Shown: positions 1 to 64,000 of the stretch, in pieces
How positions within the stretch are numbered: position 1 is the first letter of the stretch
Layout: every line of letters begins with the position of its first letter
Virus record (IMG/VR): IMGVR_UViG_3300018013_000001
Coordinates: 1-64,000 of that record
Direction: 5' to 3' (one strand)
DNA from: a virus
DNA: 64,000 bases
Translations under genes and position numbers: made by a program
Notes under the pieces: generated by a model
Database searches by the model: none
The model's input: only the letters and a program-made list of their open reading frames with translations
Told to the model about the DNA's origin: nothing

Positions 1-1
1 G

Positions 2-343
2 CAAGCGCCAACCCAACTGGCCGTCTCTCTGCAATTCATTTATGGCTCCTGGCCAGTTTGCACGGCCACGGTGACGACAAATTGCATCGCCGGGTTCAAC
101 ATTTACGATACGACCACGACAAAGACTTTGATTGGGACTCTGCCAAATCCAGCCAGCCCATCTGGAACCGTGACGGTGACGGGCAATCTCAACTTCTCAA
201 CCGTACCAGCGCTTGGCAGTCACATTGCGGTTGCAAGCACGGCTTACGTAGACTCTCTGGGCAATAAGGGGGAATCGGCGGCTTCGGCCCCCGCACCGTT
301 TCAAGTGCAGCCGCCAGCTCCTACGTCCCTTTCGGTTCACTGA
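2..343 (+). CDS. C-terminal part of a fibre-region protein (5' end outside window)
   Basis: The frame is open from the first bases of the window to a TGA, so this is the last 113 residues of a longer protein. The residues are rich in Thr, Ser, Val and Ala with regularly spaced hydrophobic positions, as in a fibronectin-like beta-sandwich, and end in a proline-rich tail (QPPAPTSLSVH). It lies directly upstream of a tail-fibre-like gene, so a secreted or virion-surface beta domain is a reasonable guess. I do not recognise a family. The missing start prevents a check for a signal peptide. Confidence 0.65.
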   Translation, partial: QAPTQLAVSLQFIYGSWPVCTATVTTNCIAGFNIYDTTTTKTLIGTLPNPASPSGTVTVTGNLNFSTVPALGSHIAVASTAYVDSLGNKGESAASAPAPFQVQPPAPTSLSVH

Positions 344-430
344 GATATGCGTTGGAGTTTCACCACCGCACCGAAGGTGACTGATTTGAAGCCGTCGAAT
401 ATCGCGAGCACAACGCCGTAGAGGTATGAA

Positions 431-3169
431 ATGCGTAAAATTCTAGCTTTTGTTGTTTCCCTGTTCTTCACCCTGATTCCCATGATCTCGAGGGCGCAGA
501 CCACTGTGACGCCCAACATCGGGCTTCAGGTGCCAGCGTTCAATCAACCCAACTGGCAGGTCCCGCTCAATTATGATCTCAACCGCTTGGATCTGCTGCT
601 GTCTGGCAATCTCGTTCTGCCGCCGATAACTTCCGGGGGCGCGATCACCGCCCCTCAGTTCTGCCTTCAAATTGCGAGCCCACCGAGCACTACCTGCATA
701 ACGTCCTGGCCGAGCGGCGGAGCTGGGCTTTCCAGCTTCACCGTGAACAATCTCAGTCCTCTCTTCAATGCAACGCTTGGCGCGAATCCCACTACGGCTC
801 CGGCGCTCTCTTTCAGCTTCGCGGCGGCGCCTGGTCCGAGCTGGTTCGGCAATCCAGGAATCACGTCTGCGGCTCCCACGCATAACACCATCGCGATTCC
901 CGCCGCGCTGCTGCCGCAGTATCCAGGCCCTTCGATCGTGGTCGAGAACGGGAACTTCCTCGCGGGCACGGCGGGATGGACGGCGCTTGCCAACATGGCC
1001 ATAGCGCAAGATACGGCCTCGCCATTCACGAATGGTTTCTCTCTCAAGTTGACGGCCTCAACCCAGTATGCAACGGCCACGTCCACGCGCTACTACAGCG
1101 TGCTCCCCGGTGATATTCTGTACTTCAGCATGTGGGCCTTGACGGACGGAACGTTCTCCCTGGTTCCGCAGTTAGCATGCTACGACAGCACAAATACGTT
1201 GATCGGGAATGTGAACCTCACCACGACGAGCACAGTTACGTGGACGAACTACTCTGGGACCCTGGTTGTTCCTGCCAACAGTGCCTATGCCAGCATGCGC
1301 CTGTATCGCAATGATGCCTCCGGGGGAAGCCATTCCGCCTGGGTGACAGGCCTGGATGTCGTGCGAACCACCGTTCCGGTCATGGATAGAGGCGGGCAGG
1401 TATACAACGTCAAGGCTTTTGGTGCGAAGGGTGATGCAGTGCAGACGACCGACGGTACCTGCACCATGAGTTCAGCGAACATTTCTGTGGGCACGGCCAT
1501 ATTCACGAGCACGGCCGTCGACGCCGGAAAGATAATCGACCTGTCGGGCTGCGGTGCCGCTGGGGATCACCTGCTGACCACCGTTTTGACCGTCACGAAC
1601 ACCACGCACGCCGTCTTGGCGACAACTGCTAGCACGTCCGTCGTGGGCACGTCGACGTTCATCATGGCGACGAACGACCTCGGGGTGATCAACTCGACCA
1701 TCGCGTTATGCAACTCGAATGGTGGAAGCATCCTCTTTCCTCCCGGAGCTTACACGATCAACGCCACTCCCACGACCATCACCAATCGGCAGTGCAACGT
1801 GCAAGGCACGGCGCGCGCCAGCACGCTCGAAGCTCCGAACGGCGTGACCGGAATCGCCCTTTTGAAGTTGAACATCCCTCTTGATACGCCCAACTCCGGC
1901 TCCCACGTGCGCGATCTCAACCTGAATTGCAACTCCTCGAACCCTGATTACATCGCGCATGGCGCTGCAGGCCGTCAGAACACCGGAGTATGGATGCTGG
2001 ACACGCTCACGGTTCACACTAGCCATGTGCCCACCAGCAACTGCATCGACGGCTTCTTTCTTGAAGCGAGCAGCTTCTTTCTGGAGCGGAACACGTTCGA
2101 CATGGTCTCAGACGCGAACGACACCAATCTGTTTCATCTGAAGCAGGATAATGGGAATCCCTATTTCTCCTTCTCTCACAACGCGTTCAAGAACATCTAC
2201 TTCGCCACGTACGTGGATCAGGACAAGGTGTTCTATCTGGACGGCCCGGTGGTTTTCTTCGGAGATGATGTCCAGAACATCAACGGGAACTTCAGCACCT
2301 CGGGCACGTCGTATCTCTTCTACCTGGATGGGGGAGCCGCGATCAACGTCAGCAACATCACGGCCTTCCCGGAAACGAATCTTGGCGGGACTTCCTATGC
2401 CTTCTTTGGTGCTGGCTCACCCAGCAGCGCCAATAATTACTGCCCCGCGAACGTGACCATGAACTGCGTCAACTCGCAGGGCACGATCCGCGGCACAACG
2501 GCCACGATCGGAGGAACGAACTGGGGCTATCAGCTCTTTTACGATCCTCCGGTGACTGGGACCATGGAGGTGCAGACTGTTCTCACCCTTGCGAACACGG
2601 CAGGACAGAACGACGACGTGGATCCCGGCGTGTCGGGTTACTTGCGGATCGCCAACGCGACAGGGCCGTTTAGCATCACCGGCTTCAAGGGCGGCATCAA
2701 CGGGAAGCATCTCACGGTTGAGAATGCCACTGCTTACGCCATGACGCTCAAGAATCACAACACTGGATCTTCGGCAGCAAACCGGCTTCACACGTTCAAC
2801 AATGAGGATTTGGTGCTTCCCGCTGGATTCGGCTCCATCGCGACGCTGATATACGATCCAACTTCAGTGCCCCTGTGGATGGTCACAAGTTCCCAGCCGC
2901 ATGTGTACTCTGGAGTCACGACCAGCTTGGGCGGCAGTCCTTTAACTCTCGGCCAATGCGATGGAATCACGGTTGGAATTTACGGTTCGTCGGCGGCTGT
3001 GGCGGCGGGAGGCACCATCACGGTTACGCCTAACACTTTTCCTGGGTCCGGGTTTGACTGGAACAGAGCTTTCATGTCTGGCACGGACGTCGTGGACATT
3101 CAGCTCTGTGCAGACGTGGCGGGCACGCCGACAGCGAGCACCTACAACGTGGTCGTGCATGCTCCATAG
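431..3169 (+). CDS. Tail fibre / tailspike-like protein with pectate-lyase-type beta-helix and N-terminal signal peptide
   Basis: The 912-residue protein is most likely a receptor-binding or polysaccharide-degrading appendage. Residues 1-23 form a Sec-type signal (positive start, long hydrophobic core, cleavage after SRA). Residues about 330-700 look like a pectate-lyase-3 right-handed beta-helix, beginning with VKAFGAKGDA, the usual start of such tailspikes. The stretch LSPLFNA...PALSFSF near residue 100 recurs in the fibre at 58142-61459. Residues about 339-400 resemble a small beta module also found in the sheath and in the protein at 39907. An AGGT sequence lies upstream of the ATG. A signal peptide on a virion protein is odd: the protein may instead be exported. 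The fold assignment is by motif only. Confidence 0.7.
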   Translation: MRKILAFVVSLFFTLIPMISRAQTTVTPNIGLQVPAFNQPNWQVPLNYDLNRLDLLLSGNLVLPPITSGGAITAPQFCLQIASPPSTTCITSWPSGGAGLSSFTVNNLSPLFNATLGANPTTAPALSFSFAAAPGPSWFGNPGITSAAPTHNTIAIPAALLPQYPGPSIVVENGNFLAGTAGWTALANMAIAQDTASPFTNGFSLKLTASTQYATATSTRYYSVLPGDILYFSMWALTDGTFSLVPQLACYDSTNTLIGNVNLTTTSTVTWTNYSGTLVVPANSAYASMRLYRNDASGGSHSAWVTGLDVVRTTVPVMDRGGQVYNVKAFGAKGDAVQTTDGTCTMSSANISVGTAIFTSTAVDAGKIIDLSGCGAAGDHLLTTVLTVTNTTHAVLATTASTSVVGTSTFIMATNDLGVINSTIALCNSNGGSILFPPGAYTINATPTTITNRQCNVQGTARASTLEAPNGVTGIALLKLNIPLDTPNSGSHVRDLNLNCNSSNPDYIAHGAAGRQNTGVWMLDTLTVHTSHVPTSNCIDGFFLEASSFFLERNTFDMVSDANDTNLFHLKQDNGNPYFSFSHNAFKNIYFATYVDQDKVFYLDGPVVFFGDDVQNINGNFSTSGTSYLFYLDGGAAINVSNITAFPETNLGGTSYAFFGAGSPSSANNYCPANVTMNCVNSQGTIRGTTATIGGTNWGYQLFYDPPVTGTMEVQTVLTLANTAGQNDDVDPGVSGYLRIANATGPFSITGFKGGINGKHLTVENATAYAMTLKNHNTGSSAANRLHTFNNEDLVLPAGFGSIATLIYDPTSVPLWMVTSSQPHVYSGVTTSLGGSPLTLGQCDGITVGIYGSSAAVAAGGTITVTPNTFPGSGFDWNRAFMSGTDVVDIQLCADVAGTPTASTYNVVVHAP

Positions 3170-3235
3170 GTTTGAAGCCTTGAGTTTGGGAAAATCTCTT
3201 GCTCTTTGGGAGCGGAGAAGATGGGAGAATTGAAA

Positions 3236-3430
3236 ATGGACTTGATTCAAATCATCGTTGTTCTGATCGTGGTGGGCGTTTTGATGTGGCTTGTGAACAG
3301 CTACCTGCCAATCGCGGAACCATTCAAGAAGATCATCAACGTCATTGTGATTATTTTTGTGGTGATCTGGCTTCTCAACGTCTTCGGCCTCCTGTCTGGG
3401 CTGAGTTCGATTCACGTAGGACACCACTGA
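3236..3430 (+). CDS. Small membrane protein, Thivi_2564-like
   Basis: The 64-residue protein starts MDLIQIIVVLIVVGVLMWLV, has two hydrophobic segments (about residues 3-22 and 34-52) joined by a short loop with NSYLP, and ends in a His-containing tail. This is the pattern of the Thivi_2564 family of short membrane proteins, whose function is not established. I chose the ATG at 3236 because GGGAG lies 8 bases upstream; a longer reading from 3206 adds ten charged residues without support. The place at the head of the lysis block suggests a holin-like or accessory lysis role, which is inference. Confidence 0.7.
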   Translation: MDLIQIIVVLIVVGVLMWLVNSYLPIAEPFKKIINVIVIIFVVIWLLNVFGLLSGLSSIHVGHH

Positions 3431-3479
3431 GTGAGACACGAATAGCTCATGTTCTTAATGCACAGTGCGGAGGTAACAA

Positions 3480-3854
3480 ATGCCTGAAAAGGTGAATGGG
3501 GGCGGATTCTTTAACGTCAACGTCCTTGAAATAATCATTTTGGCCAGCATGGTCTTTGGCTTCGGAGTCACCTATGCCGAGATAAAGTATCAGCAGTCCG
3601 ACAACAAGGCCGCTATCGCGGATGTTGCTGCTAAAACAGAGGATTTCCGAAAGAAGGTTGATGTCTTCATAACTCATGTGGATGGTCATCTTTCGCGACA
3701 GGTTCAGATAGACAAGGACTGTCCCCGGCATCGCCATGGAAAGGGCGGCCAGATATTCTACTGCGGACAAGAGTTCGGCGCACCGCAGTCCTTGTCAATG
3801 CCAGACGGAGATCCGCCCGCAGCGCCTGCCGAAGCCAGACGCGGGCCGAAGTGA
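3480..3854 (+). CDS. Small single-span membrane protein in the lysis block
   Basis: The 124-residue protein has one hydrophobic segment at about residues 15-34 (VLEIIILASMVFGFGVTYA), a charged helical middle and a proline-rich tail. The start is well supported by GGAGG 7 bases upstream. I do not recognise a family. Its topology and its neighbours (membrane proteins, spanin-like protein, endolysin) suggest a role in lysis or in the envelope. The Cys residues at about 81 and 95 would be soluble and might pair. Confidence 0.6.
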   Translation: MPEKVNGGGFFNVNVLEIIILASMVFGFGVTYAEIKYQQSDNKAAIADVAAKTEDFRKKVDVFITHVDGHLSRQVQIDKDCPRHRHGKGGQIFYCGQEFGAPQSLSMPDGDPPAAPAEARRGPK

Positions 3855-3917
3855 GGGCTTGCACACATGGCTGTTTGGGTGTAGGCTTGCATTGACTTTT
3901 GGAAAAGGAGAAATATC

Positions 3918-4451
3918 ATGTCAACAGACGCAAAGGTTTTAGCCTTGCTCAAGCAGGCAGAAGCGCTGATTGAATCCTCAGAGGTCACGGCCCCGACGCC
4001 CTTCGGTCCTGCAACCCTGCTCAGCGACACGACACCCCCTAGTCCTTTCCCTGGATCAGGGCCGCACACGCTGATCTTTCAACCGACAGCCGGGGGAGCG
4101 AATCTGACACTGACGGTATATGACGTTCCAAACGATGCTCGGGGAAAGTCGCTCTTGGTTGTGGGCGAGATTTTCACGTTTGGCTACACACAAACGGCGA
4201 ATGGGGATGTGATCTCCAACCTCACGGCCTCTGCGCATTCTTTCACCGGCATTCTCGTGGGAGTGCCCTCGGGTGCCACTGCCCCGTTTGGTTACACGCT
4301 CATACCCTTGTCAGGAGGCAATCCGCTTACTCTCAATCTCGCTTCCCAGGCCACGGCGCTGACGCAGTATAAGCCGTATTCGGTCGTCTACACCACAGCC
4401 TCAGAGAACGGCAGCGGGTACGATCAGGCAACCTTTACGCCTGCGGGGTAG
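3918..4451 (+). CDS. Hypothetical protein in the lysis block
   Basis: The 177-residue protein has a short helical start (LALLKQAEALIES) followed by about 140 residues rich in Thr, Gly, Pro and Val with alternating hydrophobic residues, suggesting a beta-sandwich. There is no signal peptide, membrane segment or catalytic motif that I can see. AAGGAG lies 9 bases before the ATG. It could be a minor virion or fibre-associated protein carried between fibre and lysis genes. Function unknown. Confidence 0.6.
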   Translation: MSTDAKVLALLKQAEALIESSEVTAPTPFGPATLLSDTTPPSPFPGSGPHTLIFQPTAGGANLTLTVYDVPNDARGKSLLVVGEIFTFGYTQTANGDVISNLTASAHSFTGILVGVPSGATAPFGYTLIPLSGGNPLTLNLASQATALTQYKPYSVVYTTASENGSGYDQATFTPAG

Positions 4452-4498
4452 CTTGTGACGCATCGTGGGCGCGTCATTCTCGAAAAGGCAAAAAGGTG

Positions 4499-5239
4499 AT
4501 GTTCACCAAACAATTCAAAATCGAACTCAGTCTAGTCCTTGGCGTCATCGTCATCGCCGTGGGATGGATTCTCTGGCATGATTACAAAGCGCAGATCGCC
4601 CGCGATGCGCTGGACAAGGAGCATCAGAAGCAGACCGACGAGCAGGTGAACAAGCTGCGGGCTGCGTCGCAGTCCGCCGTTGACCAGGCGAACCAAGCCA
4701 ATGCGCAGCAGATTGCGAGGCTGACCCAGCAGCAGGCCGTTCTCATCCAGAGCATGAACGCGCTCACGAACAAGCTGGCGACTTTGGAACAAGCGGAATC
4801 TGATCGACTTGCTCAAGTCCAACAGATGTCAGTGGCGGACCTCGTGGCGCTTCTGCGGGAGCAATTGGGTCCGGTCCAGGGAACGCCGGTTGCCGTGCCG
4901 CTCACTCAGCACGATCTGGCGACCGCGGAAGGCTGGAAGGTCAAGATGGACTCCTGCGAAGAGAGGTCCATCGTCCAAGGCGAACAGTTCGATGAATGCA
5001 AACAGGCGACGGCATCCAAGGACGCAACGATAAGAGTCCAGGGAGATTCCATCGACAAGCTGAATGCCGCCCTGAAAGCAGAGCAAGACATTCAGGCGTT
5101 GAGAGACAAGCAGTACAAGGAGGATCTGATCGCGGCGAAAGGGACCAAAACAGAACAAGTCCGCAAGTGGCTCATCAACGCTGGCATCGGGGTGCTCATC
5201 ACCGAGGGAACAAGGGCAGCGTTCCACGGGAGGTTCTAA
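4499..5239 (+). CDS. Spanin-like membrane-anchored coiled-coil protein
   Basis: The protein has an N-terminal membrane segment (about residues 11-26, LVLGVIVIAVGWILW) followed by some 190 residues with high Gln, Ala, Lys and Glu content and heptad-like spacing, and a C-terminal hydrophobic stretch (NAGIGVLITEG). This is the design of an inner-membrane spanin or similar Rz-type lysis protein that links the inner membrane to the outer envelope, though it is longer than the usual 150-residue Rz. A GTG directly precedes the ATG; the ATG is preferred. It sits between other membrane proteins and the endolysin, which fits lysis. Confidence 0.5.
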   Translation: MFTKQFKIELSLVLGVIVIAVGWILWHDYKAQIARDALDKEHQKQTDEQVNKLRAASQSAVDQANQANAQQIARLTQQQAVLIQSMNALTNKLATLEQAESDRLAQVQQMSVADLVALLREQLGPVQGTPVAVPLTQHDLATAEGWKVKMDSCEERSIVQGEQFDECKQATASKDATIRVQGDSIDKLNAALKAEQDIQALRDKQYKEDLIAAKGTKTEQVRKWLINAGIGVLITEGTRAAFHGRF

Positions 5240-5659
5240 ATGCAGTATCATTATTCTGCGCTCATTGGTCTTTGGTTGTGCTTCTTAGTCGGGCAGTATC
5301 TGAGCATCTTGGCCCGTGCCTGGGCAAGCGTCACCTCGAAGCTGAGCGGCATCGCAACGTACGGCCAGTTCTTTCGTCTACATGGCATCCCCATCCTGAT
5401 TCGAGTCTTTCTAGCCTCGATGGGCTTCATGCTCTGGCACTCCAACGCCGCCATGTTCTCCAAGGCGATTGCAAGGTTGGTCTCAGTGACAGGCTTCAAC
5501 ATCAGCAGTGATCCGTTTCCCCTCAATCCCGCGACGGCGGGCATCTTCGGCTATTTCGTCGATTCGATTTTGGACAAGATTTCGATTCTGGTGCCTGGGA
5601 TGCGGAAGGAAATACCGCCAGCGCGGGATGAGTTTTCCGTGCCAGAGAAAAAGGAGTAG
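5240..5659 (+). CDS. Membrane protein, holin candidate
   Basis: The 139-residue protein starts immediately after the preceding stop codon. Hydrophobic segments lie at about residues 6-25 and 49-68, with a weaker one near residues 100-120, and the C-terminal tail is charged and proline-containing (ARDEFSVPEKKE). The size, topology and position upstream of the endolysin fit a holin. Holins have little conserved sequence, so this rests on context. Any phage membrane protein would look similar. Confidence 0.5.
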   Translation: MQYHYSALIGLWLCFLVGQYLSILARAWASVTSKLSGIATYGQFFRLHGIPILIRVFLASMGFMLWHSNAAMFSKAIARLVSVTGFNISSDPFPLNPATAGIFGYFVDSILDKISILVPGMRKEIPPARDEFSVPEKKE

Positions 5660-5662
5660 GAT

Positions 5663-5809
5663 ATGCCGCATGATCTGAAAGTCTTTCTTATCGGAGGATT
5701 GGTTTGCGTCGTCTTGGAGAACGCGGCCTATCTGTGGTTTCACTACCGGAAGAAGATTGCGGCCAAACTTGCCGACTTGAAGGCGGCGGGAAAGCTGATT
5801 GCCAAGTAG
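5663..5809 (+). CDS. Tiny single-span membrane protein
   Basis: A 48-residue reading frame starts 3 bases after the previous stop, with AAGGAG about 6 bases before its ATG. The protein has one hydrophobic segment (KVFLIGGLVCVVLENAAYLW) and a strongly basic C-terminal half (RKKIAAKLADLKAAGKLIAK). Tight spacing and the good ribosome binding site make it a real gene. It could be an antiholin, a holin partner or an accessory lysis peptide. Confidence 0.6.
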   Translation: MPHDLKVFLIGGLVCVVLENAAYLWFHYRKKIAAKLADLKAAGKLIAK

Positions 5810-5889
5810 AGATACCTTTTTTGATGCAATGACGCTGGGATTGCCTTGTAGCCTCACGGCAGCCCATTGCAGCGCAAAGTCTGGCTCTT

Positions 5890-6018
5890 ATGTCCAAACT
5901 CTTACGGTCGGCGCGTCTCCTGCCAAAAAAACGCCCTATGAACCAAATCGAAATGACCCTACCTTACATCCCACCATGCTGGACGCGCCGCCTAAGTCTT
6001 GAAAGGTCAACAAGATGA
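5890..6018 (+). CDS. Possible 42-residue protein overlapping the endolysin start
   Basis: A frame runs from an ATG at 5890 to a TGA at 6016-6018 that overlaps the endolysin ATG by the usual ATGA, the arrangement used for coupling throughout this genome. The peptide is basic (MSKLLRSARLLPKKRP...). There is no clear ribosome binding site, and an inner ATG at 5938 is equally possible. The 200 bases between 5810 and 6014 hold nothing else that I can identify. Confidence 0.3.
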   Translation: MSKLLRSARLLPKKRPMNQIEMTLPYIPPCWTRRLSLERSTR

Positions 6019-6509
6019 CCTCAATCAATCAGATCGTAGACTTCATCCTTTCCCACGAAGATCCCACGCTGAGTGGAAAAGTCACGACCGATACCGGGGG
6101 AGTCACGCGCTGGGGCATCGCCAGCCGCTTCCATCCCGACCTGGATGTTGCCAACCTCTCTCTTCTGGACGCCCGCAGCATCTATCTTCAGGAGTACGTT
6201 CTGCCCTATCACCTCGACCAGCTTCGCGATCAGGACGTTGCGAACGCCTGCGGCGACTGCTTGGTGAATCCGGGCTTGGGTGCCGGAGCCCACGTCATCC
6301 AGCAGGCGATCAACCTATACCGGGCCGGGACTGTGATTGAGGATGGCGAGATCGGGCCAGACACGATCTCGCACCTCAACGGCTGCGCGGAGAACGACAT
6401 CCTTCCCAGGCTTCGGGTTGCTCGGGTGCTTTACTACATCAAGGACGTGCAGGCCAATCCCTCGTTGGCTGGAAACCTCACCGGCTGGCTGATTCGGGCC
6501 TGCGGTTGA
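6015..6509 (+). CDS. Endolysin, glycosyl hydrolase 108-type muramidase
   Basis: The 164-residue protein should cleave the glycan backbone of peptidoglycan at lysis. Residues 9-35 show the GH108 signature: FILSHEDP with the presumed catalytic Glu at position 15, then DTGGVTRWGI. The C-terminal part (about residues 80-164) matches the putative peptidoglycan-binding half of the family (INLYRAGTVIEDGEIGPDT). The length is normal for the family. No signal peptide is visible, so it should depend on a holin from the preceding genes. It is the last gene of the late block and is followed by the 18-bp palindrome at 6518. Confidence 0.85.
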   Translation: MTSINQIVDFILSHEDPTLSGKVTTDTGGVTRWGIASRFHPDLDVANLSLLDARSIYLQEYVLPYHLDQLRDQDVANACGDCLVNPGLGAGAHVIQQAINLYRAGTVIEDGEIGPDTISHLNGCAENDILPRLRVARVLYYIKDVQANPSLAGNLTGWLIRACG

Positions 6510-6517
6510 GCTCCAGA

Positions 6518-6535
6518 TGTCCGTTATAATTGACT
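6518..6535. promoter_or_regulatory. Dispersed palindrome copy 1
   Basis: The site reads TGTCCGTTATAATTGACT and belongs to a set of related 18-bp sites at 18731, 26849, 29984 and, less well, 54878. It lies 9 bases after the endolysin stop. It contains TATAAT, but no -35 box stands at the right distance. An operator, a phage-specific promoter element or a small RNA hairpin are the options. Confidence 0.45.
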
Positions 6536-6631
6536 TTTCCGCAACGAAGATTTCGCTTTACAATTGCGAATTTGTTTTGTAGGATGATCTTGTCATTGGA
6601 AGTCGCGCTCCGGTGGCAAGGATTGAATTTC

Positions 6632-6655
6632 GGGGCCAGACCAGAGACTGGCCCC
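6632..6655 (+). terminator. Strong hairpin downstream of the lysis block
   Basis: GGGGCCAG at 6632-6639 pairs perfectly with CTGGCCCC at 6648-6655 around an 8-base loop. A competing stem (CCAGAG at 6641 with CTCTGG at 6664) could form instead. There is no U-tract, so this may be a pause, a Rho-assisted terminator or a processing site. The interval 6510-6757 holds no convincing gene and is otherwise AT-richer than its surroundings. Confidence 0.4.
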
Positions 6656-6757
6656 AGAATCCCGACTCTGGCGGGAAATGAAATTTGCCCTCCAATTCGA
6701 TCCCACACAAATTGACCTGACAACTCAGGACCAGCCATGTGGTCTCTCGGGATTTGC

Positions 6758-6790
6758 GCGAAAAAATGGGGACTTATATACATGACTCCC
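6758..6790. repeat. Left 33-bp terminal inverted repeat of the cassette
   Basis: The repeat reads inward GCGAAAAAATGGGGACTT and continues through ATATACATGACTCCC. It pairs with 7886-7918 with two mismatches. Its inner 22 bases (from GGGA to TCCC) are themselves nearly palindromic, so each end could also bind a dimeric protein. Confidence 0.75.
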
Positions 6791-6855
6791 GTGATTGAGA
6801 CTAGCATCCATAACGACTTTCTTGTTGCTTTCACGCCGACATTACGAAGAGCGGC

Positions 6856-7656
6856 TCATAATCCACACATACCTTCACATTCATTCGTGAACAAGTATCC
6901 ACTTTTTCTTCTTTGCTTGTTCGCCACTAGGCCAGCAAGGTCAATCTGTACGAGTGGAACCCTGGAAGAATGGACAAAGACTTCGCCACGAAAATGGCCA
7001 ATCATTTCAGGACTTCGGAGCCTCGCATCAAAGGCGATAAGTTCAGTGAAGGCCGCAGGGTCCGTCTCTTTCAGATGGAGCAGGTGATCATCATCTTGGA
7101 ACGGGCATTGTTTGCAGGCAGACTTAGGGGCTGAACGGTGGAACCTGTCCCAAAGCCATCGCTTACACTCTTCCCGGCTCATCATGACGCTATCTTCCAA
7201 GAGCGGCCACCGATTCACTATGAACTTGACACCGGAGGGCTTCATCCTGTCAGCCTCATCGGTTGAGATTCCTATCCATTGGCTGACTGAGCCTGGGGCT
7301 ATGTACGAACGCGGGCTGAATCCAAGAATTTCTCGAACCTTCCTACGTATCGGGCGGATTTTGAAATTCCTAGTGCATTGTCTCTTAACGAGCCCCCCTG
7401 CCTTTATAAAGAACGGAATGCGGGCCATGTGGTTGCCCTTGAGCAATTGCTCGCTGAGTTTCCCTCTTGTGGTGATGTACACTGGGAACGGCAACATAGA
7501 CTGGAGCCACGCAAGATGAGAATAAACTTCCGCAGGCTCGTCTTGAGTGTCAGCGAAAATGGCCGCATAGGGCATCGGGCTAAGTTCCCCACAGGCGGCC
7601 ATCAGTGCCATTGTGGAAGATTGCACACCTGCTCCGAGGCTAATGATGTGCTGCAC
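6856..7656 (-). CDS. PP-loop ATPase, PAPS-reductase-like family
   Basis: The 266-residue protein begins with a modified PP-loop (residues 5-15, ISLGAGVQSST), the ATP-pyrophosphatase motif of the PAPS reductase/FAD synthetase superfamily. It then shows IFADTQDEP, the segment QCTRNFKIRPIRRKVRE, CKQCPFQ and a C-terminal ECEGMCGL, so Cys residues could hold a metal or an Fe-S cluster. Related proteins are common in phages and genomic islands; their reaction is not established, and sulfur or nucleotide modification is possible. The start is a GTG at 7656; upstream codons belong to the broken frame at 7640-7806. It is the only long gene of the inverted-repeat cassette and runs against all its neighbours. 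Confidence 0.8.
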   Translation of the reverse strand: MQHIISLGAGVQSSTMALMAACGELSPMPYAAIFADTQDEPAEVYSHLAWLQSMLPFPVYITTRGKLSEQLLKGNHMARIPFFIKAGGLVKRQCTRNFKIRPIRRKVREILGFSPRSYIAPGSVSQWIGISTDEADRMKPSGVKFIVNRWPLLEDSVMMSREECKRWLWDRFHRSAPKSACKQCPFQDDDHLLHLKETDPAAFTELIAFDARLRSPEMIGHFRGEVFVHSSRVPLVQIDLAGLVANKQRRKSGYLFTNECEGMCGL

Positions 7657-7806
7657 GTTTCACCTTCTTTGGTTTCTTCGGCTTTGGATGGTAGGCAAGG
7701 ACCGCATCCGTTATGCGGTCCAGCGGCCCTCAAGGTAGAGCCTAGCAGACTCTTCATTCGGGAATGTCTCGAAAAGCTTGAAAGTGCTTATGGTGGATTT
7801 GCTCAT
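7640..7806 (-). pseudogene. Remnant of an IS1595-type transposase start fused out of frame to a basic tail
   Basis: From the ATG at 7806 with GAGGAGA upstream, 31 codons (MSKSTISTFKLFETFPNEES...) end in TAA at 7711. The opening FKLFETFPNEESARLYLEG resembles the start of IS1595-family transposases, just before the zinc ribbon that should follow. A second frame then carries PLDRITDAVLAYHPKPKK and a Lys-rich tail ending at 7640, a motif I associate with small phage or mobile-element proteins. The two parts lie in different frames, so a deletion or frameshift has joined them. It could also be a real 31-residue leader peptide for the PP-loop gene. Confidence 0.45.
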
Positions 7807-7827
7807 TTGCTTTCTCTCCTCACCAGT

Positions 7828-7856
7828 ATAGTAGTTGATTCCCTCAAGGGAGTCAA
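7828..7856 (-). promoter_or_regulatory. Sigma70-like promoter of the minus-strand cassette
   Basis: On the minus strand TTGACT (7856-7851) and TACTAT (7833-7828) are separated by 17 bases. The -35 region and spacer also form an imperfect palindrome (TTGA-TCCCT...AGGGA-TCAA, 7835-7856) that could be an operator. The start codon at 7806 with a good ribosome binding site lies downstream. Confidence 0.5.
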
Positions 7857-7885
7857 GTACTATATTTCCTTTGTTTTCAACGTGA

Positions 7886-7918
7886 GGGAGTTATGTATAT
7901 AAGTCCCAATTTTTTCGC
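7886..7918. repeat. Right 33-bp terminal inverted repeat of the cassette
   Basis: It starts GGGAGTTATGTATATAAG and ends AATTTTTTCGC, the inverse of 6758-6790 with two differences. It lies 30 bases upstream (relative to the minus-strand genes) of a promoter-like sequence, so the cassette genes appear to carry their own promoter inside the element. Confidence 0.75.
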
Positions 7919-7934
7919 TGCCTTTACCCAAGGC

Positions 7935-8141
7935 ATGGCGTCCCTAACCTTGTTTCCGCAGACTAGCTACCTTAAATGGTTAAGGTTACCTGGGGACAAC
8001 GAATGGGAAGGACTGATTAGAGATTGGTATGTTCTTGGCACGGATGTGCAAAGAGCAATTCTGAAATGCGGTCCCGAAGAACTGCGTGTCGAACCCTCCA
8101 ACCAACCCGAGCGCACTAAAACCCTCTCCGCTGCCCGATGA
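7935..8141 (+). CDS. Small hypothetical protein beside the cassette
   Basis: The 68-residue frame (MASLTLFPQTSYLKWLRLPG...) has protein-like composition with Trp, Leu and charged residues and the segment WEGLIRDWYVLGTDVQRAI. It overlaps the start of the next gene. An earlier in-frame ATG at 7893 lies inside the cassette's right repeat and is less likely. No family is recognised, and the ribosome binding site is weak. Confidence 0.35.
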   Translation: MASLTLFPQTSYLKWLRLPGDNEWEGLIRDWYVLGTDVQRAILKCGPEELRVEPSNQPERTKTLSAAR

Positions 8142-8571
8142 AAAACTCCGGGGAGTAATGGTCTCTGCGAGCTATATCGGGCCATTACCCCCGCCATCTA
8201 TCCTAAGACAATACGATGAAATCTGTCCTGGCTGCGCAAAAGAGTTAGTATCAGCGTTTAGAGAAGAAGGTAATCACCGTAGAGCCTTGGAATCAAAGAT
8301 GGTAGAAGCAAACATTGACGGAATGCGCAGACAGTTCGCTGAGGCTAGGATCGGTCAGATTTTCGCGTTCATTCTCAGCTTAGCCTTTCTGTTCACAGGG
8401 GCGTACACCGCGATTCGAGGCCACTCGTGGGTAGGCGGATTTTTGGGGGCTATGGGAATCGGGAGCATACCAAACATTCATGAATCTTATAGGCTATTTG
8501 TACTTGAATTGTGGCACTCAACTTGCTCTAATAATTCTTTAGGCAATTTAAGATTTCTCTTGACAACCTAA
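8086..8571 (+). CDS. DUF2335-like membrane protein
   Basis: The protein carries the DUF2335 signature GPLPPPSILRQYDEICPGCA followed by a helical stretch with HRRALESKMVEANI and two hydrophobic segments (about residues 92-112 and 118-135, RIGQIFAFILSLAFLFTGAY then GGFLGAMGIG). DUF2335 proteins are predicted small membrane proteins of unknown function, common in mobile elements and phages. The GTG at 8086 gives 161 residues; an ATG at 8158 with GGGGAG close upstream would remove a poorly conserved 24-residue start. Confidence 0.7.
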   Translation: MSNPPTNPSALKPSPLPDEKLRGVMVSASYIGPLPPPSILRQYDEICPGCAKELVSAFREEGNHRRALESKMVEANIDGMRRQFAEARIGQIFAFILSLAFLFTGAYTAIRGHSWVGGFLGAMGIGSIPNIHESYRLFVLELWHSTCSNNSLGNLRFLLTT

Positions 8572-8606
8572 GAAGGATAATTGATAATTGCTTGCATGGA
8601 GGAGAT

Positions 8607-8771
8607 ATGAAGGCAGCAAACGTCACGATCAATTATAAAATTCCCGCTGAACTCCGCAAGACAATCAGAATGATAGCGGCGGAAACAGGTATGAGGATGG
8701 AGCCGCTGATTGTGCAACTCCTGAAGGAGGCGATTGCGAACCGCAGCAAGGCAGAACAAAAAGGGAAATGA
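8607..8771 (+). CDS. Ribbon-helix-helix-like small DNA-binding protein
   Basis: The 54-residue protein shows a beta strand with alternating residues (NVTINYKIPAEL) followed by two helices (LRKTIRMIAAETG and MEPLIVQLLKEAIANRS), the layout of Arc/MetJ-type RHH proteins. GGAGGAGAT lies just before the ATG, an excellent ribosome binding site. It precedes the early block and could be its regulator, for example the protein that reads the dispersed palindromes; that link is speculation. Confidence 0.6.
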   Translation: MKAANVTINYKIPAELRKTIRMIAAETGMRMEPLIVQLLKEAIANRSKAEQKGK

Positions 8772-8878
8772 CTGTTGCGGCCTGCCTCCAATGGGGGCAG
8801 GAGCCGGAACGCTCAGCGTTCCCGCCCACGGTAGGCGAGCACGATCAAAGCCACAGTCGGGCGACAAGGAGAACTCAG

Positions 8879-9946
8879 ATGGAACTTTTCAAAGCGCACA
8901 GGCAATGGGCAGAACGACCAGCAGATGAAAGATTCAGTGATCTTCCGACTCTTTACTCAGCCACAAAGAAATACGCTAGCCAGGCTGGCACAAAGGAAAT
9001 TCCGTACAGCGACGTTCGCGTTCAAGCAGTCGATGATGATGTTCAACTCGTGGGCCGGGCGAACGTTCCGGCAACCTTCACAAATTGGGCATTCGGCCAG
9101 CTTTGCCGCATGGTTCAGGCCCCTGCCGAATATCTGCAAAGGATTCCGGCCACCCTGGCGGCGCAGAATCTCAATTATGGATTGGCAAACAAGCCACCCG
9201 AAGGCAAAGGCCAGCTTCTCTTCCACACAAACGGCGGCTTGCTGCTGCGCGCCTTCACGAGCGATAAGTACACCCGAATTTGGAACTATGAAGTCGCTGA
9301 TAGGATGCTTACGCTGGCTGACAAAGGGTGGCAGCCAGCGCGCCCGGACTTCAACAGCAGCCCGGATGACTTCCCGGCTCTATATGCCAGCGATCATGAT
9401 ATGTTTGCCTTTCTCTGCAACTCAAATATTACCATCTCAGAGCCAGGCAATCCTGACAGCTTGAAACGCGGCGTCATCGTGGAAAATTCTGAGGTCGGCG
9501 CTGCGGCACTCAAATTGACCCGCTTCCTCTATCGCGCTATGTGTGGGAATCACATCATTTGGGGAGCTACGCAGGTAACAGACATCAGTATCCGGCACGT
9601 GGGCGAGGCGCGCGAGAAGTGGGGGCTTTGGGCCACGGAGATACGGCGATATGCCGAGGAATCGGCCAGCGATGAAGAGGCCAAGATTGCGCGTGCGAAA
9701 TCGCGCATGATCGCGGCCACCAAAGAGGAAGTCTTAGACAAGCTCTTTGGCTTACGTTCGCTGAATCTGACCCGCAAGGTGATCGAGGCTGGTTATGATG
9801 CGGTTCTCCCGGCGCAAGACGGCGATCCGCGGACGCCTTGGGGAATCACGCAGGGTATAACCCGGCATTCACAAACCATCCCCTTTACAGACCAGCGTAA
9901 TAACATTGACCGCGCCGCTGGCAAGATCCTCGAGATCAACTTCTGA
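8879..9946 (+). CDS. DUF932 phage/plasmid-like protein
   Basis: The 355-residue protein matches the DUF932 pattern (phage/plasmid-like protein): a conserved middle with TNWAFGQLC, LLFHTNGGLLLRAFTSDKYTRIWNYE, and GVIVENSEVGAAALKLTRFL followed by RAMCGNHIIWG. Function is unknown. The frame is open from 8768, but an ATG at 8879 with AAGGAG 8 bases upstream is the better start; the extra residues are not protein-like. A GC hairpin follows at 9953. Confidence 0.8.
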   Translation: MELFKAHRQWAERPADERFSDLPTLYSATKKYASQAGTKEIPYSDVRVQAVDDDVQLVGRANVPATFTNWAFGQLCRMVQAPAEYLQRIPATLAAQNLNYGLANKPPEGKGQLLFHTNGGLLLRAFTSDKYTRIWNYEVADRMLTLADKGWQPARPDFNSSPDDFPALYASDHDMFAFLCNSNITISEPGNPDSLKRGVIVENSEVGAAALKLTRFLYRAMCGNHIIWGATQVTDISIRHVGEAREKWGLWATEIRRYAEESASDEEAKIARAKSRMIAATKEEVLDKLFGLRSLNLTRKVIEAGYDAVLPAQDGDPRTPWGITQGITRHSQTIPFTDQRNNIDRAAGKILEINF

Positions 9947-9952
9947 GTGTGA

Positions 9953-9972
9953 GCCCCGGCACCGACCGGGGC
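9953..9972. terminator. GC hairpin after the DUF932 gene
   Basis: GCCCCGG and CCGGGGC pair perfectly around a 6-base loop. The same stem occurs at 20658-20677 with a different loop. There is no U-tract on the + strand, so termination would be weak; a processing or stability role is equally possible. Confidence 0.4.
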
Positions 9973-10025
9973 AAACAGGAAAAGTCCCCAGGCGAAAGCT
10001 GGCGAGGGGGCAGAAGCGAGGATGA

Positions 10026-10388
10026 ATGAGCGAATTATTTTTGAACAAGCTAGCCTATAAACTAGAATTTCCCTGCGAGGGATGCTTTTGCAAGCTGGAA
10101 CCAATCGCAATCCCTGAAGGCCATCCGATTGCTTTCAAGATTGTCCACTGTGATCTTCACAGGTCGGCGCCAAGACTGCGCAATTCACTTAAGTTTATGA
10201 TGGAGCGCATTGAGGATGGCACATTGATCCGCAACATCGCCAGTGACGAAAAATCGGATTGGACATTAAGGATGATGCACTTTGTAAAGGACTTGACTGA
10301 GGCTCAGGCTGCACTCTATTTGAGCGAGGTGTGTGGGAAGTGTGGCCATGCTACGCATGAGCCGGACAAATGCGAACTGGATGATTGA
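10026..10388 (+). CDS. Hypothetical protein with two Cys pairs
   Basis: The 120-residue protein has CEGCFC near residue 17 and CGKCGHATHEPDKC near the C terminus, so it may bind one or two zinc ions. The middle is helical (LRNSLKFMMERIEDG, KDLTEAQAALYLSEV). It lies between the DUF932 gene and the recombination pair. No family is recognised. Confidence 0.6.
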   Translation: MSELFLNKLAYKLEFPCEGCFCKLEPIAIPEGHPIAFKIVHCDLHRSAPRLRNSLKFMMERIEDGTLIRNIASDEKSDWTLRMMHFVKDLTEAQAALYLSEVCGKCGHATHEPDKCELDD

Positions 10389-10455
10389 TAGCGCGGGCAG
10401 GCGGCTGAACCTGTTCCGGTGACAGCGCCAAGGGATACCCGCATGGGAGGAAAGC

Positions 10456-11595
10456 ATGGCGACGAAGAAAGAGAGAGACGACGGGCTGGCGCGTCAGACC
10501 AGCCAGACAGACGAGATCGCGCCCGAGCGCTTGGCGGAAGAGGCCAGGATTGACATCCAGAGCGCGATCATCGTGGCTCGGAAGTTCCCGCGAAATGAGC
10601 AGCAGGCATACCAGAAGCTGATGCATGCCTGCGAACGCACCAGCTTTGCCGAGGATGCGCAATACTCGTTTCCGAGATGGTCTTCTGAGGAACAGCGCAA
10701 GGTAGACATCATCGGTCCTAGCGTTAAGCTCGCTCGTGAAGCTGGACGCTTGTGGGGTAACATCCGCTGGGGAATCACGATCATCGCGGACGGAGATGAC
10801 ACGCGCACCATCGAAGGTTGGGCATATGATCTGGAGACGAATGCTCGCCCTGCCTATCAGGATACGTTCACGAAGATGGGCTACGTCAAGGGCGGAGGCT
10901 GGGAACCGTTGAACGAGCGTGGCCTAAGGGAAACCACCTCGCGTCGAGGAGCGTTCCTGATCCGCAATGCGATCTTGAACTTGATTCCTTCCGACTTCAT
11001 TGACGATGCGATGCAATCCGTGGACAAAACGCTGGCTTCGGAGGCGAAGAAAGACCCCGATGCCGAGAACAAACGCATCATATCAGCATTCGACAGCATC
11101 GGCGTTCAGGTTGCAGAACTAGAATCGTTTTTGGGTCACGGATTGAGTTCGGCCAGCCCTGCCGAGATCAAGAAACTCCGTGGTATCTACAAGAGCATTG
11201 ACGACGGCAACTCGACCTGGGCCGAATACCTCGGTAAGAAAGAGGCATCGGCTGATTCTGGAAAGAAGCAGCCATCGGGACCGGCTCCCGCTGCCAGTAC
11301 GAACGAGAAACCAGTTGCCGCAGCGCAAGGCAATGGTGCTCCGCCTCCGACGAGCAACGGAAAGCCGATCAGCGAGTCGCTAGGGACCGGCGGGAAGACG
11401 ATCAGCGACCAGGAGAAAGGGCTTGTGTGGCAGATGGCGCGCAAGAAGGGTTGGGCCGTGGGAAGTGGCAAGCCTGACGATGCACTTCATCTACTGCTGA
11501 AGAGCAAGCCTTACGAGATCGATTCGGTTACTAAGATCAAATCTGTTGATCTTCCGGCGATCCTCAACGCGCTGGCCAACGGACCTGCGGCGTAA
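10456..11595 (+). CDS. Single-strand-annealing-like phage recombination protein
   Basis: The 379-residue protein carries the block GPSVKLAREAGRLWGNIRWG, then IEGWAYDLETNARP and RGAFLIRNAILNLIPSDF, which I associate with a RecT-like group of phage annealing proteins. Residues about 255-310 are a proline- and Ala-rich linker. Residues about 312-375 (ISDQEKGLVWQMARKKGW) form a small domain often found at the end of phage DNA-binding proteins. The neighbouring nuclease at 11618 gives the usual exonuclease/annealing pair of phage recombination. GGAGG precedes the ATG. The family call rests on remembered motifs. Confidence 0.55.
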   Translation: MATKKERDDGLARQTSQTDEIAPERLAEEARIDIQSAIIVARKFPRNEQQAYQKLMHACERTSFAEDAQYSFPRWSSEEQRKVDIIGPSVKLAREAGRLWGNIRWGITIIADGDDTRTIEGWAYDLETNARPAYQDTFTKMGYVKGGGWEPLNERGLRETTSRRGAFLIRNAILNLIPSDFIDDAMQSVDKTLASEAKKDPDAENKRIISAFDSIGVQVAELESFLGHGLSSASPAEIKKLRGIYKSIDDGNSTWAEYLGKKEASADSGKKQPSGPAPAASTNEKPVAAAQGNGAPPPTSNGKPISESLGTGGKTISDQEKGLVWQMARKKGWAVGSGKPDDALHLLLKSKPYEIDSVTKIKSVDLPAILNALANGPAA

Positions 11596-11617
11596 GTCAA
11601 GGGAAGAGGATGGAAAC

Positions 11618-12259
11618 GTGAGTCGTCCCCCGAATGGTTATTGGAAGAACAATCTTCGCATCGTCAGCGTCACCGAGGCGCTGAGCGCGTCCAGGGTCAG
11701 GCGGTGGGCTGGCAAGCCCTCTGCCTGGGCTCGGCGCGCAGAGATCGGGAGCGCGGTGCACAAGGCAACGGCCATCCTTGACGTGAACGGCTTGACCTGG
11801 GACGCGGCGTCGCGCGAGTGGGTCGAGCCCTACGACGCCGTGAGCCGCGAAGTCCGGGGCTTCTGCCTGTCCTGGGAGAAGCTGAAGCGCGAATGCGATT
11901 TCGTGCCCGTCCTGATCGAGCATACCTTGTTCGCCAAGTCCGGCATAACCGACTTCGCCACGACGCTCGACCGCGTCGGCTTGCTGGCTGGTGCTCAAGC
12001 GATCATCGAACTGAAAACCCCGAAGGTGGTTGAGCCATACTGGGGGCCGCAGCTCGCGGGCCAGGAAGAGGCGCTCATGCAGACCTTCGGGCCACCGACC
12101 GACCGGCCTTTCAAGTACACGCGCTGGGCGGCGCAGCTTTTCTCGAGCGGGAAGTGCGGACGGCTCGTCCCGTTCACGGACCCGAACGACCGCAACGTGT
12201 TTCTATGGTCGCTCGCAATAGCAGTCTGGACAATGAACGCTTATGGCGACACGCGCTGA
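11618..12259 (+). CDS. PD-(D/E)XK nuclease, RecB/Cas4-like
   Basis: The 213-residue protein shows the core of the RecB-like nuclease family: GSAVHKATA (motif His), IEHTLFAKSGITDFATTLDRV (active Asp), AIIELKTPK (E-x-K) and a following GQEEAL (motif Gln). It should degrade double-stranded DNA ends to expose a strand for the annealing protein upstream. The GTG start at 11618 has AGAGGA upstream; a longer reading from 11546 lies inside the preceding gene and is not protein-like. Confidence 0.75.
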   Translation: MSRPPNGYWKNNLRIVSVTEALSASRVRRWAGKPSAWARRAEIGSAVHKATAILDVNGLTWDAASREWVEPYDAVSREVRGFCLSWEKLKRECDFVPVLIEHTLFAKSGITDFATTLDRVGLLAGAQAIIELKTPKVVEPYWGPQLAGQEEALMQTFGPPTDRPFKYTRWAAQLFSSGKCGRLVPFTDPNDRNVFLWSLAIAVWTMNAYGDTR

Positions 12260-13574
12260 AGTTGAAGAACTTGCAAAGCAGTTGACGCCGGATGAGAAAA
12301 GAGCTTTCGGGGTTGACCATTTACTTGCTCGGAAGTCGTGGACGTATCACGGCGCAACAGATGTTGTTTATTCTTTGGCGATGAACAAACTGAAAAACCG
12401 CGAGCGGCAGACGACGCCAGCCACGGAATCGAAGGGGGAAACACAGATGGCGAAAGCGGAAGTCCAGGAGAACAGGATAACGGACATCGTGAGGGCGGAG
12501 CCGGCGGAAGTCGCCGGTCCCATAGTCATTACATCAGGAGCCTTGGGAGAGCTTGCGGCGGCGATCACCGCATCAATAGGCCAGACTCTCCACGAGAACA
12601 TAGCAGTCCAGATCGAGAAGGCGAGCTCGTGGCAGAACATCACCGACGCCACAATGTACTTGGGCGCCTCGGAGCACAGGAAGCTGCTGAGAAGCCTGAT
12701 CGCCAAAAAGGGTGAGATGTCAGACCCGAATCGTTTCCGCGTTCGGGTGAGCCTGGGGATCATGGACGGCGTCGGGCAGAGGATCGCGGTCGCGGCCGAG
12801 ACGACGGTGGGGACGGTGAGCCTTGATGATCTGTATGGCCCGCTCGCCGGGCTGCTTGATAAGCTGCACAAGGCGACGACGCAGGGGCGTGCGGAGGCTG
12901 CTGAGCGGATCGAAATGGCGCGGGCTAAGCTGGAAGGTGCCGTGCTGCGATGGCAAGACGAGCAGGAGCGCAGGAAGAGAGAGGCGGAAGTCAAGCAGCG
13001 CCTGATCAACGAACAGCTTGACAGGACCGACCGAGCGAAGCACTGGATGACGCTGCTCGTTGAGCATGGCTATCAACTCGAAACACTCCAAAGCATCCTT
13101 GACAACCCGATTGACCAGGTGACGGATCTGGAGGTGAACACGCTTGAAAACCTTCTGCGCGAGAAGCTGCTGGCTGAGGAGAAGGCGAAGCAGGATGCGG
13201 AGCTGGCCGAAGCCATCCAGACGGCCAAGAACCTCGGCAGACAGGACGCGGTGGAGATACTGGAAGGCAAGATGAACGAGCCGGTCGTGGTGGCTGCTCC
13301 GCCGCCTCCGCCCGCTCCAGTTGCCAGGCCGGTGTCAACGGCCGTGGCTCAAGCCGAGACTCCGAAGGTGAAGGGACAGGGCAAGCAAACGGTCTATGAC
13401 GTGAAGATCGACGATCCGAGAGCGATCCCTGCCGAATGGCTGCTGCCTCCAGACGAGCATCTTCTGGATCCCGACTGGTACCCGCGCATCAAGAAAGCCG
13501 CATCGGGACAAGGAACGGCGCTGAAGATTCCGGGGATTACGATCACTCCGAGACAGAAGTTGACGCAGAGATGA
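12243..13574 (+). CDS. Coiled-coil early protein with possible second in-frame start
   Basis: The 443-residue frame overlaps the nuclease gene. Residues 1-68 are a short helical leader. Residues about 110-320 are helical and charged, with a long coiled coil (ERRKREAEVKQRLINEQL). A Pro-rich linker (APPPPPAPVARP) precedes a C-terminal domain that ends with KIPGITITPRQKL. A second ATG at 12447, preceded by GGGGGA, could produce a 375-residue short form. Proteins with this tail are common next to phage recombination genes; the function is not known to me. Confidence 0.6.
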   Translation: MATRAEVEELAKQLTPDEKRAFGVDHLLARKSWTYHGATDVVYSLAMNKLKNRERQTTPATESKGETQMAKAEVQENRITDIVRAEPAEVAGPIVITSGALGELAAAITASIGQTLHENIAVQIEKASSWQNITDATMYLGASEHRKLLRSLIAKKGEMSDPNRFRVRVSLGIMDGVGQRIAVAAETTVGTVSLDDLYGPLAGLLDKLHKATTQGRAEAAERIEMARAKLEGAVLRWQDEQERRKREAEVKQRLINEQLDRTDRAKHWMTLLVEHGYQLETLQSILDNPIDQVTDLEVNTLENLLREKLLAEEKAKQDAELAEAIQTAKNLGRQDAVEILEGKMNEPVVVAAPPPPPAPVARPVSTAVAQAETPKVKGQGKQTVYDVKIDDPRAIPAEWLLPPDEHLLDPDWYPRIKKAASGQGTALKIPGITITPRQKLTQR

Positions 13575-13590
13575 GAATAGAGAGGAAGCA

Positions 13591-14169
13591 ATGGAAATCG
13601 TATTCTTTGACTTCGAAACTGCGGGCGTGCTCGAAACGCAGCCGAACATCCAACTAGCCGCTATAGCTGTTGATGACAACTGGTGCGAGACCGAGACTTT
13701 TGAGAAGAAGATTTTCTTTGATGAATCTCTGGCTGATTCGAAAGCGCTCGAAATCAATCACTACGATCGCGCCGTGTGGGCGAAGGATGCGGTTACCGAA
13801 GCTATGGCGCTGGCTCATTTTGATAGATTTCTTTGTCATCACAAGTGTATCGAAATGGTGAGCAAGCGAACCGGGAATCCGTATTCAGTGGCCAGACTCG
13901 CGGGCCATAACGCTGTGACGTTTGACATGCCGCGGCTGCGTAAGATGTACGGCGAACGATTTCTGCCAGCTCATCCTTTAGTGCTTGATACTCTGCAACT
14001 CGCGCTGTGGTGGCACGTCGGGAAGTCTCAGCCAGAAAATTATCAACTGTCCACGTTACTACATATCTTTGGGATCGAAATCGGAGGAAATGCTCACGAC
14101 GCCCTGACCGATGTCCGGGGAGCCGCATCTTTGGCTCGGTATCTTCTAAATGCCGCACGAAAGGATTAA
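13591..14169 (+). CDS. DnaQ-like 3'-5' exonuclease (DEDDh)
   Basis: The 192-residue protein has the three exonuclease motifs: FFDFET (Asp7 and Glu9), GHNAVTFDMPRL (about residues 103-114) and HDALTDVRG (about 169-177) with the His and final Asp of the DEDDh type. It should remove nucleotides from 3' ends in proofreading, repair or recombination. It lies in the recombination/replication block. GAGGAAG precedes the ATG. Confidence 0.8.
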   Translation: MEIVFFDFETAGVLETQPNIQLAAIAVDDNWCETETFEKKIFFDESLADSKALEINHYDRAVWAKDAVTEAMALAHFDRFLCHHKCIEMVSKRTGNPYSVARLAGHNAVTFDMPRLRKMYGERFLPAHPLVLDTLQLALWWHVGKSQPENYQLSTLLHIFGIEIGGNAHDALTDVRGAASLARYLLNAARKD

Positions 14170-14354
14170 TGATGGCTCAAATGGTTCTGAAGCAATGGAG
14201 AGTGAAATTCGCCGTTGGCCCTGAGCTGATGTTATGGGCCAAGGACGGTGAAGACTTGCGGCTGCTCCGCATCGGCGGAGTGAAATCAATCACCCCGACC
14301 GGTGCTCGTGCAAGGGAGCGGGACATGGCAAGGGCATGTCGGAACAGGAAATGA
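14169..14354 (+). CDS. Small hypothetical protein coupled to the exonuclease
   Basis: The 61-residue frame begins at an ATG overlapping the exonuclease stop (TAATG), so its translation is probably coupled. The sequence MVLKQWRVKFAVGPELMLWA has an alternating beta-like pattern and the tail is basic. No family is recognised. Confidence 0.5.
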   Translation: MMAQMVLKQWRVKFAVGPELMLWAKDGEDLRLLRIGGVKSITPTGARARERDMARACRNRK

Positions 14355-14491
14355 AGCAGGCCAAGATCAAAGGCTTCGATCTTCGGACGTTGCGCGGAAG
14401 GTTCGAAGCTGCTGGTCAAGGCAGACTCTTTGATGACGCGGAGGTTTCAAGTCATGGCAGAAAATCAAGAAGCCAAGTCAGCCTGGGATGA
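14336..14491 (+). CDS. Possible 51-residue protein
   Basis: A frame of 51 codons overlaps the end of the previous gene and the start of the next. The peptide (MSEQEMKQAKIKGFDLRTLR...) is charged with protein-like spacing, and GGCAAGG lies upstream. It is short and unsupported by family, so it may be chance. Confidence 0.35.
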   Translation: MSEQEMKQAKIKGFDLRTLRGRFEAAGQGRLFDDAEVSSHGRKSRSQVSLG

Positions 14492-14780
14492 TCTTGTTGC
14501 CGCCGAGCGAACCAGAGTTGCAGAAAAGCCTCTGGCTTCCGGTGACGACTTCCTTCTCTTTGACTGGATAACCCTGACCGATTTGAAGCGCAAGAAAGAG
14601 CGGGTCTACGTCAGCGAACAGGCTTACAACCGTGACGTGGACAGCGCATACAAGCAGGGCCGGAAAGATGAACATGCCGTGAAATTAGAAAAACGCGCCA
14701 TTGACCGCTTGTTCGGGTGCTCCATGTTCATCGTGTCGTTGCTTGCGCTGGCGGCGGTCGTGAAATGGATGTTCGAGTGA
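14454..14780 (+). CDS. Small protein with C-terminal membrane anchor
   Basis: The 108-residue protein is soluble and charged up to about residue 85 and then has one hydrophobic segment (MFIVSLLALAAVVKWMF), so it is probably tail-anchored in the cytoplasmic membrane. The ATG at 14454 has GGAGG 9 bases upstream and is preferred to the TTG at 14430 or ATG at 14433. Function unknown. Confidence 0.6.
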   Translation: MAENQEAKSAWDDLVAAERTRVAEKPLASGDDFLLFDWITLTDLKRKKERVYVSEQAYNRDVDSAYKQGRKDEHAVKLEKRAIDRLFGCSMFIVSLLALAAVVKWMFE

Positions 14781-14871
14781 CATGTGGGCGGGACACTCCG
14801 AGACTTGCTGACTCATTTAGGCTCTCAGCTCACGAGGAGAACCCGCCCCAACCCTTGAAGAGAGGTTCATC

Positions 14872-15084
14872 ATGGCGGTTCAACACATCGAGAACGTGCC
14901 GGACAGATACAACGAGCTCTTGGCTGCGGAGATTCTTGACCAGGAGCCGCGCAAGACGATCCTGCACGCGATTGGGCATCTGAATGGCATCGCTGTTTTT
15001 CAAGAGGATAGCAATTCAGAAGAGCGTGCCCTTCAAGTTCTGTGGGCCGCTTACTGTCGATTGGTGACGGAGAAGAACTGTTGA
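14872..15084 (+). CDS. Small hypothetical early protein
   Basis: The 70-residue protein (MAVQHIENVPDRYNELLAAE...) is mostly helical by composition. AGAGAGG precedes its ATG. The next gene starts on a TTG overlapping its stop, so the two are coupled. In the 90-base gap before it, GGGCGGG (14786) could pair with CCCGCCC (14843). Confidence 0.55.
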   Translation: MAVQHIENVPDRYNELLAAEILDQEPRKTILHAIGHLNGIAVFQEDSNSEERALQVLWAAYCRLVTEKNC

Positions 15085-15311
15085 GCTGGCCTTATAACAG
15101 CGCGAAGCCGAGAGCATGGGTTCCCGTGGAGCACTTTCCGGCGACCGAGAGCGTCTTTTGTGTGAACTGTGGAGAGGTGGTTCGCATTCGGGATGGCGAT
15201 AATAGGTTCACGACCAACGGGCATTGCTTGGCGTGTGGAAGTCGCAGCATCTTGCCTCTGATGCGCGTGATCGCGGGATTGAAAACCTCGGAAGCGAAGA
15301 TCAAGCCATGA
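15081..15311 (+). CDS. Zinc-ribbon protein
   Basis: The 76-residue protein has CVNCGE and HCLACGS spaced by about 20 residues, a classic zinc ribbon. I chose the TTG at 15081, which overlaps the previous stop (TTGA) and has GGAGAAG 5 bases upstream; a GTG at 15042 lies inside the previous gene. It is one of about ten small Cys-rich proteins in this genome and could bind nucleic acid. Confidence 0.6.
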   Translation: MSWPYNSAKPRAWVPVEHFPATESVFCVNCGEVVRIRDGDNRFTTNGHCLACGSRSILPLMRVIAGLKTSEAKIKP

Positions 15312-15493
15312 GCGGAACGCCGCTAAGATGGAAGACCCGAAGTCTGGTCGAGAATCGAGTTTACAGAAGCCAGATGAGGAACCGGCAAAGGCCAAGGATG
15401 CTTGTCTTCTGCTGTCCGCGCTGCCTGTTCTCGACCTCAGTGGAAGCGGAATACAAGGCGCATTGGCAATCACGGCATTCTGAATTGAGGTGA
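15308..15493 (+). CDS. Small C2H2-like zinc protein
   Basis: The 61-residue protein starts on ATGA, overlapping the previous stop. It is strongly basic at first (RWKTRSLVENRVYRSQMRNR) and then has CCPRC followed by HWQSRH, the spacing of a C2H2 finger. It may bind DNA or RNA. No family is recognised. Confidence 0.5.
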   Translation: MSGTPLRWKTRSLVENRVYRSQMRNRQRPRMLVFCCPRCLFSTSVEAEYKAHWQSRHSELR

Positions 15494-15496
15494 AAC

Positions 15497-15808
15497 ATGG
15501 TGCTTGTCCCATTTCAAGTCGAACCAGGACAGTATAGTGTGTTCGTGATCCTCCAAGATGATAACTTAGAGCGCATTAAGACATATGATCCGGCAGAAAT
15601 TACTCTCAACAAAATGCCGGACCCATGGATTTCCATGAAACTCAAGGATATTCTCATCGGCTATGCTTCGGAAAGCGAAACTGCCGATCTGTTGGCCTGT
15701 AACGATGAAGAGTCTCGCCAATCATTTCTGAGGCGACTTTCTCGAGGCTGGAAGTTTAGATCTGAAAGAGGAGACCATGACCGGTCGTACTGGAGAGGTA
15801 GGACATAA
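15497..15808 (+). CDS. Hypothetical early protein
   Basis: The 103-residue protein begins MVLVPFQVEPGQYSVFVILQ and contains a segment DNLERIKTYDPAEIT. It resembles phage proteins of unknown role; I cannot name a family. TTGAGGTG precedes its ATG. Its end overlaps the small frame at 15777. Confidence 0.55.
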   Translation: MVLVPFQVEPGQYSVFVILQDDNLERIKTYDPAEITLNKMPDPWISMKLKDILIGYASESETADLLACNDEESRQSFLRRLSRGWKFRSERGDHDRSYWRGRT

Positions 15809-15893
15809 AATAGTTCTGGACTTGCGCAGGCGAGAAATGTTAGAAATAGAGATGTCGCCCTCGACGGAGTGGCGGCGGCCTCCGGGCCTTTGA
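15777..15893 (+). CDS. Small frame ending in CTT-TGA before a pseudoknot
   Basis: A 38-codon frame begins at an ATG with AAAGAGGAGA directly upstream, one of the best ribosome binding sites here, and ends at a TGA in the context CTT TGA. That is the sequence at which bacterial RF2 genes shift to +1. A perfect pseudoknot begins 6 bases later. A +1 shift would add about 50 codons and end at a TAG near 16050. Either this is a leader peptide for the next gene or a recoded gene. The peptide itself (MTGRTGEVGHKIVLDLRRRE...) is not recognised. Confidence 0.4.
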   Translation: MTGRTGEVGHKIVLDLRRREMLEIEMSPSTEWRRPPGL

Positions 15894-15898
15894 GGATC

Positions 15899-15940
15899 GC
15901 CGGGGAGTACCAGCAGGCTCCCCGGCAACTTCCCTGCTGG
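15899..15940 (+). ncRNA. Perfect H-type RNA pseudoknot
   Basis: Stem 1 is GCCGGGGAG (15899-15907) with CTCCCCGGC (15918-15926), 9 perfect pairs. Its loop contains CCAGCAGG (15910-15917), which pairs perfectly with CCTGCTGG (15933-15940). The crossing loops are 2 and 6 bases and the stems abut, so they could stack. It lies in the leader of the helicase-loader gene. Frameshift stimulation or control of the downstream start are the likely roles. Confidence 0.6.
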
Positions 15941-16001
15941 AAAGGTCAAATCCCTTTCCAATCAGACCCGCCAGACCATCTCAATTTGAGGTGATGTCTA
16001 A

Positions 16002-16835
16002 GTGGATATTGAAACGATCTTTGAGACGCCAATCGCTTTTCATCGTTCTTTAGTTCATCTAACGGGCAGCATAACCGCTGCTCTGATGCTCGGTCAGGCT
16101 TGGTATTGGACTGCTAGAACCCAAGATCCAGATGGATGGTTCTACAAATCGGCCGATGAATGGCAAGAAGAGATCGCCATGACGCGCCGAGAGCAGGAAG
16201 GCGCCAGAGTTAAGCTCCGAGAACTGGGTTTCTGGAAAGAGGAAAGACGCGGCATTCCTTGTCAGTTATACTTCAGGATAGACAAGACGGCGTTTCGCTC
16301 TTTTCTGAAAGCCTGTCCTGGAGGAAACTTGATTCGACAAAAAGGTAAAACTGGACAATCCAAAAGCGGCAACCCAGCTTCTACAAAAAGTGAAATCTAT
16401 AAAGAATCAGAGATTACCTCAAAGACTACATCAATAAGAGAATCAGCGTCCTTTGTTCTTCCTGACTGGATACCACAGGAAGCATGGATGGGATTTGAAG
16501 AGATGCGCAAGAAAATCCGAAAGCCTCTCACCGATCGAGCGAGGCGGCTTACCATCTCAACGTTGACCAAGCTAAAGAGGCAAGGACACGATCCCATCGC
16601 CTGTCTTGACCAATCAACTCAACGAGCTTGGCAAGGAGTTTTCACGGTTAGGGAGGATGACTCTCCGCAGGGTCAGATATTCGAGCGCCATGACAGCGCT
16701 CCGACCGGCCAAAGATTGATTGAGCAGTACAAGGCCGAGAATGCACGGCTAGAACTAAAACAGCGCATGATGGACGGAATCAATAATGTTGGAACAACGG
16801 GACAGCCGGCAGCAGAACCGCCAACAAACTGCTGA
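16002..16835 (+). CDS. Replication protein / helicase loader candidate
   Basis: The 277-residue protein starts on GTG with GAGGTGATG upstream. Residues about 10-110 look like a winged helix of the type found in phage and plasmid replication initiators (ALMLGQAWYW, SADEWQEEIAMTRREQEGAR, LRELGFWKEERRGIP). The middle is a Ser/Lys-rich linker and the C-terminal part is helical and charged, as in DnaD/DnaT-like loaders. Its position directly before DnaB, overlapping by about 50 bases, supports a role in loading the helicase. The origin is not visible here. Confidence 0.6.
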   Translation: MDIETIFETPIAFHRSLVHLTGSITAALMLGQAWYWTARTQDPDGWFYKSADEWQEEIAMTRREQEGARVKLRELGFWKEERRGIPCQLYFRIDKTAFRSFLKACPGGNLIRQKGKTGQSKSGNPASTKSEIYKESEITSKTTSIRESASFVLPDWIPQEAWMGFEEMRKKIRKPLTDRARRLTISTLTKLKRQGHDPIACLDQSTQRAWQGVFTVREDDSPQGQIFERHDSAPTGQRLIEQYKAENARLELKQRMMDGINNVGTTGQPAAEPPTNC

Positions 16836-18225
16836 GCGCACCGCACCTCACAATTTGGAAGCCGAGCGAGCTCTGCTGGGCTCCGTGCTCCTAGATAACA
16901 CGGCGCTTGATCTCGTGCTGGAGGGCGGTTGCGCACAAGAAGATTTCTTCTCTGAGGCTCATCGCCTTGTTTTTCAGCGCATGGTGGACCTCGCAGAGAC
17001 CGGGCACAAGATCGACCTCGTGACACTGAGCGAAGAACTTTCCCGAGACGGACTCATGGAGAAAGCTGGCGGTGCGGCGTATCTTGCGGCTCTGACGGAC
17101 GGGGTTCCCATTGGAACCTCGATCGCGGTGTCAGAATACTGCCGGATCGTGAGGGAGAAGGCCACGATCCGCCGGGTCATCAACATCTCCAGCAACACGG
17201 TGGCCAGGGCGCTCGAGGGCGTGGAGGATGCCACGCAGCTTGTCGAGCTGGCGCAGTCTCAACTCTACGACATCGTCGAGCAGCGCATCGCATCGCGCTT
17301 CGTGAGCGTGGGTGAAGCTGTCCGCGGAAGTTTCGGCACGATTGATGGGCTCATGGAAGGCGGGCCCAAAGGCGACGGAGTGGAGACCGGATTCTGTGAT
17401 CTGGACGCCATGATCGGATGCCTGCACAACAGCGACTTGATCGTTCTCGCCGCCAGGCCGTCGATGGGAAAAACAGCGCTTGCCTTGAACATCGCGGCGC
17501 ATGCGTCTGTTCAGGAGAGAAAGGGCGTAGGGATTTTCTCCCTTGAGATGGGAGTCTCGCCGTTGCTAATCCGGCTCTTGTGCGCTGAGGGCGAAGTCAA
17601 TTCTCACAAGCTGCGAAGTGGATTCGCCGCTAAAGAAGATTGGAAAAAGCTCGTCAGCGCTCTTGGAAGACTGGACAACGCTCCGCTCTACATCGACGAT
17701 TCGCCAACGCTGAGTATCCCCGAGATGCGGGTCAAAGCGCGGAGGCTCAAAAACGAGAAGAAGATATGTCTTGTCATCGTGGACTATCTCCAACTCATGA
17801 AGGGACAGGGCGAGAACCGTACTCAGGAAATCTCGTCTATCTCGCGCGGATTGAAAGCGATGGCCAAGGAGCTTCAGCTTCCGGTACTGGCTCTCTCGCA
17901 GCTTAACCGGGCCCCGGAGATGCGGCGCGGACCGAAACCTCAATTGTCTGACCTTCGGGAGAGCGGGGCAATCGAACAAGACGCCGACGTGGTGATATTC
18001 CTGTTCCGGTATCCGAAGAAAGTCAAGGGAACTGAAGACGGTGATGACGATGCTGAGGGTTACGGAGGCATCTTGACTGCGGTCAGCATCGCCAAACAGC
18101 GCAACGGGCCGACCGGAGAGGCCGAGCTGGTTTTCCTCAGCGCGTTCACGAAGTTCGTCAACAAGGCGCAACAGTATTTGGAACCTGATACGAAGGCCAT
18201 GGCCGCCAATGATCCATCACAGTAA
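16786..18225 (+). CDS. dnaB: Replicative DNA helicase DnaB
   Basis: The 479-residue protein unwinds DNA ahead of the replication fork. The N-terminal domain starts with PHNLEAERALLGSVLLDN (residues about 22-39), typical of DnaB. The RecA-like domain shows Walker A ARPSMGKTALALNIA (about 224-238), GIFSLEMG, the Walker B region IVDYLQLM (about 325-332), LSQLNR and LRESGAIEQDADVVIFL. The length and order of motifs are normal. Its ATG lies inside the end of the preceding loader gene. Confidence 0.95.
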   Translation: MLEQRDSRQQNRQQTAERTAPHNLEAERALLGSVLLDNTALDLVLEGGCAQEDFFSEAHRLVFQRMVDLAETGHKIDLVTLSEELSRDGLMEKAGGAAYLAALTDGVPIGTSIAVSEYCRIVREKATIRRVINISSNTVARALEGVEDATQLVELAQSQLYDIVEQRIASRFVSVGEAVRGSFGTIDGLMEGGPKGDGVETGFCDLDAMIGCLHNSDLIVLAARPSMGKTALALNIAAHASVQERKGVGIFSLEMGVSPLLIRLLCAEGEVNSHKLRSGFAAKEDWKKLVSALGRLDNAPLYIDDSPTLSIPEMRVKARRLKNEKKICLVIVDYLQLMKGQGENRTQEISSISRGLKAMAKELQLPVLALSQLNRAPEMRRGPKPQLSDLRESGAIEQDADVVIFLFRYPKKVKGTEDGDDDAEGYGGILTAVSIAKQRNGPTGEAELVFLSAFTKFVNKAQQYLEPDTKAMAANDPSQ

Positions 18226-18248
18226 GGCGGCCTGGCGAGGAGAAGAAC

Positions 18249-18521
18249 ATGGCAAAAGACAAAGGGGAAAGCGATAGATTGCCGGGGATGGAAGAGCCAG
18301 CCATAGAGGAACTCGAACAACTTGCAAAAAAGTACACGCGCATTCGAGACCAGCGGCAGGCGCTCACCGTGCAAGAGGTTGATCTGAAGGGGCTGCTGCT
18401 GAAGGCCATGAAGAAGAACAAGAAAACCGAATATTCTCACGGCAAGGTCACCATCAAGATCGTGGCCGAAGAAGAGACGGTGAAGGTAAGGATCGCCAAA
18501 GACGGTGAAGAGAACGATTGA
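18249..18521 (+). CDS. Small coiled-coil early protein
   Basis: The 90-residue protein starts MAKDKGESDRLPGMEEPAIE, continues as a helix (LEQLAKKYTRIRDQRQALTV) and ends in a beta-like charged part (KVTIKIVAEEETVKVRIA). It follows DnaB in the same transcription unit with GGCGAGGAG upstream. It resembles small phage proteins of unknown function. Confidence 0.6.
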   Translation: MAKDKGESDRLPGMEEPAIEELEQLAKKYTRIRDQRQALTVQEVDLKGLLLKAMKKNKKTEYSHGKVTIKIVAEEETVKVRIAKDGEEND

Positions 18522-18526
18522 GCTTG

Positions 18527-18727
18527 CGGGGCCGCTGTCCACCAACTGGCGTAGGTGGAGCATGGAGTGATCCCCTCCGGCGGCCCCGACTATAATGAGA
18601 GCGTGCGGCGTCCAGTGCCTGCCGGAGTGACCGCTGGCGAGTGTAGAAGTCCTCGGGTGTGGATAGAACGTCACATCGCTTAGGTGGAAGGAACGTCACC
18701 GAAAAATGCTATCCGGCCACGCTCTCA
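18527..18727 (+). ncRNA. Structured intergenic region with two branched inverted-repeat units
   Basis: The 240-base gap holds no convincing gene. The first unit closes with CGGGGCCGC (18527) and GCGGCCCCG (18580) and encloses two hairpins (TCCACC/GGTGGA and GGAG/CTCC), a three-way junction. The second closes with TGAGAGCGTG (18596) and CACGCTCTCA (18718), encloses GGATAG/CTATCC, and contains GAACGTCAC twice. TATAAT lies between the units at 18591. The palindrome at 18731 follows directly. A small RNA, a regulated leader or a replication origin are possible. Confidence 0.45.
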
Positions 18728-18730
18728 GAA

Positions 18731-18748
18731 AGTCTGTTATAACGGACA
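18731..18748. promoter_or_regulatory. Dispersed palindrome copy 2
   Basis: The site reads AGTCTGTTATAACGGACA and is followed by CGGAGAAAAGGC and the ATG at 18761. The copy at 26849 has the same distance to its gene and a similar spacer, so the palindrome and ribosome binding site look like one reused unit. Confidence 0.5.
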
Positions 18749-18760
18749 CGGAGAAAAGGC

Positions 18761-18973
18761 ATGCGAATCCGTAAAGTGAAAACCGGTCTGAATCGCGGTC
18801 GAGTTTTCGCCGCAAAGCTTGGACCTCTGCTTATTACACTGAAAGGTTCTAGGGCATTGGATGCATTCCCAGCTTATAAGGGCAATAATTTACGTGACTC
18901 GCCCAGTCAGCAGAGTCAAGATAATAGCGCGGGTGTCGATGATGCGCCAGCGCAACGCGGGGGTGCGCGATGA
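18761..18973 (+). CDS. Small hypothetical protein after palindrome copy 2
   Basis: The 70-residue protein is basic at first (MRIRKVKTGLNRGRVFAAKL) and polar later (SQQSQDNSAGVDDAPAQRGG). GGAGAAAAGG precedes the ATG. No family is recognised. The low-complexity tail suggests a disordered peptide. Confidence 0.45.
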   Translation: MRIRKVKTGLNRGRVFAAKLGPLLITLKGSRALDAFPAYKGNNLRDSPSQQSQDNSAGVDDAPAQRGGAR

Positions 18974-19026
18974 GTATTCTAATATCGCGACTCCTAGACA
19001 TCTTGCTTCCGACCGGAGGATATGCC

Positions 19027-19836
19027 GTGCAGCTAGTTGAGGCATATTTCGATGAGAGCGGTTCAAGTGATACTTCTCTGGTCCTTTGTGTTGCTGGGTA
19101 TGTTATCGAAAAAGAAGCTTGTAAGAGTTTGGATTCAGATTGGGAAAAAGTCCTCGACAACTCTAATCTCCCATTCTTTCGAATGTCGGCCTGCGCTCAT
19201 GGTAGCCGTCCGTTTTCGTCATTACTAAAAGAGGACCGTATTGATATCGAGAAAGAGATGATTGCGATTATCAAACGGAGCATCTCATGCGGTCTAGCGG
19301 TCACTGTAGAACCCAGGCAATTTGCCGACATCATGCCAAATTCTAAGGCCATCGGAAGCGCGTATAGTTTCTGTGCCCACGCATGTTTGACGGCAGTCCA
19401 ATGGTGGGCCAATAAGAACAACTACAATGGTGATATCGCCTACTTTTTTGAGGCTGGCCACAGGAGCCAAACAGAAGCAAACGGCATCATGAACGAGATT
19501 TTCACCGACAAAAATCTACGAGCTAAACACAGATATGTAGCCCATTCATTTGTTGATAAACGGAAAGTAAGGCCAGTACAAGCCGCTGACTTAATTGCCT
19601 GGCAATGGTACACCGATCACGTGCGCAGATTGAAGCGGAATTTGAGGCCACGAAAGGATTGTTATGAATTGATGCATGACCAGAATTATCATGTCATCCA
19701 CTATAATGAGGCGCTTCTCAGGCGGGTGGCATCAATCATCCTTCGCAATGAATACCCCATGACATTTGTTGGCTGGCCAGCTATCGTTGAAGGAAATGTA
19801 TATGAAGACGCAGGATTCGGAATTTGGAAAATTTGA
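19027..19836 (+). CDS. DUF3800 protein
   Basis: The 269-residue protein begins with VEAYFDESGSSDTS, the start of DUF3800, followed by VLCVAGYVIEK and later HRSQTEANG, AHSFVDKRKVRPVQAADLIA. The conserved acidic residues in FDESG and QAADLIAW suggest an RNase-H-like fold, but the family's reaction is unknown. I chose the GTG at 19027 because GGAGGAT lies 7 bases upstream; the ATG at 18970 adds 19 residues of unlikely sequence. Members often sit in mobile or defence regions. Confidence 0.75.
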   Translation: MQLVEAYFDESGSSDTSLVLCVAGYVIEKEACKSLDSDWEKVLDNSNLPFFRMSACAHGSRPFSSLLKEDRIDIEKEMIAIIKRSISCGLAVTVEPRQFADIMPNSKAIGSAYSFCAHACLTAVQWWANKNNYNGDIAYFFEAGHRSQTEANGIMNEIFTDKNLRAKHRYVAHSFVDKRKVRPVQAADLIAWQWYTDHVRRLKRNLRPRKDCYELMHDQNYHVIHYNEALLRRVASIILRNEYPMTFVGWPAIVEGNVYEDAGFGIWKI

Positions 19837-19942
19837 TGCAGTCCTCAGCAAGGTTCTCTCGGTGTCGCACGATGAATTGGTGCGCCGCGAAGCGAAGTGG
19901 AAAAAACAGAGAGCGGCCAAGAAGAAATCCAAAAAGAGATGA
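19802..19942 (+). CDS. 46-residue basic protein overlapping the DUF3800 gene
   Basis: The frame starts inside the last codons of the DUF3800 gene. It reads FDAVLSKVLSVSHDELVRRE followed by a Lys/Arg-rich tail (WKKQRAAKKKSKK). This motif occurs widely in tiny bacterial proteins and looks like a short helix-turn-helix or antitoxin-like peptide. The overlap suggests coupled expression with DUF3800 in this phage. Confidence 0.65.
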   Translation: MKTQDSEFGKFDAVLSKVLSVSHDELVRREAKWKKQRAAKKKSKKR

Positions 19943-19954
19943 AGGTGGGACGGC

Positions 19955-20617
19955 ATGAGAAATACCCTTGAATCTCTACTCCTTTTCGTGTGTCTATGCT
20001 TTCCAGCTTCCGCGCAAATAACCGATGCTTGCCGGGCCTCAGTACAGCATTTGATTTTGCCATCCACTATCGAATCGCCAGCGATGCACCCTGCCCAACC
20101 TCTCACATCTATCAAGTTTCTCTTTTCGCTGGGAGGAAAGGACGTTTACTTGGCAACGGCTTTGAAACCTCCATATCCGTGGATTCTGACTACAGATCAG
20201 CCGTTGACTCTTTTGATCGTTTACCAAGAGGAAAAAGACCGTCAAGACGCAATCGCTTTTCTGCGCAGCATGGGGTCCGGTGGAATGCTTCTTAACTTGT
20301 CCCCACCGGCCCTTGACAACCTCAAATACGCAGCAGTTCATTGTGAGAATAGATGGAGCGAGTTTCTGTCAACGGGAAGCTGCACGGTTCATGACTGGCA
20401 GTATTACGAGCCCCCGTCATGTATCGTCATTCCTACGGCGAACAGTCCCGACGAGATGTCAAGATTGGCGATGCTCAATCCGCGCAATCGGTTTGATGTT
20501 GTAAACAATTTCAATTGGCTTAACGGATTCCAAATACCATTGGGAGCACCAGTTCAGAAGCTGAAATTCCCAGTTGCCAAGATAAAGGAATTCGCAGCCC
20601 GAAACCAAGGTCATTGA
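19955..20617 (+). CDS. Secreted hypothetical protein
   Basis: The 220-residue protein has a clear Sec signal (about residues 1-21: TLESLLLFVCLCFPASA, cleavage before QITDAC). The mature part has four Cys residues that could pair and no motif that I recognise. In a phage this suggests a lysogenic-conversion or envelope-acting protein rather than a virion part. It follows the DUF3800 pair closely. Confidence 0.6.
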   Translation: MRNTLESLLLFVCLCFPASAQITDACRASVQHLILPSTIESPAMHPAQPLTSIKFLFSLGGKDVYLATALKPPYPWILTTDQPLTLLIVYQEEKDRQDAIAFLRSMGSGGMLLNLSPPALDNLKYAAVHCENRWSEFLSTGSCTVHDWQYYEPPSCIVIPTANSPDEMSRLAMLNPRNRFDVVNNFNWLNGFQIPLGAPVQKLKFPVAKIKEFAARNQGH

Positions 20618-20657
20618 GACGGAAAGGAGATGGCAGGATTGCAGAAAAAATAGAAAA

Positions 20658-20677
20658 GCCCCGGTTCCCGCCGGGGC
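20658..20677 (-). terminator. Rho-independent terminator on the minus strand
   Basis: GCCCCGG/CCGGGGC forms a 7-bp stem. Read on the minus strand it is followed by TTTTCTATTTTTT, so it should end transcription coming from the minus-strand zinc-ribbon gene at 20896. On the + strand no U-tract follows. Confidence 0.6.
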
Positions 20678-20725
20678 CTCTCAGAATCTTGGGCACAATT
20701 CTAAGATAAGGGAGATTTTCGTCCA

Positions 20726-20906
20726 ATGCAAGTCCAAAATTCTACGGCTGTAGAAATCCAGGAGATACCAGTGCATTGTCCGGTGTGTCATGAAGAATCT
20801 AACCAGAAGGCATTTTACTGCCCTGGCTGTAAAAGATTTGTCGTCTCTCTGTACGGACGGTCAACTCAATTTCTGCCCGAGATGTGGATGCAAGCTCACT
20901 GACTGA
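20726..20906 (+). CDS. Double zinc-ribbon protein, apparently frameshifted
   Basis: From the ATG at 20726 (AGGGAGA upstream) the frame gives HCPVC and YCPGCKRF and ends at 20902 with an unlikely tail. Shifting by +1 around the TCTCTCT at about 20850 gives CTDGQLNFCPRCGCKLTD and a stop at 20904-20906, restoring a second zinc-binding half. So the intact protein would be about 59 residues with one frameshift, real or programmed. It ends tail-to-tail with the minus-strand zinc-ribbon gene. Confidence 0.5.
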
Positions 20907-21084
20907 GTAATTGAGTTCCACATTGCCCGCAGAAAGCGCCTGTTTTGTAAAATGGTTTGTTGCAACCGGGACACTCGTTTACCAATTTCGTCCCGCACTT
21001 TTTGCAGAATTCTTCATATGTTTTTGGCTCGAATTTCTTGCATGAGGGGCACAGTGAATATTGCTCAATATGGCTCTCTTTCAG
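20896..21084 (-). CDS. Minus-strand double zinc-ribbon protein
   Basis: On the minus strand the frame reads CPSCKKFEPKTYEEFCKKCG and CPGCNKPFYKTGAFCGQCG, two complete ribbons with four CxxC pairs, ending at the TGA at 20896-20898. Such a pattern is very unlikely by chance. The start is unclear: a CTG at 21084 or ATT at 21069 are the nearest candidates, and the frame has no ATG, GTG or TTG close by. A minus-strand terminator lies at 20658. Role unknown; nucleic-acid or protein binding is likely. Confidence 0.6.
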   Translation of the reverse strand: MKESHIEQYSLCPSCKKFEPKTYEEFCKKCGTKLVNECPGCNKPFYKTGAFCGQCGTQLLSQ

Positions 21085-21312
21085 GATTCCGGGCAGAGTC
21101 CAGAGCGGCGTGACGAGGAAGCGACGGAGATCGCTCGGAAGCTCCGTGACTGGTTGGCTGAGGACCCACAGCAGATAGAGTTGTTCGACTCCAGATCGAG
21201 CGTGTTCCTGACTGACATGCTGAGCAGGCTTCAGAGATTCGGGTCGCTGAAGTACGTGAATCCCAAGATGCTTTACTGGCTGCGGGACCTCAAAGCAAAG
21301 GCGGAAATCTGA
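21070..21312 (+). CDS. Small hypothetical early protein
   Basis: The 80-residue protein contains RKLRDWLAEDPQQIELFDSR and NPKMLYWLRDLKAKAEI, helical and protein-like. The start at ATG 21070 is almost back to back with the minus-strand zinc-ribbon gene, so the ribosome binding sites lie in each other's coding region. No family is recognised. Confidence 0.55.
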   Translation: MALFQDSGQSPERRDEEATEIARKLRDWLAEDPQQIELFDSRSSVFLTDMLSRLQRFGSLKYVNPKMLYWLRDLKAKAEI

Positions 21313-21330
21313 TGCGTCATCAGGATAGAT

Positions 21331-22449
21331 ATGGCAGTTTATTACAATGAGATTGACCCATTTGCGGCGGCGTGGTTGCGGGAACTGATTAAGGCGGGAC
21401 ATATCGCCAAAGGGGAAGTCGATGGCCGACCCATTAAGGAAGTCAAGAGCGACGAACTTCGCGGGTTCGCCCAATGCCACTTCTTCGCCGGGATCGGCGT
21501 GTGGAGTTACGCCCTTAGAGCGGCTGGATGGGCAGACGATACTCCCGTTTTTACAGGCAGTTGTCCCTGCCAGAGTTTCAGTGCGAGCGGGAAGCGGGGA
21601 GGCTTCTCAGATCAGCGTCACTTATGGCCCGCATGGTTCAGGCTCATCCGAGAGCTACACCCTGACACAATCTTTGGCGAGCAGGTTGCGTCCAAAGACG
21701 GCCTCGCTTGGCTCGACGTTGTTTCGGCTGATTTGGAAGGAGCGGGTTACGCCATCGGGACGGCGGATTTGTGCGCTGCGGGCTTCGGGGCGCCGCACAT
21801 CCGGCAGCGATTGTACTTCGTGGCCGAGTCCGCAGGCGTTCGATTCGAGTCCTTGCGAGAAATCAGGCGAAGCAATGAGCAGGGCAATGGCTGGGAGGGC
21901 GATTCCAGGGCGCAACGGCGGTCCACCAGCGAACCTTCGCGAGAAGGCGAAGCTGGCTGCATGGCCGACGCCGAACTGTATGGACAGCCTACCAAGCGGG
22001 AATCTGGAGGAGCGCAAGACGAAAGGCGGCTGCATCAACCTGAAGGACGTGGCTCCGCTGGCGACCTGGGCGACACCGCACAGCGAGGACTCGGAATGCG
22101 TGGGAGCACATCGGGGGAACGCGGACGGGCTGCACAGCCAGAGCAAACTAACGAATTGGACATCACCAACGTCGAGGGATTGGAAGGGCGACAGTCGGAA
22201 GATGCAGGCCAAGGGACCGAAAGTGCCGGGCGGTGTAAGATTACCGGGCGAGGCTTTACTAACGGCTTCTGGGCCGACGCCGAATGGATCTGGTGCCGGG
22301 ACCAAAAGTACCGGCCAGTTGAACCCGGCACATTCCCGCTGGTTACAGGGGCTACCAACCGTGTGGGACGATTGCGCGGCTATGGTAATTCCCTTACGGC
22401 GCCGGTCGCGGAAGAGTTTATAAGAGCATACATGGAGCTCAATCGATGA
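21331..22449 (+). CDS. C5 cytosine DNA methyltransferase
   Basis: The 372-residue enzyme should transfer a methyl group from S-adenosylmethionine to C5 of cytosine. Motif I is HFFAGIGVWSYALRAAGW, motif IV GSCPCQSFS (catalytic Cys), motif VI is the variant FGEQV, motif VIII HIRQRLYFVAE, and motif X GYGNSLTAPVAEEFI. The middle (about residues 180-300) is polar and Gly/Glu-rich and probably disordered; it coincides with the nested frame at 21422. It may protect phage DNA from restriction. The next gene overlaps by 4 bases. Confidence 0.85.
   Translation: MAVYYNEIDPFAAAWLRELIKAGHIAKGEVDGRPIKEVKSDELRGFAQCHFFAGIGVWSYALRAAGWADDTPVFTGSCPCQSFSASGKRGGFSDQRHLWPAWFRLIRELHPDTIFGEQVASKDGLAWLDVVSADLEGAGYAIGTADLCAAGFGAPHIRQRLYFVAESAGVRFESLREIRRSNEQGNGWEGDSRAQRRSTSEPSREGEAGCMADAELYGQPTKRESGGAQDERRLHQPEGRGSAGDLGDTAQRGLGMRGSTSGERGRAAQPEQTNELDITNVEGLEGRQSEDAGQGTESAGRCKITGRGFTNGFWADAEWIWCRDQKYRPVEPGTFPLVTGATNRVGRLRGYGNSLTAPVAEEFIRAYMELNR
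21422..22423 (+). CDS. Nested +1-frame gene inside the methyltransferase
   Basis: A 333-codon frame lies wholly inside the methyltransferase gene in the +1 frame. Its product is not random: it contains LASRLRPKTASLGSTLFRLI, WKERVTPSGRRICALRAS, repeated Trp-Pro-Ser/Thr-Pro units (WPSP, WPTP, WATP) and GQLNPAHSRWLQGLPTVWDD. I recall the same strings from a family of phage proteins usually annotated beside or as DNA cytosine methyltransferase. Function unknown. The ATG at 21422 has GGGGAAG upstream. Both frames therefore seem to be under selection. Confidence 0.6.
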   Translation: MADPLRKSRATNFAGSPNATSSPGSACGVTPLERLDGQTILPFLQAVVPARVSVRAGSGEASQISVTYGPHGSGSSESYTLTQSLASRLRPKTASLGSTLFRLIWKERVTPSGRRICALRASGRRTSGSDCTSWPSPQAFDSSPCEKSGEAMSRAMAGRAIPGRNGGPPANLREKAKLAAWPTPNCMDSLPSGNLEERKTKGGCINLKDVAPLATWATPHSEDSECVGAHRGNADGLHSQSKLTNWTSPTSRDWKGDSRKMQAKGPKVPGGVRLPGEALLTASGPTPNGSGAGTKSTGQLNPAHSRWLQGLPTVWDDCAAMVIPLRRRSRKSL

Positions 22450-23066
22450 CGCGCCAACAAGAAGCGAGAAAATTAACCGATGATGCGAAAAAACTCGTGC
22501 TTCAGATGGGCCGAACTCATCTCGCGCTGGGCAAGATATTCTCGCGGGTGAGGGATGGTAAGTTCTACAAGGAAGCCGGGTACGAGAGCTTCGCTGACTG
22601 GGCTCAGGCCGTGGCGGACATCGGTCGATCCTGGGCGTACACGCTGGCTGATCTTTACACTGAAGTCGAGGCAACGGTGCCGGCAGAAGCCATCCCGACG
22701 ATCACGGTCGAGAATGCGAAGCTCCTGGTGAAGCTGCCCGAGAACAAGCGCTCTGACCCAACCACCTTGGCCGCCGCTCAGGAGATGACCGGCTCCGAGT
22801 TTCATGATTACGTGGACAAGGCGCATCCGGGCCTTCACATCGAGAAGCGCCACCATGAAACATATTGGCTGTCAGACGATGACCACAAGATCGTGGAGAT
22901 GGCGATCAAGCTGGCGATGGCGCGCTATGGGATGGCGACGAAATCCGAGGCGCTGGCGAAAATCTGCGAGGACTTTCTGAACTCAGAAGGTGAAGAGATT
23001 CCCGGCAAGCAGGCCGACTCGCCTCTCATGCGGGACATAGTGGCAGCCACGGAAAGGGCGCAATGA
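22446..23066 (+). CDS. Hypothetical early protein, DNA-binding-like
   Basis: The 206-residue protein starts on ATGA at the methyltransferase stop. It contains LGKIFSRVRDGKFYKEAGYE and SFADWAQAVADIGRSWAYTL, a pattern I know from phage regulatory or partition-like proteins with a helix-turn-helix-like first half. The second half has a long helix (KIVEMAIKLAMARYGM). No firm family. Confidence 0.55.
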   Translation: MTRQQEARKLTDDAKKLVLQMGRTHLALGKIFSRVRDGKFYKEAGYESFADWAQAVADIGRSWAYTLADLYTEVEATVPAEAIPTITVENAKLLVKLPENKRSDPTTLAAAQEMTGSEFHDYVDKAHPGLHIEKRHHETYWLSDDDHKIVEMAIKLAMARYGMATKSEALAKICEDFLNSEGEEIPGKQADSPLMRDIVAATERAQ

Positions 23067-23386
23067 ATGATGGATATTGTGAAGCGCATTTAGTTAGAAC
23101 GGGCGAGAAGATTCCTGTTTATAGGGTTAGCCTTTGCCGTGCGTGTTTTCAGGGCAAGGAATTAAAGACGGGTCAGACAGAGTTTACATCGGACGCTGGC
23201 AGCCAAGATCAAGAGCAACCAAACATTGCAACGTTAGAGCCGGTCGCAGATATACACGGAGACTCTAATGTCTGCTACGTGGTCACTGAGAAAAATGTAA
23301 CTTGGCCTCCTAAAATAGAGACAGTTTTGAGATACCATAACTGGGCTACATATTTGGGGCTGCCACCTAAAGCGAAAAGGATGTGA
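23063..23386 (+). CDS. Small hypothetical protein
   Basis: The 107-residue protein overlaps both neighbours by 4 bases. The first part has HLVRTGEKIPVYRVSLCRACF with a CxxC, possibly half of a zinc site. The second part, WPPKIETVLRYHNWATYLGL, is aromatic-rich. No family is recognised. Confidence 0.55.
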   Translation: MNDGYCEAHLVRTGEKIPVYRVSLCRACFQGKELKTGQTEFTSDAGSQDQEQPNIATLEPVADIHGDSNVCYVVTEKNVTWPPKIETVLRYHNWATYLGLPPKAKRM

Positions 23387-23733
23387 AACGATCAAGCATC
23401 CTCCGGAGCACTCCCATGAAGCGGGCGGCTTTCAGGCAAAGGCCGCGAAAGGCCAAGATCACGAAGTCGGGGCGCGTGATTCTGTCGCGTGCTCAGTACG
23501 TGGTTCTCTGTCATGAGGTGTGGCTCCGGGATCATGGTGAGTGCCAAGTCAGGCATCAAGGTTGCTGGGGGAAGCTGCCGTATTTCTCGACGCGCTGGGT
23601 AGACCACATCATCAAGAGAAGTCAGGGCGGGAGCGACACACTTGAAAACACAAGACTGGGTTGCCCACCATGCCACGATTGGGCTGACAATCGAGGGGGC
23701 AAGCTGTCGGCAAAGCAGAAGGCTAGATCATGA
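23383..23733 (+). CDS. HNH endonuclease
   Basis: The 116-residue protein has a basic N-terminus and an HNH fold: WLRDHGECQVRHQGC, WVDHIIKRSQGGSDTLENTR and GCPPCHDWADN. The DH and H residues of the core are present. It could be a homing-type nuclease or act with the helicase/methylase genes that follow. It begins on GTG overlapping the previous stop. Confidence 0.75.
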   Translation: MKRSSILRSTPMKRAAFRQRPRKAKITKSGRVILSRAQYVVLCHEVWLRDHGECQVRHQGCWGKLPYFSTRWVDHIIKRSQGGSDTLENTRLGCPPCHDWADNRGGKLSAKQKARS

Positions 23734-25118
23734 CCGAAAGTTATCAAGATTTCATAGAGCGAAAGTCTCAGCTTCAAGGGATGGACGGCCTGAAAGCTAA
23801 ATGGATTCCCAGCGTGATGTTCGACTTTCAGGCCTTCTTGACGGAGTGGGCTTTGTTGAGGGCTCGTGCCGCGATCTTTCTGGACTGCGGACTGGGAAAG
23901 ACTTTGATGGAGTTCGTGTGGGCTCAGAATGTGGCAGAAGAAACCAACAAGCCGGTCTTGATTTCATGCCCCTTAGCCGTCAGCTACCAGATGCTCAAGG
24001 AAGCGAACAAGTTCGGAATAGAGCTGCATCGCTCGTCGGATGGGAAGGCGCATAAACCGATCACGGTCACGAACTATCAACGACTTCATCTTTTCAATGA
24101 GGCTGAATTCTCGGGCATGGTGTGCGACGAGTCGGGCATTTTGAAAGGGTATGACGGCGCGACGCGGAAGATCATCACGAACTTCATGCGCAAGATGAAG
24201 TACCGCTTGCTGGCGACGGCGACTCCGGCCCCAAACGACTACATCGAGCTCGGCAACTCGTCGGAAGCTCTCGGCTATCTTGGTTCACCGGAGATGCTGG
24301 TTCGGTTCTTCAAGAACGAGCAGAACAATTCTGATCAAAAGAGCAAATGGGTTGGCAAGGGCGGTGGGACTCCGAAATGGAGATTCAAGGGCCACGCGGA
24401 GGAGCATTTCTGGCGTTGGGTATGCTCTTGGGCACGGGCTGGACGAAAGCCATCTGATGTTGGTCAGTTCTCGGACGAGAAGTTCATTCTGCCCGGCCTG
24501 ATTCAACGCGACTGGATTGTGGAGCCCAGGTCGTTGCCCGAAGGGAAACTATTTCAAGTTCCAGCTTTCAGCCTCTATGAGCAGCGCGAGGAGAGGCGCA
24601 GGACGATTCGCGAGCGGTGTGAGAAGGTTGCAGAATTGGTGTCGGAAAAGAGCCAGCGGCCGGCTGCCGTTTGGTGCCATTTGAATCCCGAGGGGGATCT
24701 TCTGGAGAAGATGATTCCCGACTGCATCCAGGTCAAGGGTGCCGACAGCGACGATGAGAAGGAAGAGAAGTTGATGGCTTTCACCAACCTCCAAGCCGAC
24801 TGCATCGTGAGCAAGAGCCAGATCGCCGGATGGGGCCTTAACTGGCAGCACTGTTGGCACCAGACCCACTTTCCAACCCATTCGTTCGAGCAATGGTTTC
24901 AGTCCGTGCGCCGCTCTCTGCGCTTCGGTCAGACGCGAAAAGTCTTGCTCGATCTGATTTCAACCGAGGGCGAGAAGATCGTGATGGATAACCTGAAATC
25001 CAAAGCTGTCGCCGCTGACAGGATGTTTGATAGGATCGTGGCGCTGATGAGCAAAGAGCTGAAGATAAATCGCCGGGAGCAGTTTGATGAGGCCGAGATG
25101 ATCCCGGCCTGGATGTAG
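23730..25118 (+). CDS. SF2 (SNF2-like) helicase
   Basis: The 462-residue protein has the helicase motifs: LDCGLGKTL (Walker A), ISCPLAVSYQ (Ia region), VCDESGIL (motif II variant), LLATATPAPND (motif III), SKSQIAGWGLNW (V) and FQSVRRSLRFGQTRKV (VI with Arg fingers). Such proteins are common in phages and often stand beside DNA methylases. It overlaps the HNH gene by 4 bases and precedes the N4/N6 methylase, so the three may act as a unit on DNA. Confidence 0.85.
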   Translation: MTESYQDFIERKSQLQGMDGLKAKWIPSVMFDFQAFLTEWALLRARAAIFLDCGLGKTLMEFVWAQNVAEETNKPVLISCPLAVSYQMLKEANKFGIELHRSSDGKAHKPITVTNYQRLHLFNEAEFSGMVCDESGILKGYDGATRKIITNFMRKMKYRLLATATPAPNDYIELGNSSEALGYLGSPEMLVRFFKNEQNNSDQKSKWVGKGGGTPKWRFKGHAEEHFWRWVCSWARAGRKPSDVGQFSDEKFILPGLIQRDWIVEPRSLPEGKLFQVPAFSLYEQREERRRTIRERCEKVAELVSEKSQRPAAVWCHLNPEGDLLEKMIPDCIQVKGADSDDEKEEKLMAFTNLQADCIVSKSQIAGWGLNWQHCWHQTHFPTHSFEQWFQSVRRSLRFGQTRKVLLDLISTEGEKIVMDNLKSKAVAADRMFDRIVALMSKELKINRREQFDEAEMIPAWM

Positions 25119-25129
25119 GAGAGGTGGTC

Positions 25130-26224
25130 ATGGCCGTTCAAGAGCAAAAAGTGACGGAACGATATGCGGTCTACCTCGGGGACGCCATCGAAGTTCTGAA
25201 GAACTTCCGAAAGGAATCCGTTCACCTTTCGATCTACTCCCCGCCGTTCGCCACTTCCGGGGGTGCCCTTTACAGGTATTCATCGAGCGAACGAGATATT
25301 TCAAACTCGTTGAGCTATGAGCAATTCTTCGATCATTATAGCTACCTAATGCATGAAGTGTGGAGGCTGACCATGCCGGGGCGAATCAGTGCGGTCCACT
25401 GCATGGACATCGCTTCTGGGAATACGGGCAACGATCATTTGACCGACTTCCCCGGTGACATTATCCGTCTCCACGCGGGCTGCCGCGAAAAAAACTGCAA
25501 GGCGAATCACTACGACCGCACGAGCGGAAAATGCGGACACGGCCTCTGGCATCACACCGGGCGCTACTGCGTCTGGAAAGAACCTCTCAAGGTGAGGAAC
25601 AGGACGATGGCCAAGCATCTTTTCCACAAGGTTGCCGTGGAAGATTCGGCGCGTTGCAGCCCGGCTCTCGCCGATTATGTTCTGATTTTCAGAAAGAAGG
25701 GTGACAACGCGGTCCCGATTGCTCATCCACGCGGCCTGATCTATTATGCCGGAGAGCGCAAGCCCCCGGCAGACGTGCTTCATTACAAGGGCTGGAAGGG
25801 GGATCAGATTCAGAACAGATACTCGCATTGGATTTGGCGTCAATATGCGTCTGCCTTTTGGGATGACATCCGCGTTGATCACGTTCTGAAGCACCGGCAG
25901 GCTAGGGACGAGCAGGACGAGGACCATGTTCATCCGCTCCAACTGGACGTCATCGACCGGATCGTTACGCTCTGGTCGAATCCTGGAGAGACCGTGTTGA
26001 GCCCATGCGCGGGAGTAGGCAGCGAAGTCTACGGAGCTCTGTGTAATGATCGGAGAGCCATCGGCGTGGAACTCAAGCCGTCCTATTATCGGATGATGCT
26101 GAAAAACATCTCTGAGGCTAAAGTTCGGGAAGATGATGACGAGCCGACCTTCAGTTTTTACGAGAAATCAACAGAGGGGGAAGTTGAGGATGTCGAAGCT
26201 GAAGAGGCCGAAGCAACCGCCTAA
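25130..26224 (+). CDS. N4/N6-type DNA methyltransferase
   Basis: The 364-residue enzyme should methylate adenine N6 or cytosine N4. The catalytic motif is SIYSPPFATSGG (about residues 30-42), and the SAM-binding motif comes near the C terminus, VLSPCAGVGSEVYGAL with AIGVELK, which is the beta-class order. The middle has a Cys/His-rich insertion (GCREKNCKANHYDRTSGKCG), which may bind zinc. The ATG at 25130 has GGAGAGG upstream; a GTG at 25124 is possible. The target sequence cannot be read from the sequence. Confidence 0.85.
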   Translation: MAVQEQKVTERYAVYLGDAIEVLKNFRKESVHLSIYSPPFATSGGALYRYSSSERDISNSLSYEQFFDHYSYLMHEVWRLTMPGRISAVHCMDIASGNTGNDHLTDFPGDIIRLHAGCREKNCKANHYDRTSGKCGHGLWHHTGRYCVWKEPLKVRNRTMAKHLFHKVAVEDSARCSPALADYVLIFRKKGDNAVPIAHPRGLIYYAGERKPPADVLHYKGWKGDQIQNRYSHWIWRQYASAFWDDIRVDHVLKHRQARDEQDEDHVHPLQLDVIDRIVTLWSNPGETVLSPCAGVGSEVYGALCNDRRAIGVELKPSYYRMMLKNISEAKVREDDDEPTFSFYEKSTEGEVEDVEAEEAEATA

Positions 26225-26393
26225 AGAGAAAAGCATGTGCGAATGCGGCGAGGGGTTTGATGTGATCTCGGAATCTCCACGCTTGGCCATGATGCAGTGC
26301 ATTAACAAAAAATGTAATAATTTTGGCAGAACGGCCATCGGTCCTAACCTGAGCTATCTGGAACTGTTGAACAGAATGGAGCGGACGACATGA
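26190..26393 (+). CDS. Small zinc-binding-like protein
   Basis: The 67-residue protein begins inside the methyltransferase end. After a basic start (SKLKRPKQPPKEKS) it has CECG and CINKKC, a probable zinc site, and then LSYLELLNRMERTT. No family is recognised. Confidence 0.55.
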   Translation: MSKLKRPKQPPKEKSMCECGEGFDVISESPRLAMMQCINKKCNNFGRTAIGPNLSYLELLNRMERTT

Positions 26394-26530
26394 AGATCAC
26401 TCAAGAGCAGAAAGGGTTCAACGAGGACATGATTCACCGCAGCGATCTGCTGCACAAAGCTATGGATCCTCCTGGGGAAGCGGGAAAGGCCCCTAGGATG
26501 CCATTTGCCAGCGTCAGGAGCCAATCCTAG
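26390..26530 (+). CDS. 46-residue hypothetical protein
   Basis: The frame starts on ATGA at the stop of the previous gene. The peptide (MKITQEQKGFNEDMIHRSDL...) is helical at first and Pro-rich later. The tight overlap argues for a real gene. Function unknown. Confidence 0.45.
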   Translation: MKITQEQKGFNEDMIHRSDLLHKAMDPPGEAGKAPRMPFASVRSQS

Positions 26531-26581
26531 GCGTTGTCGGGCAAGAACTATAGCAAGGGCCAAGCAAGAAAGGACGGAGAC

Positions 26582-26842
26582 ATGAGAATTTGCAGATGGT
26601 GCCAAGCAGCTTTTGAGCCAAAAGCAAAGAATCAACTCTCATGTTGCCCGCAGCACACGGCGGCATACTGGGCTTGGAAGCGTCCGGTAGCCAGGATAAG
26701 GCGCAAAGCCATGAACAAGAGGATCAGGAAAGGGGTTTCAGGAGGGAAGCGTCTTGTTACAAGGGCTGGACTCAGCCTTGCGGCTGATTGGTTGGCTGAA
26801 AAGTGGAGGGTAACCAACGGAATCCGCTTGGAGTGCGGATAA
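26582..26842 (+). CDS. Small zinc-finger-like protein
   Basis: The 86-residue protein starts MRICRWCQAAFEPKAKNQLS and then CCPQHTAAYWAWKRPVARIRRK, so CxxC and CxxH ligands lie before a basic helix. I chose the ATG at 26582, preceded by AGGACGG, over a TTG at 26534. It may bind DNA. A small hairpin (TCCGC/GCGGA, 26823-26839) covers its last codons, just before palindrome copy 3. Confidence 0.55.
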   Translation: MRICRWCQAAFEPKAKNQLSCCPQHTAAYWAWKRPVARIRRKAMNKRIRKGVSGGKRLVTRAGLSLAADWLAEKWRVTNGIRLECG

Positions 26843-26848
26843 ACAGAA

Positions 26849-26866
26849 AGTCCATTATAATGGACT
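26849..26866. promoter_or_regulatory. Dispersed palindrome copy 3 (perfect)
   Basis: AGTCCATTATAATGGACT is a perfect 18-bp palindrome, the best copy of the set. It is followed by CGGAGAACAAACC and the ATG of the HNH gene at 26880, the same spacing as at 18731. As RNA it could form a 7-bp hairpin with a UAUA loop just before the ribosome binding site. Confidence 0.55.
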
Positions 26867-26879
26867 CGGAGAACAAACC

Positions 26880-27368
26880 ATGGCGATCACGATGCAGATA
26901 AGCCTGCCGGGATTCACGACGAAGGCCCAGCAGAAGTTCAACAAGAGGTCGGGCCAGCTCGTGGCGGCCCTGAATCAGCGGATGCGCAAGAAAGGATTCT
27001 CCGGTAATCTTCCTCTGAAGAAGGGACGCGAGATTCTGGCGTCGGGCGTTGGTCAGCCGTGCAAGTTCTGCGGAGAGCGGATCAAGATCAGCACGATGAG
27101 CCCGGATCATCCGATGCCGATAGCGCGGGGTGGTGATCCCTGGACGATGGAGTGCATCTGCATCTCGTGTCAGAGAGAAAAGGGAGAACTCACGGCCGAG
27201 GAGTTCGCGCAGTTCCTGGCGGACGTCAGGAAATACTCGCCGGAAGCTCAGGCGGATATTCATCAACGGATGAGGGCTGGAGGGGCGTTCGCTAAGATGC
27301 AATTCGCCATGCGTCGAATGATGGCAAGCAAGGACAAGATGCGCGAAGCATTGCCCGGTCAAGTGTAG
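26880..27368 (+). CDS. HNH endonuclease
   Basis: The 162-residue protein has a zinc-ribbon HNH core: GQPCKFCGERIKISTMSPDH, PMPIARGGDPWTMECIC and ISCQREKGELT. The rest is helical and basic. It is probably a homing-type or packaging-related nuclease; its distance from the terminase makes the latter less likely. It has its own palindrome upstream. Confidence 0.75.
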   Translation: MAITMQISLPGFTTKAQQKFNKRSGQLVAALNQRMRKKGFSGNLPLKKGREILASGVGQPCKFCGERIKISTMSPDHPMPIARGGDPWTMECICISCQREKGELTAEEFAQFLADVRKYSPEAQADIHQRMRAGGAFAKMQFAMRRMMASKDKMREALPGQV

Positions 27369-27380
27369 GCAGAATGAGTT

Positions 27381-28052
27381 ATGAGCGAGAGCTGTGGTAG
27401 ATGCCCTCGTTTCCATGAAGGTGATCCAGGAGGCCAAGAAATGATCAAAGATGAGAGGTTTGAACAATGGTGGCGAGAATGGGTAGCTGTTCCGTACATG
27501 CAATCTAAGGATACGGCAAGAGCGGGTTGGGACGCTGCTATAGCCGAGATGCAGAAGCCCCAGGATCTCTCGACCTGCCCAGTGGGGCATTCGAGGGCGG
27601 AGCTGAGAAACATTGATATGGGCCAGCACACTACAAAAAAAGGAGATAATCCCCCGACGCGGGCTACTTTTATGTGCTGCGGAGCTTGCCTTGACCAAGC
27701 TGAGGCCGTCACCAAGGCCGAAGCCGTGACCGTGGAGAGGTGCTCAATACTAGTGTGCGCCCTCTGTACAGAAGGCAATCCTGTTGAGTGGCAAGAGTCC
27801 AAGCAGCGTTGGATTCACCGGGATACCGGCATCACGGTAAAGTGTGGAGCATCTGAGATTCGCTCCCTCCGCCCTGACCCGGACTTCCTGAACCGCGTGC
27901 GGCTGGAGGCGAGGCTGGAAGAGGCCAAGCTGGGATTGCATTACGCCAGTTGTGATCCTAGTCAAGGGGGATGCTGGCAGGAACGGCGCATTGCCGACCT
28001 CAAGCGCCAGATCAGGGAGGAGGGGGTGCAAAGTGGCGGTAAGCCCAGGTAA
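27381..28052 (+). CDS. Hypothetical Cys-rich early protein
   Basis: The 223-residue protein has a start with CGRCPRF, a Trp-rich part (FEQWWREWVAVPYMQSKDTA, typical of phage proteins), several CxxC pairs (MCCGACLD, VCALC) and a coiled C-terminal part (LEARLEEAKLGLHYASCDPS). It may contain more than one zinc site. No function is recognised. Confidence 0.55.
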   Translation: MSESCGRCPRFHEGDPGGQEMIKDERFEQWWREWVAVPYMQSKDTARAGWDAAIAEMQKPQDLSTCPVGHSRAELRNIDMGQHTTKKGDNPPTRATFMCCGACLDQAEAVTKAEAVTVERCSILVCALCTEGNPVEWQESKQRWIHRDTGITVKCGASEIRSLRPDPDFLNRVRLEARLEEAKLGLHYASCDPSQGGCWQERRIADLKRQIREEGVQSGGKPR

Positions 28053-28083
28053 GCCGTACGGGAAAGAGAAAGGGTGGCGAAGC

Positions 28084-28644
28084 ATGTCGATGAGTGAAAG
28101 AGAACTTCAAATCCAAAAGTTTGAGGAAATCTGCCGTCTAACCGCAGAGCTTGCTAAGTCAAAGTTCCAGTTGGCAGCGGCGCAACGTGAGCTTGGCAAG
28201 GCTGCTTCCAATTCTGTGAGGTTTTGTATCGAGCTTCAGCGGGCGCAGGATGAAGTGAAACGCCTCATCAAAGCCAACGAGAAGTTACATGCGAAGTGCG
28301 CGGAGATGCGACAACACCTGGTCCTTCCAGCCATCAATCGGAAAGGATTCTACTGCGTCGTGTGCAATAACGGCCAACCCCGTGACGAGGGTGAGGTCGC
28401 GTGTACCCAGGATGGAACCGAAAAGCACTCTGCCGAGTGCATTCTTGCCGGCGACAACCCCGGCGCGGCTCTGCTGAAGGAACTAACGGCGCTCAGGCGG
28501 GTGAGGGATGCCCTGGAAAGCCTAATGTCTCTCTTAGAGTTGGAACTTACAGGCTTTCCTAAGAATGTTCCGAAGTCCACATGGGCAGCGCAATGGGATG
28601 TTGTCTGTGAGGCTTTGGCTACGTGCCCCAAGGCAAAGGAATGA
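28084..28644 (+). CDS. Coiled-coil early protein with CxxC
   Basis: The 186-residue protein has a long charged helix (residues about 1-75) followed by CVVCNNGQPRDEG and an EKHSAECILA segment that could bind zinc, then another helix. I took the ATG at 28084 because GGGTGGCG precedes it; the open frame upstream lies within the preceding gene. Similar phage proteins exist but have no known role. Only the 150-base gap 28645-28797 follows, with nothing visible in it. Confidence 0.55.
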   Translation: MSMSERELQIQKFEEICRLTAELAKSKFQLAAAQRELGKAASNSVRFCIELQRAQDEVKRLIKANEKLHAKCAEMRQHLVLPAINRKGFYCVVCNNGQPRDEGEVACTQDGTEKHSAECILAGDNPGAALLKELTALRRVRDALESLMSLLELELTGFPKNVPKSTWAAQWDVVCEALATCPKAKE

Positions 28645-28797
28645 CCCCCCGATAGGGTTATGGGAAAGGCTGACACGTTTTGAGCATGGACACTTCCGGA
28701 GCCTATACCCGTTTGCAAAGATTGTGCTCCGAGCTGGCAGTTCCCGATTCAGGTTCCGTTTCAGGTACGGTAGTGGCTGCTGACATAGGAGAATCTA

Positions 28798-29112
28798 ATG
28801 GCAAAACGAATTCAGCGGAAACGCACAAAGGGCTGGAGGATGCCCGAGGGCGTTGTCTACGTTGGGAGGCCGTCCAAATGGGGTAATCCTCTTCCCATGT
28901 CGAGGTATGTTGACGCCCAAACCTGCATAGATGATTATAAAACTCTCGTGTACGTTGAAAAACCAGAATCATTTCGCGACTCAATTAGGAAAGAATTGCG
29001 CGGCAAGGATTTAGCCTGCTGGTGTAGCCTGTCAAGCCCTTGCCACGGGGACATCCTCTTGGAAATAGCGAACGGCCCGCACCAGACATTGAGGCTTTCG
29101 CTGGCGGGGTGA
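28798..29112 (+). CDS. DUF4326 protein
   Basis: The 104-residue protein matches DUF4326: VVYVGRPSKWGNPLPM near the start and LRGKDLACWCSLSSPCHGDI near the end with conserved Cys and His. The function of the family is unknown; it occurs often in phages. GGAGAA precedes the ATG. Confidence 0.75.
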   Translation: MAKRIQRKRTKGWRMPEGVVYVGRPSKWGNPLPMSRYVDAQTCIDDYKTLVYVEKPESFRDSIRKELRGKDLACWCSLSSPCHGDILLEIANGPHQTLRLSLAG

Positions 29113-29165
29113 CGGGCCTGAGCCTGTCGCGGATATGAAGTCAAAGCCGGTTTGACTGAGGAGAT

Positions 29166-29387
29166 ATGGTGATGGTAAAGCGCCGAAAGCGTAGCCGTAA
29201 CATTAAGAAGCAGGAAGCGGTTGTTTCCGCTTTGTGGAACTTTGCCGCAGACATAACAAAGCGGGGGCTGGAAGGTACACAGTGCGCAAATGTGCGTCTC
29301 GGCGTCTCCGTTTCTCTAAAGCATATTGGGACGGCTTTGGGATCAATCATGGACGTCTTCGGATATGATGTTGCGGAAGTTCAATAA
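29166..29387 (+). CDS. Small hypothetical protein
   Basis: The 73-residue protein starts with a basic run (MVMVKRRKRSRNIKKQEAVV) and then becomes hydrophobic and helical (ALWNFAADITKRGLEG, SLKHIGTALGSIMDVFGYDV). GAGGAGAT precedes the ATG. No family is recognised. Confidence 0.55.
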   Translation: MVMVKRRKRSRNIKKQEAVVSALWNFAADITKRGLEGTQCANVRLGVSVSLKHIGTALGSIMDVFGYDVAEVQ

Positions 29388-29479
29388 ACGTGTGAGCAGG
29401 CTCCTCCGTCGCGCTGAGTTCTCCCTCTCCTGCGGCGGAGTCCTGCTCGCCAATGACGAAACATGAAAAGGAGAATGAA

Positions 29480-29839
29480 ATGAAAAAGGTTTGGATGATG
29501 GTTTGCATTTTGGGGATCGTGGGCAACGTCACCTCCGGCCAACAAGGCCAGAAGGTTCCGCAAACATCTCAAGGGCCTCAGATGGTTCAGTTGAGTCCTT
29601 CAGGAAAGCTGGCATTCAGGACCGTTCAGCAGGAGCTTGCACAGCTTCAGGCAGACATCAACGAACTCGTGTCGGCAGAGGTAAAAGTACAGGGCTTGAC
29701 GGGAGAAGGGTGGCAGCTTAATTTTCAGACAGGTATGTTGGTGCGGGTACCTCCCGCAACTCCACCACCAGCCAATCCTCCTGCGGCCCAGCCGGAAAAG
29801 AGCAAGGCGGCCATCGGGCAGGAAAAGCAGAAGCGGTAA
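29480..29839 (+). CDS. Small secreted protein with coiled coil
   Basis: The 119-residue protein has a Sec signal (residues 1-20, KKVWMMVCILGIVGNVTS), then a helical part (LAFRTVQQELAQLQADINEL) and a Pro/Ala-rich C-terminal tail (PPATPPPANPPAAQPE). AAAAGGAGAA lies before the ATG at 29480. It could be an envelope-acting phage protein. The tail is low-complexity, as in cell-wall-spanning linkers. Confidence 0.6.
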   Translation: MKKVWMMVCILGIVGNVTSGQQGQKVPQTSQGPQMVQLSPSGKLAFRTVQQELAQLQADINELVSAEVKVQGLTGEGWQLNFQTGMLVRVPPATPPPANPPAAQPEKSKAAIGQEKQKR

Positions 29840-29850
29840 CGGGAGTTTCG

Positions 29851-29981
29851 CCGGGCGCTCTGCCCTGTCTCTTCCTTGGCGCGGACGATCGTAAAGAGCC
29901 AAGGGTGGCGGGAGAGTAGAGGTTGTTCGTAGTGGAGCCCTGTTCCCTCCCTCGACTGAGGGGACGGGGCAGAGCGCCCGG
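29851..29981 (+). ncRNA. Candidate structured RNA closed by a 19-bp stem
   Basis: CCGGGCGCTCTGCCCTGTC (29851-29869) pairs with 29963-29981 with one G-U pair. Inside are a 7-bp hairpin (CCTTGGC 29874, GCCAAGG 29898) and a 5-bp hairpin with a GACT loop (29949-29962), making a three-way junction. No gene lies in the interval. No U-tract follows the closing stem, so a plain terminator is unlikely; palindrome copy 4 follows at once. Confidence 0.5.
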
Positions 29982-29983
29982 AG

Positions 29984-30001
29984 AGTCTGTTATAATGGAC
30001 T
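29984..30001. promoter_or_regulatory. Dispersed palindrome copy 4
   Basis: AGTCTGTTATAATGGACT differs from the perfect copy at two positions, both of which would still pair as G-U in RNA. It lies 32 bases upstream of the ParB gene and 3 bases after the closing stem of the structured region. Confidence 0.5.
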
Positions 30002-30033
30002 CCTGAAAAAGCGATTGAAATCGGAGGGCCGAA

Positions 30034-30957
30034 GTGGTAAAACGCAAGGCAATGAAGCATAAGCCGATCACGCATCTCAAAGACTTGCATGCTGATCCGC
30101 GCAACGCTCGACTCCACGACAAGCGCAACATCGGCATGATTGAGCAATCGCTTGAGCAGTATGGTGCCGCGCGATCAATCGTGATAGATGAAACCGGCCA
30201 GATTATCGCTGGGCACGGAGTTCTAGAAGGTGCCGCCAACGTGGGGATCGAAAAGGTGATTTCTGTAGAGGCTACCGGCAACGAGATCGTGGCCGTGGTA
30301 CGCCGTGGCCTGACGCCGAAGCAGAAAGCGGAGTTGGCGATTGCCGATAACAGAGCATCAGATTTGAGCGAGATGGACCCTGCAATGCTGAAGTCTCTTT
30401 CCGATGAAGGGCTGGCCGATCTTGACAAGTTCTTCTTCCCGGAGGAATTGACGGCGCTCTTTGCCAATGCTCTCACGGAAGGCGACGCTGAGCACATCAC
30501 GCCCGAAGAAGCGCACAAGACGCTGGCGGAGAGGTTCATTGTGCCTCCGTTCTCCGTGTTGGATGCCCGGCAGGGCTATTGGCAGGACCGCAAGCGGGCT
30601 TGGCTAGCACTGGGGATTCAGAGTGAACTGGGACGCAGGGAAACGAACTGCCCTGGCAGCCCTGGCGATAAGCGTGGCCCGGAGTGGAAACATTTCGCAG
30701 GTGACAAACAAACAAACAAAGCCAAACCTTCAAGGGCGGAGCACTATTCAGAGGCGGCGAATTCAGCGACCCGATTGACGCCAAGAACGCCTTCGGAAAG
30801 CGGATTGCAGAGAGAGAGAGAGAGAGAGAATATCAGCCTTCAAGAGCCAAGGGCGGCTAAACGAATTTCAGCATCGCCGGGCGGTTCACCAAGGCCAGCG
30901 GCAGACTACAGCAAAAGGCAGCGGGGTGATGGAAGGGGAAGGCCGATAGATGGGTAA
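30034..30957 (+). CDS. ParB-like nuclease-domain protein, N-terminal part of a ParB/methyltransferase
   Basis: Residues about 8-110 are a ParB-type domain: ITHLKDLHADPRNARLHDKR, IIAGHGVLEGAANVGIEKV, ELAIADNRASDL. Residues about 165-195 (RFIVPPFSVLDARQGYWQDR) are the start of the methylase half seen in fused phage ParB/DNA-methylase proteins. Behind this the frame runs through CAAA and AG tandem repeats and stops at 30957. The methyltransferase itself is at 31093. The gene starts on GTG with GGAGG 7 bases upstream. The residues after about 200 are polar and may be out of frame with the ancestral protein. Confidence 0.75.
   Translation: MVKRKAMKHKPITHLKDLHADPRNARLHDKRNIGMIEQSLEQYGAARSIVIDETGQIIAGHGVLEGAANVGIEKVISVEATGNEIVAVVRRGLTPKQKAELAIADNRASDLSEMDPAMLKSLSDEGLADLDKFFFPEELTALFANALTEGDAEHITPEEAHKTLAERFIVPPFSVLDARQGYWQDRKRAWLALGIQSELGRRETNCPGSPGDKRGPEWKHFAGDKQTNKAKPSRAEHYSEAANSATRLTPRTPSESGLQRERERENISLQEPRAAKRISASPGGSPRPAADYSKRQRGDGRGRPIDG
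30705..30720 (+). repeat. CAAA tetranucleotide repeat, 4 copies
   Basis: Four uninterrupted CAAA units lie in the linker of the ParB/methyltransferase locus. Each unit gained or lost changes the reading frame. Behind the repeat, frame 0 reads TFKGGALFRGGEFSDPID, which looks more protein-like than the current frame. Confidence 0.8.
30809..30828 (+). repeat. AG dinucleotide repeat, 10 copies
   Basis: Ten AG units read as Arg-Glu repeats in two frames. Length changes of one unit shift the frame by two. It lies about 90 bases after the CAAA repeat and 190 bases before the AGGC repeat, all in one linker. Confidence 0.85.
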
Positions 30958-31075
30958 GAACGCGCGGTGTTTCGGGCAAGATCTGATGCGGGGAGAGAAT
31001 GCGAAATTTAACCTGGGTCGTAGGCAGGCAGGCAGGCAGGCAGGCAGCTTGACGATACAAGCCAGCGAATTCTGA
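30950..31075 (+). CDS. Short frame linking ParB and methyltransferase parts
   Basis: An ATG at 30950 overlaps the end of the ParB frame. Its first residues (MGKNARCFGQDLMRGENAKF) look like the conserved linker of ParB/methyltransferase proteins. The frame then enters the AGGC repeat and stops at 31075. It seems to be a displaced piece of the same protein rather than an independent gene. Confidence 0.4.
   Translation: MGKNARCFGQDLMRGENAKFNLGRRQAGRQAGSLTIQASEF
31022..31045 (+). repeat. AGGC tetranucleotide repeat, 6 copies
   Basis: Six AGGC units separate the small frame at 30950 from the methyltransferase frame. Seven copies (or four) would join the two in one open frame, because the upstream part lies in frame 2 and the downstream part in frame 1. 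Confidence 0.85.
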
Positions 31076-31092
31076 AAGGTGGAAGAAAGGCA

Positions 31093-31950
31093 ATGGCCCG
31101 AACTTGGTCCGCATCCCCGAACGCTTTAGCGGAAAGAATTGAACGACTGAAGCCGGGGGAAGAATATCTTGAGACAGTATATGGTGCCGATGGGCAGCCA
31201 ACCGGCACGAGCATATTCGATGCCACCCTCTGTGAATTGATCTATCGCTGGTTTTGCCCTCCCAAGAGCAAAGTACTCGACCCCTTCGCTGGGGGGAGTG
31301 TGCGTGGAATAGCGGCGGGCATCTTGGGCCTTGATTACGTGGGAATCGAGCTATCAAAGGGCCAGCTTGAGGCCAACCGAAAGCAAGCAAAGGATATTCT
31401 GAGTACTGGGGCGAACGGCTGGGCGGGAAAGAAAAGCTTTGGTCGAGTGCAGTGGATTGAAGGCGACGCCCTGAAAGCAGCGGTCCTCGCGCCGGGTAGC
31501 TACGATCTCATCTTCTCCCGTCCACCTTATGGGGATTTGGAGGTTTATTCGGATGATCCGCGCGATCTCTCCACAATGCCCCACGATAAATTCCTGGAGG
31601 CATACCGCCAGGTGATCCGCGTCTCTTGCGGAATGCTGAAGCCTAATCGCTTTGCCTGCTTCGTGGTGGGAGATTATCGTGACAAGCAGGGCTTTTACCG
31701 AAACTTCGTGAGCGATACGATTGCAGCTTTTGAATCAGCCCACATGAAGCTCTATAACGAAGCTATTTTGGTGACGGCGGTGGGAAGTCTGCCCATCCGC
31801 ATCGGGACGGCCTTTGGGAAGTACCGCAAGTTGGGAAAGACCCATCAAAATGTGCTGGTGTTCTATAATGGCGATGTGCGGGAAATCCCAAAGGAATTTC
31901 CTGAGATTGAAGTTGTTGAGTTGGCATCTGCCTCGATAGAAGAATCGTAA
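31093..31950 (+). CDS. DNA methyltransferase part of the ParB-linked locus
   Basis: The 285-residue protein shows SAM-binding motif I VLDPFAGGSVRGIAA (about residues 61-75) with YVGIEL, and catalytic motif IV as SRPPYGDLEVYS (about 147-158), a variant of (D/S)PPY. TSIFDATLCELIYRWF before motif I is typical of the phage ParB/methylase family. It lies in the same frame as the ParB gene but is cut off from it by stops and repeats. The upstream frame is open back to the repeats (DDTSQRILKGGRKA), so the ATG at 31093 may be only the OFF-state start; AAAGG precedes it. Confidence 0.8.
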   Translation: MARTWSASPNALAERIERLKPGEEYLETVYGADGQPTGTSIFDATLCELIYRWFCPPKSKVLDPFAGGSVRGIAAGILGLDYVGIELSKGQLEANRKQAKDILSTGANGWAGKKSFGRVQWIEGDALKAAVLAPGSYDLIFSRPPYGDLEVYSDDPRDLSTMPHDKFLEAYRQVIRVSCGMLKPNRFACFVVGDYRDKQGFYRNFVSDTIAAFESAHMKLYNEAILVTAVGSLPIRIGTAFGKYRKLGKTHQNVLVFYNGDVREIPKEFPEIEVVELASASIEES

Positions 31951-32012
31951 AGCATGGGAAGCGATTTAAATCCCGCCTTGTAAATCATCCCCATAGCTGC
32001 TATATCTGACGC

Positions 32013-32621
32013 ATGGCCCCGCGCAAGCTCGACCTGAGAACCCGCCAGCGACTAATGAAGTCGAGGATGGGGAAGGCGCCCAAGCGCCAGCCTCCCAAGG
32101 TCAAGAAACCTGTCGGCAGGCCGCCCATGTACAGCAAAGACAAGGCGGCTCGCATCTGCATCGAGATCGCCACGACGACCCGCAGCCTGAAGGACATCTG
32201 CGACAGCAATCCTACCTTTCCAGACCCAAGGACAGTTTATAAATGGCTTTCCTTGAATGAAGAGTTCAGGCAGATGTATCAATCAGCCAAGCAGGATCAG
32301 GCTCAGATTCTGGCTGACGAGCTGATCGCGATAGCCGACACTCCCAAGCACGGGCAAGTCATAACGGCGTGGCCCGGTCAGAAGGATAGGGCCGGGAATC
32401 CCAAGCCAAAAGAGATCAAGGTTGCCGACATGATCGAGCACCGACGCCTTCAGATCGAGACGCGGCGCTGGCTGCTCTCAAAGCTCAGGCCGAGGGAGTA
32501 TGGCGACAAGATCGAGGTGACTGAGGGAAGCGACCCACTGCAAGAGCTTCTGGACGCATGGCGCGAGGAGCACGCTCAGCAGGTGAAAAAGGAACAATCC
32601 AGTGTCAAGCCAGCGACTTAA
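32013..32621 (+). CDS. terS: Terminase small subunit
   Basis: The 202-residue protein should recognise the packaging site and regulate TerL. Residues 1-35 are basic and Pro-rich. Residues about 42-90 (ICIEIATTTRSLKDICDSNP, TVYKWLSLNEEFRQMYQSAK) are a helix-turn-helix typical of terminase small subunits, followed by a helical oligomerisation part. It overlaps the start of the large subunit, the normal order. Possible pac or cos sequences cannot be identified. Confidence 0.75.
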   Translation: MAPRKLDLRTRQRLMKSRMGKAPKRQPPKVKKPVGRPPMYSKDKAARICIEIATTTRSLKDICDSNPTFPDPRTVYKWLSLNEEFRQMYQSAKQDQAQILADELIAIADTPKHGQVITAWPGQKDRAGNPKPKEIKVADMIEHRRLQIETRRWLLSKLRPREYGDKIEVTEGSDPLQELLDAWREEHAQQVKKEQSSVKPAT

Positions 32622-34752
32622 CTTCGGAGAGAGACTTGGAAGGTTCGCCAAAACCCCTCCCGAAGAAGACTGCAAGCTCAGCATCCTAGAAGGCTCCGTC
32701 CGGTCAGGCAAAACTTGGGCACAGCATGCTAAGATTCTTTGGGGCTGCCGGTACAACGTCGCCGGATGGAAGGTTCTCACTGGAGTAACCAAAGACACCG
32801 TTTTCAAGAATGTGCTCAACGATCTGTTCTCTTTGATCGGTCCCCACAGGTACTCTTACAACCATCAATCCGGGCTGCTGAGAATCGACCGCTCGACATG
32901 GACGGTGATGGGAGCGAAGGACGAGGGCTCGGAGAAGTTCATCCGCGGGTTGACCGTTGGTTACGTGGTCTGCGACGAGCTCTCGCTGATGCCCTTCGAA
33001 TTCCTTCAAATGCTCATCACGCGCATGTCGCCGGAGGGGGCGCGGCTCTACGGCAGCACCAACGCTGACACGCCTCTTCATCCTCTGAGGACAGAGATCC
33101 TGGACAACCAGAAGCTGACGGACGCCGGGCTGCTGTACTCGATGCATTGCACGATGGACGATAATCCGAATCTCACGGAAGAGTACAAAAAATCTCAGGA
33201 GCTTCTGTACACTGGGCTTTTCTATCAGCGCTACATCAAGGGCTTGTGGGTGATGGCCGAGGGCGTGATCTACAGAGACGCGTGGAAAGACGAGAGCACG
33301 TTCACGGACAAAGACTTGCCTGTCGGCTTGATGTGGGGCGGACAGACTCGTGAGCGCGTTATCTCGGTCGATTACGGAACGGTGAACCCGAACGTGTTTC
33401 TGGATTGGCGCGATGATGGAGTGACGGCCTGGTGCTACAATGAAAAACGTTGGGATTCCGCCAAAGAGATGAAACAGAAGACGGATTCTGAGCTTGCCGA
33501 CGACTTGTACGAGTTCACGGAGCATGACCAATCTCCTCAGATCGTGGTCGATCCCAGCGCGGCCAGCTTCAAGCAGGAGCTGACGAACCGAGGCTGGTGG
33601 GTGACGGATGCCGTGAACGACGTTCAGTCTGGCATTTCAAAAACTTCCACCGCGCTGGCCAAAGGTGTGATAAGGTTTCACCGTGACAACTGCAAGGCGA
33701 CGATCGCCGAGTTCCAAACATACGCCTGGGACCCTAAGAGGGCGCTGCGCGGGATCGAGGAGCCAATTAAATCTGGCGATCATGGATGTTTTATAGCAGG
33801 AACGAAAATCATGACTCCTGATGGCGAAAGAAATATTGAAGAGTTCCGTGCCGGAGATCGTGTCCTTACTCCCCTCGGTCAGTGTAAAGTCCTTACAGTC
33901 CGAGAAATTCCCGACCAGCAGATTGTCGAGTGGCATCGCTTGCGAGGACTGCCGAATCATCCAATCGCTACGAGAAAAGGCTGGACAAGGATTGATGCCA
34001 CGAGATATAATGAGCAAGTATGCGAGTGGAATCCAGAACATTCAACGGTATCATTTTCAGGCGCTATCCAGAAGCTAAAGACTGGTCTAGCCGCAATTAT
34101 TTCAGGCCGAGCCAGGTTCATGGTCGTAAGAGAGTGGAGAGCCTTCACCGGGAAGTGTGGAAAAAATATCATGGTGCTATTCCAAAAGGCTATGATGTTC
34201 ATCACGCGGATGATGATACCGGAAACAATGACATCACCAATCTGGAATTGTTGCCCGGGCCTATTCATGATTCGCTTTCTGGAAAGAAAGCATCTCATGA
34301 TTTCGAGCACCTTGCCAGAATACGGCCACTGGCTAAAGCATGGCACGCATCACCAGAAGGATTGGACTGGCATCGAGATCATGGGAAAGAAGCGATGCAA
34401 AAACGCAAGGCTGTTGGATTCATCTGTCAGAACTGCGGTGCGCATTTTCTTTCGAAACAGCGCGGCGAATGCGCTAAATTCTGCTCTAACAAGTGCAAGT
34501 CGGCTGCCAGGCGTAAATCGGGCGTGGACGATGTTCCCAAGATTTGCGCGACATGCAGCGAGACTTTCCTCGCTAATAAATATCAAAGAATCCTCAATTG
34601 TCCAAAGTGCCGTTAAAGATGCTGGCAGAGCAAGTGTCTTTGCACTGAGAACGGAGCATGGGTGCTATTATGCGAATGGCATCCTTGTTAGCAATTGTGA
34701 CGCGGCCAGATATTTCTGTGCCACCAAGATTCCGGTCTGGCGGCTGATGTGA
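32602..34752 (+). CDS. terL: Terminase large subunit interrupted by an intein
   Basis: The 716-codon frame encodes an ATPase-nuclease that pumps DNA into the capsid. The ATPase shows Walker A EGSVRSGKT (30-38) and Walker B YVVCDELSL (121-129). The RNase-H-like nuclease shows ISVDYGT and VVDPSAASF. At residue 396, inside the last nuclease motif (DHG|CDAARY), an in-frame intein of 303 residues begins; the extein resumes at residue 699 and ends after 18 residues. The spliced protein would have 413 residues, a normal size. The gene starts on GTG inside terS. Confidence 0.85.
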   Translation: MSSQRLNFGERLGRFAKTPPEEDCKLSILEGSVRSGKTWAQHAKILWGCRYNVAGWKVLTGVTKDTVFKNVLNDLFSLIGPHRYSYNHQSGLLRIDRSTWTVMGAKDEGSEKFIRGLTVGYVVCDELSLMPFEFLQMLITRMSPEGARLYGSTNADTPLHPLRTEILDNQKLTDAGLLYSMHCTMDDNPNLTEEYKKSQELLYTGLFYQRYIKGLWVMAEGVIYRDAWKDESTFTDKDLPVGLMWGGQTRERVISVDYGTVNPNVFLDWRDDGVTAWCYNEKRWDSAKEMKQKTDSELADDLYEFTEHDQSPQIVVDPSAASFKQELTNRGWWVTDAVNDVQSGISKTSTALAKGVIRFHRDNCKATIAEFQTYAWDPKRALRGIEEPIKSGDHGCFIAGTKIMTPDGERNIEEFRAGDRVLTPLGQCKVLTVREIPDQQIVEWHRLRGLPNHPIATRKGWTRIDATRYNEQVCEWNPEHSTVSFSGAIQKLKTGLAAIISGRARFMVVREWRAFTGKCGKNIMVLFQKAMMFITRMMIPETMTSPIWNCCPGLFMIRFLERKHLMISSTLPEYGHWLKHGTHHQKDWTGIEIMGKKRCKNARLLDSSVRTAVRIFFRNSAANALNSALTSASRLPGVNRAWTMFPRFARHAARLSSLINIKESSIVQSAVKDAGRASVFALRTEHGCYYANGILVSNCDAARYFCATKIPVWRLM
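33787..34695 (+). other. Intein in terL with a nested out-of-frame HNH gene
   Basis: The intein starts with CFIAGTKIMTPDGERNIEEF and RAGDRVLTPLG (block A), then GLPNHPIATRKGW (block B with the His), and ends with YYANGILVSN before Cys+1 (block G). The usual His before the last Asn is Ser here. Both splicing halves lie in the terL frame. The 200 codons between them have shadow-like composition (many Met, Trp, Cys) but no stop, and the same DNA encodes an HNH endonuclease in another frame. Confidence 0.8.
34020..34616 (+). CDS. HNH homing endonuclease nested in the intein, alternate frame
   Basis: The 198-residue protein has a homing-type HNH core: LHREVWKKYHGAIPKGYDVH followed by HADDDTGNNDITNLELLPGP. 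Two zinc-ribbon pairs follow (CQNCG...CSNKC and CATC...CPKC). It is encoded in frame 0, whereas the intein is in frame 1, and it fills exactly the space between the two splicing halves. It should cut intein-free terL alleles and so spread the intein. The start ATG at 34020 has only a weak GAG upstream; a shift from the terL frame is another way it could be made. Confidence 0.8.
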   Translation: MRVESRTFNGIIFRRYPEAKDWSSRNYFRPSQVHGRKRVESLHREVWKKYHGAIPKGYDVHHADDDTGNNDITNLELLPGPIHDSLSGKKASHDFEHLARIRPLAKAWHASPEGLDWHRDHGKEAMQKRKAVGFICQNCGAHFLSKQRGECAKFCSNKCKSAARRKSGVDDVPKICATCSETFLANKYQRILNCPKCR

Positions 34753-34761
34753 GGCGTTGAC

Positions 34762-36294
34762 ATGCCGAAAGCCAAGAAGCACAAGAAGCAAACTCCCTCC
34801 AAGAAATCTCCAGCCATCGTTCAATCTCTTGATTCCAGGGACGGCCTGTCCGTTGGCTTCGATTACTTCCGCAACCTCGCGGCCAGGATGGGCTATGGCA
34901 CGCCGTCGCTTGCCGAGGGCACAGAATACGAGATGGTCAGGCTGAGCAACGATTACTGGCTCATGCTGACCCTGTACCGAAACCATTGGATCTCGCGGCG
35001 CATCGTCGATCTTCCTTCTGACGACATGACCAAGTCGTGGTGCCATCTCACTTCCCAGCTCCCCCCTGATGACATACAGAAGTTTGATCGCGTGGTAGAG
35101 CGGACGTTCACGCCGCTGAAGATCAACCAAGCTATCAAATGGTCTAGACTGTACGGCGGTGCAGGTGCGCTGATTCTCGTCAAGGGGCATGAGAGTAAGC
35201 TGGCGGAGCCCCTGGACTTGGACGAGGTGAATCCGGGAAGTTATCTGGGCTTGATTCCCTTTGACAGGTGGAGCGGAATCTGGCCGAAGGGGAACGTTGC
35301 TCAGGACATCGAGCGTCCGCTCGAATGGGGATTGCCTGAAATGTATGAAGTTACTCCGCCGGGCGGATCGGTCACGTATGACGTTCACACGAGCCGCATC
35401 CTCAGATTCACCGGACCGGAAGTTCCGAAACCCGAGAACCAAGCGCAACTGTACTGGGGCATCTCCGTTCTTGAGATTGTGTACGAGGAACTGCGCAAGC
35501 GGGACAACGCCTCGTGGTCGATCCTGCAACTTCTTTTTCGAGCTCAGATTCTTGCTCAGCGCAACAAGGAACTAGCCCAACTTTTGTCGGGCGTAGGCAT
35601 GAGCCAAAAGGCGCTCCAGATGTTCGAGGCGCGCATGAACGCTCAGAACCAGCTCCTGTCGAACCAATCCATGCTCATTCTGGGAGAGGACGGCGAACTT
35701 CAGAGCCATCAGTTCACGTTCAGTGGTCTGGCCGAAGTTTACGCTCAGTTTCAGATGGATGTGGCAGGAGCAGCGGAGATTCCGGTCACGCGGTTGTTCG
35801 GGCGCACGATCACGGGCCTCGGGCAGTCGAACGATGCCGACGAGCGCATCTACGAGGAGAAAATCGCGCACGAGCAGCAGGACAAGCTGAAGCCGCAGCT
35901 CACCAAGCTCTATCCCGTGATCTGCATGAGCGTGCTGGGGGAAGTGCCGGACGACCTGGACTTCAAGTTTCCGTCTGTGCGCGTGTTGACCGAGGAGGAC
36001 AAGTCGGAGATGACGACCAAGGCGTCAGCTCCCATCATCGCCTCATACAACGCTGGCATCACGGGTCGCAAGACGACTCTCAAGGAGCTTCGCGAGCTAT
36101 CCGACAAGACGGGCGTGTTCACCAACATCACGGACGAGCAGATCGACAAGGCAGAAGAGGAGCCGGAGCTGCCGGGAGAAGGCATGGAGGGGGAGTTTAG
36201 CCGGGTCAACCCGCAGCGCGAGGAGAGGAAGCTGGCGCAAGGAGCGATGGATTCGGAACCATCGAAGACCGACACTGTTGAGACGCGAGATTGA
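34762..36294 (+). CDS. Portal protein (DUF1073-like)
   Basis: The 510-residue protein forms the ring through which DNA enters the head. It has the features of DUF1073 portals: YRNHWISRRIVDLPSDDMTK, WSRLYGGAGALILVKG, LIPFDRW, HTSRILRFTGPEVP, and GLGQSNDADERIYEEKIAHE. The C-terminal 60 residues are acidic. The order terS-terL-portal is classical. GAGG precedes the ATG. Confidence 0.85.
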   Translation: MPKAKKHKKQTPSKKSPAIVQSLDSRDGLSVGFDYFRNLAARMGYGTPSLAEGTEYEMVRLSNDYWLMLTLYRNHWISRRIVDLPSDDMTKSWCHLTSQLPPDDIQKFDRVVERTFTPLKINQAIKWSRLYGGAGALILVKGHESKLAEPLDLDEVNPGSYLGLIPFDRWSGIWPKGNVAQDIERPLEWGLPEMYEVTPPGGSVTYDVHTSRILRFTGPEVPKPENQAQLYWGISVLEIVYEELRKRDNASWSILQLLFRAQILAQRNKELAQLLSGVGMSQKALQMFEARMNAQNQLLSNQSMLILGEDGELQSHQFTFSGLAEVYAQFQMDVAGAAEIPVTRLFGRTITGLGQSNDADERIYEEKIAHEQQDKLKPQLTKLYPVICMSVLGEVPDDLDFKFPSVRVLTEEDKSEMTTKASAPIIASYNAGITGRKTTLKELRELSDKTGVFTNITDEQIDKAEEEPELPGEGMEGEFSRVNPQREERKLAQGAMDSEPSKTDTVETRD

Positions 36295-36300
36295 ACGCAC

Positions 36301-36522
36301 ATGCCCAAGCGCCGCATGTGCCGTAAGTGCGGGAAGCACCGGGCGATCTTCTGGCTCGGGCGTCTGGGGCACAGGCGCAAGGTGGCGGCGGACAAAGACC
36401 ACGACCTGTGCATAGCGTGCTGGCGCGCGGCGCTGAACAAGGAATACTCCACGGAACTTCGTGAAGCTTACCAATCGGACTCCGCACGAGATAAATTAGA
36501 ATCGCTGAAACTTTACTCTTGA
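36301..36522 (+). CDS. Small zinc-ribbon protein after the portal
   Basis: The 73-residue protein starts MPKRRMCRKCGKHRAIFWLG and later has CIACWRAALN, two CxxC pairs. The C-terminal part is charged. It sits between portal and an accessory cassette with its own promoter. Function unknown. Confidence 0.55.
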   Translation: MPKRRMCRKCGKHRAIFWLGRLGHRRKVAADKDHDLCIACWRAALNKEYSTELREAYQSDSARDKLESLKLYS

Positions 36523-36547
36523 CATTCCAAAGCGCTTTGGATATATT
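36519..36547 (+). promoter_or_regulatory. Strong sigma70-type promoter with a palindromic operator in the spacer
   Basis: TTGACA (36519-36524) and TATATT (36542-36547) are 17 bases apart. The spacer holds the perfect 16-bp palindrome TCCAAAGCGCTTTGGA (36526-36541). Transcription should start about 7 bases after the -10 box, at or next to the ATG at 36554, so the first mRNA would be leaderless. This is the clearest promoter in the window. Confidence 0.75.
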
Positions 36548-36553
36548 CGCGTC

Positions 36554-36700
36554 ATGGCTAAAAATCCTCACGCGGTTGCCTTGGGTCGCAGGGGTGGGAA
36601 ATCAAAGAGTGAAGCAAAGTTACGTGCGGTCCGTGAGAACGCTAAGAAGGGGGGAAGGCCAAAGAGAAAATTAAGAGGGAGCAGCGACAATGCAAACTAA
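36554..36700 (+). CDS. 48-residue basic protein, first gene of the moron
   Basis: The peptide begins MAKNPHAVALGRRGGKSKSE and is strongly basic, with a Gly-Gly-Lys motif found in many tiny phage and plasmid proteins (ALGRxGG type). No ribosome binding site precedes the ATG, as expected for a leaderless transcript. It overlaps the next gene. It could autoregulate the palindromic promoter; this is inference. Confidence 0.6.
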   Translation: MAKNPHAVALGRRGGKSKSEAKLRAVRENAKKGGRPKRKLRGSSDNAN

Positions 36701-37478
36701 ACTTGTAACTGTGAGTCCAAAGATGGCCATGGAGTTTTTAAGCGTGAACGTACTCAACAGGCCAATCAGAGAATCCCTGGTCAGGTTATACGCCAGCGAC
36801 ATGAAAGAAGGTAGATGGAGAGTCACGCATCAGGGCATTGCCTTCGATGAAGACAACAATCTTTTGGACGGTCAGCAACGGCTAAGCGCCATAATCTTGG
36901 CCGGAGTTTCAATTCAAATGCTGGTCACTTATGGCGTTCCGCGCTTTCACAATGAAGGCATCGACATTGGAGCGAGGAGGAACTTTGCCGACACTGCCTG
37001 GTTTATGGGTAGGCTTAATGGCAATTCTGAATATCGTAAATGGTACGGAATTGTCGCTAGGGGGATGCATGTCGCCGCCTTTACTGGTCGTGTTCTTAGC
37101 TTTTCGATTCCGGCAGTTCTTGAATGGGCTAAGAAACATGACTCGGCAATCACTTTTGCTTTGGAAACGTTCTCAAGACCGCATCAGTTCCCGGTTCACG
37201 TGAAGTGCCAACAGACGCTAGGTTCAGTTGCGAGAGCATTCTATAGTCAAGATCACCCTAGGCTCAACTCGTTCGCAAACGTTTTGGCTACCGGCATGCC
37301 GGAATCTGAAGACGATGTGGCAGCCATCAAACTAAGAAACTATCTTATCCAGGGGACGGCTGATTATCGCCAGCTTCGCGCTCGCAAATGCGCCCGTGCT
37401 CTTATGGCTTTCTGTGTGAGAGAACGGCTCACTAAGCTCTATGATCCTGGCGATCCTGTGTTTGAAATTCCTGAGTGA
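36690..37478 (+). CDS. ParB/DGQQR-type accessory protein
   Basis: The 262-residue protein contains DMKEGRWRVTHQGIAFDEDN and LLDGQQRLSAIILAG, a ParB-like motif known from many phage and defence-related proteins (DGQxR). The rest is helical and has VARAFYSQDHP and CARALMAFCVRERL. It overlaps the small basic gene upstream, so both are probably one operon. Function unknown; it is not needed for packaging, being inserted between head genes. Confidence 0.6.
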   Translation: MQTKLVTVSPKMAMEFLSVNVLNRPIRESLVRLYASDMKEGRWRVTHQGIAFDEDNNLLDGQQRLSAIILAGVSIQMLVTYGVPRFHNEGIDIGARRNFADTAWFMGRLNGNSEYRKWYGIVARGMHVAAFTGRVLSFSIPAVLEWAKKHDSAITFALETFSRPHQFPVHVKCQQTLGSVARAFYSQDHPRLNSFANVLATGMPESEDDVAAIKLRNYLIQGTADYRQLRARKCARALMAFCVRERLTKLYDPGDPVFEIPE

Positions 37479-37532
37479 AGTAGCGTCAGCAGCAGTGCGC
37501 GCCAAATCTGAGTAACTTGAGGAGAGGATGAA

Positions 37533-38429
37533 ATGAAACGCCGCAATTTCTTCGCATCAATGTTGGGTTCTATCTCGTGTATCCCAGGATTTTCGTCCAT
37601 CGCATCGGTTGTGCCGGGCAGTTCGCAGATAAGCCGAAAGGAGTTTCACGATCAATTCTTCAAAAACTCAAACGCCATAGCACTGAGTTTTGGCTCGGCT
37701 GACAATCGGCTGTATTCGAACTCCCGTGTTGAGCACAAGGATGAGAGCATGAAATTCACCAAGCTACGTTGTCGCCTAGCATTTGCCATTTGGAATCCTG
37801 CCCTGACTCACGTAGAGTTGGAGGGCATTCACGTCGATGACGGGTCTTCGCCATTCATTAGTTTGGAGATAGGGCATTCTGCGGCAGTCTACAAGCAGGA
37901 TGGAGACTATGACTGGCAGAATCTGGATAACTTCGTTGATTTTAAAAGTGAGCACTGCCCTCTCAGGGATGCGAATTGGAGAATGTTCACACAAATTATT
38001 AAGGACTTTCAATCAAGGGGTTCTGCTGAAACTGGCAACCCTCTACAAATTCAGGCCCTCAACTGGATTCGATCAATCGAAGTCGGAAGTCTTAAGTTGG
38101 ATCGAACCAACTTCTATTCTTGGCAGCATGTGGTGAACGGGAAACCTGGATTGGATTACGGCGTTCAGGCCTTCTTCATTGGCCAGTCCTTGCACTACAA
38201 AGTTGACATCGAATACCGAGGGATTTCAGAAAAGCCAAAAATCTGTTGCTTTATGAGCGAACCTGATACTTCCAAAATGGATTTCATGGGCGGCTACGAG
38301 GAACTTTCTCCGAAAAGCAGGAGCACCGTAGAAGACTGGATTTCCGGCCACGAGAAATGGTATTTAGAAAGGCGTGAAGATGCACGTGAGTCTATGAATG
38401 ATAACACTGCATCAGATGTGTTAAGCTAA
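37533..38429 (+). CDS. Accessory protein with twin-arginine-like signal
   Basis: The 298-residue protein starts MKRRNFFASMLGSISCIPGF, with Arg-Arg followed by Asn-Phe-Phe and a hydrophobic segment, close to the Tat consensus. The mature part has no motif that I recognise; it is rich in Ser, Asp and aromatic residues. GGAGAGGATG precedes the ATG. A secreted protein inside the head gene block suggests lysogenic conversion or host-surface alteration. Confidence 0.55.
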   Translation: MKRRNFFASMLGSISCIPGFSSIASVVPGSSQISRKEFHDQFFKNSNAIALSFGSADNRLYSNSRVEHKDESMKFTKLRCRLAFAIWNPALTHVELEGIHVDDGSSPFISLEIGHSAAVYKQDGDYDWQNLDNFVDFKSEHCPLRDANWRMFTQIIKDFQSRGSAETGNPLQIQALNWIRSIEVGSLKLDRTNFYSWQHVVNGKPGLDYGVQAFFIGQSLHYKVDIEYRGISEKPKICCFMSEPDTSKMDFMGGYEELSPKSRSTVEDWISGHEKWYLERREDARESMNDNTASDVLS

Positions 38430-38434
38430 TCGGC

Positions 38435-39268
38435 ATGGAGCCGAAGGATTGGACCCCGCGACAACGGATCGAGAACGAGTACCGAAGCCTGATCGACCAA
38501 CTCCTGCAAAAATACTTCACTCTGCCTGACTCGGCCACGCTCGGGGAGATCACCGAGGCGCTGGTCAATTTCGGGAACGTGTCCCGCTTGTTCGAGGATG
38601 CGGCCACGTACATCGCCTCGCGGATGGCGACGCAGCTAATGGTCAGCAACGCTCGCTCTTGGCGCGAGGCGGCACGCATCGGGAGCCGCGGAAGGGAAAT
38701 CTACAACGCTCTGCGGAGGGAAATGGGCACGAGGGTTGGAGTGCGCGTTGACGAGATCGTGCGAGAGAACGCTCAACTGATCTCGTCCATCCCTTTTGAT
38801 GTGCGGGAGTCAGTGAACGGTGAGATCGCCCGCATGGAGCGCGAGGGGTTGCGGCCTGAAGCCATCGCCAATGAGATTCGGCAGCGCGTGCCGGAGTTGA
38901 CAAAGACGCGGGCCAAGCTCATCGCCAGGACCGAGACATCGAAGGCGGCCACGGCGCTGACCCAGGCGCGAAGCGAGGACTTGGGGATTCCCGCCTATGT
39001 GTGGGAGACCAGCCGGGATGCCAGGGTGAGAGAATCGCACATGCTCATGCAGGGCGTGATCGTGTTCTGGATTGATCCTCCGGCGCCTGAGAGTTTGGCG
39101 CGCATCCCATCGAAGCTCGGTCACTATCATGCAGGCAACTGTCCGAACTGCCGATGTGACAGTTATCCCATCCTCAGGATTGAATCACTAGATTGGCCAT
39201 GCAGAGTCTACAGGCAGGGCCGTATCCGGTCGATGACTCTGGCGAGATTCAGGGCGCTGACCGTTTAG
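38435..39268 (+). CDS. MuF-like head morphogenesis protein
   Basis: The 277-residue protein matches the Mu gpF/SPP1 gp7 family of minor head proteins. The typical parts are LIARTETSKAATALTQARSE, WETSRDARVRESHMLMQG, the acidic-aromatic FWIDPPAP, and a C-terminal GNCPNCRCDSYPIL with three Cys that may bind zinc. It normally follows the portal gene directly; here 2.1 kb of accessory genes separate the two. Confidence 0.85.
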   Translation: MEPKDWTPRQRIENEYRSLIDQLLQKYFTLPDSATLGEITEALVNFGNVSRLFEDAATYIASRMATQLMVSNARSWREAARIGSRGREIYNALRREMGTRVGVRVDEIVRENAQLISSIPFDVRESVNGEIARMEREGLRPEAIANEIRQRVPELTKTRAKLIARTETSKAATALTQARSEDLGIPAYVWETSRDARVRESHMLMQGVIVFWIDPPAPESLARIPSKLGHYHAGNCPNCRCDSYPILRIESLDWPCRVYRQGRIRSMTLARFRALTV

Positions 39269-39552
39269 ATTTCCAGGCGGTCGCGGATGTCCAGGATCGC
39301 GTTCGCCAGTCTGACGATCATGAAATTATGATCCTCGATGCGATTAGCTAGAGGAACAAACTGCGGCTCTGGGCTTTTTCCCTCGGTGCTTTCTTTATTC
39401 CGAAGGATCGGGCTTAGACGCTCTTCTAAACAGCCCAAGACCTCCTGAGCGCCTTCGAGCGCGTTTTGTTGCCTGTCTAGCGCGGCGATCACTTGCTTTT
39501 CGGGTGTCTCATCAACTGCTGCATCTCTCATCACTTTAGATTTGTTCTTCAT
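39265..39552 (-). CDS. Minus-strand hypothetical protein
   Basis: The 95-residue protein is helical and charged (AALDRQQNALEGAQEVLGCL, EDHNFMIVRLANAILDIRDR). The stop overlaps the end of the MuF gene on the other strand. GGAGACTTAA precedes its ATG on the minus strand. It forms a pair with the RHH gene upstream and may be its partner. Function unknown. Confidence 0.6.
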   Translation of the reverse strand: MKNKSKVMRDAAVDETPEKQVIAALDRQQNALEGAQEVLGCLEERLSPILRNKESTEGKSPEPQFVPLANRIEDHNFMIVRLANAILDIRDRLEI

Positions 39553-39572
39553 GTTAAGTCTCCTTTGTGATT

Positions 39573-39791
39573 TCAGAATTTGATTTCCTCTCTCTTGGCC
39601 ATATCCCTCACGGCGAGTTCCAAAACGTGAGTTCTTCCCACGCCGAGCTTCTTTGCTAACGTTATGATGATCGTCTGCGCTTCGATGCTCAAGCGGAAGT
39701 GCTGCATCGACCGCTCGCTCAGGCTGATGCGGTGTGGGATCATGATTGGTTTTGGTGGTTTCGGGCGGATCGAATCAGGTTGGTTATTCAT
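39573..39791 (-). CDS. Minus-strand ribbon-helix-helix-like protein
   Basis: The 72-residue protein has an RHH-like pattern: HFRLSIEAQTIIITLAKKLG, VGRTHVLELAVRDMAKRE. The N-terminal 25 residues are Pro-rich. I took the ATG at 39791; a longer frame has no support. With the gene at 39265 it forms a small minus-strand unit inside the head block, perhaps a regulator or an antitoxin-type pair. TATATT stands upstream, but I see no convincing -35 box. Confidence 0.6.
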   Translation of the reverse strand: MNNQPDSIRPKPPKPIMIPHRISLSERSMQHFRLSIEAQTIIITLAKKLGVGRTHVLELAVRDMAKREEIKF

Positions 39792-39906
39792 CTGAGACAA
39801 TATACCACACAAGTCAAATACAAATTCTAAAGATTGTGAATTGCGGCGTCGCCTTTGCGCTTGCATCGTCCAAAAGCGGTGTATGGTAGATACGTTGGAG
39901 GAACGA

Positions 39907-40560
39907 ATGGACCCATCACCTACCCAGGTTCTCTGTCAGGTTCCCGGCGAATCAGCCACTCCTCAATACCTTCCGTTGTCAGAGGTGACGCGCGCGGTCG
40001 TGAAGACCGCGGCGAACCCGTACGTCGCCACCATCGCGGACGAGACGATCTTGTGTTGCGGGCTCTCCAATCAGGTCGTCACTCTGCCCACGGGCCCCGG
40101 CGTTCCCGTCGGAAAGACGTTCACGATCAAGGTGGTCGGTGCCGGAGTTCCCGTCAACGTCTGGGCTGCTCCTGACCCGGCGGGCGACAACGTCCCGATA
40201 GACGAATGGCAGGTCGCTTGGCCGAATGGAGGCAATTTTCAGCTTTGGAACGCTCCGTCCACCACTCAGAACGGAAGCGCGGTCACTCTGCGATGGGCAG
40301 GCCGCTACGTTTACGACGGCGTGATGAGCTCCACCGCCGCTCAGACGCATCTGAAATCCGCGAGCGCCGCGTTCACCGCCGACGACGTGGGAAGCGTGGT
40401 GAGAGTTGCGGGAGCGGGCGCGGGCGGCATCGATCTCATGGCCACCATATCGAGCCTAGTGAGCGCAACTGAGGTCGTCTTGGGCGGTTCATGCGCCACC
40501 ACGGTGGCTGCGGCCCGTGTCAGCGTCGGAGCGCAGTACTGGGTGGTCGGCAAGGTCTAG
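39907..40560 (+). CDS. Head-region structural protein with shared beta module
   Basis: The 217-residue protein begins with a beta-rich part (about residues 25-130: VATIADETILCCGLSNQVVT, TFTIKVVGAGVPVNVWA), resembling fibre or decoration modules. Residues about 137-208 (SAAFTADDVGSVVRVAGAGA) are a module also present in the sheath at 47324 and the fibre at 431. GGAGG precedes the ATG. Its place between MuF and protease suggests a decoration or minor virion protein. Confidence 0.6.
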   Translation: MDPSPTQVLCQVPGESATPQYLPLSEVTRAVVKTAANPYVATIADETILCCGLSNQVVTLPTGPGVPVGKTFTIKVVGAGVPVNVWAAPDPAGDNVPIDEWQVAWPNGGNFQLWNAPSTTQNGSAVTLRWAGRYVYDGVMSSTAAQTHLKSASAAFTADDVGSVVRVAGAGAGGIDLMATISSLVSATEVVLGGSCATTVAAARVSVGAQYWVVGKV

Positions 40561-40591
40561 GTTCCACGTAGAACGTCGAAGGTTTTGATTC

Positions 40592-40834
40592 ATGCCACTA
40601 AAGCAAGGCAGTTCGCAGGAAACGATCAGCCAGAACATCGCGACTGAGATCAGGCACGGGCACGATCCCAAGCAGGCGGCCGCGATTGCTTATGCTACGG
40701 CTCGCAAGGCAAAGGATTGTGATGCTGGCAAGTGCGGCATAGACGCCATCGTGGGTCAGTATCCGGTCCACAACGCCACGGGCATCCAGTGGCCTGTGAC
40801 GGAAGGAACAGAAGTGCCTGGGAGCAAGAAGTGA
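40592..40834 (+). CDS. Small phage protein of the MPLKxGSS type
   Basis: The 80-residue protein starts [20 protein letters not shown] and continues [20 protein letters not shown], a pattern found in small proteins of many phages, usually among head genes. The C-terminal part ([14 protein letters not shown]) is poorly conserved. Function unknown. Confidence 0.65.
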
Positions 40835-40835
40835 G

Positions 40836-42377
40836 ATGCCTGTCGCCCTCGATGCCGTGCGTTATCTCGGCGAGCACCTCAGCGAGAACATCGCTCGCAC
40901 TCCAGAGGGATACCTCATCTGCAAGAACGCCATCATTGGACGCACCGGATTCCAAGGTTACACGGTCGGAGAGATTGAGCCGAAGAAGTCCACTGACAGT
41001 GGAGAGATCAGCGAGAACTGGAAGCTCTGGGATTCTTATTTTCAGGGCCGCTCCAGGGATGAACGAATCGATCTCTGGCGCGATCCCCAGGAGGTTTTCT
41101 CTCCAGCCACTCTCGCCAGCTTCGAAGGAAAAACTTTCACTCTCACTCATCCTGACACCAACCTTGATCCCGAGAACGAACAAGAGCATCACGTCGGACA
41201 TGTGCAGAACGTGCGCAAGGGTGAAGAACCTCTGGACTCTGGCGACTGGCCGATGCTTGCTGACATCATCGTCACAGACGCCGGGGCGATTAGGGCCATC
41301 GAGGGTGGAGACAGAGAACTTTCCTGTGGCTACACTTACCGGCTCGCCAAGAATGGTGAGCGGCTTGAGCAACACAAGATCATCGGAAATCACGTGGCTC
41401 TGGTCCCGAAGGGCAGGGCTGGTGATGAGGCAAGGATCAATGACGCCGCACCAACGAAGGAGACTCCCGTGAAAACTGACTTTTTGAAACGCATCTTCGC
41501 ATTGGGATTCCAGGCGTTCGCGAAGGACGCGAAGCCGGAAGAGTTGGCCACGGCCATCGAGGAAGTTGGCAAGGCAGAGCCCGTGCTTAAGGAGCCTCGC
41601 TTCGTGAAGATCGGCACCACGAGCGACGGTGTGGACATCTTCAAGAGCGTCGCCTTCGACGACGATGACAAGGGGAAGGACGACGACAAGAAGAACGCCA
41701 AGGATGCCGCCGAGGGTGGAGTCCAGGAAGAGGCAGAGCGCCGGGCCATGGACGACAGAGGAAAGCGCTTGCATGGTGCTCTTGATCTTCTTTTGCAAAA
41801 GGAAGGCGAGAAGAAAGCCGCCGGAGATGCGGACTTGGCCGAGCTGGGCAAGCTCTTCTCGCAGTTCATGGCCGAGGAAGGGGCCGAGCAGGAGCACGCC
41901 GGAGACGACGACAAGGGCAAGGCCAAGGACGACAAGAGCGAAGAGGAGCTGAAGCCCATCGGCGATGACGACAAGGGGAAGGATGACGATGAGGGCAAAG
42001 GCAAGGATGACGACAAGGGCAAGGGGAAAGATGATGCCGAGATCGTGAGTCCCGAACCCGACCTGGAGAAGAAACAAGTGCCGGAGTCTCAGTTCGACAC
42101 GGCCGCCGTTCTGCTCAAGGGTCTTCGTCCGTTCATCGCCAAATGCGGAGACAAGAAAACCATCGCGGCCTTCAACACCGCCCTGGACTCCCTGAACGCC
42201 GCCCGCAAGAAAGCCGGCGATGGCACAGGCAGCTATGCGAGCTTCGAGAGCGCGGCTCAGAGTCTTGGCAAGGACACCGCGATGCAGGGTGAATCTCCGG
42301 TGCAGAAGGAAGCCAAGCGCATAGACGCCATCTACAGGGCGGAGATGGAGAAGCGCAGCCGCCGGGGAAAGAAGTAA
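40836..42377 (+). CDS. Prohead protease/scaffold fusion (DUF2213-like)
   Basis: The 513-residue protein starts with a DUF2213-type domain (about residues 10-205: GYLICKNAIIGRTGFQGYTV, FEGKTFTLTHPDTNLDPE, ELSCGYTYRLAKNGE, IIGNHVALVPKGRAG), which is associated with head maturation proteases; His in THPD and NHVAL and Ser in ELSCGY would fit a catalytic set. The remainder (from about 212) is charged and repetitive (DDDKGKDDD runs) and resembles a scaffold. A second start for the scaffold lies at 41469. Confidence 0.75.
   Translation: MPVALDAVRYLGEHLSENIARTPEGYLICKNAIIGRTGFQGYTVGEIEPKKSTDSGEISENWKLWDSYFQGRSRDERIDLWRDPQEVFSPATLASFEGKTFTLTHPDTNLDPENEQEHHVGHVQNVRKGEEPLDSGDWPMLADIIVTDAGAIRAIEGGDRELSCGYTYRLAKNGERLEQHKIIGNHVALVPKGRAGDEARINDAAPTKETPVKTDFLKRIFALGFQAFAKDAKPEELATAIEEVGKAEPVLKEPRFVKIGTTSDGVDIFKSVAFDDDDKGKDDDKKNAKDAAEGGVQEEAERRAMDDRGKRLHGALDLLLQKEGEKKAAGDADLAELGKLFSQFMAEEGAEQEHAGDDDKGKAKDDKSEEELKPIGDDDKGKDDDEGKGKDDDKGKGKDDAEIVSPEPDLEKKQVPESQFDTAAVLLKGLRPFIAKCGDKKTIAAFNTALDSLNAARKKAGDGTGSYASFESAAQSLGKDTAMQGESPVQKEAKRIDAIYRAEMEKRSRRGKK
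41469..42377 (+). CDS. Scaffold, internal in-frame start within the protease gene
   Basis: A GTG at 41469 in the same frame has AAGGAGA 5 bases upstream, the best ribosome binding site inside the gene, exactly at the border between protease and charged C-terminal part. The product would be 302 residues, acidic and coiled, as expected of a scaffold. Phage lambda makes its scaffold Nu3 from inside the protease gene C in this way. It is inference that the same happens here. Confidence 0.6.
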   Translation: MKTDFLKRIFALGFQAFAKDAKPEELATAIEEVGKAEPVLKEPRFVKIGTTSDGVDIFKSVAFDDDDKGKDDDKKNAKDAAEGGVQEEAERRAMDDRGKRLHGALDLLLQKEGEKKAAGDADLAELGKLFSQFMAEEGAEQEHAGDDDKGKAKDDKSEEELKPIGDDDKGKDDDEGKGKDDDKGKGKDDAEIVSPEPDLEKKQVPESQFDTAAVLLKGLRPFIAKCGDKKTIAAFNTALDSLNAARKKAGDGTGSYASFESAAQSLGKDTAMQGESPVQKEAKRIDAIYRAEMEKRSRRGKK

Positions 42378-42409
42378 GCCAGGCTTCAGACTGTAGGGTT
42401 TTGGAACGA

Positions 42410-42426
42410 GCGGGCCGGGAGCCCGC
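42410..42426 (+). promoter_or_regulatory. Hairpin before the cement-protein gene
   Basis: GCGGGC and GCCCGC form a 6-bp stem with a 5-base loop, 25 bases before the next ATG. It could be a processing or attenuation site between scaffold and virion genes. There is no U-tract. Confidence 0.35.
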
Positions 42427-42450
42427 AGAGCAGAAGAGGAGAAGAAAATC

Positions 42451-43260
42451 ATGTTGACAATCCATTCAGGGAAATTGGCATTGCTCCGTTGGCTGGACCG
42501 GCACTTCGCCAAGCACGGATACAACAGGGCTTTCGAGCGCCATGTGGCGCGATTGCTCTATGACCCGAGTGGAATTTCGGAGACGGGTAGCGGGACCCCC
42601 TTCGGTGCCGTGATCCCGGTGACAGGATTGAACATCGGATTCCTCGGCCAAGTTTCGAGAACCGGCGAGCGCGTGATCGCGGCCGGCCAGGCATCTGCTC
42701 AACTGACTCCGTTCGTGGCTGATGCGATCGCCTTCGGAGATGCGGTCTATCTGGTGCCCGACACGACCGCTCAGGGAGCAACGCCCTCAGCTCCGACACA
42801 ACCCGCCCCTCTCACGTCATCCTTGGGTGGAACGTACATGTCGCTCAGGGCCGCCATCATCGGGACAGGCACTCCGGGTTCTCCGAGCGGAGGGATAACC
42901 TTCAGCGCTCCGTATTTCTCAGGCATCGCCGTCCGCTTGGTGAAGACGATGCTTGGGTATCCTCAAGTGCCCGGAACTCTGGCGATCGGCTCCTACGCGC
43001 CCGGAGAGGTGATGGAAGTTCTGGAGCGAGGTTCTGTTGTCGTGAGAGTTTGGGCTGGCACGCCGCAGAGGAACCAGCCGGTGTATCTGCGAACCGCGTA
43101 CAACATCATTTACTCGCCCGGCCCCGTCGGCGGACTCGAAGCATACGTCTCCGCGAGTTCCGCGAGTCAGGTCGCCCTCGTCGGAGTCGTGTTCCGCACC
43201 GGGTACGTGGACGGCAACGGATGCTGCGAGATCACGCTGTTGTCGCGGCAGTCTGCGTAG
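42451..43260 (+). CDS. Capsid cement/decoration-like protein
   Basis: The 269-residue protein lies directly before the capsid gene. It is rich in Gly, Ala, Val and Thr with beta-type segments (VIPVTGLNIGFLGQVSRTGE, AIAFGDAVYLVPDT, GEVMEVLERGSVVVRVWAG), close to DUF2190-type cement proteins but longer. AGAGGAGAAG precedes the ATG. The family call is moderate. Confidence 0.55.
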   Translation: MLTIHSGKLALLRWLDRHFAKHGYNRAFERHVARLLYDPSGISETGSGTPFGAVIPVTGLNIGFLGQVSRTGERVIAAGQASAQLTPFVADAIAFGDAVYLVPDTTAQGATPSAPTQPAPLTSSLGGTYMSLRAAIIGTGTPGSPSGGITFSAPYFSGIAVRLVKTMLGYPQVPGTLAIGSYAPGEVMEVLERGSVVVRVWAGTPQRNQPVYLRTAYNIIYSPGPVGGLEAYVSASSASQVALVGVVFRTGYVDGNGCCEITLLSRQSA

Positions 43261-43323
43261 CGACTGGTCGGCCGGTTGGTTGAGAGAGTTCGATCATTGA
43301 TGAGACTGTTTGGAGGATCAGAA

Positions 43324-44325
43324 ATGTTCAAACACAATTGGACAGGGAGTGTGGCAAAGGACGCCGCCAGCGGCGCGGGTTTTGCTTTTCTCCAATCTCA
43401 GCTTGAGTTGCCGGACGTCAGGCTCATCGAGCCCTTGGCGTCGGTCACCCACCCTCGGGACATTCCCATCAAGACGGGCGGAGGATTCCCCGAGTTCGTG
43501 AGCCGCTGGGCCTCTGATTATGCCACCGTCGGCGGGAACCAGTATGGCCTACAGCTAACTCAGAACACCGACGTGCCGACGGTCCAGACCAACATCAACA
43601 AGGGCGTGTGGCGCACGTTCATCTGGCAGGCGTCCATGCTCATCACCCATCTAGACCTCCAGCGCCTGATCGACGCCAAGCGCTTCGGAATGCCGATGCC
43701 ATTCAGCATCCAGGACCTGCTCGACCGAGGAGTCAGGGTGATCTGGGGCAAAGCCCTGGATCGCGTGACCTACCTGGGTTGGGCGGGTCAGCCGGGCCTC
43801 ATCAACAACACGGCGATTGGCTACACGGCAGCCTCGAACGGCGCGGCCGGTTCTCCGCTGTGGTCGAGGAAGACGACCACCGAAATCCTGAACGACATCA
43901 ACCAGATCCTGCTGGCCACACAGCAGGCATCAGGATACGATGTGGCCGGGATGGCGGACACGATTCTGATGGACTATGAGCACTACGACATCATGACGCA
44001 GCCCATGACCATCGGCGGGTTCAACTCCCTGCTCGAATGGGTTCTGGCGAACAACATCGCGAAGCGCCAAGGGATCGAAGTGGAGATCCTTCCCCTCCCG
44101 GATCCGTGGATCGTTGGCCAGGGGCAGGTTGGCAGCCTGGCCAGATTGCTTGCGTACCGCAAGAACGACGAGACCGTGGAGCTTCAGATCCCGCAGCCGA
44201 TCCAGAAAGTGATGACGGTCCCGAGCGTGAAGGATGGCGGAGCTTACGAGACGCTGTTCAACGGTTGCGTGTCTCAGGTTCAGGTGTTCCGCAGCACCGC
44301 GATGGCTTATCTTGACGGCATTTAA
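43324..44325 (+). CDS. Major capsid protein (DUF2184-like)
   Basis: The 333-residue protein is the main shell protein by position and motifs: IKTGGGFPEFVSRWASDYAT, LDLQRLIDAKRFGMPMP, VTYLGWAGQPGLINN, ADTILMDYEHYDIMTQPM and QIPQPIQKVMTVPSV, as in DUF2184 capsids with the HK97 fold. The start at ATG 43324 has GGAGG 7 bases upstream; a GTG-type extension to 43276 is not supported. Confidence 0.8.
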   Translation: MFKHNWTGSVAKDAASGAGFAFLQSQLELPDVRLIEPLASVTHPRDIPIKTGGGFPEFVSRWASDYATVGGNQYGLQLTQNTDVPTVQTNINKGVWRTFIWQASMLITHLDLQRLIDAKRFGMPMPFSIQDLLDRGVRVIWGKALDRVTYLGWAGQPGLINNTAIGYTAASNGAAGSPLWSRKTTTEILNDINQILLATQQASGYDVAGMADTILMDYEHYDIMTQPMTIGGFNSLLEWVLANNIAKRQGIEVEILPLPDPWIVGQGQVGSLARLLAYRKNDETVELQIPQPIQKVMTVPSVKDGGAYETLFNGCVSQVQVFRSTAMAYLDGI

Positions 44326-44380
44326 GCGTCAGGGTGTATAATGCTTGTCGCCGGGTTCCAGAAAAGATCGGTCCGGCGAC
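44312..44380 (+). promoter_or_regulatory. Possible promoter and leader hairpin after the capsid gene
   Basis: TATAAT stands at 44337, with TTGACG at 44312 but a long 19-base spacer. The following leader forms a perfect 8-bp hairpin (GTCGCCGG 44347, CCGGCGAC 44373) right before GAGGTGA and the ATG at 44388. It may tune expression of connector and tail genes relative to the capsid. Confidence 0.4.
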
Positions 44381-44387
44381 GAGGTGA

Positions 44388-44705
44388 ATGATGTACCAAA
44401 GGGTTCAGCGCACGATGTTCTTGACGAAGCGAGACGGGCATCCGGCGATCAGGCTGATGGCATCGCCAGAGCCACAGCATCTTCCGGCGTGGTTCACGGC
44501 GACGGAGTTCTACAAGGAAGCCGTGGAGCGCGGAAACATCTTGGAAGTGAGGGGCAAGCCACCGGCACCGCCAGCGGAGGAGTTCAAGGGTGAGCCCAAG
44601 ATTCCGATGGGTCTTCCGACGCCTCCCAACCAGCCAGAGACGGCGCCACTCACAGTCGGCGCAAAGAACAGAGGCAGAAGCAAGGCCGCCCAACCAAGTG
44701 CGTAG
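44388..44705 (+). CDS. Small head protein, first of a tandem pair
   Basis: The 105-residue protein contains MASPEPQHLPAWFTATEFYK and EAVERGNILEVRGK, followed by a Pro-rich tail (APPAEEFKGEPKIPM). The same core occurs in the next gene, so the two arose by duplication. GAGGTGA precedes the ATG. Function unknown; the position suggests a minor head protein. Confidence 0.6.
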   Translation: MMYQRVQRTMFLTKRDGHPAIRLMASPEPQHLPAWFTATEFYKEAVERGNILEVRGKPPAPPAEEFKGEPKIPMGLPTPPNQPETAPLTVGAKNRGRSKAAQPSA

Positions 44706-44717
44706 GGTGAATCAGAA

Positions 44718-45110
44718 ATGCTAGTGATAATCAAAAACAGTTTTTTCCTCCGATGCCCCGATGCCAGCCAAATGCTTTATCACCAGAATCTTCACCTCCA
44801 CGCTTCTCCCGAGCCGCAGGAGATTCCCGAATGGGTGGCCGAGGCGGAGGTTTACAAGGAAGCCCTCAAGAGGGGAACGGTCTTGGAGATCAAGGTTGCC
44901 TCCGCCGAGATCAAGCCACAGGCTGATCCAGTGACCGAAAAACCATCCGCCTCGGATGCCAGTGATTCAAAGCACCAGTCCAAGGCTGACGCGAAGGCTG
45001 ACGCTGAGGCAAAAGCCCAAGAAGCGTGCGATGCGGAAGAGGAAGCGGACGAGCTGGTCGATGAGGACCAAGCTGCGGCCGATGCTCAGAAGAAACAGAA
45101 GAGTGCGTGA
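44718..45110 (+). CDS. Small head protein, second of a tandem pair
   Basis: The 130-residue protein repeats the core of its neighbour (HASPEPQEIPEWVAEAEVYK, EALKRGTVLEIK) but has a different, strongly acidic and Ala-rich tail (ADAEAKAQEACDAEEEADEL). The pair thus keeps the N-terminal domain and diverges in the tail. Function unknown. Confidence 0.6.
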   Translation: MLVIIKNSFFLRCPDASQMLYHQNLHLHASPEPQEIPEWVAEAEVYKEALKRGTVLEIKVASAEIKPQADPVTEKPSASDASDSKHQSKADAKADAEAKAQEACDAEEEADELVDEDQAAADAQKKQKSA

Positions 45111-45838
45111 GGAGTGATGTGGGTGGGTTCCCAGATTACAGCGAGTGGCTCGAGTCGGTTTGGGGATGGCCTGACGAGTCGGGCGGGATGCTGCCCACCC
45201 TCGCGGGTGCCTCGAACGTAGTCTACGGAACGAACCCACCCTACACCGTTCAAGATTTTCTCGCCCTCTATCCCAAGTTCGCGGGACCGCCTCTGATCTC
45301 GCCCGTGACCACGGTTTCGGGAAGCGCAAGCGTAAGCGTTCCAGACGCAACGGGACTGACGATTGGCAACGCCGTCGCCGGACCTGGAATACCGAACGGA
45401 ACCTTCATCTCGGGCATCGCTGGCTTGGTCCTGACGCTCTCGCAGAACGCCACCGCAAGCGCGTCGATCAGCCTCACCATCTGGAACGCTCCGCCGATAC
45501 CGTTCGCCGTCATCACCGCCTATCTTTACTTGGCCACCGCATCTCTTGTTCAGGCTCGCTGGCAGGAGCAGTGGGTGCTCGCTGTCGCGCTGTACGTGGC
45601 GCACTTCCTCACCCTGTACGCGAGGTCTGATGGCGATCCGAACTCCAGCGTCGGGCGGATCGCGGCCCAAGGGCTGGCGACCGGAATAGCCGTTGCGAAG
45701 TCGGTCGGCGACGTGAGCGTGAGCTATCAGCCGGTGCAAGGCTTGGAGAACTGGGCGAGCTGGAACCTGACGCAATACGGCCAGATGCTGGCGACGATGG
45801 CCAAGGTGATCGGCAGCGGGCCGATGCTGGCATGGTGA
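45107..45838 (+). CDS. Head-tail adaptor, DUF4054-like, with inserted beta module
   Basis: The 243-residue protein has a DUF4054-type start (PYTVQDFLALYPKFAGPPLI) and end (FAVITAYLYLATASLVQARW, ALYVAHFLTLYARSD). Between them (about residues 65-130) lies a Ser/Val-rich beta segment (VSGSASVSVPDATGLTIGNA) that the usual family lacks. The GTG at 45107 overlaps the previous stop; a GTG at 45119 with AGGAGT before it is another start. Confidence 0.6.
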   Translation: MRSDVGGFPDYSEWLESVWGWPDESGGMLPTLAGASNVVYGTNPPYTVQDFLALYPKFAGPPLISPVTTVSGSASVSVPDATGLTIGNAVAGPGIPNGTFISGIAGLVLTLSQNATASASISLTIWNAPPIPFAVITAYLYLATASLVQARWQEQWVLAVALYVAHFLTLYARSDGDPNSSVGRIAAQGLATGIAVAKSVGDVSVSYQPVQGLENWASWNLTQYGQMLATMAKVIGSGPMLAW

Positions 45839-45842
45839 GAGC

Positions 45843-46331
45843 ATGATGCCTCAAATCTCGGTTTCGAGAAGCGGTAGCGGCCCGCTGGCCCTCTACCAGG
45901 CGCTCTCCAAGATCAGGCGCGCAGAGGTGCTGGTCGGCATCCCGCAGCGGACGGCTGGCCGGCCTCGGCAGAAGATAAACAACGCCGCCCTGCTCTACAT
46001 CCACACGCACGGCTCTCCGGTTCGGGGCATCCCCGCCCGTCCCGTCATCGAGCCAGCGATCCAGGCCGAGGGCAACAGGCAGGCCATCGCGGTGGAGCTT
46101 GAGGCTGCGGCCAAGGCATGGCTCGACAAGAATCCAGTGAAGGCCACTGCTTTCCTGCGTCGCGCCGGAATCGCCGGGGTGAACGCCTCGAAGTCCTGGT
46201 TCGTCGATCCGCGGAACCGCTGGGCACCGAACGCTCCGTCCACCATCAAGCGGAAGGGTTCGGACAGACCCCTGATCGACACCGGAGCCATGAGAAAGTC
46301 CATCACGTTCGTGGTCAGGGAAGAGACATGA
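45843..46331 (+). CDS. Tail completion / neck protein, gp10-like
   Basis: The 162-residue protein has the pattern of HK97-gp10-like or gpS-like neck proteins: EVLVGIPQRTAGRPRQKINN, AALLYIHTHGSPVRGIPARP, WAPNAPSTIKRKGSDRPLID, TGAMRKSITFVV. It should cap the head-tail joint. The gene overlaps the next by 4 bases. Confidence 0.7.
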   Translation: MMPQISVSRSGSGPLALYQALSKIRRAEVLVGIPQRTAGRPRQKINNAALLYIHTHGSPVRGIPARPVIEPAIQAEGNRQAIAVELEAAAKAWLDKNPVKATAFLRRAGIAGVNASKSWFVDPRNRWAPNAPSTIKRKGSDRPLIDTGAMRKSITFVVREET

Positions 46332-46693
46332 TCGACGTTTCCGAAGTGGTCAACGATCCTGAGAACGCGCAGAGTTACAGCATCCTGCGCTCGGCTGGAA
46401 CCTGGGTCAACGGCGTGTGGCAGCCGAACGCGGAGACGCTTCAGGGCTACGGGAGAATCTCCGTCGCCAGACCGCGCGACGTGGAGATGATCCCCGAAGG
46501 AGACAAGATCGTCGGGGCGATGGTCTTCTGGTCCAGCACCGCGATCTTTGGGACCAGAGCAGACAGCGCTGGAAACGGCGGCTCGAGCGACATCCTGATG
46601 TGGAGGGGAAAGAAGTTCCGAGTGCTGAGCGTGTATCAATATTCTGACTATGGTTATTGGAAGGCGATAGCCACGCGGATGGAGGCGGCCTGA
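46328..46693 (+). CDS. Connector / head-closure-like protein
   Basis: The 121-residue protein starts MIDVSEVVNDPENAQSYSIL and has beta-type parts (WVNGVWQPNAETLQGYGRIS, DILMWRGKKFRVLSVYQYSD). Position and size fit a head-closure or stopper protein. It overlaps both neighbours by 4 bases or less, so all are translationally coupled. Confidence 0.6.
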   Translation: MIDVSEVVNDPENAQSYSILRSAGTWVNGVWQPNAETLQGYGRISVARPRDVEMIPEGDKIVGAMVFWSSTAIFGTRADSAGNGGSSDILMWRGKKFRVLSVYQYSDYGYWKAIATRMEAA

Positions 46694-47313
46694 TGACCAC
46701 GACCACCTATCCAAACACGCAGCAGCTCGTGAGTTCGGCGCTGACCATCTCTCAGGTCAACGCCGTCTTGCAGCCGCTCACGCTCGGCATGCTCGGCCTG
46801 CTGGTGGAGATCAACTCTTCTGCCGTCCGCGTCGAGTGGCCCAAGGAAGGCGCGCCGTTCGTGAACACTCCAGATGACGACGTGTGCTTCCTGCGATGCG
46901 TTCCCGAGGATGGCGAGTACAACAAGGTCCGAGACAAGGCCGTCATCCAGAACGACGACGATGCGGAGTCGATCACGGAACGGTTCAGCTACACGCGCGT
47001 CTGGCGAATCACCTGGTGCCTCTATGGTCCCAACTCGACGGACAGAGCGAGGGCCATCAAGAGCGCCATCTTCGAGGTTGATTACTTCCTCGACCAGCTT
47101 TCGCTGAGCCAGCTTTTCCCGGTCAGCGAGTACGGAGAGCCGGTCCGCGCACCGGAGAACATCGACGGCCAGTGGTTCGAGCGGGTGGACTATGAGGTGA
47201 CGATGTACGAGTTCGTGGTCGAGACCATCATCGATCAGAGCGTGAAGAGCGTGGAAGTGAAGACGTTCGAGCACGCTGGGCAGTTTGCTGATTTTACAGT
47301 GACAGGTAGCTAA
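46693..47313 (+). CDS. Tail terminator-like protein
   Basis: The 206-residue protein contains VRVEWPKEGAPFVNTPDDDV, VWRITWCLYGPNSTDRARAI and WFERVDYEVTMYEFVVETI, as in the LIC_12616-type neck/tail proteins of contractile phages. It sits directly before the sheath, the expected place. The ATG at 46693 overlaps the previous stop (ATGA). Confidence 0.65.
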   Translation: MTTTTYPNTQQLVSSALTISQVNAVLQPLTLGMLGLLVEINSSAVRVEWPKEGAPFVNTPDDDVCFLRCVPEDGEYNKVRDKAVIQNDDDAESITERFSYTRVWRITWCLYGPNSTDRARAIKSAIFEVDYFLDQLSLSQLFPVSEYGEPVRAPENIDGQWFERVDYEVTMYEFVVETIIDQSVKSVEVKTFEHAGQFADFTVTGS

Positions 47314-47323
47314 GGAGTCCAAA

Positions 47324-48952
47324 ATGGTTCCCGAGCCTCTTCCGTTAAGCGACATCATACAGGTTAATGTGTCTGCGGCCTCGCCTCCCATCGGAGCGCT
47401 GGCCTTCAACCAGGGTCTCATCGTGGGCCCGTCCACCGTCATACCGTCCTACGGAAGCAACCCCAGGATGCGCCAGTACGCCAGCCTGGACGAGATGCTG
47501 GCCGACTTCTGGAACGGAACGGAGCCCGAGTATCTGGCTGCGACGATCTACTTCAGCCAGAAGCACACCCCGCAGTTCGTGTGGATCGGCAGGCGGGACC
47601 TGACCGCGATCCGCACCGCAATCCCCAGTGGTCGGACGGTGAACGACGGCATCATGAACAGCGTGACTGACCCGACGCATCTGACCTCTGCCACAGCCGC
47701 CTTCGTTTCTGGCGACATTGGGAAGAAAGTTCTGGTCACTGGCGCGGGAGCGGCGGGAGTTGATCTTGACACCACGATCGCGTCGATTAGCAGCGGCACG
47801 GTCGCCGTGCTCAACAGTCCATGTCTGCACACCGTCGCCGCCGCTCAGGCGAGCATCGGAGACACCGGGCGCGCTTACATGTCGGGAGATCAGGTGGGCG
47901 TGACTGAGGGAAGCGCCTCGAACGGCATCCTGTCGGTTCTGACCGTGGGCGAGGGAGGTGTCGTGCTGACGCTGGGCACGACAATCGGAAATCAAGGGAC
48001 CGGATACACGGTCACGACCGGACTCGCCACGACTGACGGATCGGGAACCGGACTGAAGGTGGACACCACGGCGATCGGAGAAACGTATCTTCAGGCCGTC
48101 GAGGCTTGCAACCTTGCCAGAAACAACAATCCCGACCAGCAGTGGTACGGCTTCATGTGCTGCGCGGCCACGGACGGGGATCACCTTGATCTTGCCGCTT
48201 GGTCTTCGGCCAACTGGCAGGTGGCGATGTATTTCGGTTCGTCCACCGACGTCGCGATCCCGTCCGGCACGGCAGGCAACATCGCGCTTCAGATCAAGGC
48301 TCTCACGGACCGGGCGTTCATCATGTTCAGCACCACCCAGCTCGGCCTCTACCCTAACAACATCTACGCGGCCGCCGGGCCCCTGGGAGAGGCGTGCGGA
48401 TTGAACACGGGGCTTGCCGGGAGCGCGTTCACCTTGAACCTCAAGCAGATTGTGAACGTGGCACCGGAGCCGCTTACTCAGACTCAATACAACGCCATCG
48501 TCGCAGCCTACTGCAACGTGGTGTGCAGCTTCGGGCCCTACGCTGGTTATCTCGTGTCTGGCATCCTGTCCAGCGGAGAGTTCTTCGACCAGATACTCGA
48601 CCGCGCCATGCTGATCAACCAGATCCAGGTCAACCTGATGAACCTGCTGATCGCGGTGCCGAAGGTTCCGCAGACGAACCCCGGCGAGCACCAGCTCATC
48701 GCACAGGTGGACGCCGCGTGCTCGAACATGGCCAGCATCGGCTACATCGCCGGCGGAGTGTGGGAGGGCGCGCCGGTGCTCGGCCTCAAGATCGGACAAG
48801 CTCTTCCGCTGGGATTCCTGGATCAGGCCCAGCCCTACGCGCTGCAATCTGCGGGAGATCGCGCGGCGCGAAAGGCGATGCCGATCTACTGCGCGATCAT
48901 CGAGGCTGGAGCAGTCCATAGCGTCGTCGTACAAGTCAACGTGCAGCTATGA
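47324..48952 (+). CDS. Tail sheath protein (DUF3383) with inserted beta modules
   Basis: The 542-residue protein forms the contractile sheath. Family parts are the start (LSDIIQVNVSAASPPIGALA, FNQGLIVGPS), the middle (NNNPDQQWYGFMCCAATDGD) and the end (DRAARKAMPIYCAIIEAGAV, HSVVVQVNVQL). Between residues about 105 and 250 are two extra modules: HLTSATAAFVSGDIGKKVLV and GGVVLTLGTTIGNQGTGYTV. The first is shared with proteins at 39907 and 431. The modules probably decorate the outside of the tail. Confidence 0.8.
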   Translation: MVPEPLPLSDIIQVNVSAASPPIGALAFNQGLIVGPSTVIPSYGSNPRMRQYASLDEMLADFWNGTEPEYLAATIYFSQKHTPQFVWIGRRDLTAIRTAIPSGRTVNDGIMNSVTDPTHLTSATAAFVSGDIGKKVLVTGAGAAGVDLDTTIASISSGTVAVLNSPCLHTVAAAQASIGDTGRAYMSGDQVGVTEGSASNGILSVLTVGEGGVVLTLGTTIGNQGTGYTVTTGLATTDGSGTGLKVDTTAIGETYLQAVEACNLARNNNPDQQWYGFMCCAATDGDHLDLAAWSSANWQVAMYFGSSTDVAIPSGTAGNIALQIKALTDRAFIMFSTTQLGLYPNNIYAAAGPLGEACGLNTGLAGSAFTLNLKQIVNVAPEPLTQTQYNAIVAAYCNVVCSFGPYAGYLVSGILSSGEFFDQILDRAMLINQIQVNLMNLLIAVPKVPQTNPGEHQLIAQVDAACSNMASIGYIAGGVWEGAPVLGLKIGQALPLGFLDQAQPYALQSAGDRAARKAMPIYCAIIEAGAVHSVVVQVNVQL

Positions 48953-49079
48953 GCGAGAGAAAGATGCAAAGCACTAAAATCACAATTTATTTGATTCATT
49001 AGACCAGAAGTCAAAGCGAAAATGCTTGGAAATAGAAACGCTGTTGACTGGCCGATGAAAGTTACTCAGAGAGGATAAC

Positions 49080-49538
49080 ATGCCATTAGTTCAAACCACT
49101 TATTCATTTCGTGATCTAGTCGGGGTCTTGAACAATCCGCTGATGGACGGTCCTTTGCAGATCGCGGGCGGCAACATCGGCCTCGGAACCATCACCATCA
49201 GGATGCTGACCACGCGCACGGAGCATGAGGTGGGGACGGACGGAGTGGTCATGCCGAGCTACATCGCGGGAGACAACGCTGAGATCACCATCGAGATGCA
49301 GCAAACCTCGGCGCTACACCATTCGCTCCTGGACCTCTTCAACCTGATGATCACGGCTGCCAATAACGGCGACGTGAGCGGCTGGGCCACGACCGTGCTG
49401 AGCCTGCGCACGATCCTGGACGGCTCGGGGCATCTCCTGTCAGGAATCTCCTTCCAGAAGACTCCCGACAAGCCGTACGCGGCGAGGGGTCAGAACGTGA
49501 CCTGGGTGTTGATGGCGGCGTATTGCGTAAATCAGTAG
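49080..49538 (+). CDS. Tail tube protein (DUF3277-like)
   Basis: The 152-residue protein has the tube pattern TYSFRDLVGVLNNPLMDGPL, GLGTITIRMLTTRTEHEVGT, DGVVMPSYIAGDNAEITIEM and KPYAARGQNVTWVLMAAY. It follows the sheath as usual. GAGAGGATAAC precedes the ATG. The preceding 127 bases are AT-rich and hold no clear gene. Confidence 0.8.
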   Translation: MPLVQTTYSFRDLVGVLNNPLMDGPLQIAGGNIGLGTITIRMLTTRTEHEVGTDGVVMPSYIAGDNAEITIEMQQTSALHHSLLDLFNLMITAANNGDVSGWATTVLSLRTILDGSGHLLSGISFQKTPDKPYAARGQNVTWVLMAAYCVNQ

Positions 49539-49562
49539 TCAGATCAAAAAAGAGGTTCGTTG

Positions 49563-49859
49563 ATGGCGAAAGATCAATTTGGAATAGACCTTCAGGAGGG
49601 GACGCGCGTCGTCGTCAAGCTGGGCAGTGAGATGGTCAACGGCATCATCACCAAGATCGAAGAGGGTGGATTGTCCTTGATTGGAAATGGTGCGCAAGGC
49701 ATCAAGCCAGGCCATCTTGTGGTGCTTTGCGACGTGCATTACCAATGGAATCCCCAGCTCGGCGACAGGTTGGCCAATGTGATCGTGACGATGGATCAGC
49801 CGTCAACCTGCTCAGACCCCCTGGCGGAATCTTTGATCAAGGAAAGTAAACCCTCTTGA
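49563..49859 (+). CDS. Small protein with KOW/SH3-like segment
   Basis: The 98-residue protein contains FGIDLQEGTRVVVKLGSEMV and NGIITKIEEGGLSLIGNG, a beta-barrel-like pattern. It lies between tube and tail chaperone. Function unknown; a minor tail or regulatory protein is possible. The following gap 49860-49985 shows nothing. Confidence 0.55.
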   Translation: MAKDQFGIDLQEGTRVVVKLGSEMVNGIITKIEEGGLSLIGNGAQGIKPGHLVVLCDVHYQWNPQLGDRLANVIVTMDQPSTCSDPLAESLIKESKPS

Positions 49860-49985
49860 CGCGAGAAATAGCGATTTAAGGCGTCATGGGCTAATCACAC
49901 TGCCGAGGCCTTCGGGACGCTGGGAGGGGCAGGGAAACCGGAGCCACGGGGCATTAAACGTCGTTTCTGAGAGAAAAGGAGGCTC

Positions 49986-50480
49986 ATGAAGCCCAAAACT
50001 AAGACCGTAGAGATCGGCGACGCGAAGTATCAGATCCGCAAGCTCTCGCCGGACATTGGATCCTTCATCCTCATGCAGAGCATCCGGGCCGCCATGAAGT
50101 CCGGCAACATGGCCGGCGCGCCATCGGGTGGAACTCAAGCCGTCGAGGAAGTTCCAGAAGCTGAGAGAAATCCCGAGGACATAGTGCGCGCCGTCGCTAA
50201 CGCCGCGTTCCTTGGAGGATTCGATTTCGAGACGCATCGCTTCGTGCAGACAAGCTGCCTGGCAGCCTGTTCGCGACTCGAGATCGCGGAAGCTCCCGGT
50301 GGAGTCGAGATCCCGATGCCGATAGTCAACAGTTTCGGCGCGTGGGCCATCCTTGAGATCAGGGACGACGTGGCGCTCGTGATGCGCCTGGCGGTCGAGT
50401 GCATGGTGTTCAACTTCTCGGATTTTTTCTCCGAGGGGGGGCTGGCGATGCTCGCGGGAACCCAGGCTTCGACGCAGTAG
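49986..50480 (+). CDS. Tail assembly chaperone, short form (G-like)
   Basis: The 164-residue protein lies before the tape measure and shows a helical chaperone pattern (YQIRKLSPDIGSFILMQSIR, NAAFLGGFDFETHRFVQTSC, AILEIRDDVALVMRLAVECM). Its last codons contain T-TTT-TTC and G-GGG-GGG, both -1 slippery sequences in the right register, and the -1 frame continues to 50659. It should bind the tape measure during tail assembly. Confidence 0.75.
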   Translation: MKPKTKTVEIGDAKYQIRKLSPDIGSFILMQSIRAAMKSGNMAGAPSGGTQAVEEVPEAERNPEDIVRAVANAAFLGGFDFETHRFVQTSCLAACSRLEIAEAPGGVEIPMPIVNSFGAWAILEIRDDVALVMRLAVECMVFNFSDFFSEGGLAMLAGTQASTQ

Positions 50481-50659
50481 ACTTCCCCTCCCTCGACGCG
50501 TTCCTGTGGCGGCCTGTGATGGCCGGCATGTGGAGGCAGCACGAGCTTTTCGACGGCACGTATTCGTTTGATGATCTTCTGCAAGTTCATGAATTTCTCG
50601 ATACGCGGGAAGAGAACGAGCGGCTGTACTGGGAATGGAGAAAGAATCACCCGGAATGA
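49986..50659 (+). CDS. Tail assembly chaperone, -1 frameshift fusion (GT-like)
   Basis: A -1 slip at 50423-50429 or 50435-50441 joins the chaperone to the frame AGDARGNPGFDAVDFPSLDA, which ends in a charged part with YWEWRKNHPE. The extension is too well formed to be chance, and no good start codon serves it alone. This is the lambda G/GT arrangement, conserved in tailed phages. Confidence 0.75.
50423..50441 (+). promoter_or_regulatory. Two tandem -1 slippery heptamers
   Basis: TTTTTTC (50423-50429) and GGGGGGG (50435-50441) both fit X-XXY-YYZ in the chaperone frame. They are only 5 bases apart; either can deliver the ribosome into the -1 frame. Confidence 0.65.
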
Positions 50660-50662
50660 GCG

Positions 50663-52315
50663 ATGGGCAACTTCAAAACAATGGAGAGCTACCTCGTAGC
50701 TCTCGGATTTTCCGTAGATTCGGTCGGATATTCCAAATTCGCCGCCGCTCTTCGTGACGCATCTTCGTTAGTTCAAAACCAAACATCTGGAATCGTGAAG
50801 TACATGTTGGGGGCTCAGACCGCCATCACCGGTGGATTCGCCGCTGCGGGTGCCTCGGCTCTCGGCATAGTGGACAAGGTGGCGATGGCCGACCAGCAGT
50901 ACCGGATGCTGGCGCTGCATATGTATACCACCACGGGAGTAGCCCGAGAACTGAAGATGGCCACGGACGCGCTGGGCCAGCCGCTCGAAAACATCATTTG
51001 GGACCCGGAACTTTCCAGCAGATTCCAGCACCTCATCGAAATCCAGCGGGCGATGACTAATCAGTTAGGTTCGAGCTTCGAAACGCAGATGGTAAGAATC
51101 AGGGATTTGCGCGCTGAGTTCTCGTACTTCGGCGTCGAATTGAAATACTTGACCATGAAGGTGGTCAGTGATTTTGGCAAAGTCCTCGGCATAGACATCG
51201 ACCAGCTCCTCGTGAAGATGCAGGACTTCAACAAGTGGTTCGTCAACAATCTGCCTTGGATAACGAAATGGTTAGAGAGCAAGCTGAAGCCAGCGATGGT
51301 AGACATCAGAAGCGTTCTTTCCGAGACTTGGGATCTGCTGAAGCTCGGGGCGGTAGATTTCCAGAATCTCATCGGTCTGCTTTCCGGCGATAAATCCATC
51401 GAGGGCACAGCAGCCAGCTTTGACAAGATGGCAACTGCCATCCAGCGTTGCATGGGCTGGATAACAGATTTCACTAAGGCTGTGATACATGCGCAGGAAA
51501 TCTTCCTACACCTCGTGAATGCTGGATTGCTCGCAGCAGCGGGAAAATTCACTGATGCCTTGGCAGAATTGAAAGCGGCCAGCGGCCTGATAACCACAGG
51601 AAGCACAGCCGTAGTCGGCGCCGCGCTTGGTGGAGCAGTCGGGGCCGTAACTCCAATCCCTGGAGGAATGGTGGGCGGCGCCGCACTCGGAGGGTCTCTG
51701 GCGGGCGGGGCTGCGTCCCTCTATGGAACTTTCAAGCATGGTGGATGGACGGAGTTGAAGGCCGCACTTGTTGCCCAGAACGCGCGCACATTGGCGATAG
51801 ACGCTGGCATGAGGCTTGGCATTCAACCTGATTTGATCTACCGGCAATGGCAGGAAGAGACCGCAAATTTTACCGCCATAAATGCCGCCAGCAATCTTGC
51901 GGGCATCAAACGTCAAGGAAAACTCGTGGATTTCCAGACGTTGAAGGATTTTGAGGATTACTACGTCGGCATCTTGAGTGGCAGCAGATATGCGGGACTG
52001 CAAAAGCCGTCGAATGTTCAAGATTGGGCCAAGTATCTCGCAAAGGGTCACTATTACACACACGGCAAAGACTTGCCCGCCACGCCAGAGGAGATGTTCA
52101 ACTACGCCGCTGGAATGGGACGCTACGGAGGCATGGAAACTCGTCCCGTCATCATAAATCACAACAACTTCGACATTGACATAACTCATCCCGGGGAGAG
52201 CGGTCAACAAATCGGAGATGCGATAGTAAAGAAACTAAAAGAACATCAGGACAAGCAGTCTCAACGGGTCCAGGCGGATGCCCTGTCTACGTTCTGGGCT
52301 TCAGGAGGCCAGTGA
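50663..52315 (+). CDS. Tape measure protein with embedded glucosaminidase-like segment
   Basis: The 550-residue protein is short for a tape measure, but it lies after the chaperones and has the pattern: helical, Ala/Gly-rich, hydrophobic stretch AVVGAALGGAVGAVTPIPGG at about 310-350. Residues about 383-450 (GIQPDLIYRQWQEETANFTA, INAASNLAGIKRQGKLVDFQ) look like the catalytic domain of phage glucosaminidases or lysozyme-like hydrolases (Glu in QEET), which would open the cell wall during injection. The domain is inferred from pattern. Confidence 0.75.
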   Translation: MGNFKTMESYLVALGFSVDSVGYSKFAAALRDASSLVQNQTSGIVKYMLGAQTAITGGFAAAGASALGIVDKVAMADQQYRMLALHMYTTTGVARELKMATDALGQPLENIIWDPELSSRFQHLIEIQRAMTNQLGSSFETQMVRIRDLRAEFSYFGVELKYLTMKVVSDFGKVLGIDIDQLLVKMQDFNKWFVNNLPWITKWLESKLKPAMVDIRSVLSETWDLLKLGAVDFQNLIGLLSGDKSIEGTAASFDKMATAIQRCMGWITDFTKAVIHAQEIFLHLVNAGLLAAAGKFTDALAELKAASGLITTGSTAVVGAALGGAVGAVTPIPGGMVGGAALGGSLAGGAASLYGTFKHGGWTELKAALVAQNARTLAIDAGMRLGIQPDLIYRQWQEETANFTAINAASNLAGIKRQGKLVDFQTLKDFEDYYVGILSGSRYAGLQKPSNVQDWAKYLAKGHYYTHGKDLPATPEEMFNYAAGMGRYGGMETRPVIINHNNFDIDITHPGESGQQIGDAIVKKLKEHQDKQSQRVQADALSTFWASGGQ

Positions 52316-53034
52316 TGGCAACGTCTTCTGCTTGGCGTCCGCCCCAGTGGGCTTCCGGCCCATCAGTCAGCACCGTGCTTCTCAAATTTCCGGGTCTTCC
52401 TAACGCGGTGCAGTACAGTCCATCAGGAATAGGAGCAACGCTTCCGACCGCACCGACCACCTATGTGTTTGATGTGGTTATCAGGGTTGGTCATGAGCAG
52501 CAGGTCAGGAAGACTGAGCATCCCGTCCAAACCGGAGCGAACATCTCTGATCATGCGTATGCCATGCCTGCCAGGGTTGTTCTTGACGTTGGCATGTCGG
52601 ATGCCATGGATTCCTTCACCCTCGGCCAGTGGGCGGGATCGAGAACGAAAAGCGTTTCAGCATATCAGATTATGCTGGCAATGCAGTATGCGCGTGTTCC
52701 ATTGGTTCTGGTCACGAAGTTGCGCACTTACTCGAACATGATAATCACGTCCATAAGTCCGGAAGAGACGGTCAAGACGATAGCAGGATTGCGAATGCGC
52801 GTGGATTTGGAGGAAATATTCGCTGCCAGCATCGAGACCGTTCAGGATAGTGCGAGGCCGGACGCAACAGAATCCAGCAGTCAGGGGACCGTGGTGGCGA
52901 CGCCTGTTAGCGCAACCCAGCAGGCGCAGAACGGCGTGACGGCCGGGATGGGACCGGCGCCGGTCAACTCGCCGGGTGCTGGAGCCTATTCGAGTTGCAA
53001 CAACAAGAACCTTGATGAACTTCACGGCCGGTGA
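52315..53034 (+). CDS. Baseplate Dit-like protein
   Basis: The 239-residue protein has the Dit-like phage tail pattern: YVFDVVIRVGHEQQVRKTEH, PVQTGANISDHAYAMPARVV, LDVGMSDAMDSF. The C-terminal part (from about 180) is Thr/Pro/Ala-rich. GGAGG lies before the ATG overlapping the tape-measure stop. It should join tail and baseplate. Confidence 0.7.
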   Translation: MATSSAWRPPQWASGPSVSTVLLKFPGLPNAVQYSPSGIGATLPTAPTTYVFDVVIRVGHEQQVRKTEHPVQTGANISDHAYAMPARVVLDVGMSDAMDSFTLGQWAGSRTKSVSAYQIMLAMQYARVPLVLVTKLRTYSNMIITSISPEETVKTIAGLRMRVDLEEIFAASIETVQDSARPDATESSSQGTVVATPVSATQQAQNGVTAGMGPAPVNSPGAGAYSSCNNKNLDELHGR

Positions 53035-53036
53035 CC

Positions 53037-53384
53037 ATGTCTGATCAGATCGTTCCGCTCACGTCCGCTTACAATCAGACCTTCACGGTGGAGCTTCAAG
53101 TTGACGGCGCTCCTCTAACCTTGAATCATGCGATCCGCTGGTCAGAAATGGCAGGTTACTGGCTCTTGTCGGTGAGTGATTCCGCAGGCAACCTGCTGGT
53201 CGATTCCGTTCCCCTAATCACCGGCTGGTATCCGGCGGCGAATCTTCTCGCCCAACATCAATACCTGAAGATCGGCAGCGCTTACATCCTGAACGCTGGA
53301 AACTCGAAGGTCGACTATCCAGGGAGAAATAATTTGGGCAGTGATTTTGTTTTGCTTTGGGGAGACACAAACGAGGTTGCATGA
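53037..53384 (+). CDS. Baseplate-region small protein (DUF6983-like)
   Basis: The 115-residue protein contains IVPLTSAYNQTFTVELQVDG, RWSEMAGYWLLSVSDSAGNL and a C-terminal LGSDFVLLWGD. This is a common small baseplate protein in contractile phages, sometimes called plug-like. The start may also be GTG 53031. Neighbours overlap. Confidence 0.65.
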   Translation: MSDQIVPLTSAYNQTFTVELQVDGAPLTLNHAIRWSEMAGYWLLSVSDSAGNLLVDSVPLITGWYPAANLLAQHQYLKIGSAYILNAGNSKVDYPGRNNLGSDFVLLWGDTNEVA

Positions 53385-54400
53385 GCACATCCACACTCTC
53401 GCTTTTTGGAAGAGCTTACGCGCTGACGGTCACGTCGAGAAACGGGCAAAAGAAGAAACTATCATGCGAGGCGTGGGAGCCCGAGGCGTTGCGCGTCACT
53501 TTCGACGTGCTTGAGACGACGCTTCCGGCCCAAATGTGGTTTGCGGACATAACGATCTACAATGTCAATGAAGCCGAGATGCTTGACTGTTTGTGGAATG
53601 CTAGCTGGATCGAACTTGAGGCAGGTTTTCAGAAAGGGCCGAACAAGTCGTCGCTCATTTGGGGTGGTCCGGTACTCCAGGTCATGTTCGACCGCGAGAA
53701 CGTGGTGGACTTCAAGATCACATTTAACTCCATCGGCGGCGTGCAGTTCTGGCAGGACAACTTCATCAACGCCTCGAATGGTGCGATGTCAAGCCAGTAT
53801 CAGATAGTCTCAAACATGATCACGCAGACCCATGGAAACGTGAAAGATAACATCGGTCCGGTTGCAGCAGAAAAACTAAAGGCAAAACAGTATCCCCGAG
53901 GCCGAACTCTTTTTGGAAGCACGGCCAAATATCTTGCGCAGATCGCGCAGGACAACGGATTGTCTCAATGGATAGCGCAGAACCAAGCATATATGAGCGA
54001 ACTGGACTCAGGAGTGAACATGACGCCCGCGATTACTTACGGGCCGCCTTTTCCGCCAGGATACAAGTCGACCGCATCAGAGAAGAACGTCACCAGAAGC
54101 ATCTTGGGTGTTCCGAAGATGTTTCAATACGGGACGATTTTCACGGTGTTGCTCGATCCTCGGCTTGCCGTGGTTGTTCCTCCTCTCCTGGTGCGGCTTG
54201 ACAAGACAGTCATCACACAGTTCAAGCTGATTCCGCTGGTCAACCTCCCGGTGGCGCTTGATCAGAACCTCAATCTCATTGCCGCTCAGGTGCGCCATTA
54301 TGGAGACACGCGCGGGAACGATTGGTGCACAGAAGTCACCGGATACACGCGGGGCTATGCACAGAAACTTTTGCTCCAAGTTCTCAATGCGGGTAAATGA
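53381..54400 (+). CDS. Baseplate hub-like protein
   Basis: The 339-residue protein starts with FGRAYALTVTSRNG and has parts found in gp44/gpD-type hub proteins (LRVTFDVLETTLPAQMWFAD, ITIYNVNEAEMLDCLW). Its place between plug and spike genes fits the tail hub. The ATG overlaps the previous stop. Confidence 0.65.
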   Translation: MSTSTLSLFGRAYALTVTSRNGQKKKLSCEAWEPEALRVTFDVLETTLPAQMWFADITIYNVNEAEMLDCLWNASWIELEAGFQKGPNKSSLIWGGPVLQVMFDRENVVDFKITFNSIGGVQFWQDNFINASNGAMSSQYQIVSNMITQTHGNVKDNIGPVAAEKLKAKQYPRGRTLFGSTAKYLAQIAQDNGLSQWIAQNQAYMSELDSGVNMTPAITYGPPFPPGYKSTASEKNVTRSILGVPKMFQYGTIFTVLLDPRLAVVVPPLLVRLDKTVITQFKLIPLVNLPVALDQNLNLIAAQVRHYGDTRGNDWCTEVTGYTRGYAQKLLLQVLNAGK

Positions 54401-55119
54401 TGATAGTCAGGTCTCCAGCTCAAATCACTCCCGGCCAGATCACTTGTTCCGTAAGTCAGCAGTTCCGCGAAATGATCCGACAGGCTCTCGTTGATCTGCG
54501 CGTGTCAATTCCTGCGATAGTCCAATCTTTCGATTCTGGCACGCAAACGGTCACCGTGCAGATCGCAATCCGCGAACAGGTACAGTCACCGAAAGGCCCG
54601 GTAGATACTGCCATCAAGCCGATCATTAGAGTTCCTCTATTGTTCTTTTCTGGCGGTGGTTTTTCAGTGACATTGCCAGTTGCGCCGGGTGATGAAGGCT
54701 GGCTCATCTTCTGCGACATGTGCTTTGATCTTTGGTGGGCTCGTGGAGGAGTTCAAGATCAATTTGCTGTCCATCGACATGACGTGTCCGATTGTGGATT
54801 CTATCCTGGCGGACGCAGTCAGCCGCGCAAGCTATCGAACTATTCCACAGCTTCGGCTCAGCTTAGGAGCGACGACGGCTCCGTTATAGTGGACTTGGCC
54901 TTAACCGGCATCACGCTGACGGCTCCGAAGGTTCAAATGATCACGACCGGAGACAGCGACATCACGGCGACCGGCAAGCTGAATCTCTCTGCGGGGAAGA
55001 TTTCGGTGGGTTCATTGCCGGTCTTTGCGAGCAACTTATTGGCCTTGGCGGGAGGCTTGACGGCGGGCGATCTCTACAGGAACGGAGCGGACCCGGATCA
55101 TATCTGCGTGGTTCACTAG
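54397..55119 (+). CDS. Membrane-piercing spike (gp138-like)
   Basis: The 240-residue protein shows the spike pattern: an N-terminal OB-like part (IRQALVDLRVSIPAIVQSFD, TVTVQIAIREQV), PVAPGDEGWLIFCDMCFDLW and a C-terminal beta part (APKVQMITTGDSDITATGKL) ending in ADPDHICVVH. It would form the needle at the tip of the baseplate. A degenerate copy of the dispersed palindrome lies inside it (54878). Confidence 0.75.
   Translation: MMIVRSPAQITPGQITCSVSQQFREMIRQALVDLRVSIPAIVQSFDSGTQTVTVQIAIREQVQSPKGPVDTAIKPIIRVPLLFFSGGGFSVTLPVAPGDEGWLIFCDMCFDLWWARGGVQDQFAVHRHDVSDCGFYPGGRSQPRKLSNYSTASAQLRSDDGSVIVDLALTGITLTAPKVQMITTGDSDITATGKLNLSAGKISVGSLPVFASNLLALAGGLTAGDLYRNGADPDHICVVH
54878..54895. promoter_or_regulatory. 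Degenerate copy of the dispersed palindrome inside the spike gene
   Basis: GCTCCGTTATAGTGGACT matches about 15 of 18 positions of the best copy. It lies in coding sequence (reading GSVIVDLAL) and may be chance. It is noted because repressor-stop sites in some phages lie inside genes. Confidence 0.25.
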
Positions 55120-55152
55120 TTTTTCGTGTATTAAGTGATTTGGTGTATCATC

Positions 55153-55236
55153 ATGCTGGAGAAGGTGATGCTGGCTGGTTTCATCATGGTGATCTTCGTT
55201 CTCGGAATCATGGTCGGAAGATGGTCCAAGGACTGA
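55153..55236 (+). CDS. 27-residue membrane peptide between spike and baseplate genes
   Basis: A frame of 27 codons encodes MLEKVMLAGFIMVIFVLGIM followed by VGRWSKD, a single membrane span with a charged end. Its stop lies 1 base before the next ATG, suggesting coupling. The ribosome binding site is weak. It could be a holin-like or inhibitory peptide. Confidence 0.45.
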   Translation: MLEKVMLAGFIMVIFVLGIMVGRWSKD

Positions 55237-55237
55237 C

Positions 55238-55627
55238 ATGGCGTTCATTCAATATCTTCGCCTCGATACGTCGAATGATCCGATCCTGATCCCAGACGTG
55301 TCATTGACCGACATCAGCGCGGTGGCTCAGGCGATCCTCACGCGCCTGAGGCTGTTTCAAGCTGAGTGGTGGGAAGACTTGAACGAGGGCACGCCGATGT
55401 TCCAATCCATCCTGGGAGCGTCTGGATCTCCTAAGAACCAGCAGGCCATGACGCTCGCCCTCATCGAGCGAGTCTCGGGCACGCCGTACGTTTCAGGGCT
55501 TCAAGACATCTCGTCACGATTCGACAGCAGAACCAGAAAGTTTTCGTTTTCAGCGACCGCGCAAACCGCCTTCGGGCCAGTTCCCGTTAGTTTCACTCCC
55601 GGAGTGGGAGCGGGTTTAGGGGTTTAA
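55238..55627 (+). CDS. Baseplate wedge protein, gp25/gpW-like
   Basis: The 129-residue protein has the gp25-like pattern: DISAVAQAILTRLRLFQAEW, WEDLNEGTPMFQSILGASGS and a C-terminal beta part (KFSFSATAQTAFGPVPVSFT). It is a core piece of contractile baseplates. The next gene starts one base after its stop. Confidence 0.8.
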   Translation: MAFIQYLRLDTSNDPILIPDVSLTDISAVAQAILTRLRLFQAEWWEDLNEGTPMFQSILGASGSPKNQQAMTLALIERVSGTPYVSGLQDISSRFDSRTRKFSFSATAQTAFGPVPVSFTPGVGAGLGV

Positions 55628-55628
55628 G

Positions 55629-56843
55629 ATGGCACCATACGCAGCTCCGAGCATAGGCCCTTCAGGTCTCACGATTCCAGGCTATGAAGATATTTTGAGC
55701 GACAACCTTCAAGGGTTTTTGAATCTGTTTGGCCAGAATCAATATGTTGGACGCGACAGCGCTATATTTCAGCTTCTTTCAATCCTGAGCTTGAAGCAGT
55801 CAGATACGATGGAGGCAGCCCAACTTGCATATAATCAGCGCTCGCCGCTCACGGCGGTCGGCGCGGGGCTGGACGGAATCGTGAAGTTGAACGGGATCGC
55901 GCGCGCCGCCTACACGTACTCGACGGCGCTTGAGACCATCACCGGCACGCCGGGAACGGTCATCGCTAACGGCTTCGTCCAGGACGTGAACGGCAACCAG
56001 TGGGCGCTACCCGGACTCGTGACCATACCGGGAGGCGGAAGCATCGCCGTAACCGTGACCTGCACGACTCCTGGGAACGTGGTCGCGGAGCCGGGAGAGA
56101 TCGCGGTCATCGCCACGCCGGTGGGCGGCTGGCTCACCGCGACCAATGCATCGGCATCCACGCCGGGGCTTCCCGTGGAGAGTGACTCGAAGCTCCGTGC
56201 GCGCCAGGCCATCTCGGTGGCCCTCCCGTCGAGAACGATGCTGGCCGGAACGGTCGCGGAGATCGCGGCGATTCCGGGAGTCACAAGATACAACGTGCTG
56301 GAAAACCCAACCGGATCGACGGACACTTATGGGAATCCCGCGCACTCCGTCACGGCCGTAGTGGAGGGTGGAACGAACCTGGCCGTCGCCACCGCGATCT
56401 ATGACAACCGGGGAATCGGCTGCCTGACGAACGGGAAGGTGAGCGGGTCATCGACGGCACAGACAGTGACGGTGAACGTGACGGATCCCAACACGGGCTA
56501 CGTGATGGCGATCAGTTTCCTCACTCCGCTTTACGTGCCCATCTACGTGTCCCTTTCGGTTCACAAGCTGGCAGGGGCGACCAGCGCGACCCTGGCCGCG
56601 ATCGTAACGGCGGTCGTGAATTATCTGAACAGCCTCCAGATCGGGGAGAGCGTGACGCTTTCGGCGCTGTACGCTGCGGCGATGGCCGTCACGCCGAATC
56701 TCTCCCAGCCGCTGTTCGCAATAGAGGCTTTGACGTTGGATACTTCGCCAACCCCAACGGGGACCACGGACATCGCCATCGCATTCCAGGAAGTCGCACA
56801 GGGAATAGACGATGGAGTTCACGTGATCGTGACGAGCGTGTAA
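55629..56843 (+). CDS. Baseplate J-like protein
   Basis: The 404-residue protein matches the baseplate J family: LTAVGAGLDGIVKLNGIARA, GTVIANGFVQDVNGNQWAL, ESDSKLRARQAISVALPSRT, GTVAEIAAIPGVTRYNVLEN, followed by PTGSTDTYGNPAHSVTAVVE and a C-terminal part with QIGESVTLSALYAAAM. Its length is normal. It forms the wedge with the gp25-like protein. Confidence 0.85.
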   Translation: MAPYAAPSIGPSGLTIPGYEDILSDNLQGFLNLFGQNQYVGRDSAIFQLLSILSLKQSDTMEAAQLAYNQRSPLTAVGAGLDGIVKLNGIARAAYTYSTALETITGTPGTVIANGFVQDVNGNQWALPGLVTIPGGGSIAVTVTCTTPGNVVAEPGEIAVIATPVGGWLTATNASASTPGLPVESDSKLRARQAISVALPSRTMLAGTVAEIAAIPGVTRYNVLENPTGSTDTYGNPAHSVTAVVEGGTNLAVATAIYDNRGIGCLTNGKVSGSSTAQTVTVNVTDPNTGYVMAISFLTPLYVPIYVSLSVHKLAGATSATLAAIVTAVVNYLNSLQIGESVTLSALYAAAMAVTPNLSQPLFAIEALTLDTSPTPTGTTDIAIAFQEVAQGIDDGVHVIVTSV

Positions 56844-57491
56844 ATGCCTGCTTTGCCATATCCGCAGACTTACGGGATCGGGGGCTACGGCTCTGGCCTT
56901 TATGGGAACCAGCCCATCGAGACGTTGCCCATTGGTTATTACCTGAGCCTGCTGACGTCGGAATACGCTCTGCCGAACTCTCCGAAGTGGAACGCCTTTC
57001 TTTACTTGCTTTTGAAAAAGTTCGACGACGTGTCACAATGCCTCGTGCAGATGGACACGGCGTTCGACATCGACTTCGCGGTGGGAGTGCAGCTCGACGC
57101 CGTGGGAGTGATCGTGGGCCAGAGCCGCACCGTGGGATTCCAGCCGAGCGGCGGAGTGAGTCCGGTTCTCGATGACGCAACTTATCGAATCCTGCTCAAA
57201 GCAAGAGTAGCTCAGAACCAGTGGGACGGAACCATCGGCGGGATGCAGGCAATCTGGCAGAGCCTTTTCCCTTCGGGCCGCATCATCATCGCCGACCAGC
57301 AGAACATGACGGCGGACATCCTGGTGACCGGATCGTTCACGTCGATCATCGAGGACTTGATTGTGAACGGATACATCGTGCCCAGGCCCGAGGCGGTTTT
57401 GTATAACTTCATCTTCCCACACTTCCCGATGTTCGGCGCCGATCTGGACAATGCTTTCATTGCCGGGGCCGATCTCGGATATACGACGTAA
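56844..57491 (+). CDS. Baseplate DUF2612 protein
   Basis: The 215-residue protein matches DUF2612: a helical start (LPIGYYLSLLTSEYALPNSP), FDIDFAVGVQLDAVGVIVGQ, SRTV, DDATYRILLKARVAQNQWDG and a C-terminal segment QNMTADILVTGSFTS. It typically joins the baseplate to fibres. It follows the J-like gene without a gap. Confidence 0.75.
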   Translation: MPALPYPQTYGIGGYGSGLYGNQPIETLPIGYYLSLLTSEYALPNSPKWNAFLYLLLKKFDDVSQCLVQMDTAFDIDFAVGVQLDAVGVIVGQSRTVGFQPSGGVSPVLDDATYRILLKARVAQNQWDGTIGGMQAIWQSLFPSGRIIIADQQNMTADILVTGSFTSIIEDLIVNGYIVPRPEAVLYNFIFPHFPMFGADLDNAFIAGADLGYTT

Positions 57492-57500
57492 GGAGCAGAC

Positions 57501-58121
57501 ATGGGCAGCTCGAACTTCTTGCAACACAATCCGACGCAGACCAACCAGGAATCTGACAGCTCATATACTGCGGAGTCTCTTCGATCTGGAGGAATCCCAG
57601 TAGACGCGATCCTTCCTTCGCCCTGGCTGAACAAAATCTGGTATCAATGCACGACCGCTGTCGCCGCATTGATGCAGATGATGGCCTCAAAGGGTTATGT
57701 TTTGTCGGACGCGAACCTGAACGTGCTGAGCGGAGTGCTTGCCAACATTTTGACCTGGGCGGATTTTCCGCTCGGCCTGCCCAAGATCACCGCAAAAGTC
57801 GATCTTGTAGGATACAGCGGATCAGTCATAGCTTACCTGATCACACCTGCTGCGGCTGGATTCTACAGAGTGTCCGCTGAAGCATTCATCTATTCACCTA
57901 CGGTCACTTCCACGTTGGCCGTTGAGATCAATTGGACTCAGAACGGACAGGGACTAAGCGGCACGCTGATACCCTCGACGACGGTGGTCACATCCATCGC
58001 GGCTGCGCAAGGTGAGTGTGTCTTGTATGGCGATGCCGGAATCCCTATTCAGTACGTGGTGAGTTGGTCTGGACCAGGATTAGATCATTATGACGTGCAT
58101 ATACGATTGGAAGCATTATAG
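57501..58121 (+). CDS. Fibre-associated protein
   Basis: The 206-residue protein has a short N-terminal part common in baseplate-attached proteins (FLQHNPTQTNQESDSSYTAE), a helical piece (LNKIWYQCTTAVAALMQMMA) and a beta-sandwich-like end (AGFYRVSAEAFIYSP, TSTLAVEINW). It is probably a fibre base or short tail fibre. AAGGAGC precedes the ATG. Confidence 0.6.
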   Translation: MGSSNFLQHNPTQTNQESDSSYTAESLRSGGIPVDAILPSPWLNKIWYQCTTAVAALMQMMASKGYVLSDANLNVLSGVLANILTWADFPLGLPKITAKVDLVGYSGSVIAYLITPAAAGFYRVSAEAFIYSPTVTSTLAVEINWTQNGQGLSGTLIPSTTVVTSIAAAQGECVLYGDAGIPIQYVVSWSGPGLDHYDVHIRLEAL

Positions 58122-58141
58122 AATCTGTGCGTGGTGAGAAC

Positions 58142-61100
58142 ATGAATCTGTCGAGAAAAACCTCTTGGCTTTCACTGTGGTGCATGCTGTTGTGCGTTTC
58201 TGCTTTTGCTCAAGGGCCTGTCCTGACGACCGTCGCTTACACTTACGCTCGACCGGACGGAAGTTTACCGTCAGGCACGATCAGCATAATGAATCCTCCC
58301 TTCACGAGCCCGGACGGGTTCCCAATCGCGGCAGCGAACAAGACGGCGCAGTTCTTCACGGGAGCGATTTCAGTTCAACTGGTCCCCACTCAGGGTGGAA
58401 GTCCTGACAGGCAGCTCTACACCGTGCTGATAACTCCGCAAGGTAATCCGATGGTGCAGGAATTTTGGTCGGTTCCGCAGTCTGCAGGAGCCGTGAATCA
58501 CGCAGCCGTGATCTCATACCAGACTCCCCTGCCGAATCCCTTGATAGGCATACCGGAGGGCGGTACAGGAGCGAGCACGGCTGCTCAGGCGCGTGCTAAC
58601 CTCGGCATCACCAGCGGAAGCGTCACGGGATTCAGCGCAGGCAATCTACTTCCTCTTTTCAACTCCTCCGTCGCCACCCCGTCCAGTACGCCAGCCCTGA
58701 GCTTCTCTCTTCTGACGACCGAGCCAGACTCGATTTTCGGCAATTTTTCAGGAGCGACCGCCCGTCCTGCTTATGGAGGGGGATTGATTTCCTGCGGCGA
58801 TTCCACTCACGCATTGGGATATTTGAACCATGTTTTTGAATGTCAATCTCTGTCGTCTGGCACTCCGCTTCCAGCGAACACCGATCCTTTAGCCGCCGAT
58901 AGTTTCGGTGCTGCCATCGCCTCGAAAACCATCGTCAACGTGATGAACTACGGTGCGAAGTGCGATGCCACGACTGACGACAGCCCAGCGTTCACGGCGG
59001 CGGTGGCTGCCATGCCTGGAGGAACGCCTTATCCAGCACTCAACACGGTTGGAGGTGGCATACTTCTCATTCCGGCCAGTCCCACACCCTGCAACCTGGT
59101 CTCTGCGAGGCTGGCAATCACCAAGGCCAACGTCAAGGTATCGGGGTACGGTGCTTCACTGCTTTGCACGGTTGCCGATGACTGCGTGACGCTGGGCGAT
59201 CTCACCAACGTCAATTCAGGGATCAACAACATAACCATCGAAGGTCTCGCCATCGAGCCGGGCGTGGGCTCGGTTGGGCATTCTGCGATCCGCGACAACG
59301 CGCAGGGCACCCGCATCGTGGATGTCAGCGACGTTTATAACTACACCGGATGGCCAGCGCACTACGGCTTCAACCACTTCATCGAGAACGATGACGACTT
59401 CTTTCAGCAAGTCGAGCATCTTTACATAAGTGGCGGCACGCTGCGCTGCGACCCGACCTTCTGCGGCTCCTACATTTGGGGGCCGGGGCCGTTTGCTACA
59501 AATGCCGGGATCACCTATCTGTCGGGTGGATTCAATATTTCGCCAGAATGCTCTGGCAATGGGATTGACTGGAACAACAATAACACTCTCAGTATCAGGG
59601 ATGGGGTGATTGAGGGATATAACCAATTTGCTATTCGGGCTTGGGCTAGCAATAACCCTAGCGCCCTTAGTGTGAATCACGTCTACATGGAACGTGGAAG
59701 TTGCACCAACCCCTTCGGTAATGTGGGTAGTGCTGGGGTCATAACTTACAGCCCAACCACTTGGGTTGGCAGTCAACTCGGCGGCGGGAGCGTGCCGGTG
59801 TTCACGCATTCCGGCTCGGGCTCAGGCACCAACTATCAGTATTACATCGTGGGCAAGAATGCTGGTGGCGCTGTGACCGTTCCGATGAGCGCCGGATACA
59901 TCACCAATGCTCTGGTGGGCGCGTCTGACTCGATCACAACCAACTGGATACATTATGGAGCAACCTCCTACACTATGCTCCGGCAGGAGGGATACGGAGT
60001 CATAACCGCAGCTCCATACGGCACGGGAAATTGGGCCGTAGCTGTCGATCTAGCGGCATCGAGCGCGTGCAACGCTGCGGGCCTTTGCACCTTCGTTGAT
60101 ACGGTGGCGAGTCCGTCGTCTTACACGGTTAGCACCAGTCCGACCTATTCGCCCACCATCACATTTTGGGGCGGTGCGATTGTTCTTGCTGGTAGCGGCG
60201 CAACCTACTCGGGTAGTCCTCTTTCATTGGGTGGGATTTTCGTAAGTCCCAACGCTCCCAACGCCGGTCAAATTAACCTGACCGCAGGACCAACCACAGC
60301 TTACTATCAAGACCCTGAACCTTTCAGTCCTGTTCGCATTAATGTCCCCCCAGGTTCAGGAGTCCTGTATCAGCCTCAAAACGCAATCCTGATGGACCAG
60401 GGTTATGGGGCGGTTTTAGGGAGTAAAAAAGGTCTAATTAATTTGGGGCAGGCGTCCAGAGCCTATACTGTAGACACGATTACACTCGGCGACAGTAATC
60501 CCAACAAAACGTCCGCATCTATCAGTGGGCGACCTGCCAGTGATGTTGGAGATGCCGCTGTATGCGTGGATCACGCCGGTACTTGTTTTAGAGACCCGAT
60601 AGCCCTTACTGAGTACATTAATAGCCTCGGGAATAATGTAAGTTGGTTGGAGCGGCTGACCGCAAGTCTCAAGATATTCAATGTGCCCTTGACGGCTTTT
60701 TCGGTGGCTCAGCTTGTTGCGCCGTTTTGCGGTTATCTTGCCGATATTCCAACTGGCGGGATGCTCCTCCCTGGCCACCAGTACTGCTATATTGCTACGA
60801 CTCTGGATTACTTAGGCGAAAGTTATCATGACCGACCGGAAGGTTGCATCACGACAGCTAATGACGGGAACAGTACGCATCAAGTCCAAGCGTACTTCAA
60901 ATCAAATGAAGGGGCCACTAGGGGGTACAATGTCTACGGTCGCGAGACGGGCACCGAGCAGTTGATGACCCCATCGCATATTGCCAACACTTGGCCAGAC
61001 TATTATTTCATCTTTACCGATACTGGTTCAGTGACCCCCAGCGGGGCGATGCCGACGAAGGATACGACGGGGCAGATTTCGGCTACGCAGTTTAATGGTC

Positions 61101-61459
61101 GCGTTGCCCATGGAATCAGTTTCACGATGGGTGACCCCGTCAACAATACGGCGCTGACAACCTCGGAAGTCCAGTACGTGACTGTGCCCTTTGCCTGCAC
61201 GATTCAGGCTTACAACCTCGCCATTGATGCAGGCACGATCACGGTTAAATTCTGGAAGGTAGCAAGCGGAACTGCGATCCCCACGGCCTCGAACTCGATC
61301 AACACGGCTGGGGTTTCGATTGCAGGTGGAACTGCCATCCATAGCGGCACACTGACCGATTTCACCACCACCGATGTTGTGACTAATGACATCATGGCAA
61401 TGGCGGTAACGGCTGTTGCGACCGCCAAATTCGTGAATGGTGTTCTTCAATGCCAGTGA
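58142..61459 (+). CDS. Large tail fibre/tailspike with signal peptide and beta-helix
   Basis: The 1105-residue protein starts with a Sec signal (residues 1-24: SLWCMLLCVSAFA, cleavage before QGP). It then has IPEGGTGASTAAQARANLGI, a repeat unit of phage fibres, LLPLFNSSVATPSSTPALSF (shared with the protein at 431), a pectate-lyase-like start (VNVMNYGAKCDATTDDSPAF) and a C-terminal sandwich (HGISFTMGDPVNNTALTTSE). The ATG at 58142 fits the signal; a longer reading from 58127 adds charged residues. Likely host-binding or capsule-degrading. Confidence 0.75.
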   Translation: MNLSRKTSWLSLWCMLLCVSAFAQGPVLTTVAYTYARPDGSLPSGTISIMNPPFTSPDGFPIAAANKTAQFFTGAISVQLVPTQGGSPDRQLYTVLITPQGNPMVQEFWSVPQSAGAVNHAAVISYQTPLPNPLIGIPEGGTGASTAAQARANLGITSGSVTGFSAGNLLPLFNSSVATPSSTPALSFSLLTTEPDSIFGNFSGATARPAYGGGLISCGDSTHALGYLNHVFECQSLSSGTPLPANTDPLAADSFGAAIASKTIVNVMNYGAKCDATTDDSPAFTAAVAAMPGGTPYPALNTVGGGILLIPASPTPCNLVSARLAITKANVKVSGYGASLLCTVADDCVTLGDLTNVNSGINNITIEGLAIEPGVGSVGHSAIRDNAQGTRIVDVSDVYNYTGWPAHYGFNHFIENDDDFFQQVEHLYISGGTLRCDPTFCGSYIWGPGPFATNAGITYLSGGFNISPECSGNGIDWNNNNTLSIRDGVIEGYNQFAIRAWASNNPSALSVNHVYMERGSCTNPFGNVGSAGVITYSPTTWVGSQLGGGSVPVFTHSGSGSGTNYQYYIVGKNAGGAVTVPMSAGYITNALVGASDSITTNWIHYGATSYTMLRQEGYGVITAAPYGTGNWAVAVDLAASSACNAAGLCTFVDTVASPSSYTVSTSPTYSPTITFWGGAIVLAGSGATYSGSPLSLGGIFVSPNAPNAGQINLTAGPTTAYYQDPEPFSPVRINVPPGSGVLYQPQNAILMDQGYGAVLGSKKGLINLGQASRAYTVDTITLGDSNPNKTSASISGRPASDVGDAAVCVDHAGTCFRDPIALTEYINSLGNNVSWLERLTASLKIFNVPLTAFSVAQLVAPFCGYLADIPTGGMLLPGHQYCYIATTLDYLGESYHDRPEGCITTANDGNSTHQVQAYFKSNEGATRGYNVYGRETGTEQLMTPSHIANTWPDYYFIFTDTGSVTPSGAMPTKDTTGQISATQFNGRVAHGISFTMGDPVNNTALTTSEVQYVTVPFACTIQAYNLAIDAGTITVKFWKVASGTAIPTASNSINTAGVSIAGGTAIHSGTLTDFTTTDVVTNDIMAMAVTAVATAKFVNGVLQCQ

Positions 61460-62499
61460 ACGGCTTACTCAGAAAATTCGCTTTCGGGTTATGCGTAGTG
61501 CTGTGCTGCCTACCTGCCCACGCGGGCTGGACACTCAAAAATTCCACAATCACGGCGGGAAGCACAGCGAATCCTTTCGTCATGGGCGCCTTTGCTCATC
61601 CCCTTACGCCGGGGAGTATCATCATCGTGAGTTTCGGGGCCAATGGGACGAGTATCCCAGTCCCAACCGATGACGCTGGGAACACTTACTATGACTATGG
61701 CGGAGGTCCTGTTCAGGATCATTTGACGCTCTATGATTACAACTTTTATGCTTTGAACACTCACAGCACAGCCTTAAATAAAATCTACATCTCCAACAGT
61801 GGCGGGTCCTTCATTTACGGTAGCGTCGGTTCAGAGTGGACGGGTGGCGTGCCATCCAGCCCAGTTGATGTTTATGCCATTACTGCATTGGGGATCGCGG
61901 GCAGCGGCACTGATAATGCTTCGACGGCATCCGCTGACACCACTCAAAAGGGCGATTTGATTTACGGCCACGTTATTTGTTGGGGCGGTCCTGCCCATTC
62001 GGCTGGAACAGGTTTTACCTACATCGGCAACAATAACTATCCAGGAGAGTACTTGATTCAATCCTCACTGGGAACAGTGGCCGCAACTTGGACAGTGGGT
62101 TCTGGAGACTACTACGGAGCGATCATGGTAGCGTTTAAGCAGGCTCCCATTGTCAGCCTTTCGGCTTCTACTTTGGGCTTCGGAGCTTGGCCAGTCGGCG
62201 TCACAAGTTCTTCCCACACGGAAACGATTACGAATACCGGCATCGTGGATTTGGTCATTTCGACAGTTACGATCACGGGCACGGATTTTGGAGACTTCTC
62301 GAATGTAGCCGATACGTGCAGCGGCGAGACCGTCACGTCCGGCAATACCTGCGCGGTTAGCGTGACGTTCACGCCATCTGCGATCGGAAGCCGCAGTGCT
62401 TCGCTGAATTTTGCCGACAATGCCAGCGACACTCCACAGGCAGTGGTTTTGGCGGGAACGGGTGGAGTGGCCAACAGTGGCCACAGCGGGATCATGTAG
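61450..62499 (+). CDS. Secreted fibre-region protein with choice-of-anchor-D-type domain
   Basis: The 349-residue protein has a Sec signal (LLRKFAFGLCVVLCCLPAHA, cleavage before GW). The mature part begins with a beta-rich segment (about residues 27-230). Residues about 235-340 (LGFGAWPVGVTSSSHTETIT, NTGIVDLVISTVTITGTDF, SVTFTPSAIGSRSASLNFAD) match the choice-of-anchor-D/HYDIN-like immunoglobulin fold, frequent in secreted proteins of Acidobacteriota. It overlaps the large fibre gene by 10 bases. This could be host-derived or a virion part. Confidence 0.65.
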   Translation: MPVNGLLRKFAFGLCVVLCCLPAHAGWTLKNSTITAGSTANPFVMGAFAHPLTPGSIIIVSFGANGTSIPVPTDDAGNTYYDYGGGPVQDHLTLYDYNFYALNTHSTALNKIYISNSGGSFIYGSVGSEWTGGVPSSPVDVYAITALGIAGSGTDNASTASADTTQKGDLIYGHVICWGGPAHSAGTGFTYIGNNNYPGEYLIQSSLGTVAATWTVGSGDYYGAIMVAFKQAPIVSLSASTLGFGAWPVGVTSSSHTETITNTGIVDLVISTVTITGTDFGDFSNVADTCSGETVTSGNTCAVSVTFTPSAIGSRSASLNFADNASDTPQAVVLAGTGGVANSGHSGIM

Positions 62500-62519
62500 C
62501 ATGATATGATGGAGGTGTT

Positions 62520-64000
62520 ATGATGCGTTTCAAAAAACTTGGCTGTCTCTTGATCCTTGGTTTATTCCTTGCAATTCGTGCTCCCATCCCAGGATTGTCA
62601 CAGGGAAACTCGTGCGGCATCTCCGGCGCGTGCAAGGGAAACATCACGACCAACGGTGACGCTGTGATCCTTCCCGTCCCCCAGGACACCGCGACCATCG
62701 TTGTGACCGTGGCTGGCACATGGACAGGAACCCTTCAGTTTCAGCAAAGCTCGGACAGCGCCTCGACCTGGCACTCCTCGAGCGGGAATCCACAGCCTTC
62801 AGGAACAGGGGCAACGTTCACCACGGCCAACGGGCAGTGGCGCTTCGTCGGTTCTGGACTCACAAACTTTCAGGTCATAGCCTCCGCAACGATCAGCGGA
62901 ACGGCTAACGTAACCATAACTCCATCTAAGGGATCCGCGGCATCTGGAGGATCCGGATGCTTCTCCGGGGGCGATCTGACAGGATGCTCGCCAAACCCTA
63001 CCGTGGCCAACGCGAACGGGGTGCCCCTTCCGACGTTGGCCGGGCAGTCTGGATATTTGCTGGACACCAACGGGACTCTCTCGCTGAACGCTGGCATCGC
63101 GGTAGCTCATAATCTTCTTTCAGCCACGCACAGCGACACCACTCCGGCCGCCGTCGAACGCGGCGCCATTATCACCGGTCAGGGTGTCAATCCAACTTGG
63201 GCAAAACTTCTGGCAGGTGTTCAATATCAAAGTCTCGTGATGGGCGTGGCTGAACCCGGATGGGGCGCGCTTGATCTTAGTCAAGCGGCGGCGGTCACGA
63301 ACAACCTCGGTACGGGGCATGGAGGAACCGGCGCCGCCACTGCTGCTGCGGCCTTAGTCAATCTCTTGCCGGCTGGAACGAGAGTTGGTGACATGCTCTA
63401 TTGCACAACCTATGCGGCTGGTGCTTGCTCGGCATGGACGCTGCTCGCGGGGAATACCACGAGCACCGCTTGGCTGCAAGAAACCGCTGGCGGCGTCGCG
63501 TCCTGGACCGTACCTCCGGGGGCTGCGCCTGCTGGCTCTGGCAGCGAGGTGCAATACCGTTCCAGTGCCTCGGCTTTCGGGGCCGTCACGGGATCGAGCT
63601 TCAGCGCAGGGGCGCTGACACTTCCCAAAATCATTGGGACCGCGTCTACCACGGCAGCGGCCGCATTCAACATCCCAAGCGGCGTGGCTCCAACAACCGG
63701 ACTAGGCACTGGAGACCTCTGGAATCTTTCCGGCATCCTGCAATTCTACGATGGCACTAACACGCAGTCGGTGGCTACGATTCAAACTCCAAGCGTGAAC
63801 GGCAATTATGCCTCGTTCAGTGGCACCGGTGGGCTGCTGCAAAACAGCGGATATGCTGTGGGCAATGCCGTAAACTTCAACGGGGCTGGCGTTTCCATCA
63901 ACATCCCCGTACTGGCAACGAATGGTTCAGGCCAGCTTGTGGCATCCACGGGGCACCAAGTATCAGTTCCTCTGGCTTGCGTGGCCGGTGGGGGCTCGCA
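62520..64000 (+). CDS. Signal-peptide fibre protein, 3' end outside window
   Basis: The frame starts with two ATG codons (62520, 62523) after GGAGGTG and stays open to the window's end (at least 493 codons). It begins with a Sec signal (FKKLGCLLILGLFLAI, cleavage near LSQ). The mature part has CGISGACKGN and beta-rich segments, then GTGHGGTGAATAAAALVNLL, a typical fibre repeat start, and later Gly/Ser/Ala-rich fibre-like sequence. It may continue into the reading frame at the window's beginning if the genome is circular. Confidence 0.65.
   Translation, partial: MMRFKKLGCLLILGLFLAIRAPIPGLSQGNSCGISGACKGNITTNGDAVILPVPQDTATIVVTVAGTWTGTLQFQQSSDSASTWHSSSGNPQPSGTGATFTTANGQWRFVGSGLTNFQVIASATISGTANVTITPSKGSAASGGSGCFSGGDLTGCSPNPTVANANGVPLPTLAGQSGYLLDTNGTLSLNAGIAVAHNLLSATHSDTTPAAVERGAIITGQGVNPTWAKLLAGVQYQSLVMGVAEPGWGALDLSQAAAVTNNLGTGHGGTGAATAAAALVNLLPAGTRVGDMLYCTTYAAGACSAWTLLAGNTTSTAWLQETAGGVASWTVPPGAAPAGSGSEVQYRSSASAFGAVTGSSFSAGALTLPKIIGTASTTAAAAFNIPSGVAPTTGLGTGDLWNLSGILQFYDGTNTQSVATIQTPSVNGNYASFSGTGGLLQNSGYAVGNAVNFNGAGVSINIPVLATNGSGQLVASTGHQVSVPLACVAGGGS

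What the first reader, a model, noticed from the sequence alone, without database searches (positions are those of the whole stretch)
6758..7918. Inverted-repeat cassette with a PP-loop gene and a deleted transposase start
A 1.16-kb block on the opposite strand is bounded by 33-bp inverted repeats (31 of 33 identical) and carries its own promoter, the first codons of what looks like an IS1595-type transposase, and a PAPS-reductase-like PP-loop gene. IS1595 elements are known to carry passenger genes. This looks like a non-autonomous passenger cassette in a phage. The ends are also nearly palindromic by themselves, which is unusual for simple transposon ends.
Basis: partly seen in the sequence, partly recalled or inferred. 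Interest (0 to 1): 0.7.

Follow-up and report, generated by a model that had tools for sequence, protein, structure and literature searches.

The report
Transposase-less jumping gene cassette in phage
A phage genome carries a 1.1-kb 'jumping gene' that has lost its own transposase but still has transposon ends and one enzyme gene; it belongs to a family of IS1595-type elements found mostly in viral DNA that repeatedly picks up DNA-modification and PAPS-reductase-like genes, suggesting phages share such genes by transposition.

Summary
The transposon is 6769-7907: two 22-bp terminal inverted repeats (TIRs; 21/22 identical) around a PP-loop (PAPS-reductase-like) gene, a 28-codon remnant of an IS1595 transposase, and part of a second small ORF. 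The same TIR pairs occur in many IMG/VR phage contigs: 78 elements analysed, 64 with perfect 8-bp target duplications, and one empty site. 33 encode a full IS1595 transposase plus other ORFs; 38 have none and 7 a partial one. The sister cassette (L182) shares 44-45 bp at both ends with ours (98%), has a perfect duplication, keeps the opposite end of the transposase and carries a different PP-loop gene. Ten of 78 elements carry PAPS-reductase-like genes; others carry DNA methyltransferases, Mom and QueD. Controls from the same contigs show this enrichment. So it is an IS1595 mobile insertion cassette, probably moved in trans, in an element family that looks adapted to phages. Trans-mobilisation and PP-loop function are inferred. 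This copy has no direct target duplication (its flanks are inverted instead), and no empty site was found for it.

The parts
6758..6768 (+). left outer 11 bp of the 33-bp inverted repeat (GCGAAAAAATG): phage flank, not TIR
   Evidence: relatives' duplications abut GGG directly; inverted match 10/11 to the right flank
6769..6790 (+). distal TIR, GGGACTTATATACATGACTCCC
   Evidence: same TIR in viral elements; last 45 bp of this end 98% identical to L182
6856..7656 (-). passenger gene, 266-aa PP-loop (PAPS-reductase-like) protein, GTG start
   Evidence: phrog_424 E=9.6e-29; 25 invariant columns kept in 39 homologs; AlphaFold pLDDT 92, closest solved folds PAPS/APS reductases; PADLOC SspD E=4e-12
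7640..7729 (-). truncated small basic ORF (LDRITDAVLAYHPKPKKPKKVKRAAHH), start lost, 3' end overlaps the start of the PP-loop gene
   Evidence: conserved in 27 elements, differences by codon position 1017:577:2343
7711..7806 (-). IS1595 transposase remnant, MSKSTISTFKLFETFPNEESARLYLEG+RWTA stop
   Evidence: tblastn to intact transposases, 28 codons
7723..7724 (.). internal deletion junction: transposase codon ~28 joined to sequence found downstream of the transposase in L206
   Evidence: element 102-184 = L206 71-153; 185-230 = L206 1018-1063
7828..7856 (-). candidate promoter TTGACT-17-TACTAT upstream of the remnant; -35 lies in an inner TIR-like copy
   Evidence: not above chance as a consensus match; transposase-proximal TIRs of relatives often carry TTGAC
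7848..7870 (-). inner TIR-like repeat (AGGAAATATAGTACTTGACTCCC)
   Evidence: 91% to the L206 TIR over 23 bp; similar double arrangement in L097
7886..7907 (-). transposase-proximal TIR, GGGACTTATATACATAACTCCC
   Evidence: first 44 bp of this end 98% identical to L182
7908..7918 (+). right outer 11 bp of the 33-bp repeat (AATTTTTTCGC): flank

Best explanation
The block is a transposase-less derivative (mobile insertion cassette) of an IS1595-family transposon of the 'transporter IS' type, inserted in a phage between the endolysin gene and an early-gene region. Shown: its TIRs, transposase remnant, small-ORF remnant and passenger are those of an IS1595 element family that sits in phage contigs with 8-bp duplications, in autonomous (transposase plus passenger) and transposase-less (passenger only) forms. 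Inferred: the ancestor carried TIR, transposase, small basic ORF, PP-loop gene and TIR; an internal deletion removed most of the transposase, and the cassette was or is moved by a transposase supplied in trans by another copy in the same cell. Inferred with less confidence: the passenger, like many other passengers of the family, gives the phage a nucleic-acid modification or counter-restriction benefit, so that the family works as a shuttle of single accessory genes between phages.
For: TIR pairs with 8/8 duplications in 64 of 78 elements, against 4 of 6006 cross pairs. 33 of 38 transposase-less elements have perfect duplications, so they moved as units. Empty site with a single ATTTAATA for L109 in L117. 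One IS, 99.7-99.9% identical over 1561 bp, at three unrelated sites with different duplications (L040, L092, L112). Transposase remnant and deletion junction against L206. Sister cassette L182 has the same ends at 98%, a perfect duplication, the transposase C-terminus instead of the N-terminus, and a different PP-loop cargo. Intact transposases have DDE_Tnp_IS1595 and Zn_ribbon_IS1595. No IS1595 transposase in the 70-kb record. Cargo: phrog_424 in 10 of 78 elements against at most 1 of 131 flank ORFs (Fisher p 3e-4 by element, 4e-3 by ORF); N6/N4 methylase 6 vs 2, C5 methylase 3 vs 1, Mom-like 3, Dam, QueD/PTPS. The GAGVQSS-type PP-loop genes of the window, L206 and L073 lie in three separate places of the homolog tree, so they look like separate captures.
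Against: This copy has no direct target duplication (AAAAAATG / AATTTTTT, inverted instead), and no empty site was found: the only two other contigs with its right-hand neighbour gene carry the same insertion, and the nearest relative with the left-hand gene (L190) diverges just after it. No transposition in trans was observed. Passenger function is unknown; the PADLOC match to SspD is superfamily-level and no partner genes were tested. The cargo statistics rest on elements found by one TIR motif, and the cargo ORF set includes some antisense ORFs.
Confidence: 0.9

Rival explanations
1. The cassette is an immobile relic: an old IS1595 insertion whose transposase was deleted in place. The PP-loop gene is kept, or merely lingers, by itself; nothing moves it in trans.
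For: No direct target duplication for this copy; no transposase in the record; the same insertion in three contigs of one phage lineage.
Against: The sister cassette L182 with near-identical ends and no intact transposase has a perfect 8-bp duplication; 33 of 38 transposase-less elements have one, and homologous transposase-less cassettes sit at different sites (L016/L063, L053/L057).
Confidence: 0.3
2. The repeats are not transposon ends but phage regulatory or recombination sites bounding an invertible or exchangeable segment.
For: Ends are quasi-palindromic (16/22) and the flanks extend the inverted repeat by 11 bp.
Against: Same TIRs bound unrelated cargo with 8-bp direct duplications in dozens of contigs and an IS1595 transposase in 33 of them; a clean empty site exists. 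No inverted version of the segment was seen.
Confidence: 0.03
3. These are ordinary bacterial IS1595 elements that landed in prophages from host chromosomes; there is no phage-adapted family.
For: IS1595 transposases of 37-46% identity are common on plasmids; IS in temperate phages are thought to be acquired mainly while integrated (PMC8136500).
Against: The TIR variant gave 40 stretches in viral contigs and one in 257 Gb of bacterial and archaeal genomes; phage-element transposases group together against the plasmid ones sampled (support 81/94); cargo is phage-type.
Confidence: 0.3
4. The PP-loop passenger is a sulfur-assimilation auxiliary gene (true PAPS reductase) helping host metabolism during infection, not a nucleic-acid modifier.
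For: PHROGs annotation and fold search both give PAPS/APS reductase first.
Against: No Pfam PAPS_reduct match even at E<=1; TM-scores only about 0.4; the conserved motif is GAGVQSS with six conserved cysteines and a C-terminal CEGMCG, whereas classical CysH ends in ECGLH (own knowledge); cargo company is DNA-modification genes.
Confidence: 0.25

Closest known systems
Mobile insertion cassettes (MICs), first described for IS231 / MIC231 in Bacillus cereus (named in PMC3129680 and its references)
   Same: IS ends around a passenger gene, no transposase, presumed mobilisation by a related IS in trans
   Different: IS1595-type ends, in phage genomes, with DNA-modification and PP-loop cargo
Transporter IS (tIS) of the IS1595 family (Siguier et al. 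2009, as cited in PMC3129680)
   Same: IS1595 transposase plus passenger genes between the same TIRs (relatives L206, L073, L083, L197 and others)
   Different: this copy lost the transposase; many members also carry a small basic ORF of about 42 aa with no Pfam match
PAPS reductase / CysH-like phage morons (phrog_424)
   Same: PP-loop fold and phage occurrence
   Different: no Pfam PAPS_reduct match, GAGVQSS motif, carried inside a transposon
SspD / DndC phosphorothioation PP-loop proteins
   Same: PADLOC SspD model matches all eight PP-loop cargoes tested (E 4e-12 for this one, 6.7e-37 for L182)
   Different: superfamily-level match; cassette carries no SspA/B/C partner

Membership tests
IS1595 family | terminal inverted repeats shared with elements that encode an IS1595 transposase | tested here: met
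IS1595 family | 8-bp target-site duplication (PMC8101967) | tested here: not met
   this copy: AAAAAATG/AATTTTTT (3/8 direct). Relatives: 64 of 78 elements 8/8
IS1595 family | transposase with DDE_Tnp_IS1595 and N-terminal zinc ribbon | tested here: not met
   only 28 codons remain in this copy; relatives match PF12762 5.7e-47 and PF12760 3.1e-09. So it is a derivative of the family, not an intact member
Mobile insertion cassette (MIC) | IS inverted repeats enclosing a non-transposition gene | tested here: met
Mobile insertion cassette (MIC) | no functional transposase inside | tested here: met
Mobile insertion cassette (MIC) | mobilisable in trans by a cognate transposase | not testable with these tools
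   indirect only: duplications around 33 of 38 transposase-less relatives, including sister L182
Transporter IS (tIS) | own intact transposase plus passenger | tested here: not met
   met by relatives L206, L073, L083, L197
PAPS reductase (CysH) | Pfam PAPS_reduct domain | tested here: not met
   no family at E<=1
PAPS reductase (CysH) | PP-loop fold like PAPS reductase | tested here: met
   Foldseek best hits PAPS/APS reductases, E 8e-4, TM about 0.43
SspD / DndC | match to family model | tested here: inconclusive
   PADLOC SspD 4e-12 over residues 2-213, but no curated cut-off is given and all PP-loop cargoes match
SspD / DndC | co-encoded phosphorothioation partners | not tested
   none inside the cassette; rest of the record not searched

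The most novel reading that the evidence does not exclude
A virus-adapted lineage of IS1595 transposons acts as a gene-cassette exchange system among environmental phages. It repeatedly captures single counter-restriction or nucleic-acid-modification genes (methyltransferases, Mom, QueD, PP-loop proteins), sheds its transposase, and spreads the resulting one-gene cassettes in trans during co-infection.
Probability: 0.4. Interest if true: 0.82.

Novelty: new variant of a known kind. Interest (0 to 1): 0.62.

Why it matters
Insertion sequences are thought to be rare in phages and very rare in virulent ones (PMC8136500), and how single 'moron' and auxiliary genes enter unrelated phage genomes is mostly put down to illegitimate or homologous recombination. 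Here a defined transposition mechanism, with ends, target duplications, an empty site, autonomous and non-autonomous forms and cargo swaps between near-identical elements, is seen in dozens of environmental phages, with cargo enriched for DNA-modification and PP-loop genes. The TIR motif gives a cheap handle to find such cassettes in bulk and to discover new counter-defence genes by position.

Tried and rejected
Empty site for this insertion: endolysin and DUF2335 protein searches found only the same insertion in two contigs, and a relative (L190) that diverges just after the endolysin. Nucleotide relatives among GenBank phages: none. Hypothesis that the whole 33 bp is TIR: rejected because duplications of relatives abut the 22-bp core. 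Hypothesis that the inverted flanks are an 'inverted duplication' class: one other element (L203) shows it, but the preferred target is AT-rich and palindromic (YWWNNWWR), so partial inverted matches occur by chance; left unexplained. Direct descent from L206: rejected as to the cargo, because the window PP-loop protein is closer to a non-transposon phage homolog (L124, 61%) than to L206 (54%), so only the architecture is shared. Hidden TIRs around the non-transposon homologs L124-L132: none. TIRs of plasmid IS1595 relatives: none found by a simple scan. Small basic ORF in plasmids: no match. Literature searches for phage-borne IS1595 cargo elements: nothing direct found (open-licence papers only).

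Full report
The finding describes a 1.16-kb block bounded by 33-bp inverted repeats in a phage. The repeats are there as described, and the core sequence occurs only at these two places in the 70-kb IMG/VR record. The record is a phage: an endolysin of the GH108 type lies next to the block, and large ORFs resembling DnaB, terminase, portal and tail-sheath proteins follow (read by eye).

What the repeats are became clear from relatives. In the fetched loci I found 78 distinct elements with inverted ends; 64 have a perfect 8-bp direct repeat directly outside the 22-bp ends (cross pairs of different elements agree in 4 of 6006 cases). The preferred target is AT-rich and palindromic. One element (L109, 1457 bp) has its empty site, with a single copy of the target ATTTAATA, in a related contig (L117). 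One 1561-bp element is present at 99.7-99.9% identity at three unrelated sites with three different duplications. These are transposons, and the ends are transposon ends of 22 bp. The outer 11 bp of the 33-bp repeat in the window is flanking DNA.

Thirty-three of the 78 encode a full transposase of about 305 aa; the one scanned has the DDE_Tnp_IS1595 and Zn_ribbon_IS1595 domains. Eight-base duplications and the zinc ribbon are listed as typical of most of the IS1595 family in PMC8101967. The intact elements carry further ORFs beside the transposase. Thirty-eight elements (295-1216 bp) have no transposase and 7 a partial one; 33 of the 38 have perfect duplications, so such cassettes moved as units.

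The window element fits this family. Reading inward from the right-hand end it has TIR, an inner TIR-like copy with a candidate -35 box, 28 codons of the IS1595 transposase, a sudden junction to sequence that in L206 lies downstream of the transposase, the last part of a small basic ORF, the PP-loop gene, and the other TIR. L206 and L073 have the same order with an intact transposase and a related PP-loop gene. The closest relative by its ends is L182, present in two contigs of one phage: its first 44 and last 45 bases are 98% identical to ours, but the inside differs. It keeps the C-terminus of the transposase (GKRITYKELTA) instead of the N-terminus, has the full small ORF, and carries another PP-loop protein. 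L182 has a perfect 8-bp duplication. So two sister cassettes with the same ends have complementary transposase deletions and different cargo.

The passenger is a 266-aa PP-loop protein. Pfam finds nothing; PHROGs places it in phrog_424, PAPS reductase. The family motif is GAGVQSS with six conserved cysteines. The AlphaFold model is confident (pLDDT 92), and the closest solved structures are PAPS and APS reductases, only moderately similar (TM about 0.43). The PADLOC SspD model matches it (4e-12) and all seven other PP-loop cargoes tested; this is a superfamily-level hint towards sulfur-transfer chemistry on nucleic acids, not an identification. Among 39 homologs the window, L206 and L073 proteins fall in three separate places between genes that are not in transposons, so PP-loop genes were probably captured repeatedly.

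Cargo of the family is not random. Ten of 78 elements carry phrog_424 proteins; among 131 ORFs from the flanks of the same contigs phrog_424 does not appear among the listed families, so at most one member can have it (Fisher p 3e-4 by element, 4e-3 by ORF). N6/N4 methylases 6 vs 2, C5 methylases 3 vs 1, Mom-like 3, plus Dam, a QueD-like PTPS protein, a MazG-like protein and TnpB. The flanks contain terminase, portal and capsid genes, which supports that the contigs are phages. Near-identical transposase modules carry different cargo (L087/L100, L009/L073).

Distribution: the exact TIR variant gave 40 stretches in viral contigs but only one in 257 Gb of bacterial and archaeal genomes, and that one adjoins genes that look like a methyltransferase and restriction-enzyme pair in a Nitrospinota MAG. 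In GenBank phage records only three distant transposase matches exist; plasmid relatives are at most 46% identical in the listed rows. The phage-element transposases group together against those sampled, though all were collected by the same TIR motif. I could not scan metagenomic chromosomes, so 'virus-adapted' remains an inference.

What does not fit: this copy has no direct target duplication. Its flanks are inverted relative to each other (10/11). Possible causes are a recombination between two insertions, later rearrangement, or a palindromic AT-rich target changed by mutation; none was shown. No empty site was found for it.

Verdict: an IS1595-type mobile insertion cassette in a phage, derived from a transporter IS by internal deletion. 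The kind (MIC, tIS; PMC3129680) is known; the phage-borne lineage, the one-gene cassettes and the DNA-modification / PP-loop cargo bias appear new as far as the open literature searched shows.

Noticed in passing
27 elements, e.g. L087, L182, L206-like; truncated at window 7640-7729: A second conserved ORF of about 42 aa (MKKPKPPKxLDAIADVVLRYRPKPKSKPAKRRKRR...), strongly basic, under purifying selection (differences by codon position 1017:577:2343), no Pfam match, present also in some transposase-less elements; possibly a transposition accessory or regulator.
   Followed up: partly
TIRs of the family, e.g. L021:1728-2420, L069:1012-1338: The TIR supplies an ATG (ATGACTCCC, MTP) inward at one end and a stop (GAGTTATGTATATAA, ELCI stop) at the other, so some cassettes are exactly one gene from TIR to TIR.
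   Followed up: partly
L198:745-1899 (L006 has an element of the same length, 1155 bp): Transposase-less element with a QueD/PTPS-like gene and a phrog_15826 gene; looks like a two-gene 7-deazaguanine-type cassette.
   Followed up: no
L025:3433-4595, L121:2001-3178: IS605-type TnpB (OrfB) genes carried between IS1595-type TIRs without an IS1595 transposase.
   Followed up: no
L057:477-1956: Two elements side by side sharing the same 8-bp target sequence CTATATTG, a tandem insertion.
   Followed up: no
L208:659 (Nitrospinota MAG): The only exact TIR in the genome collection lies next to genes that look like an adenine methyltransferase and a restriction enzyme; no second TIR was found within 7 mismatches.
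   Followed up: partly
window 32602-34752: The terminase large subunit ORF contains an intein-like insertion (CFIAGTKIMTPDGERNIEEF ... GILVSNCD), seen by eye only.
   Followed up: no
window 21331-22449 and 25124-26224: The phage has two more ORFs that look like DNA methyltransferases outside the cassette (by eye).
   Followed up: no
L203:229-2098: Another element whose 8-bp flanks are inverted (TTCTTGAA / TTCAAGAA) rather than direct, like the window element.
   Followed up: partly
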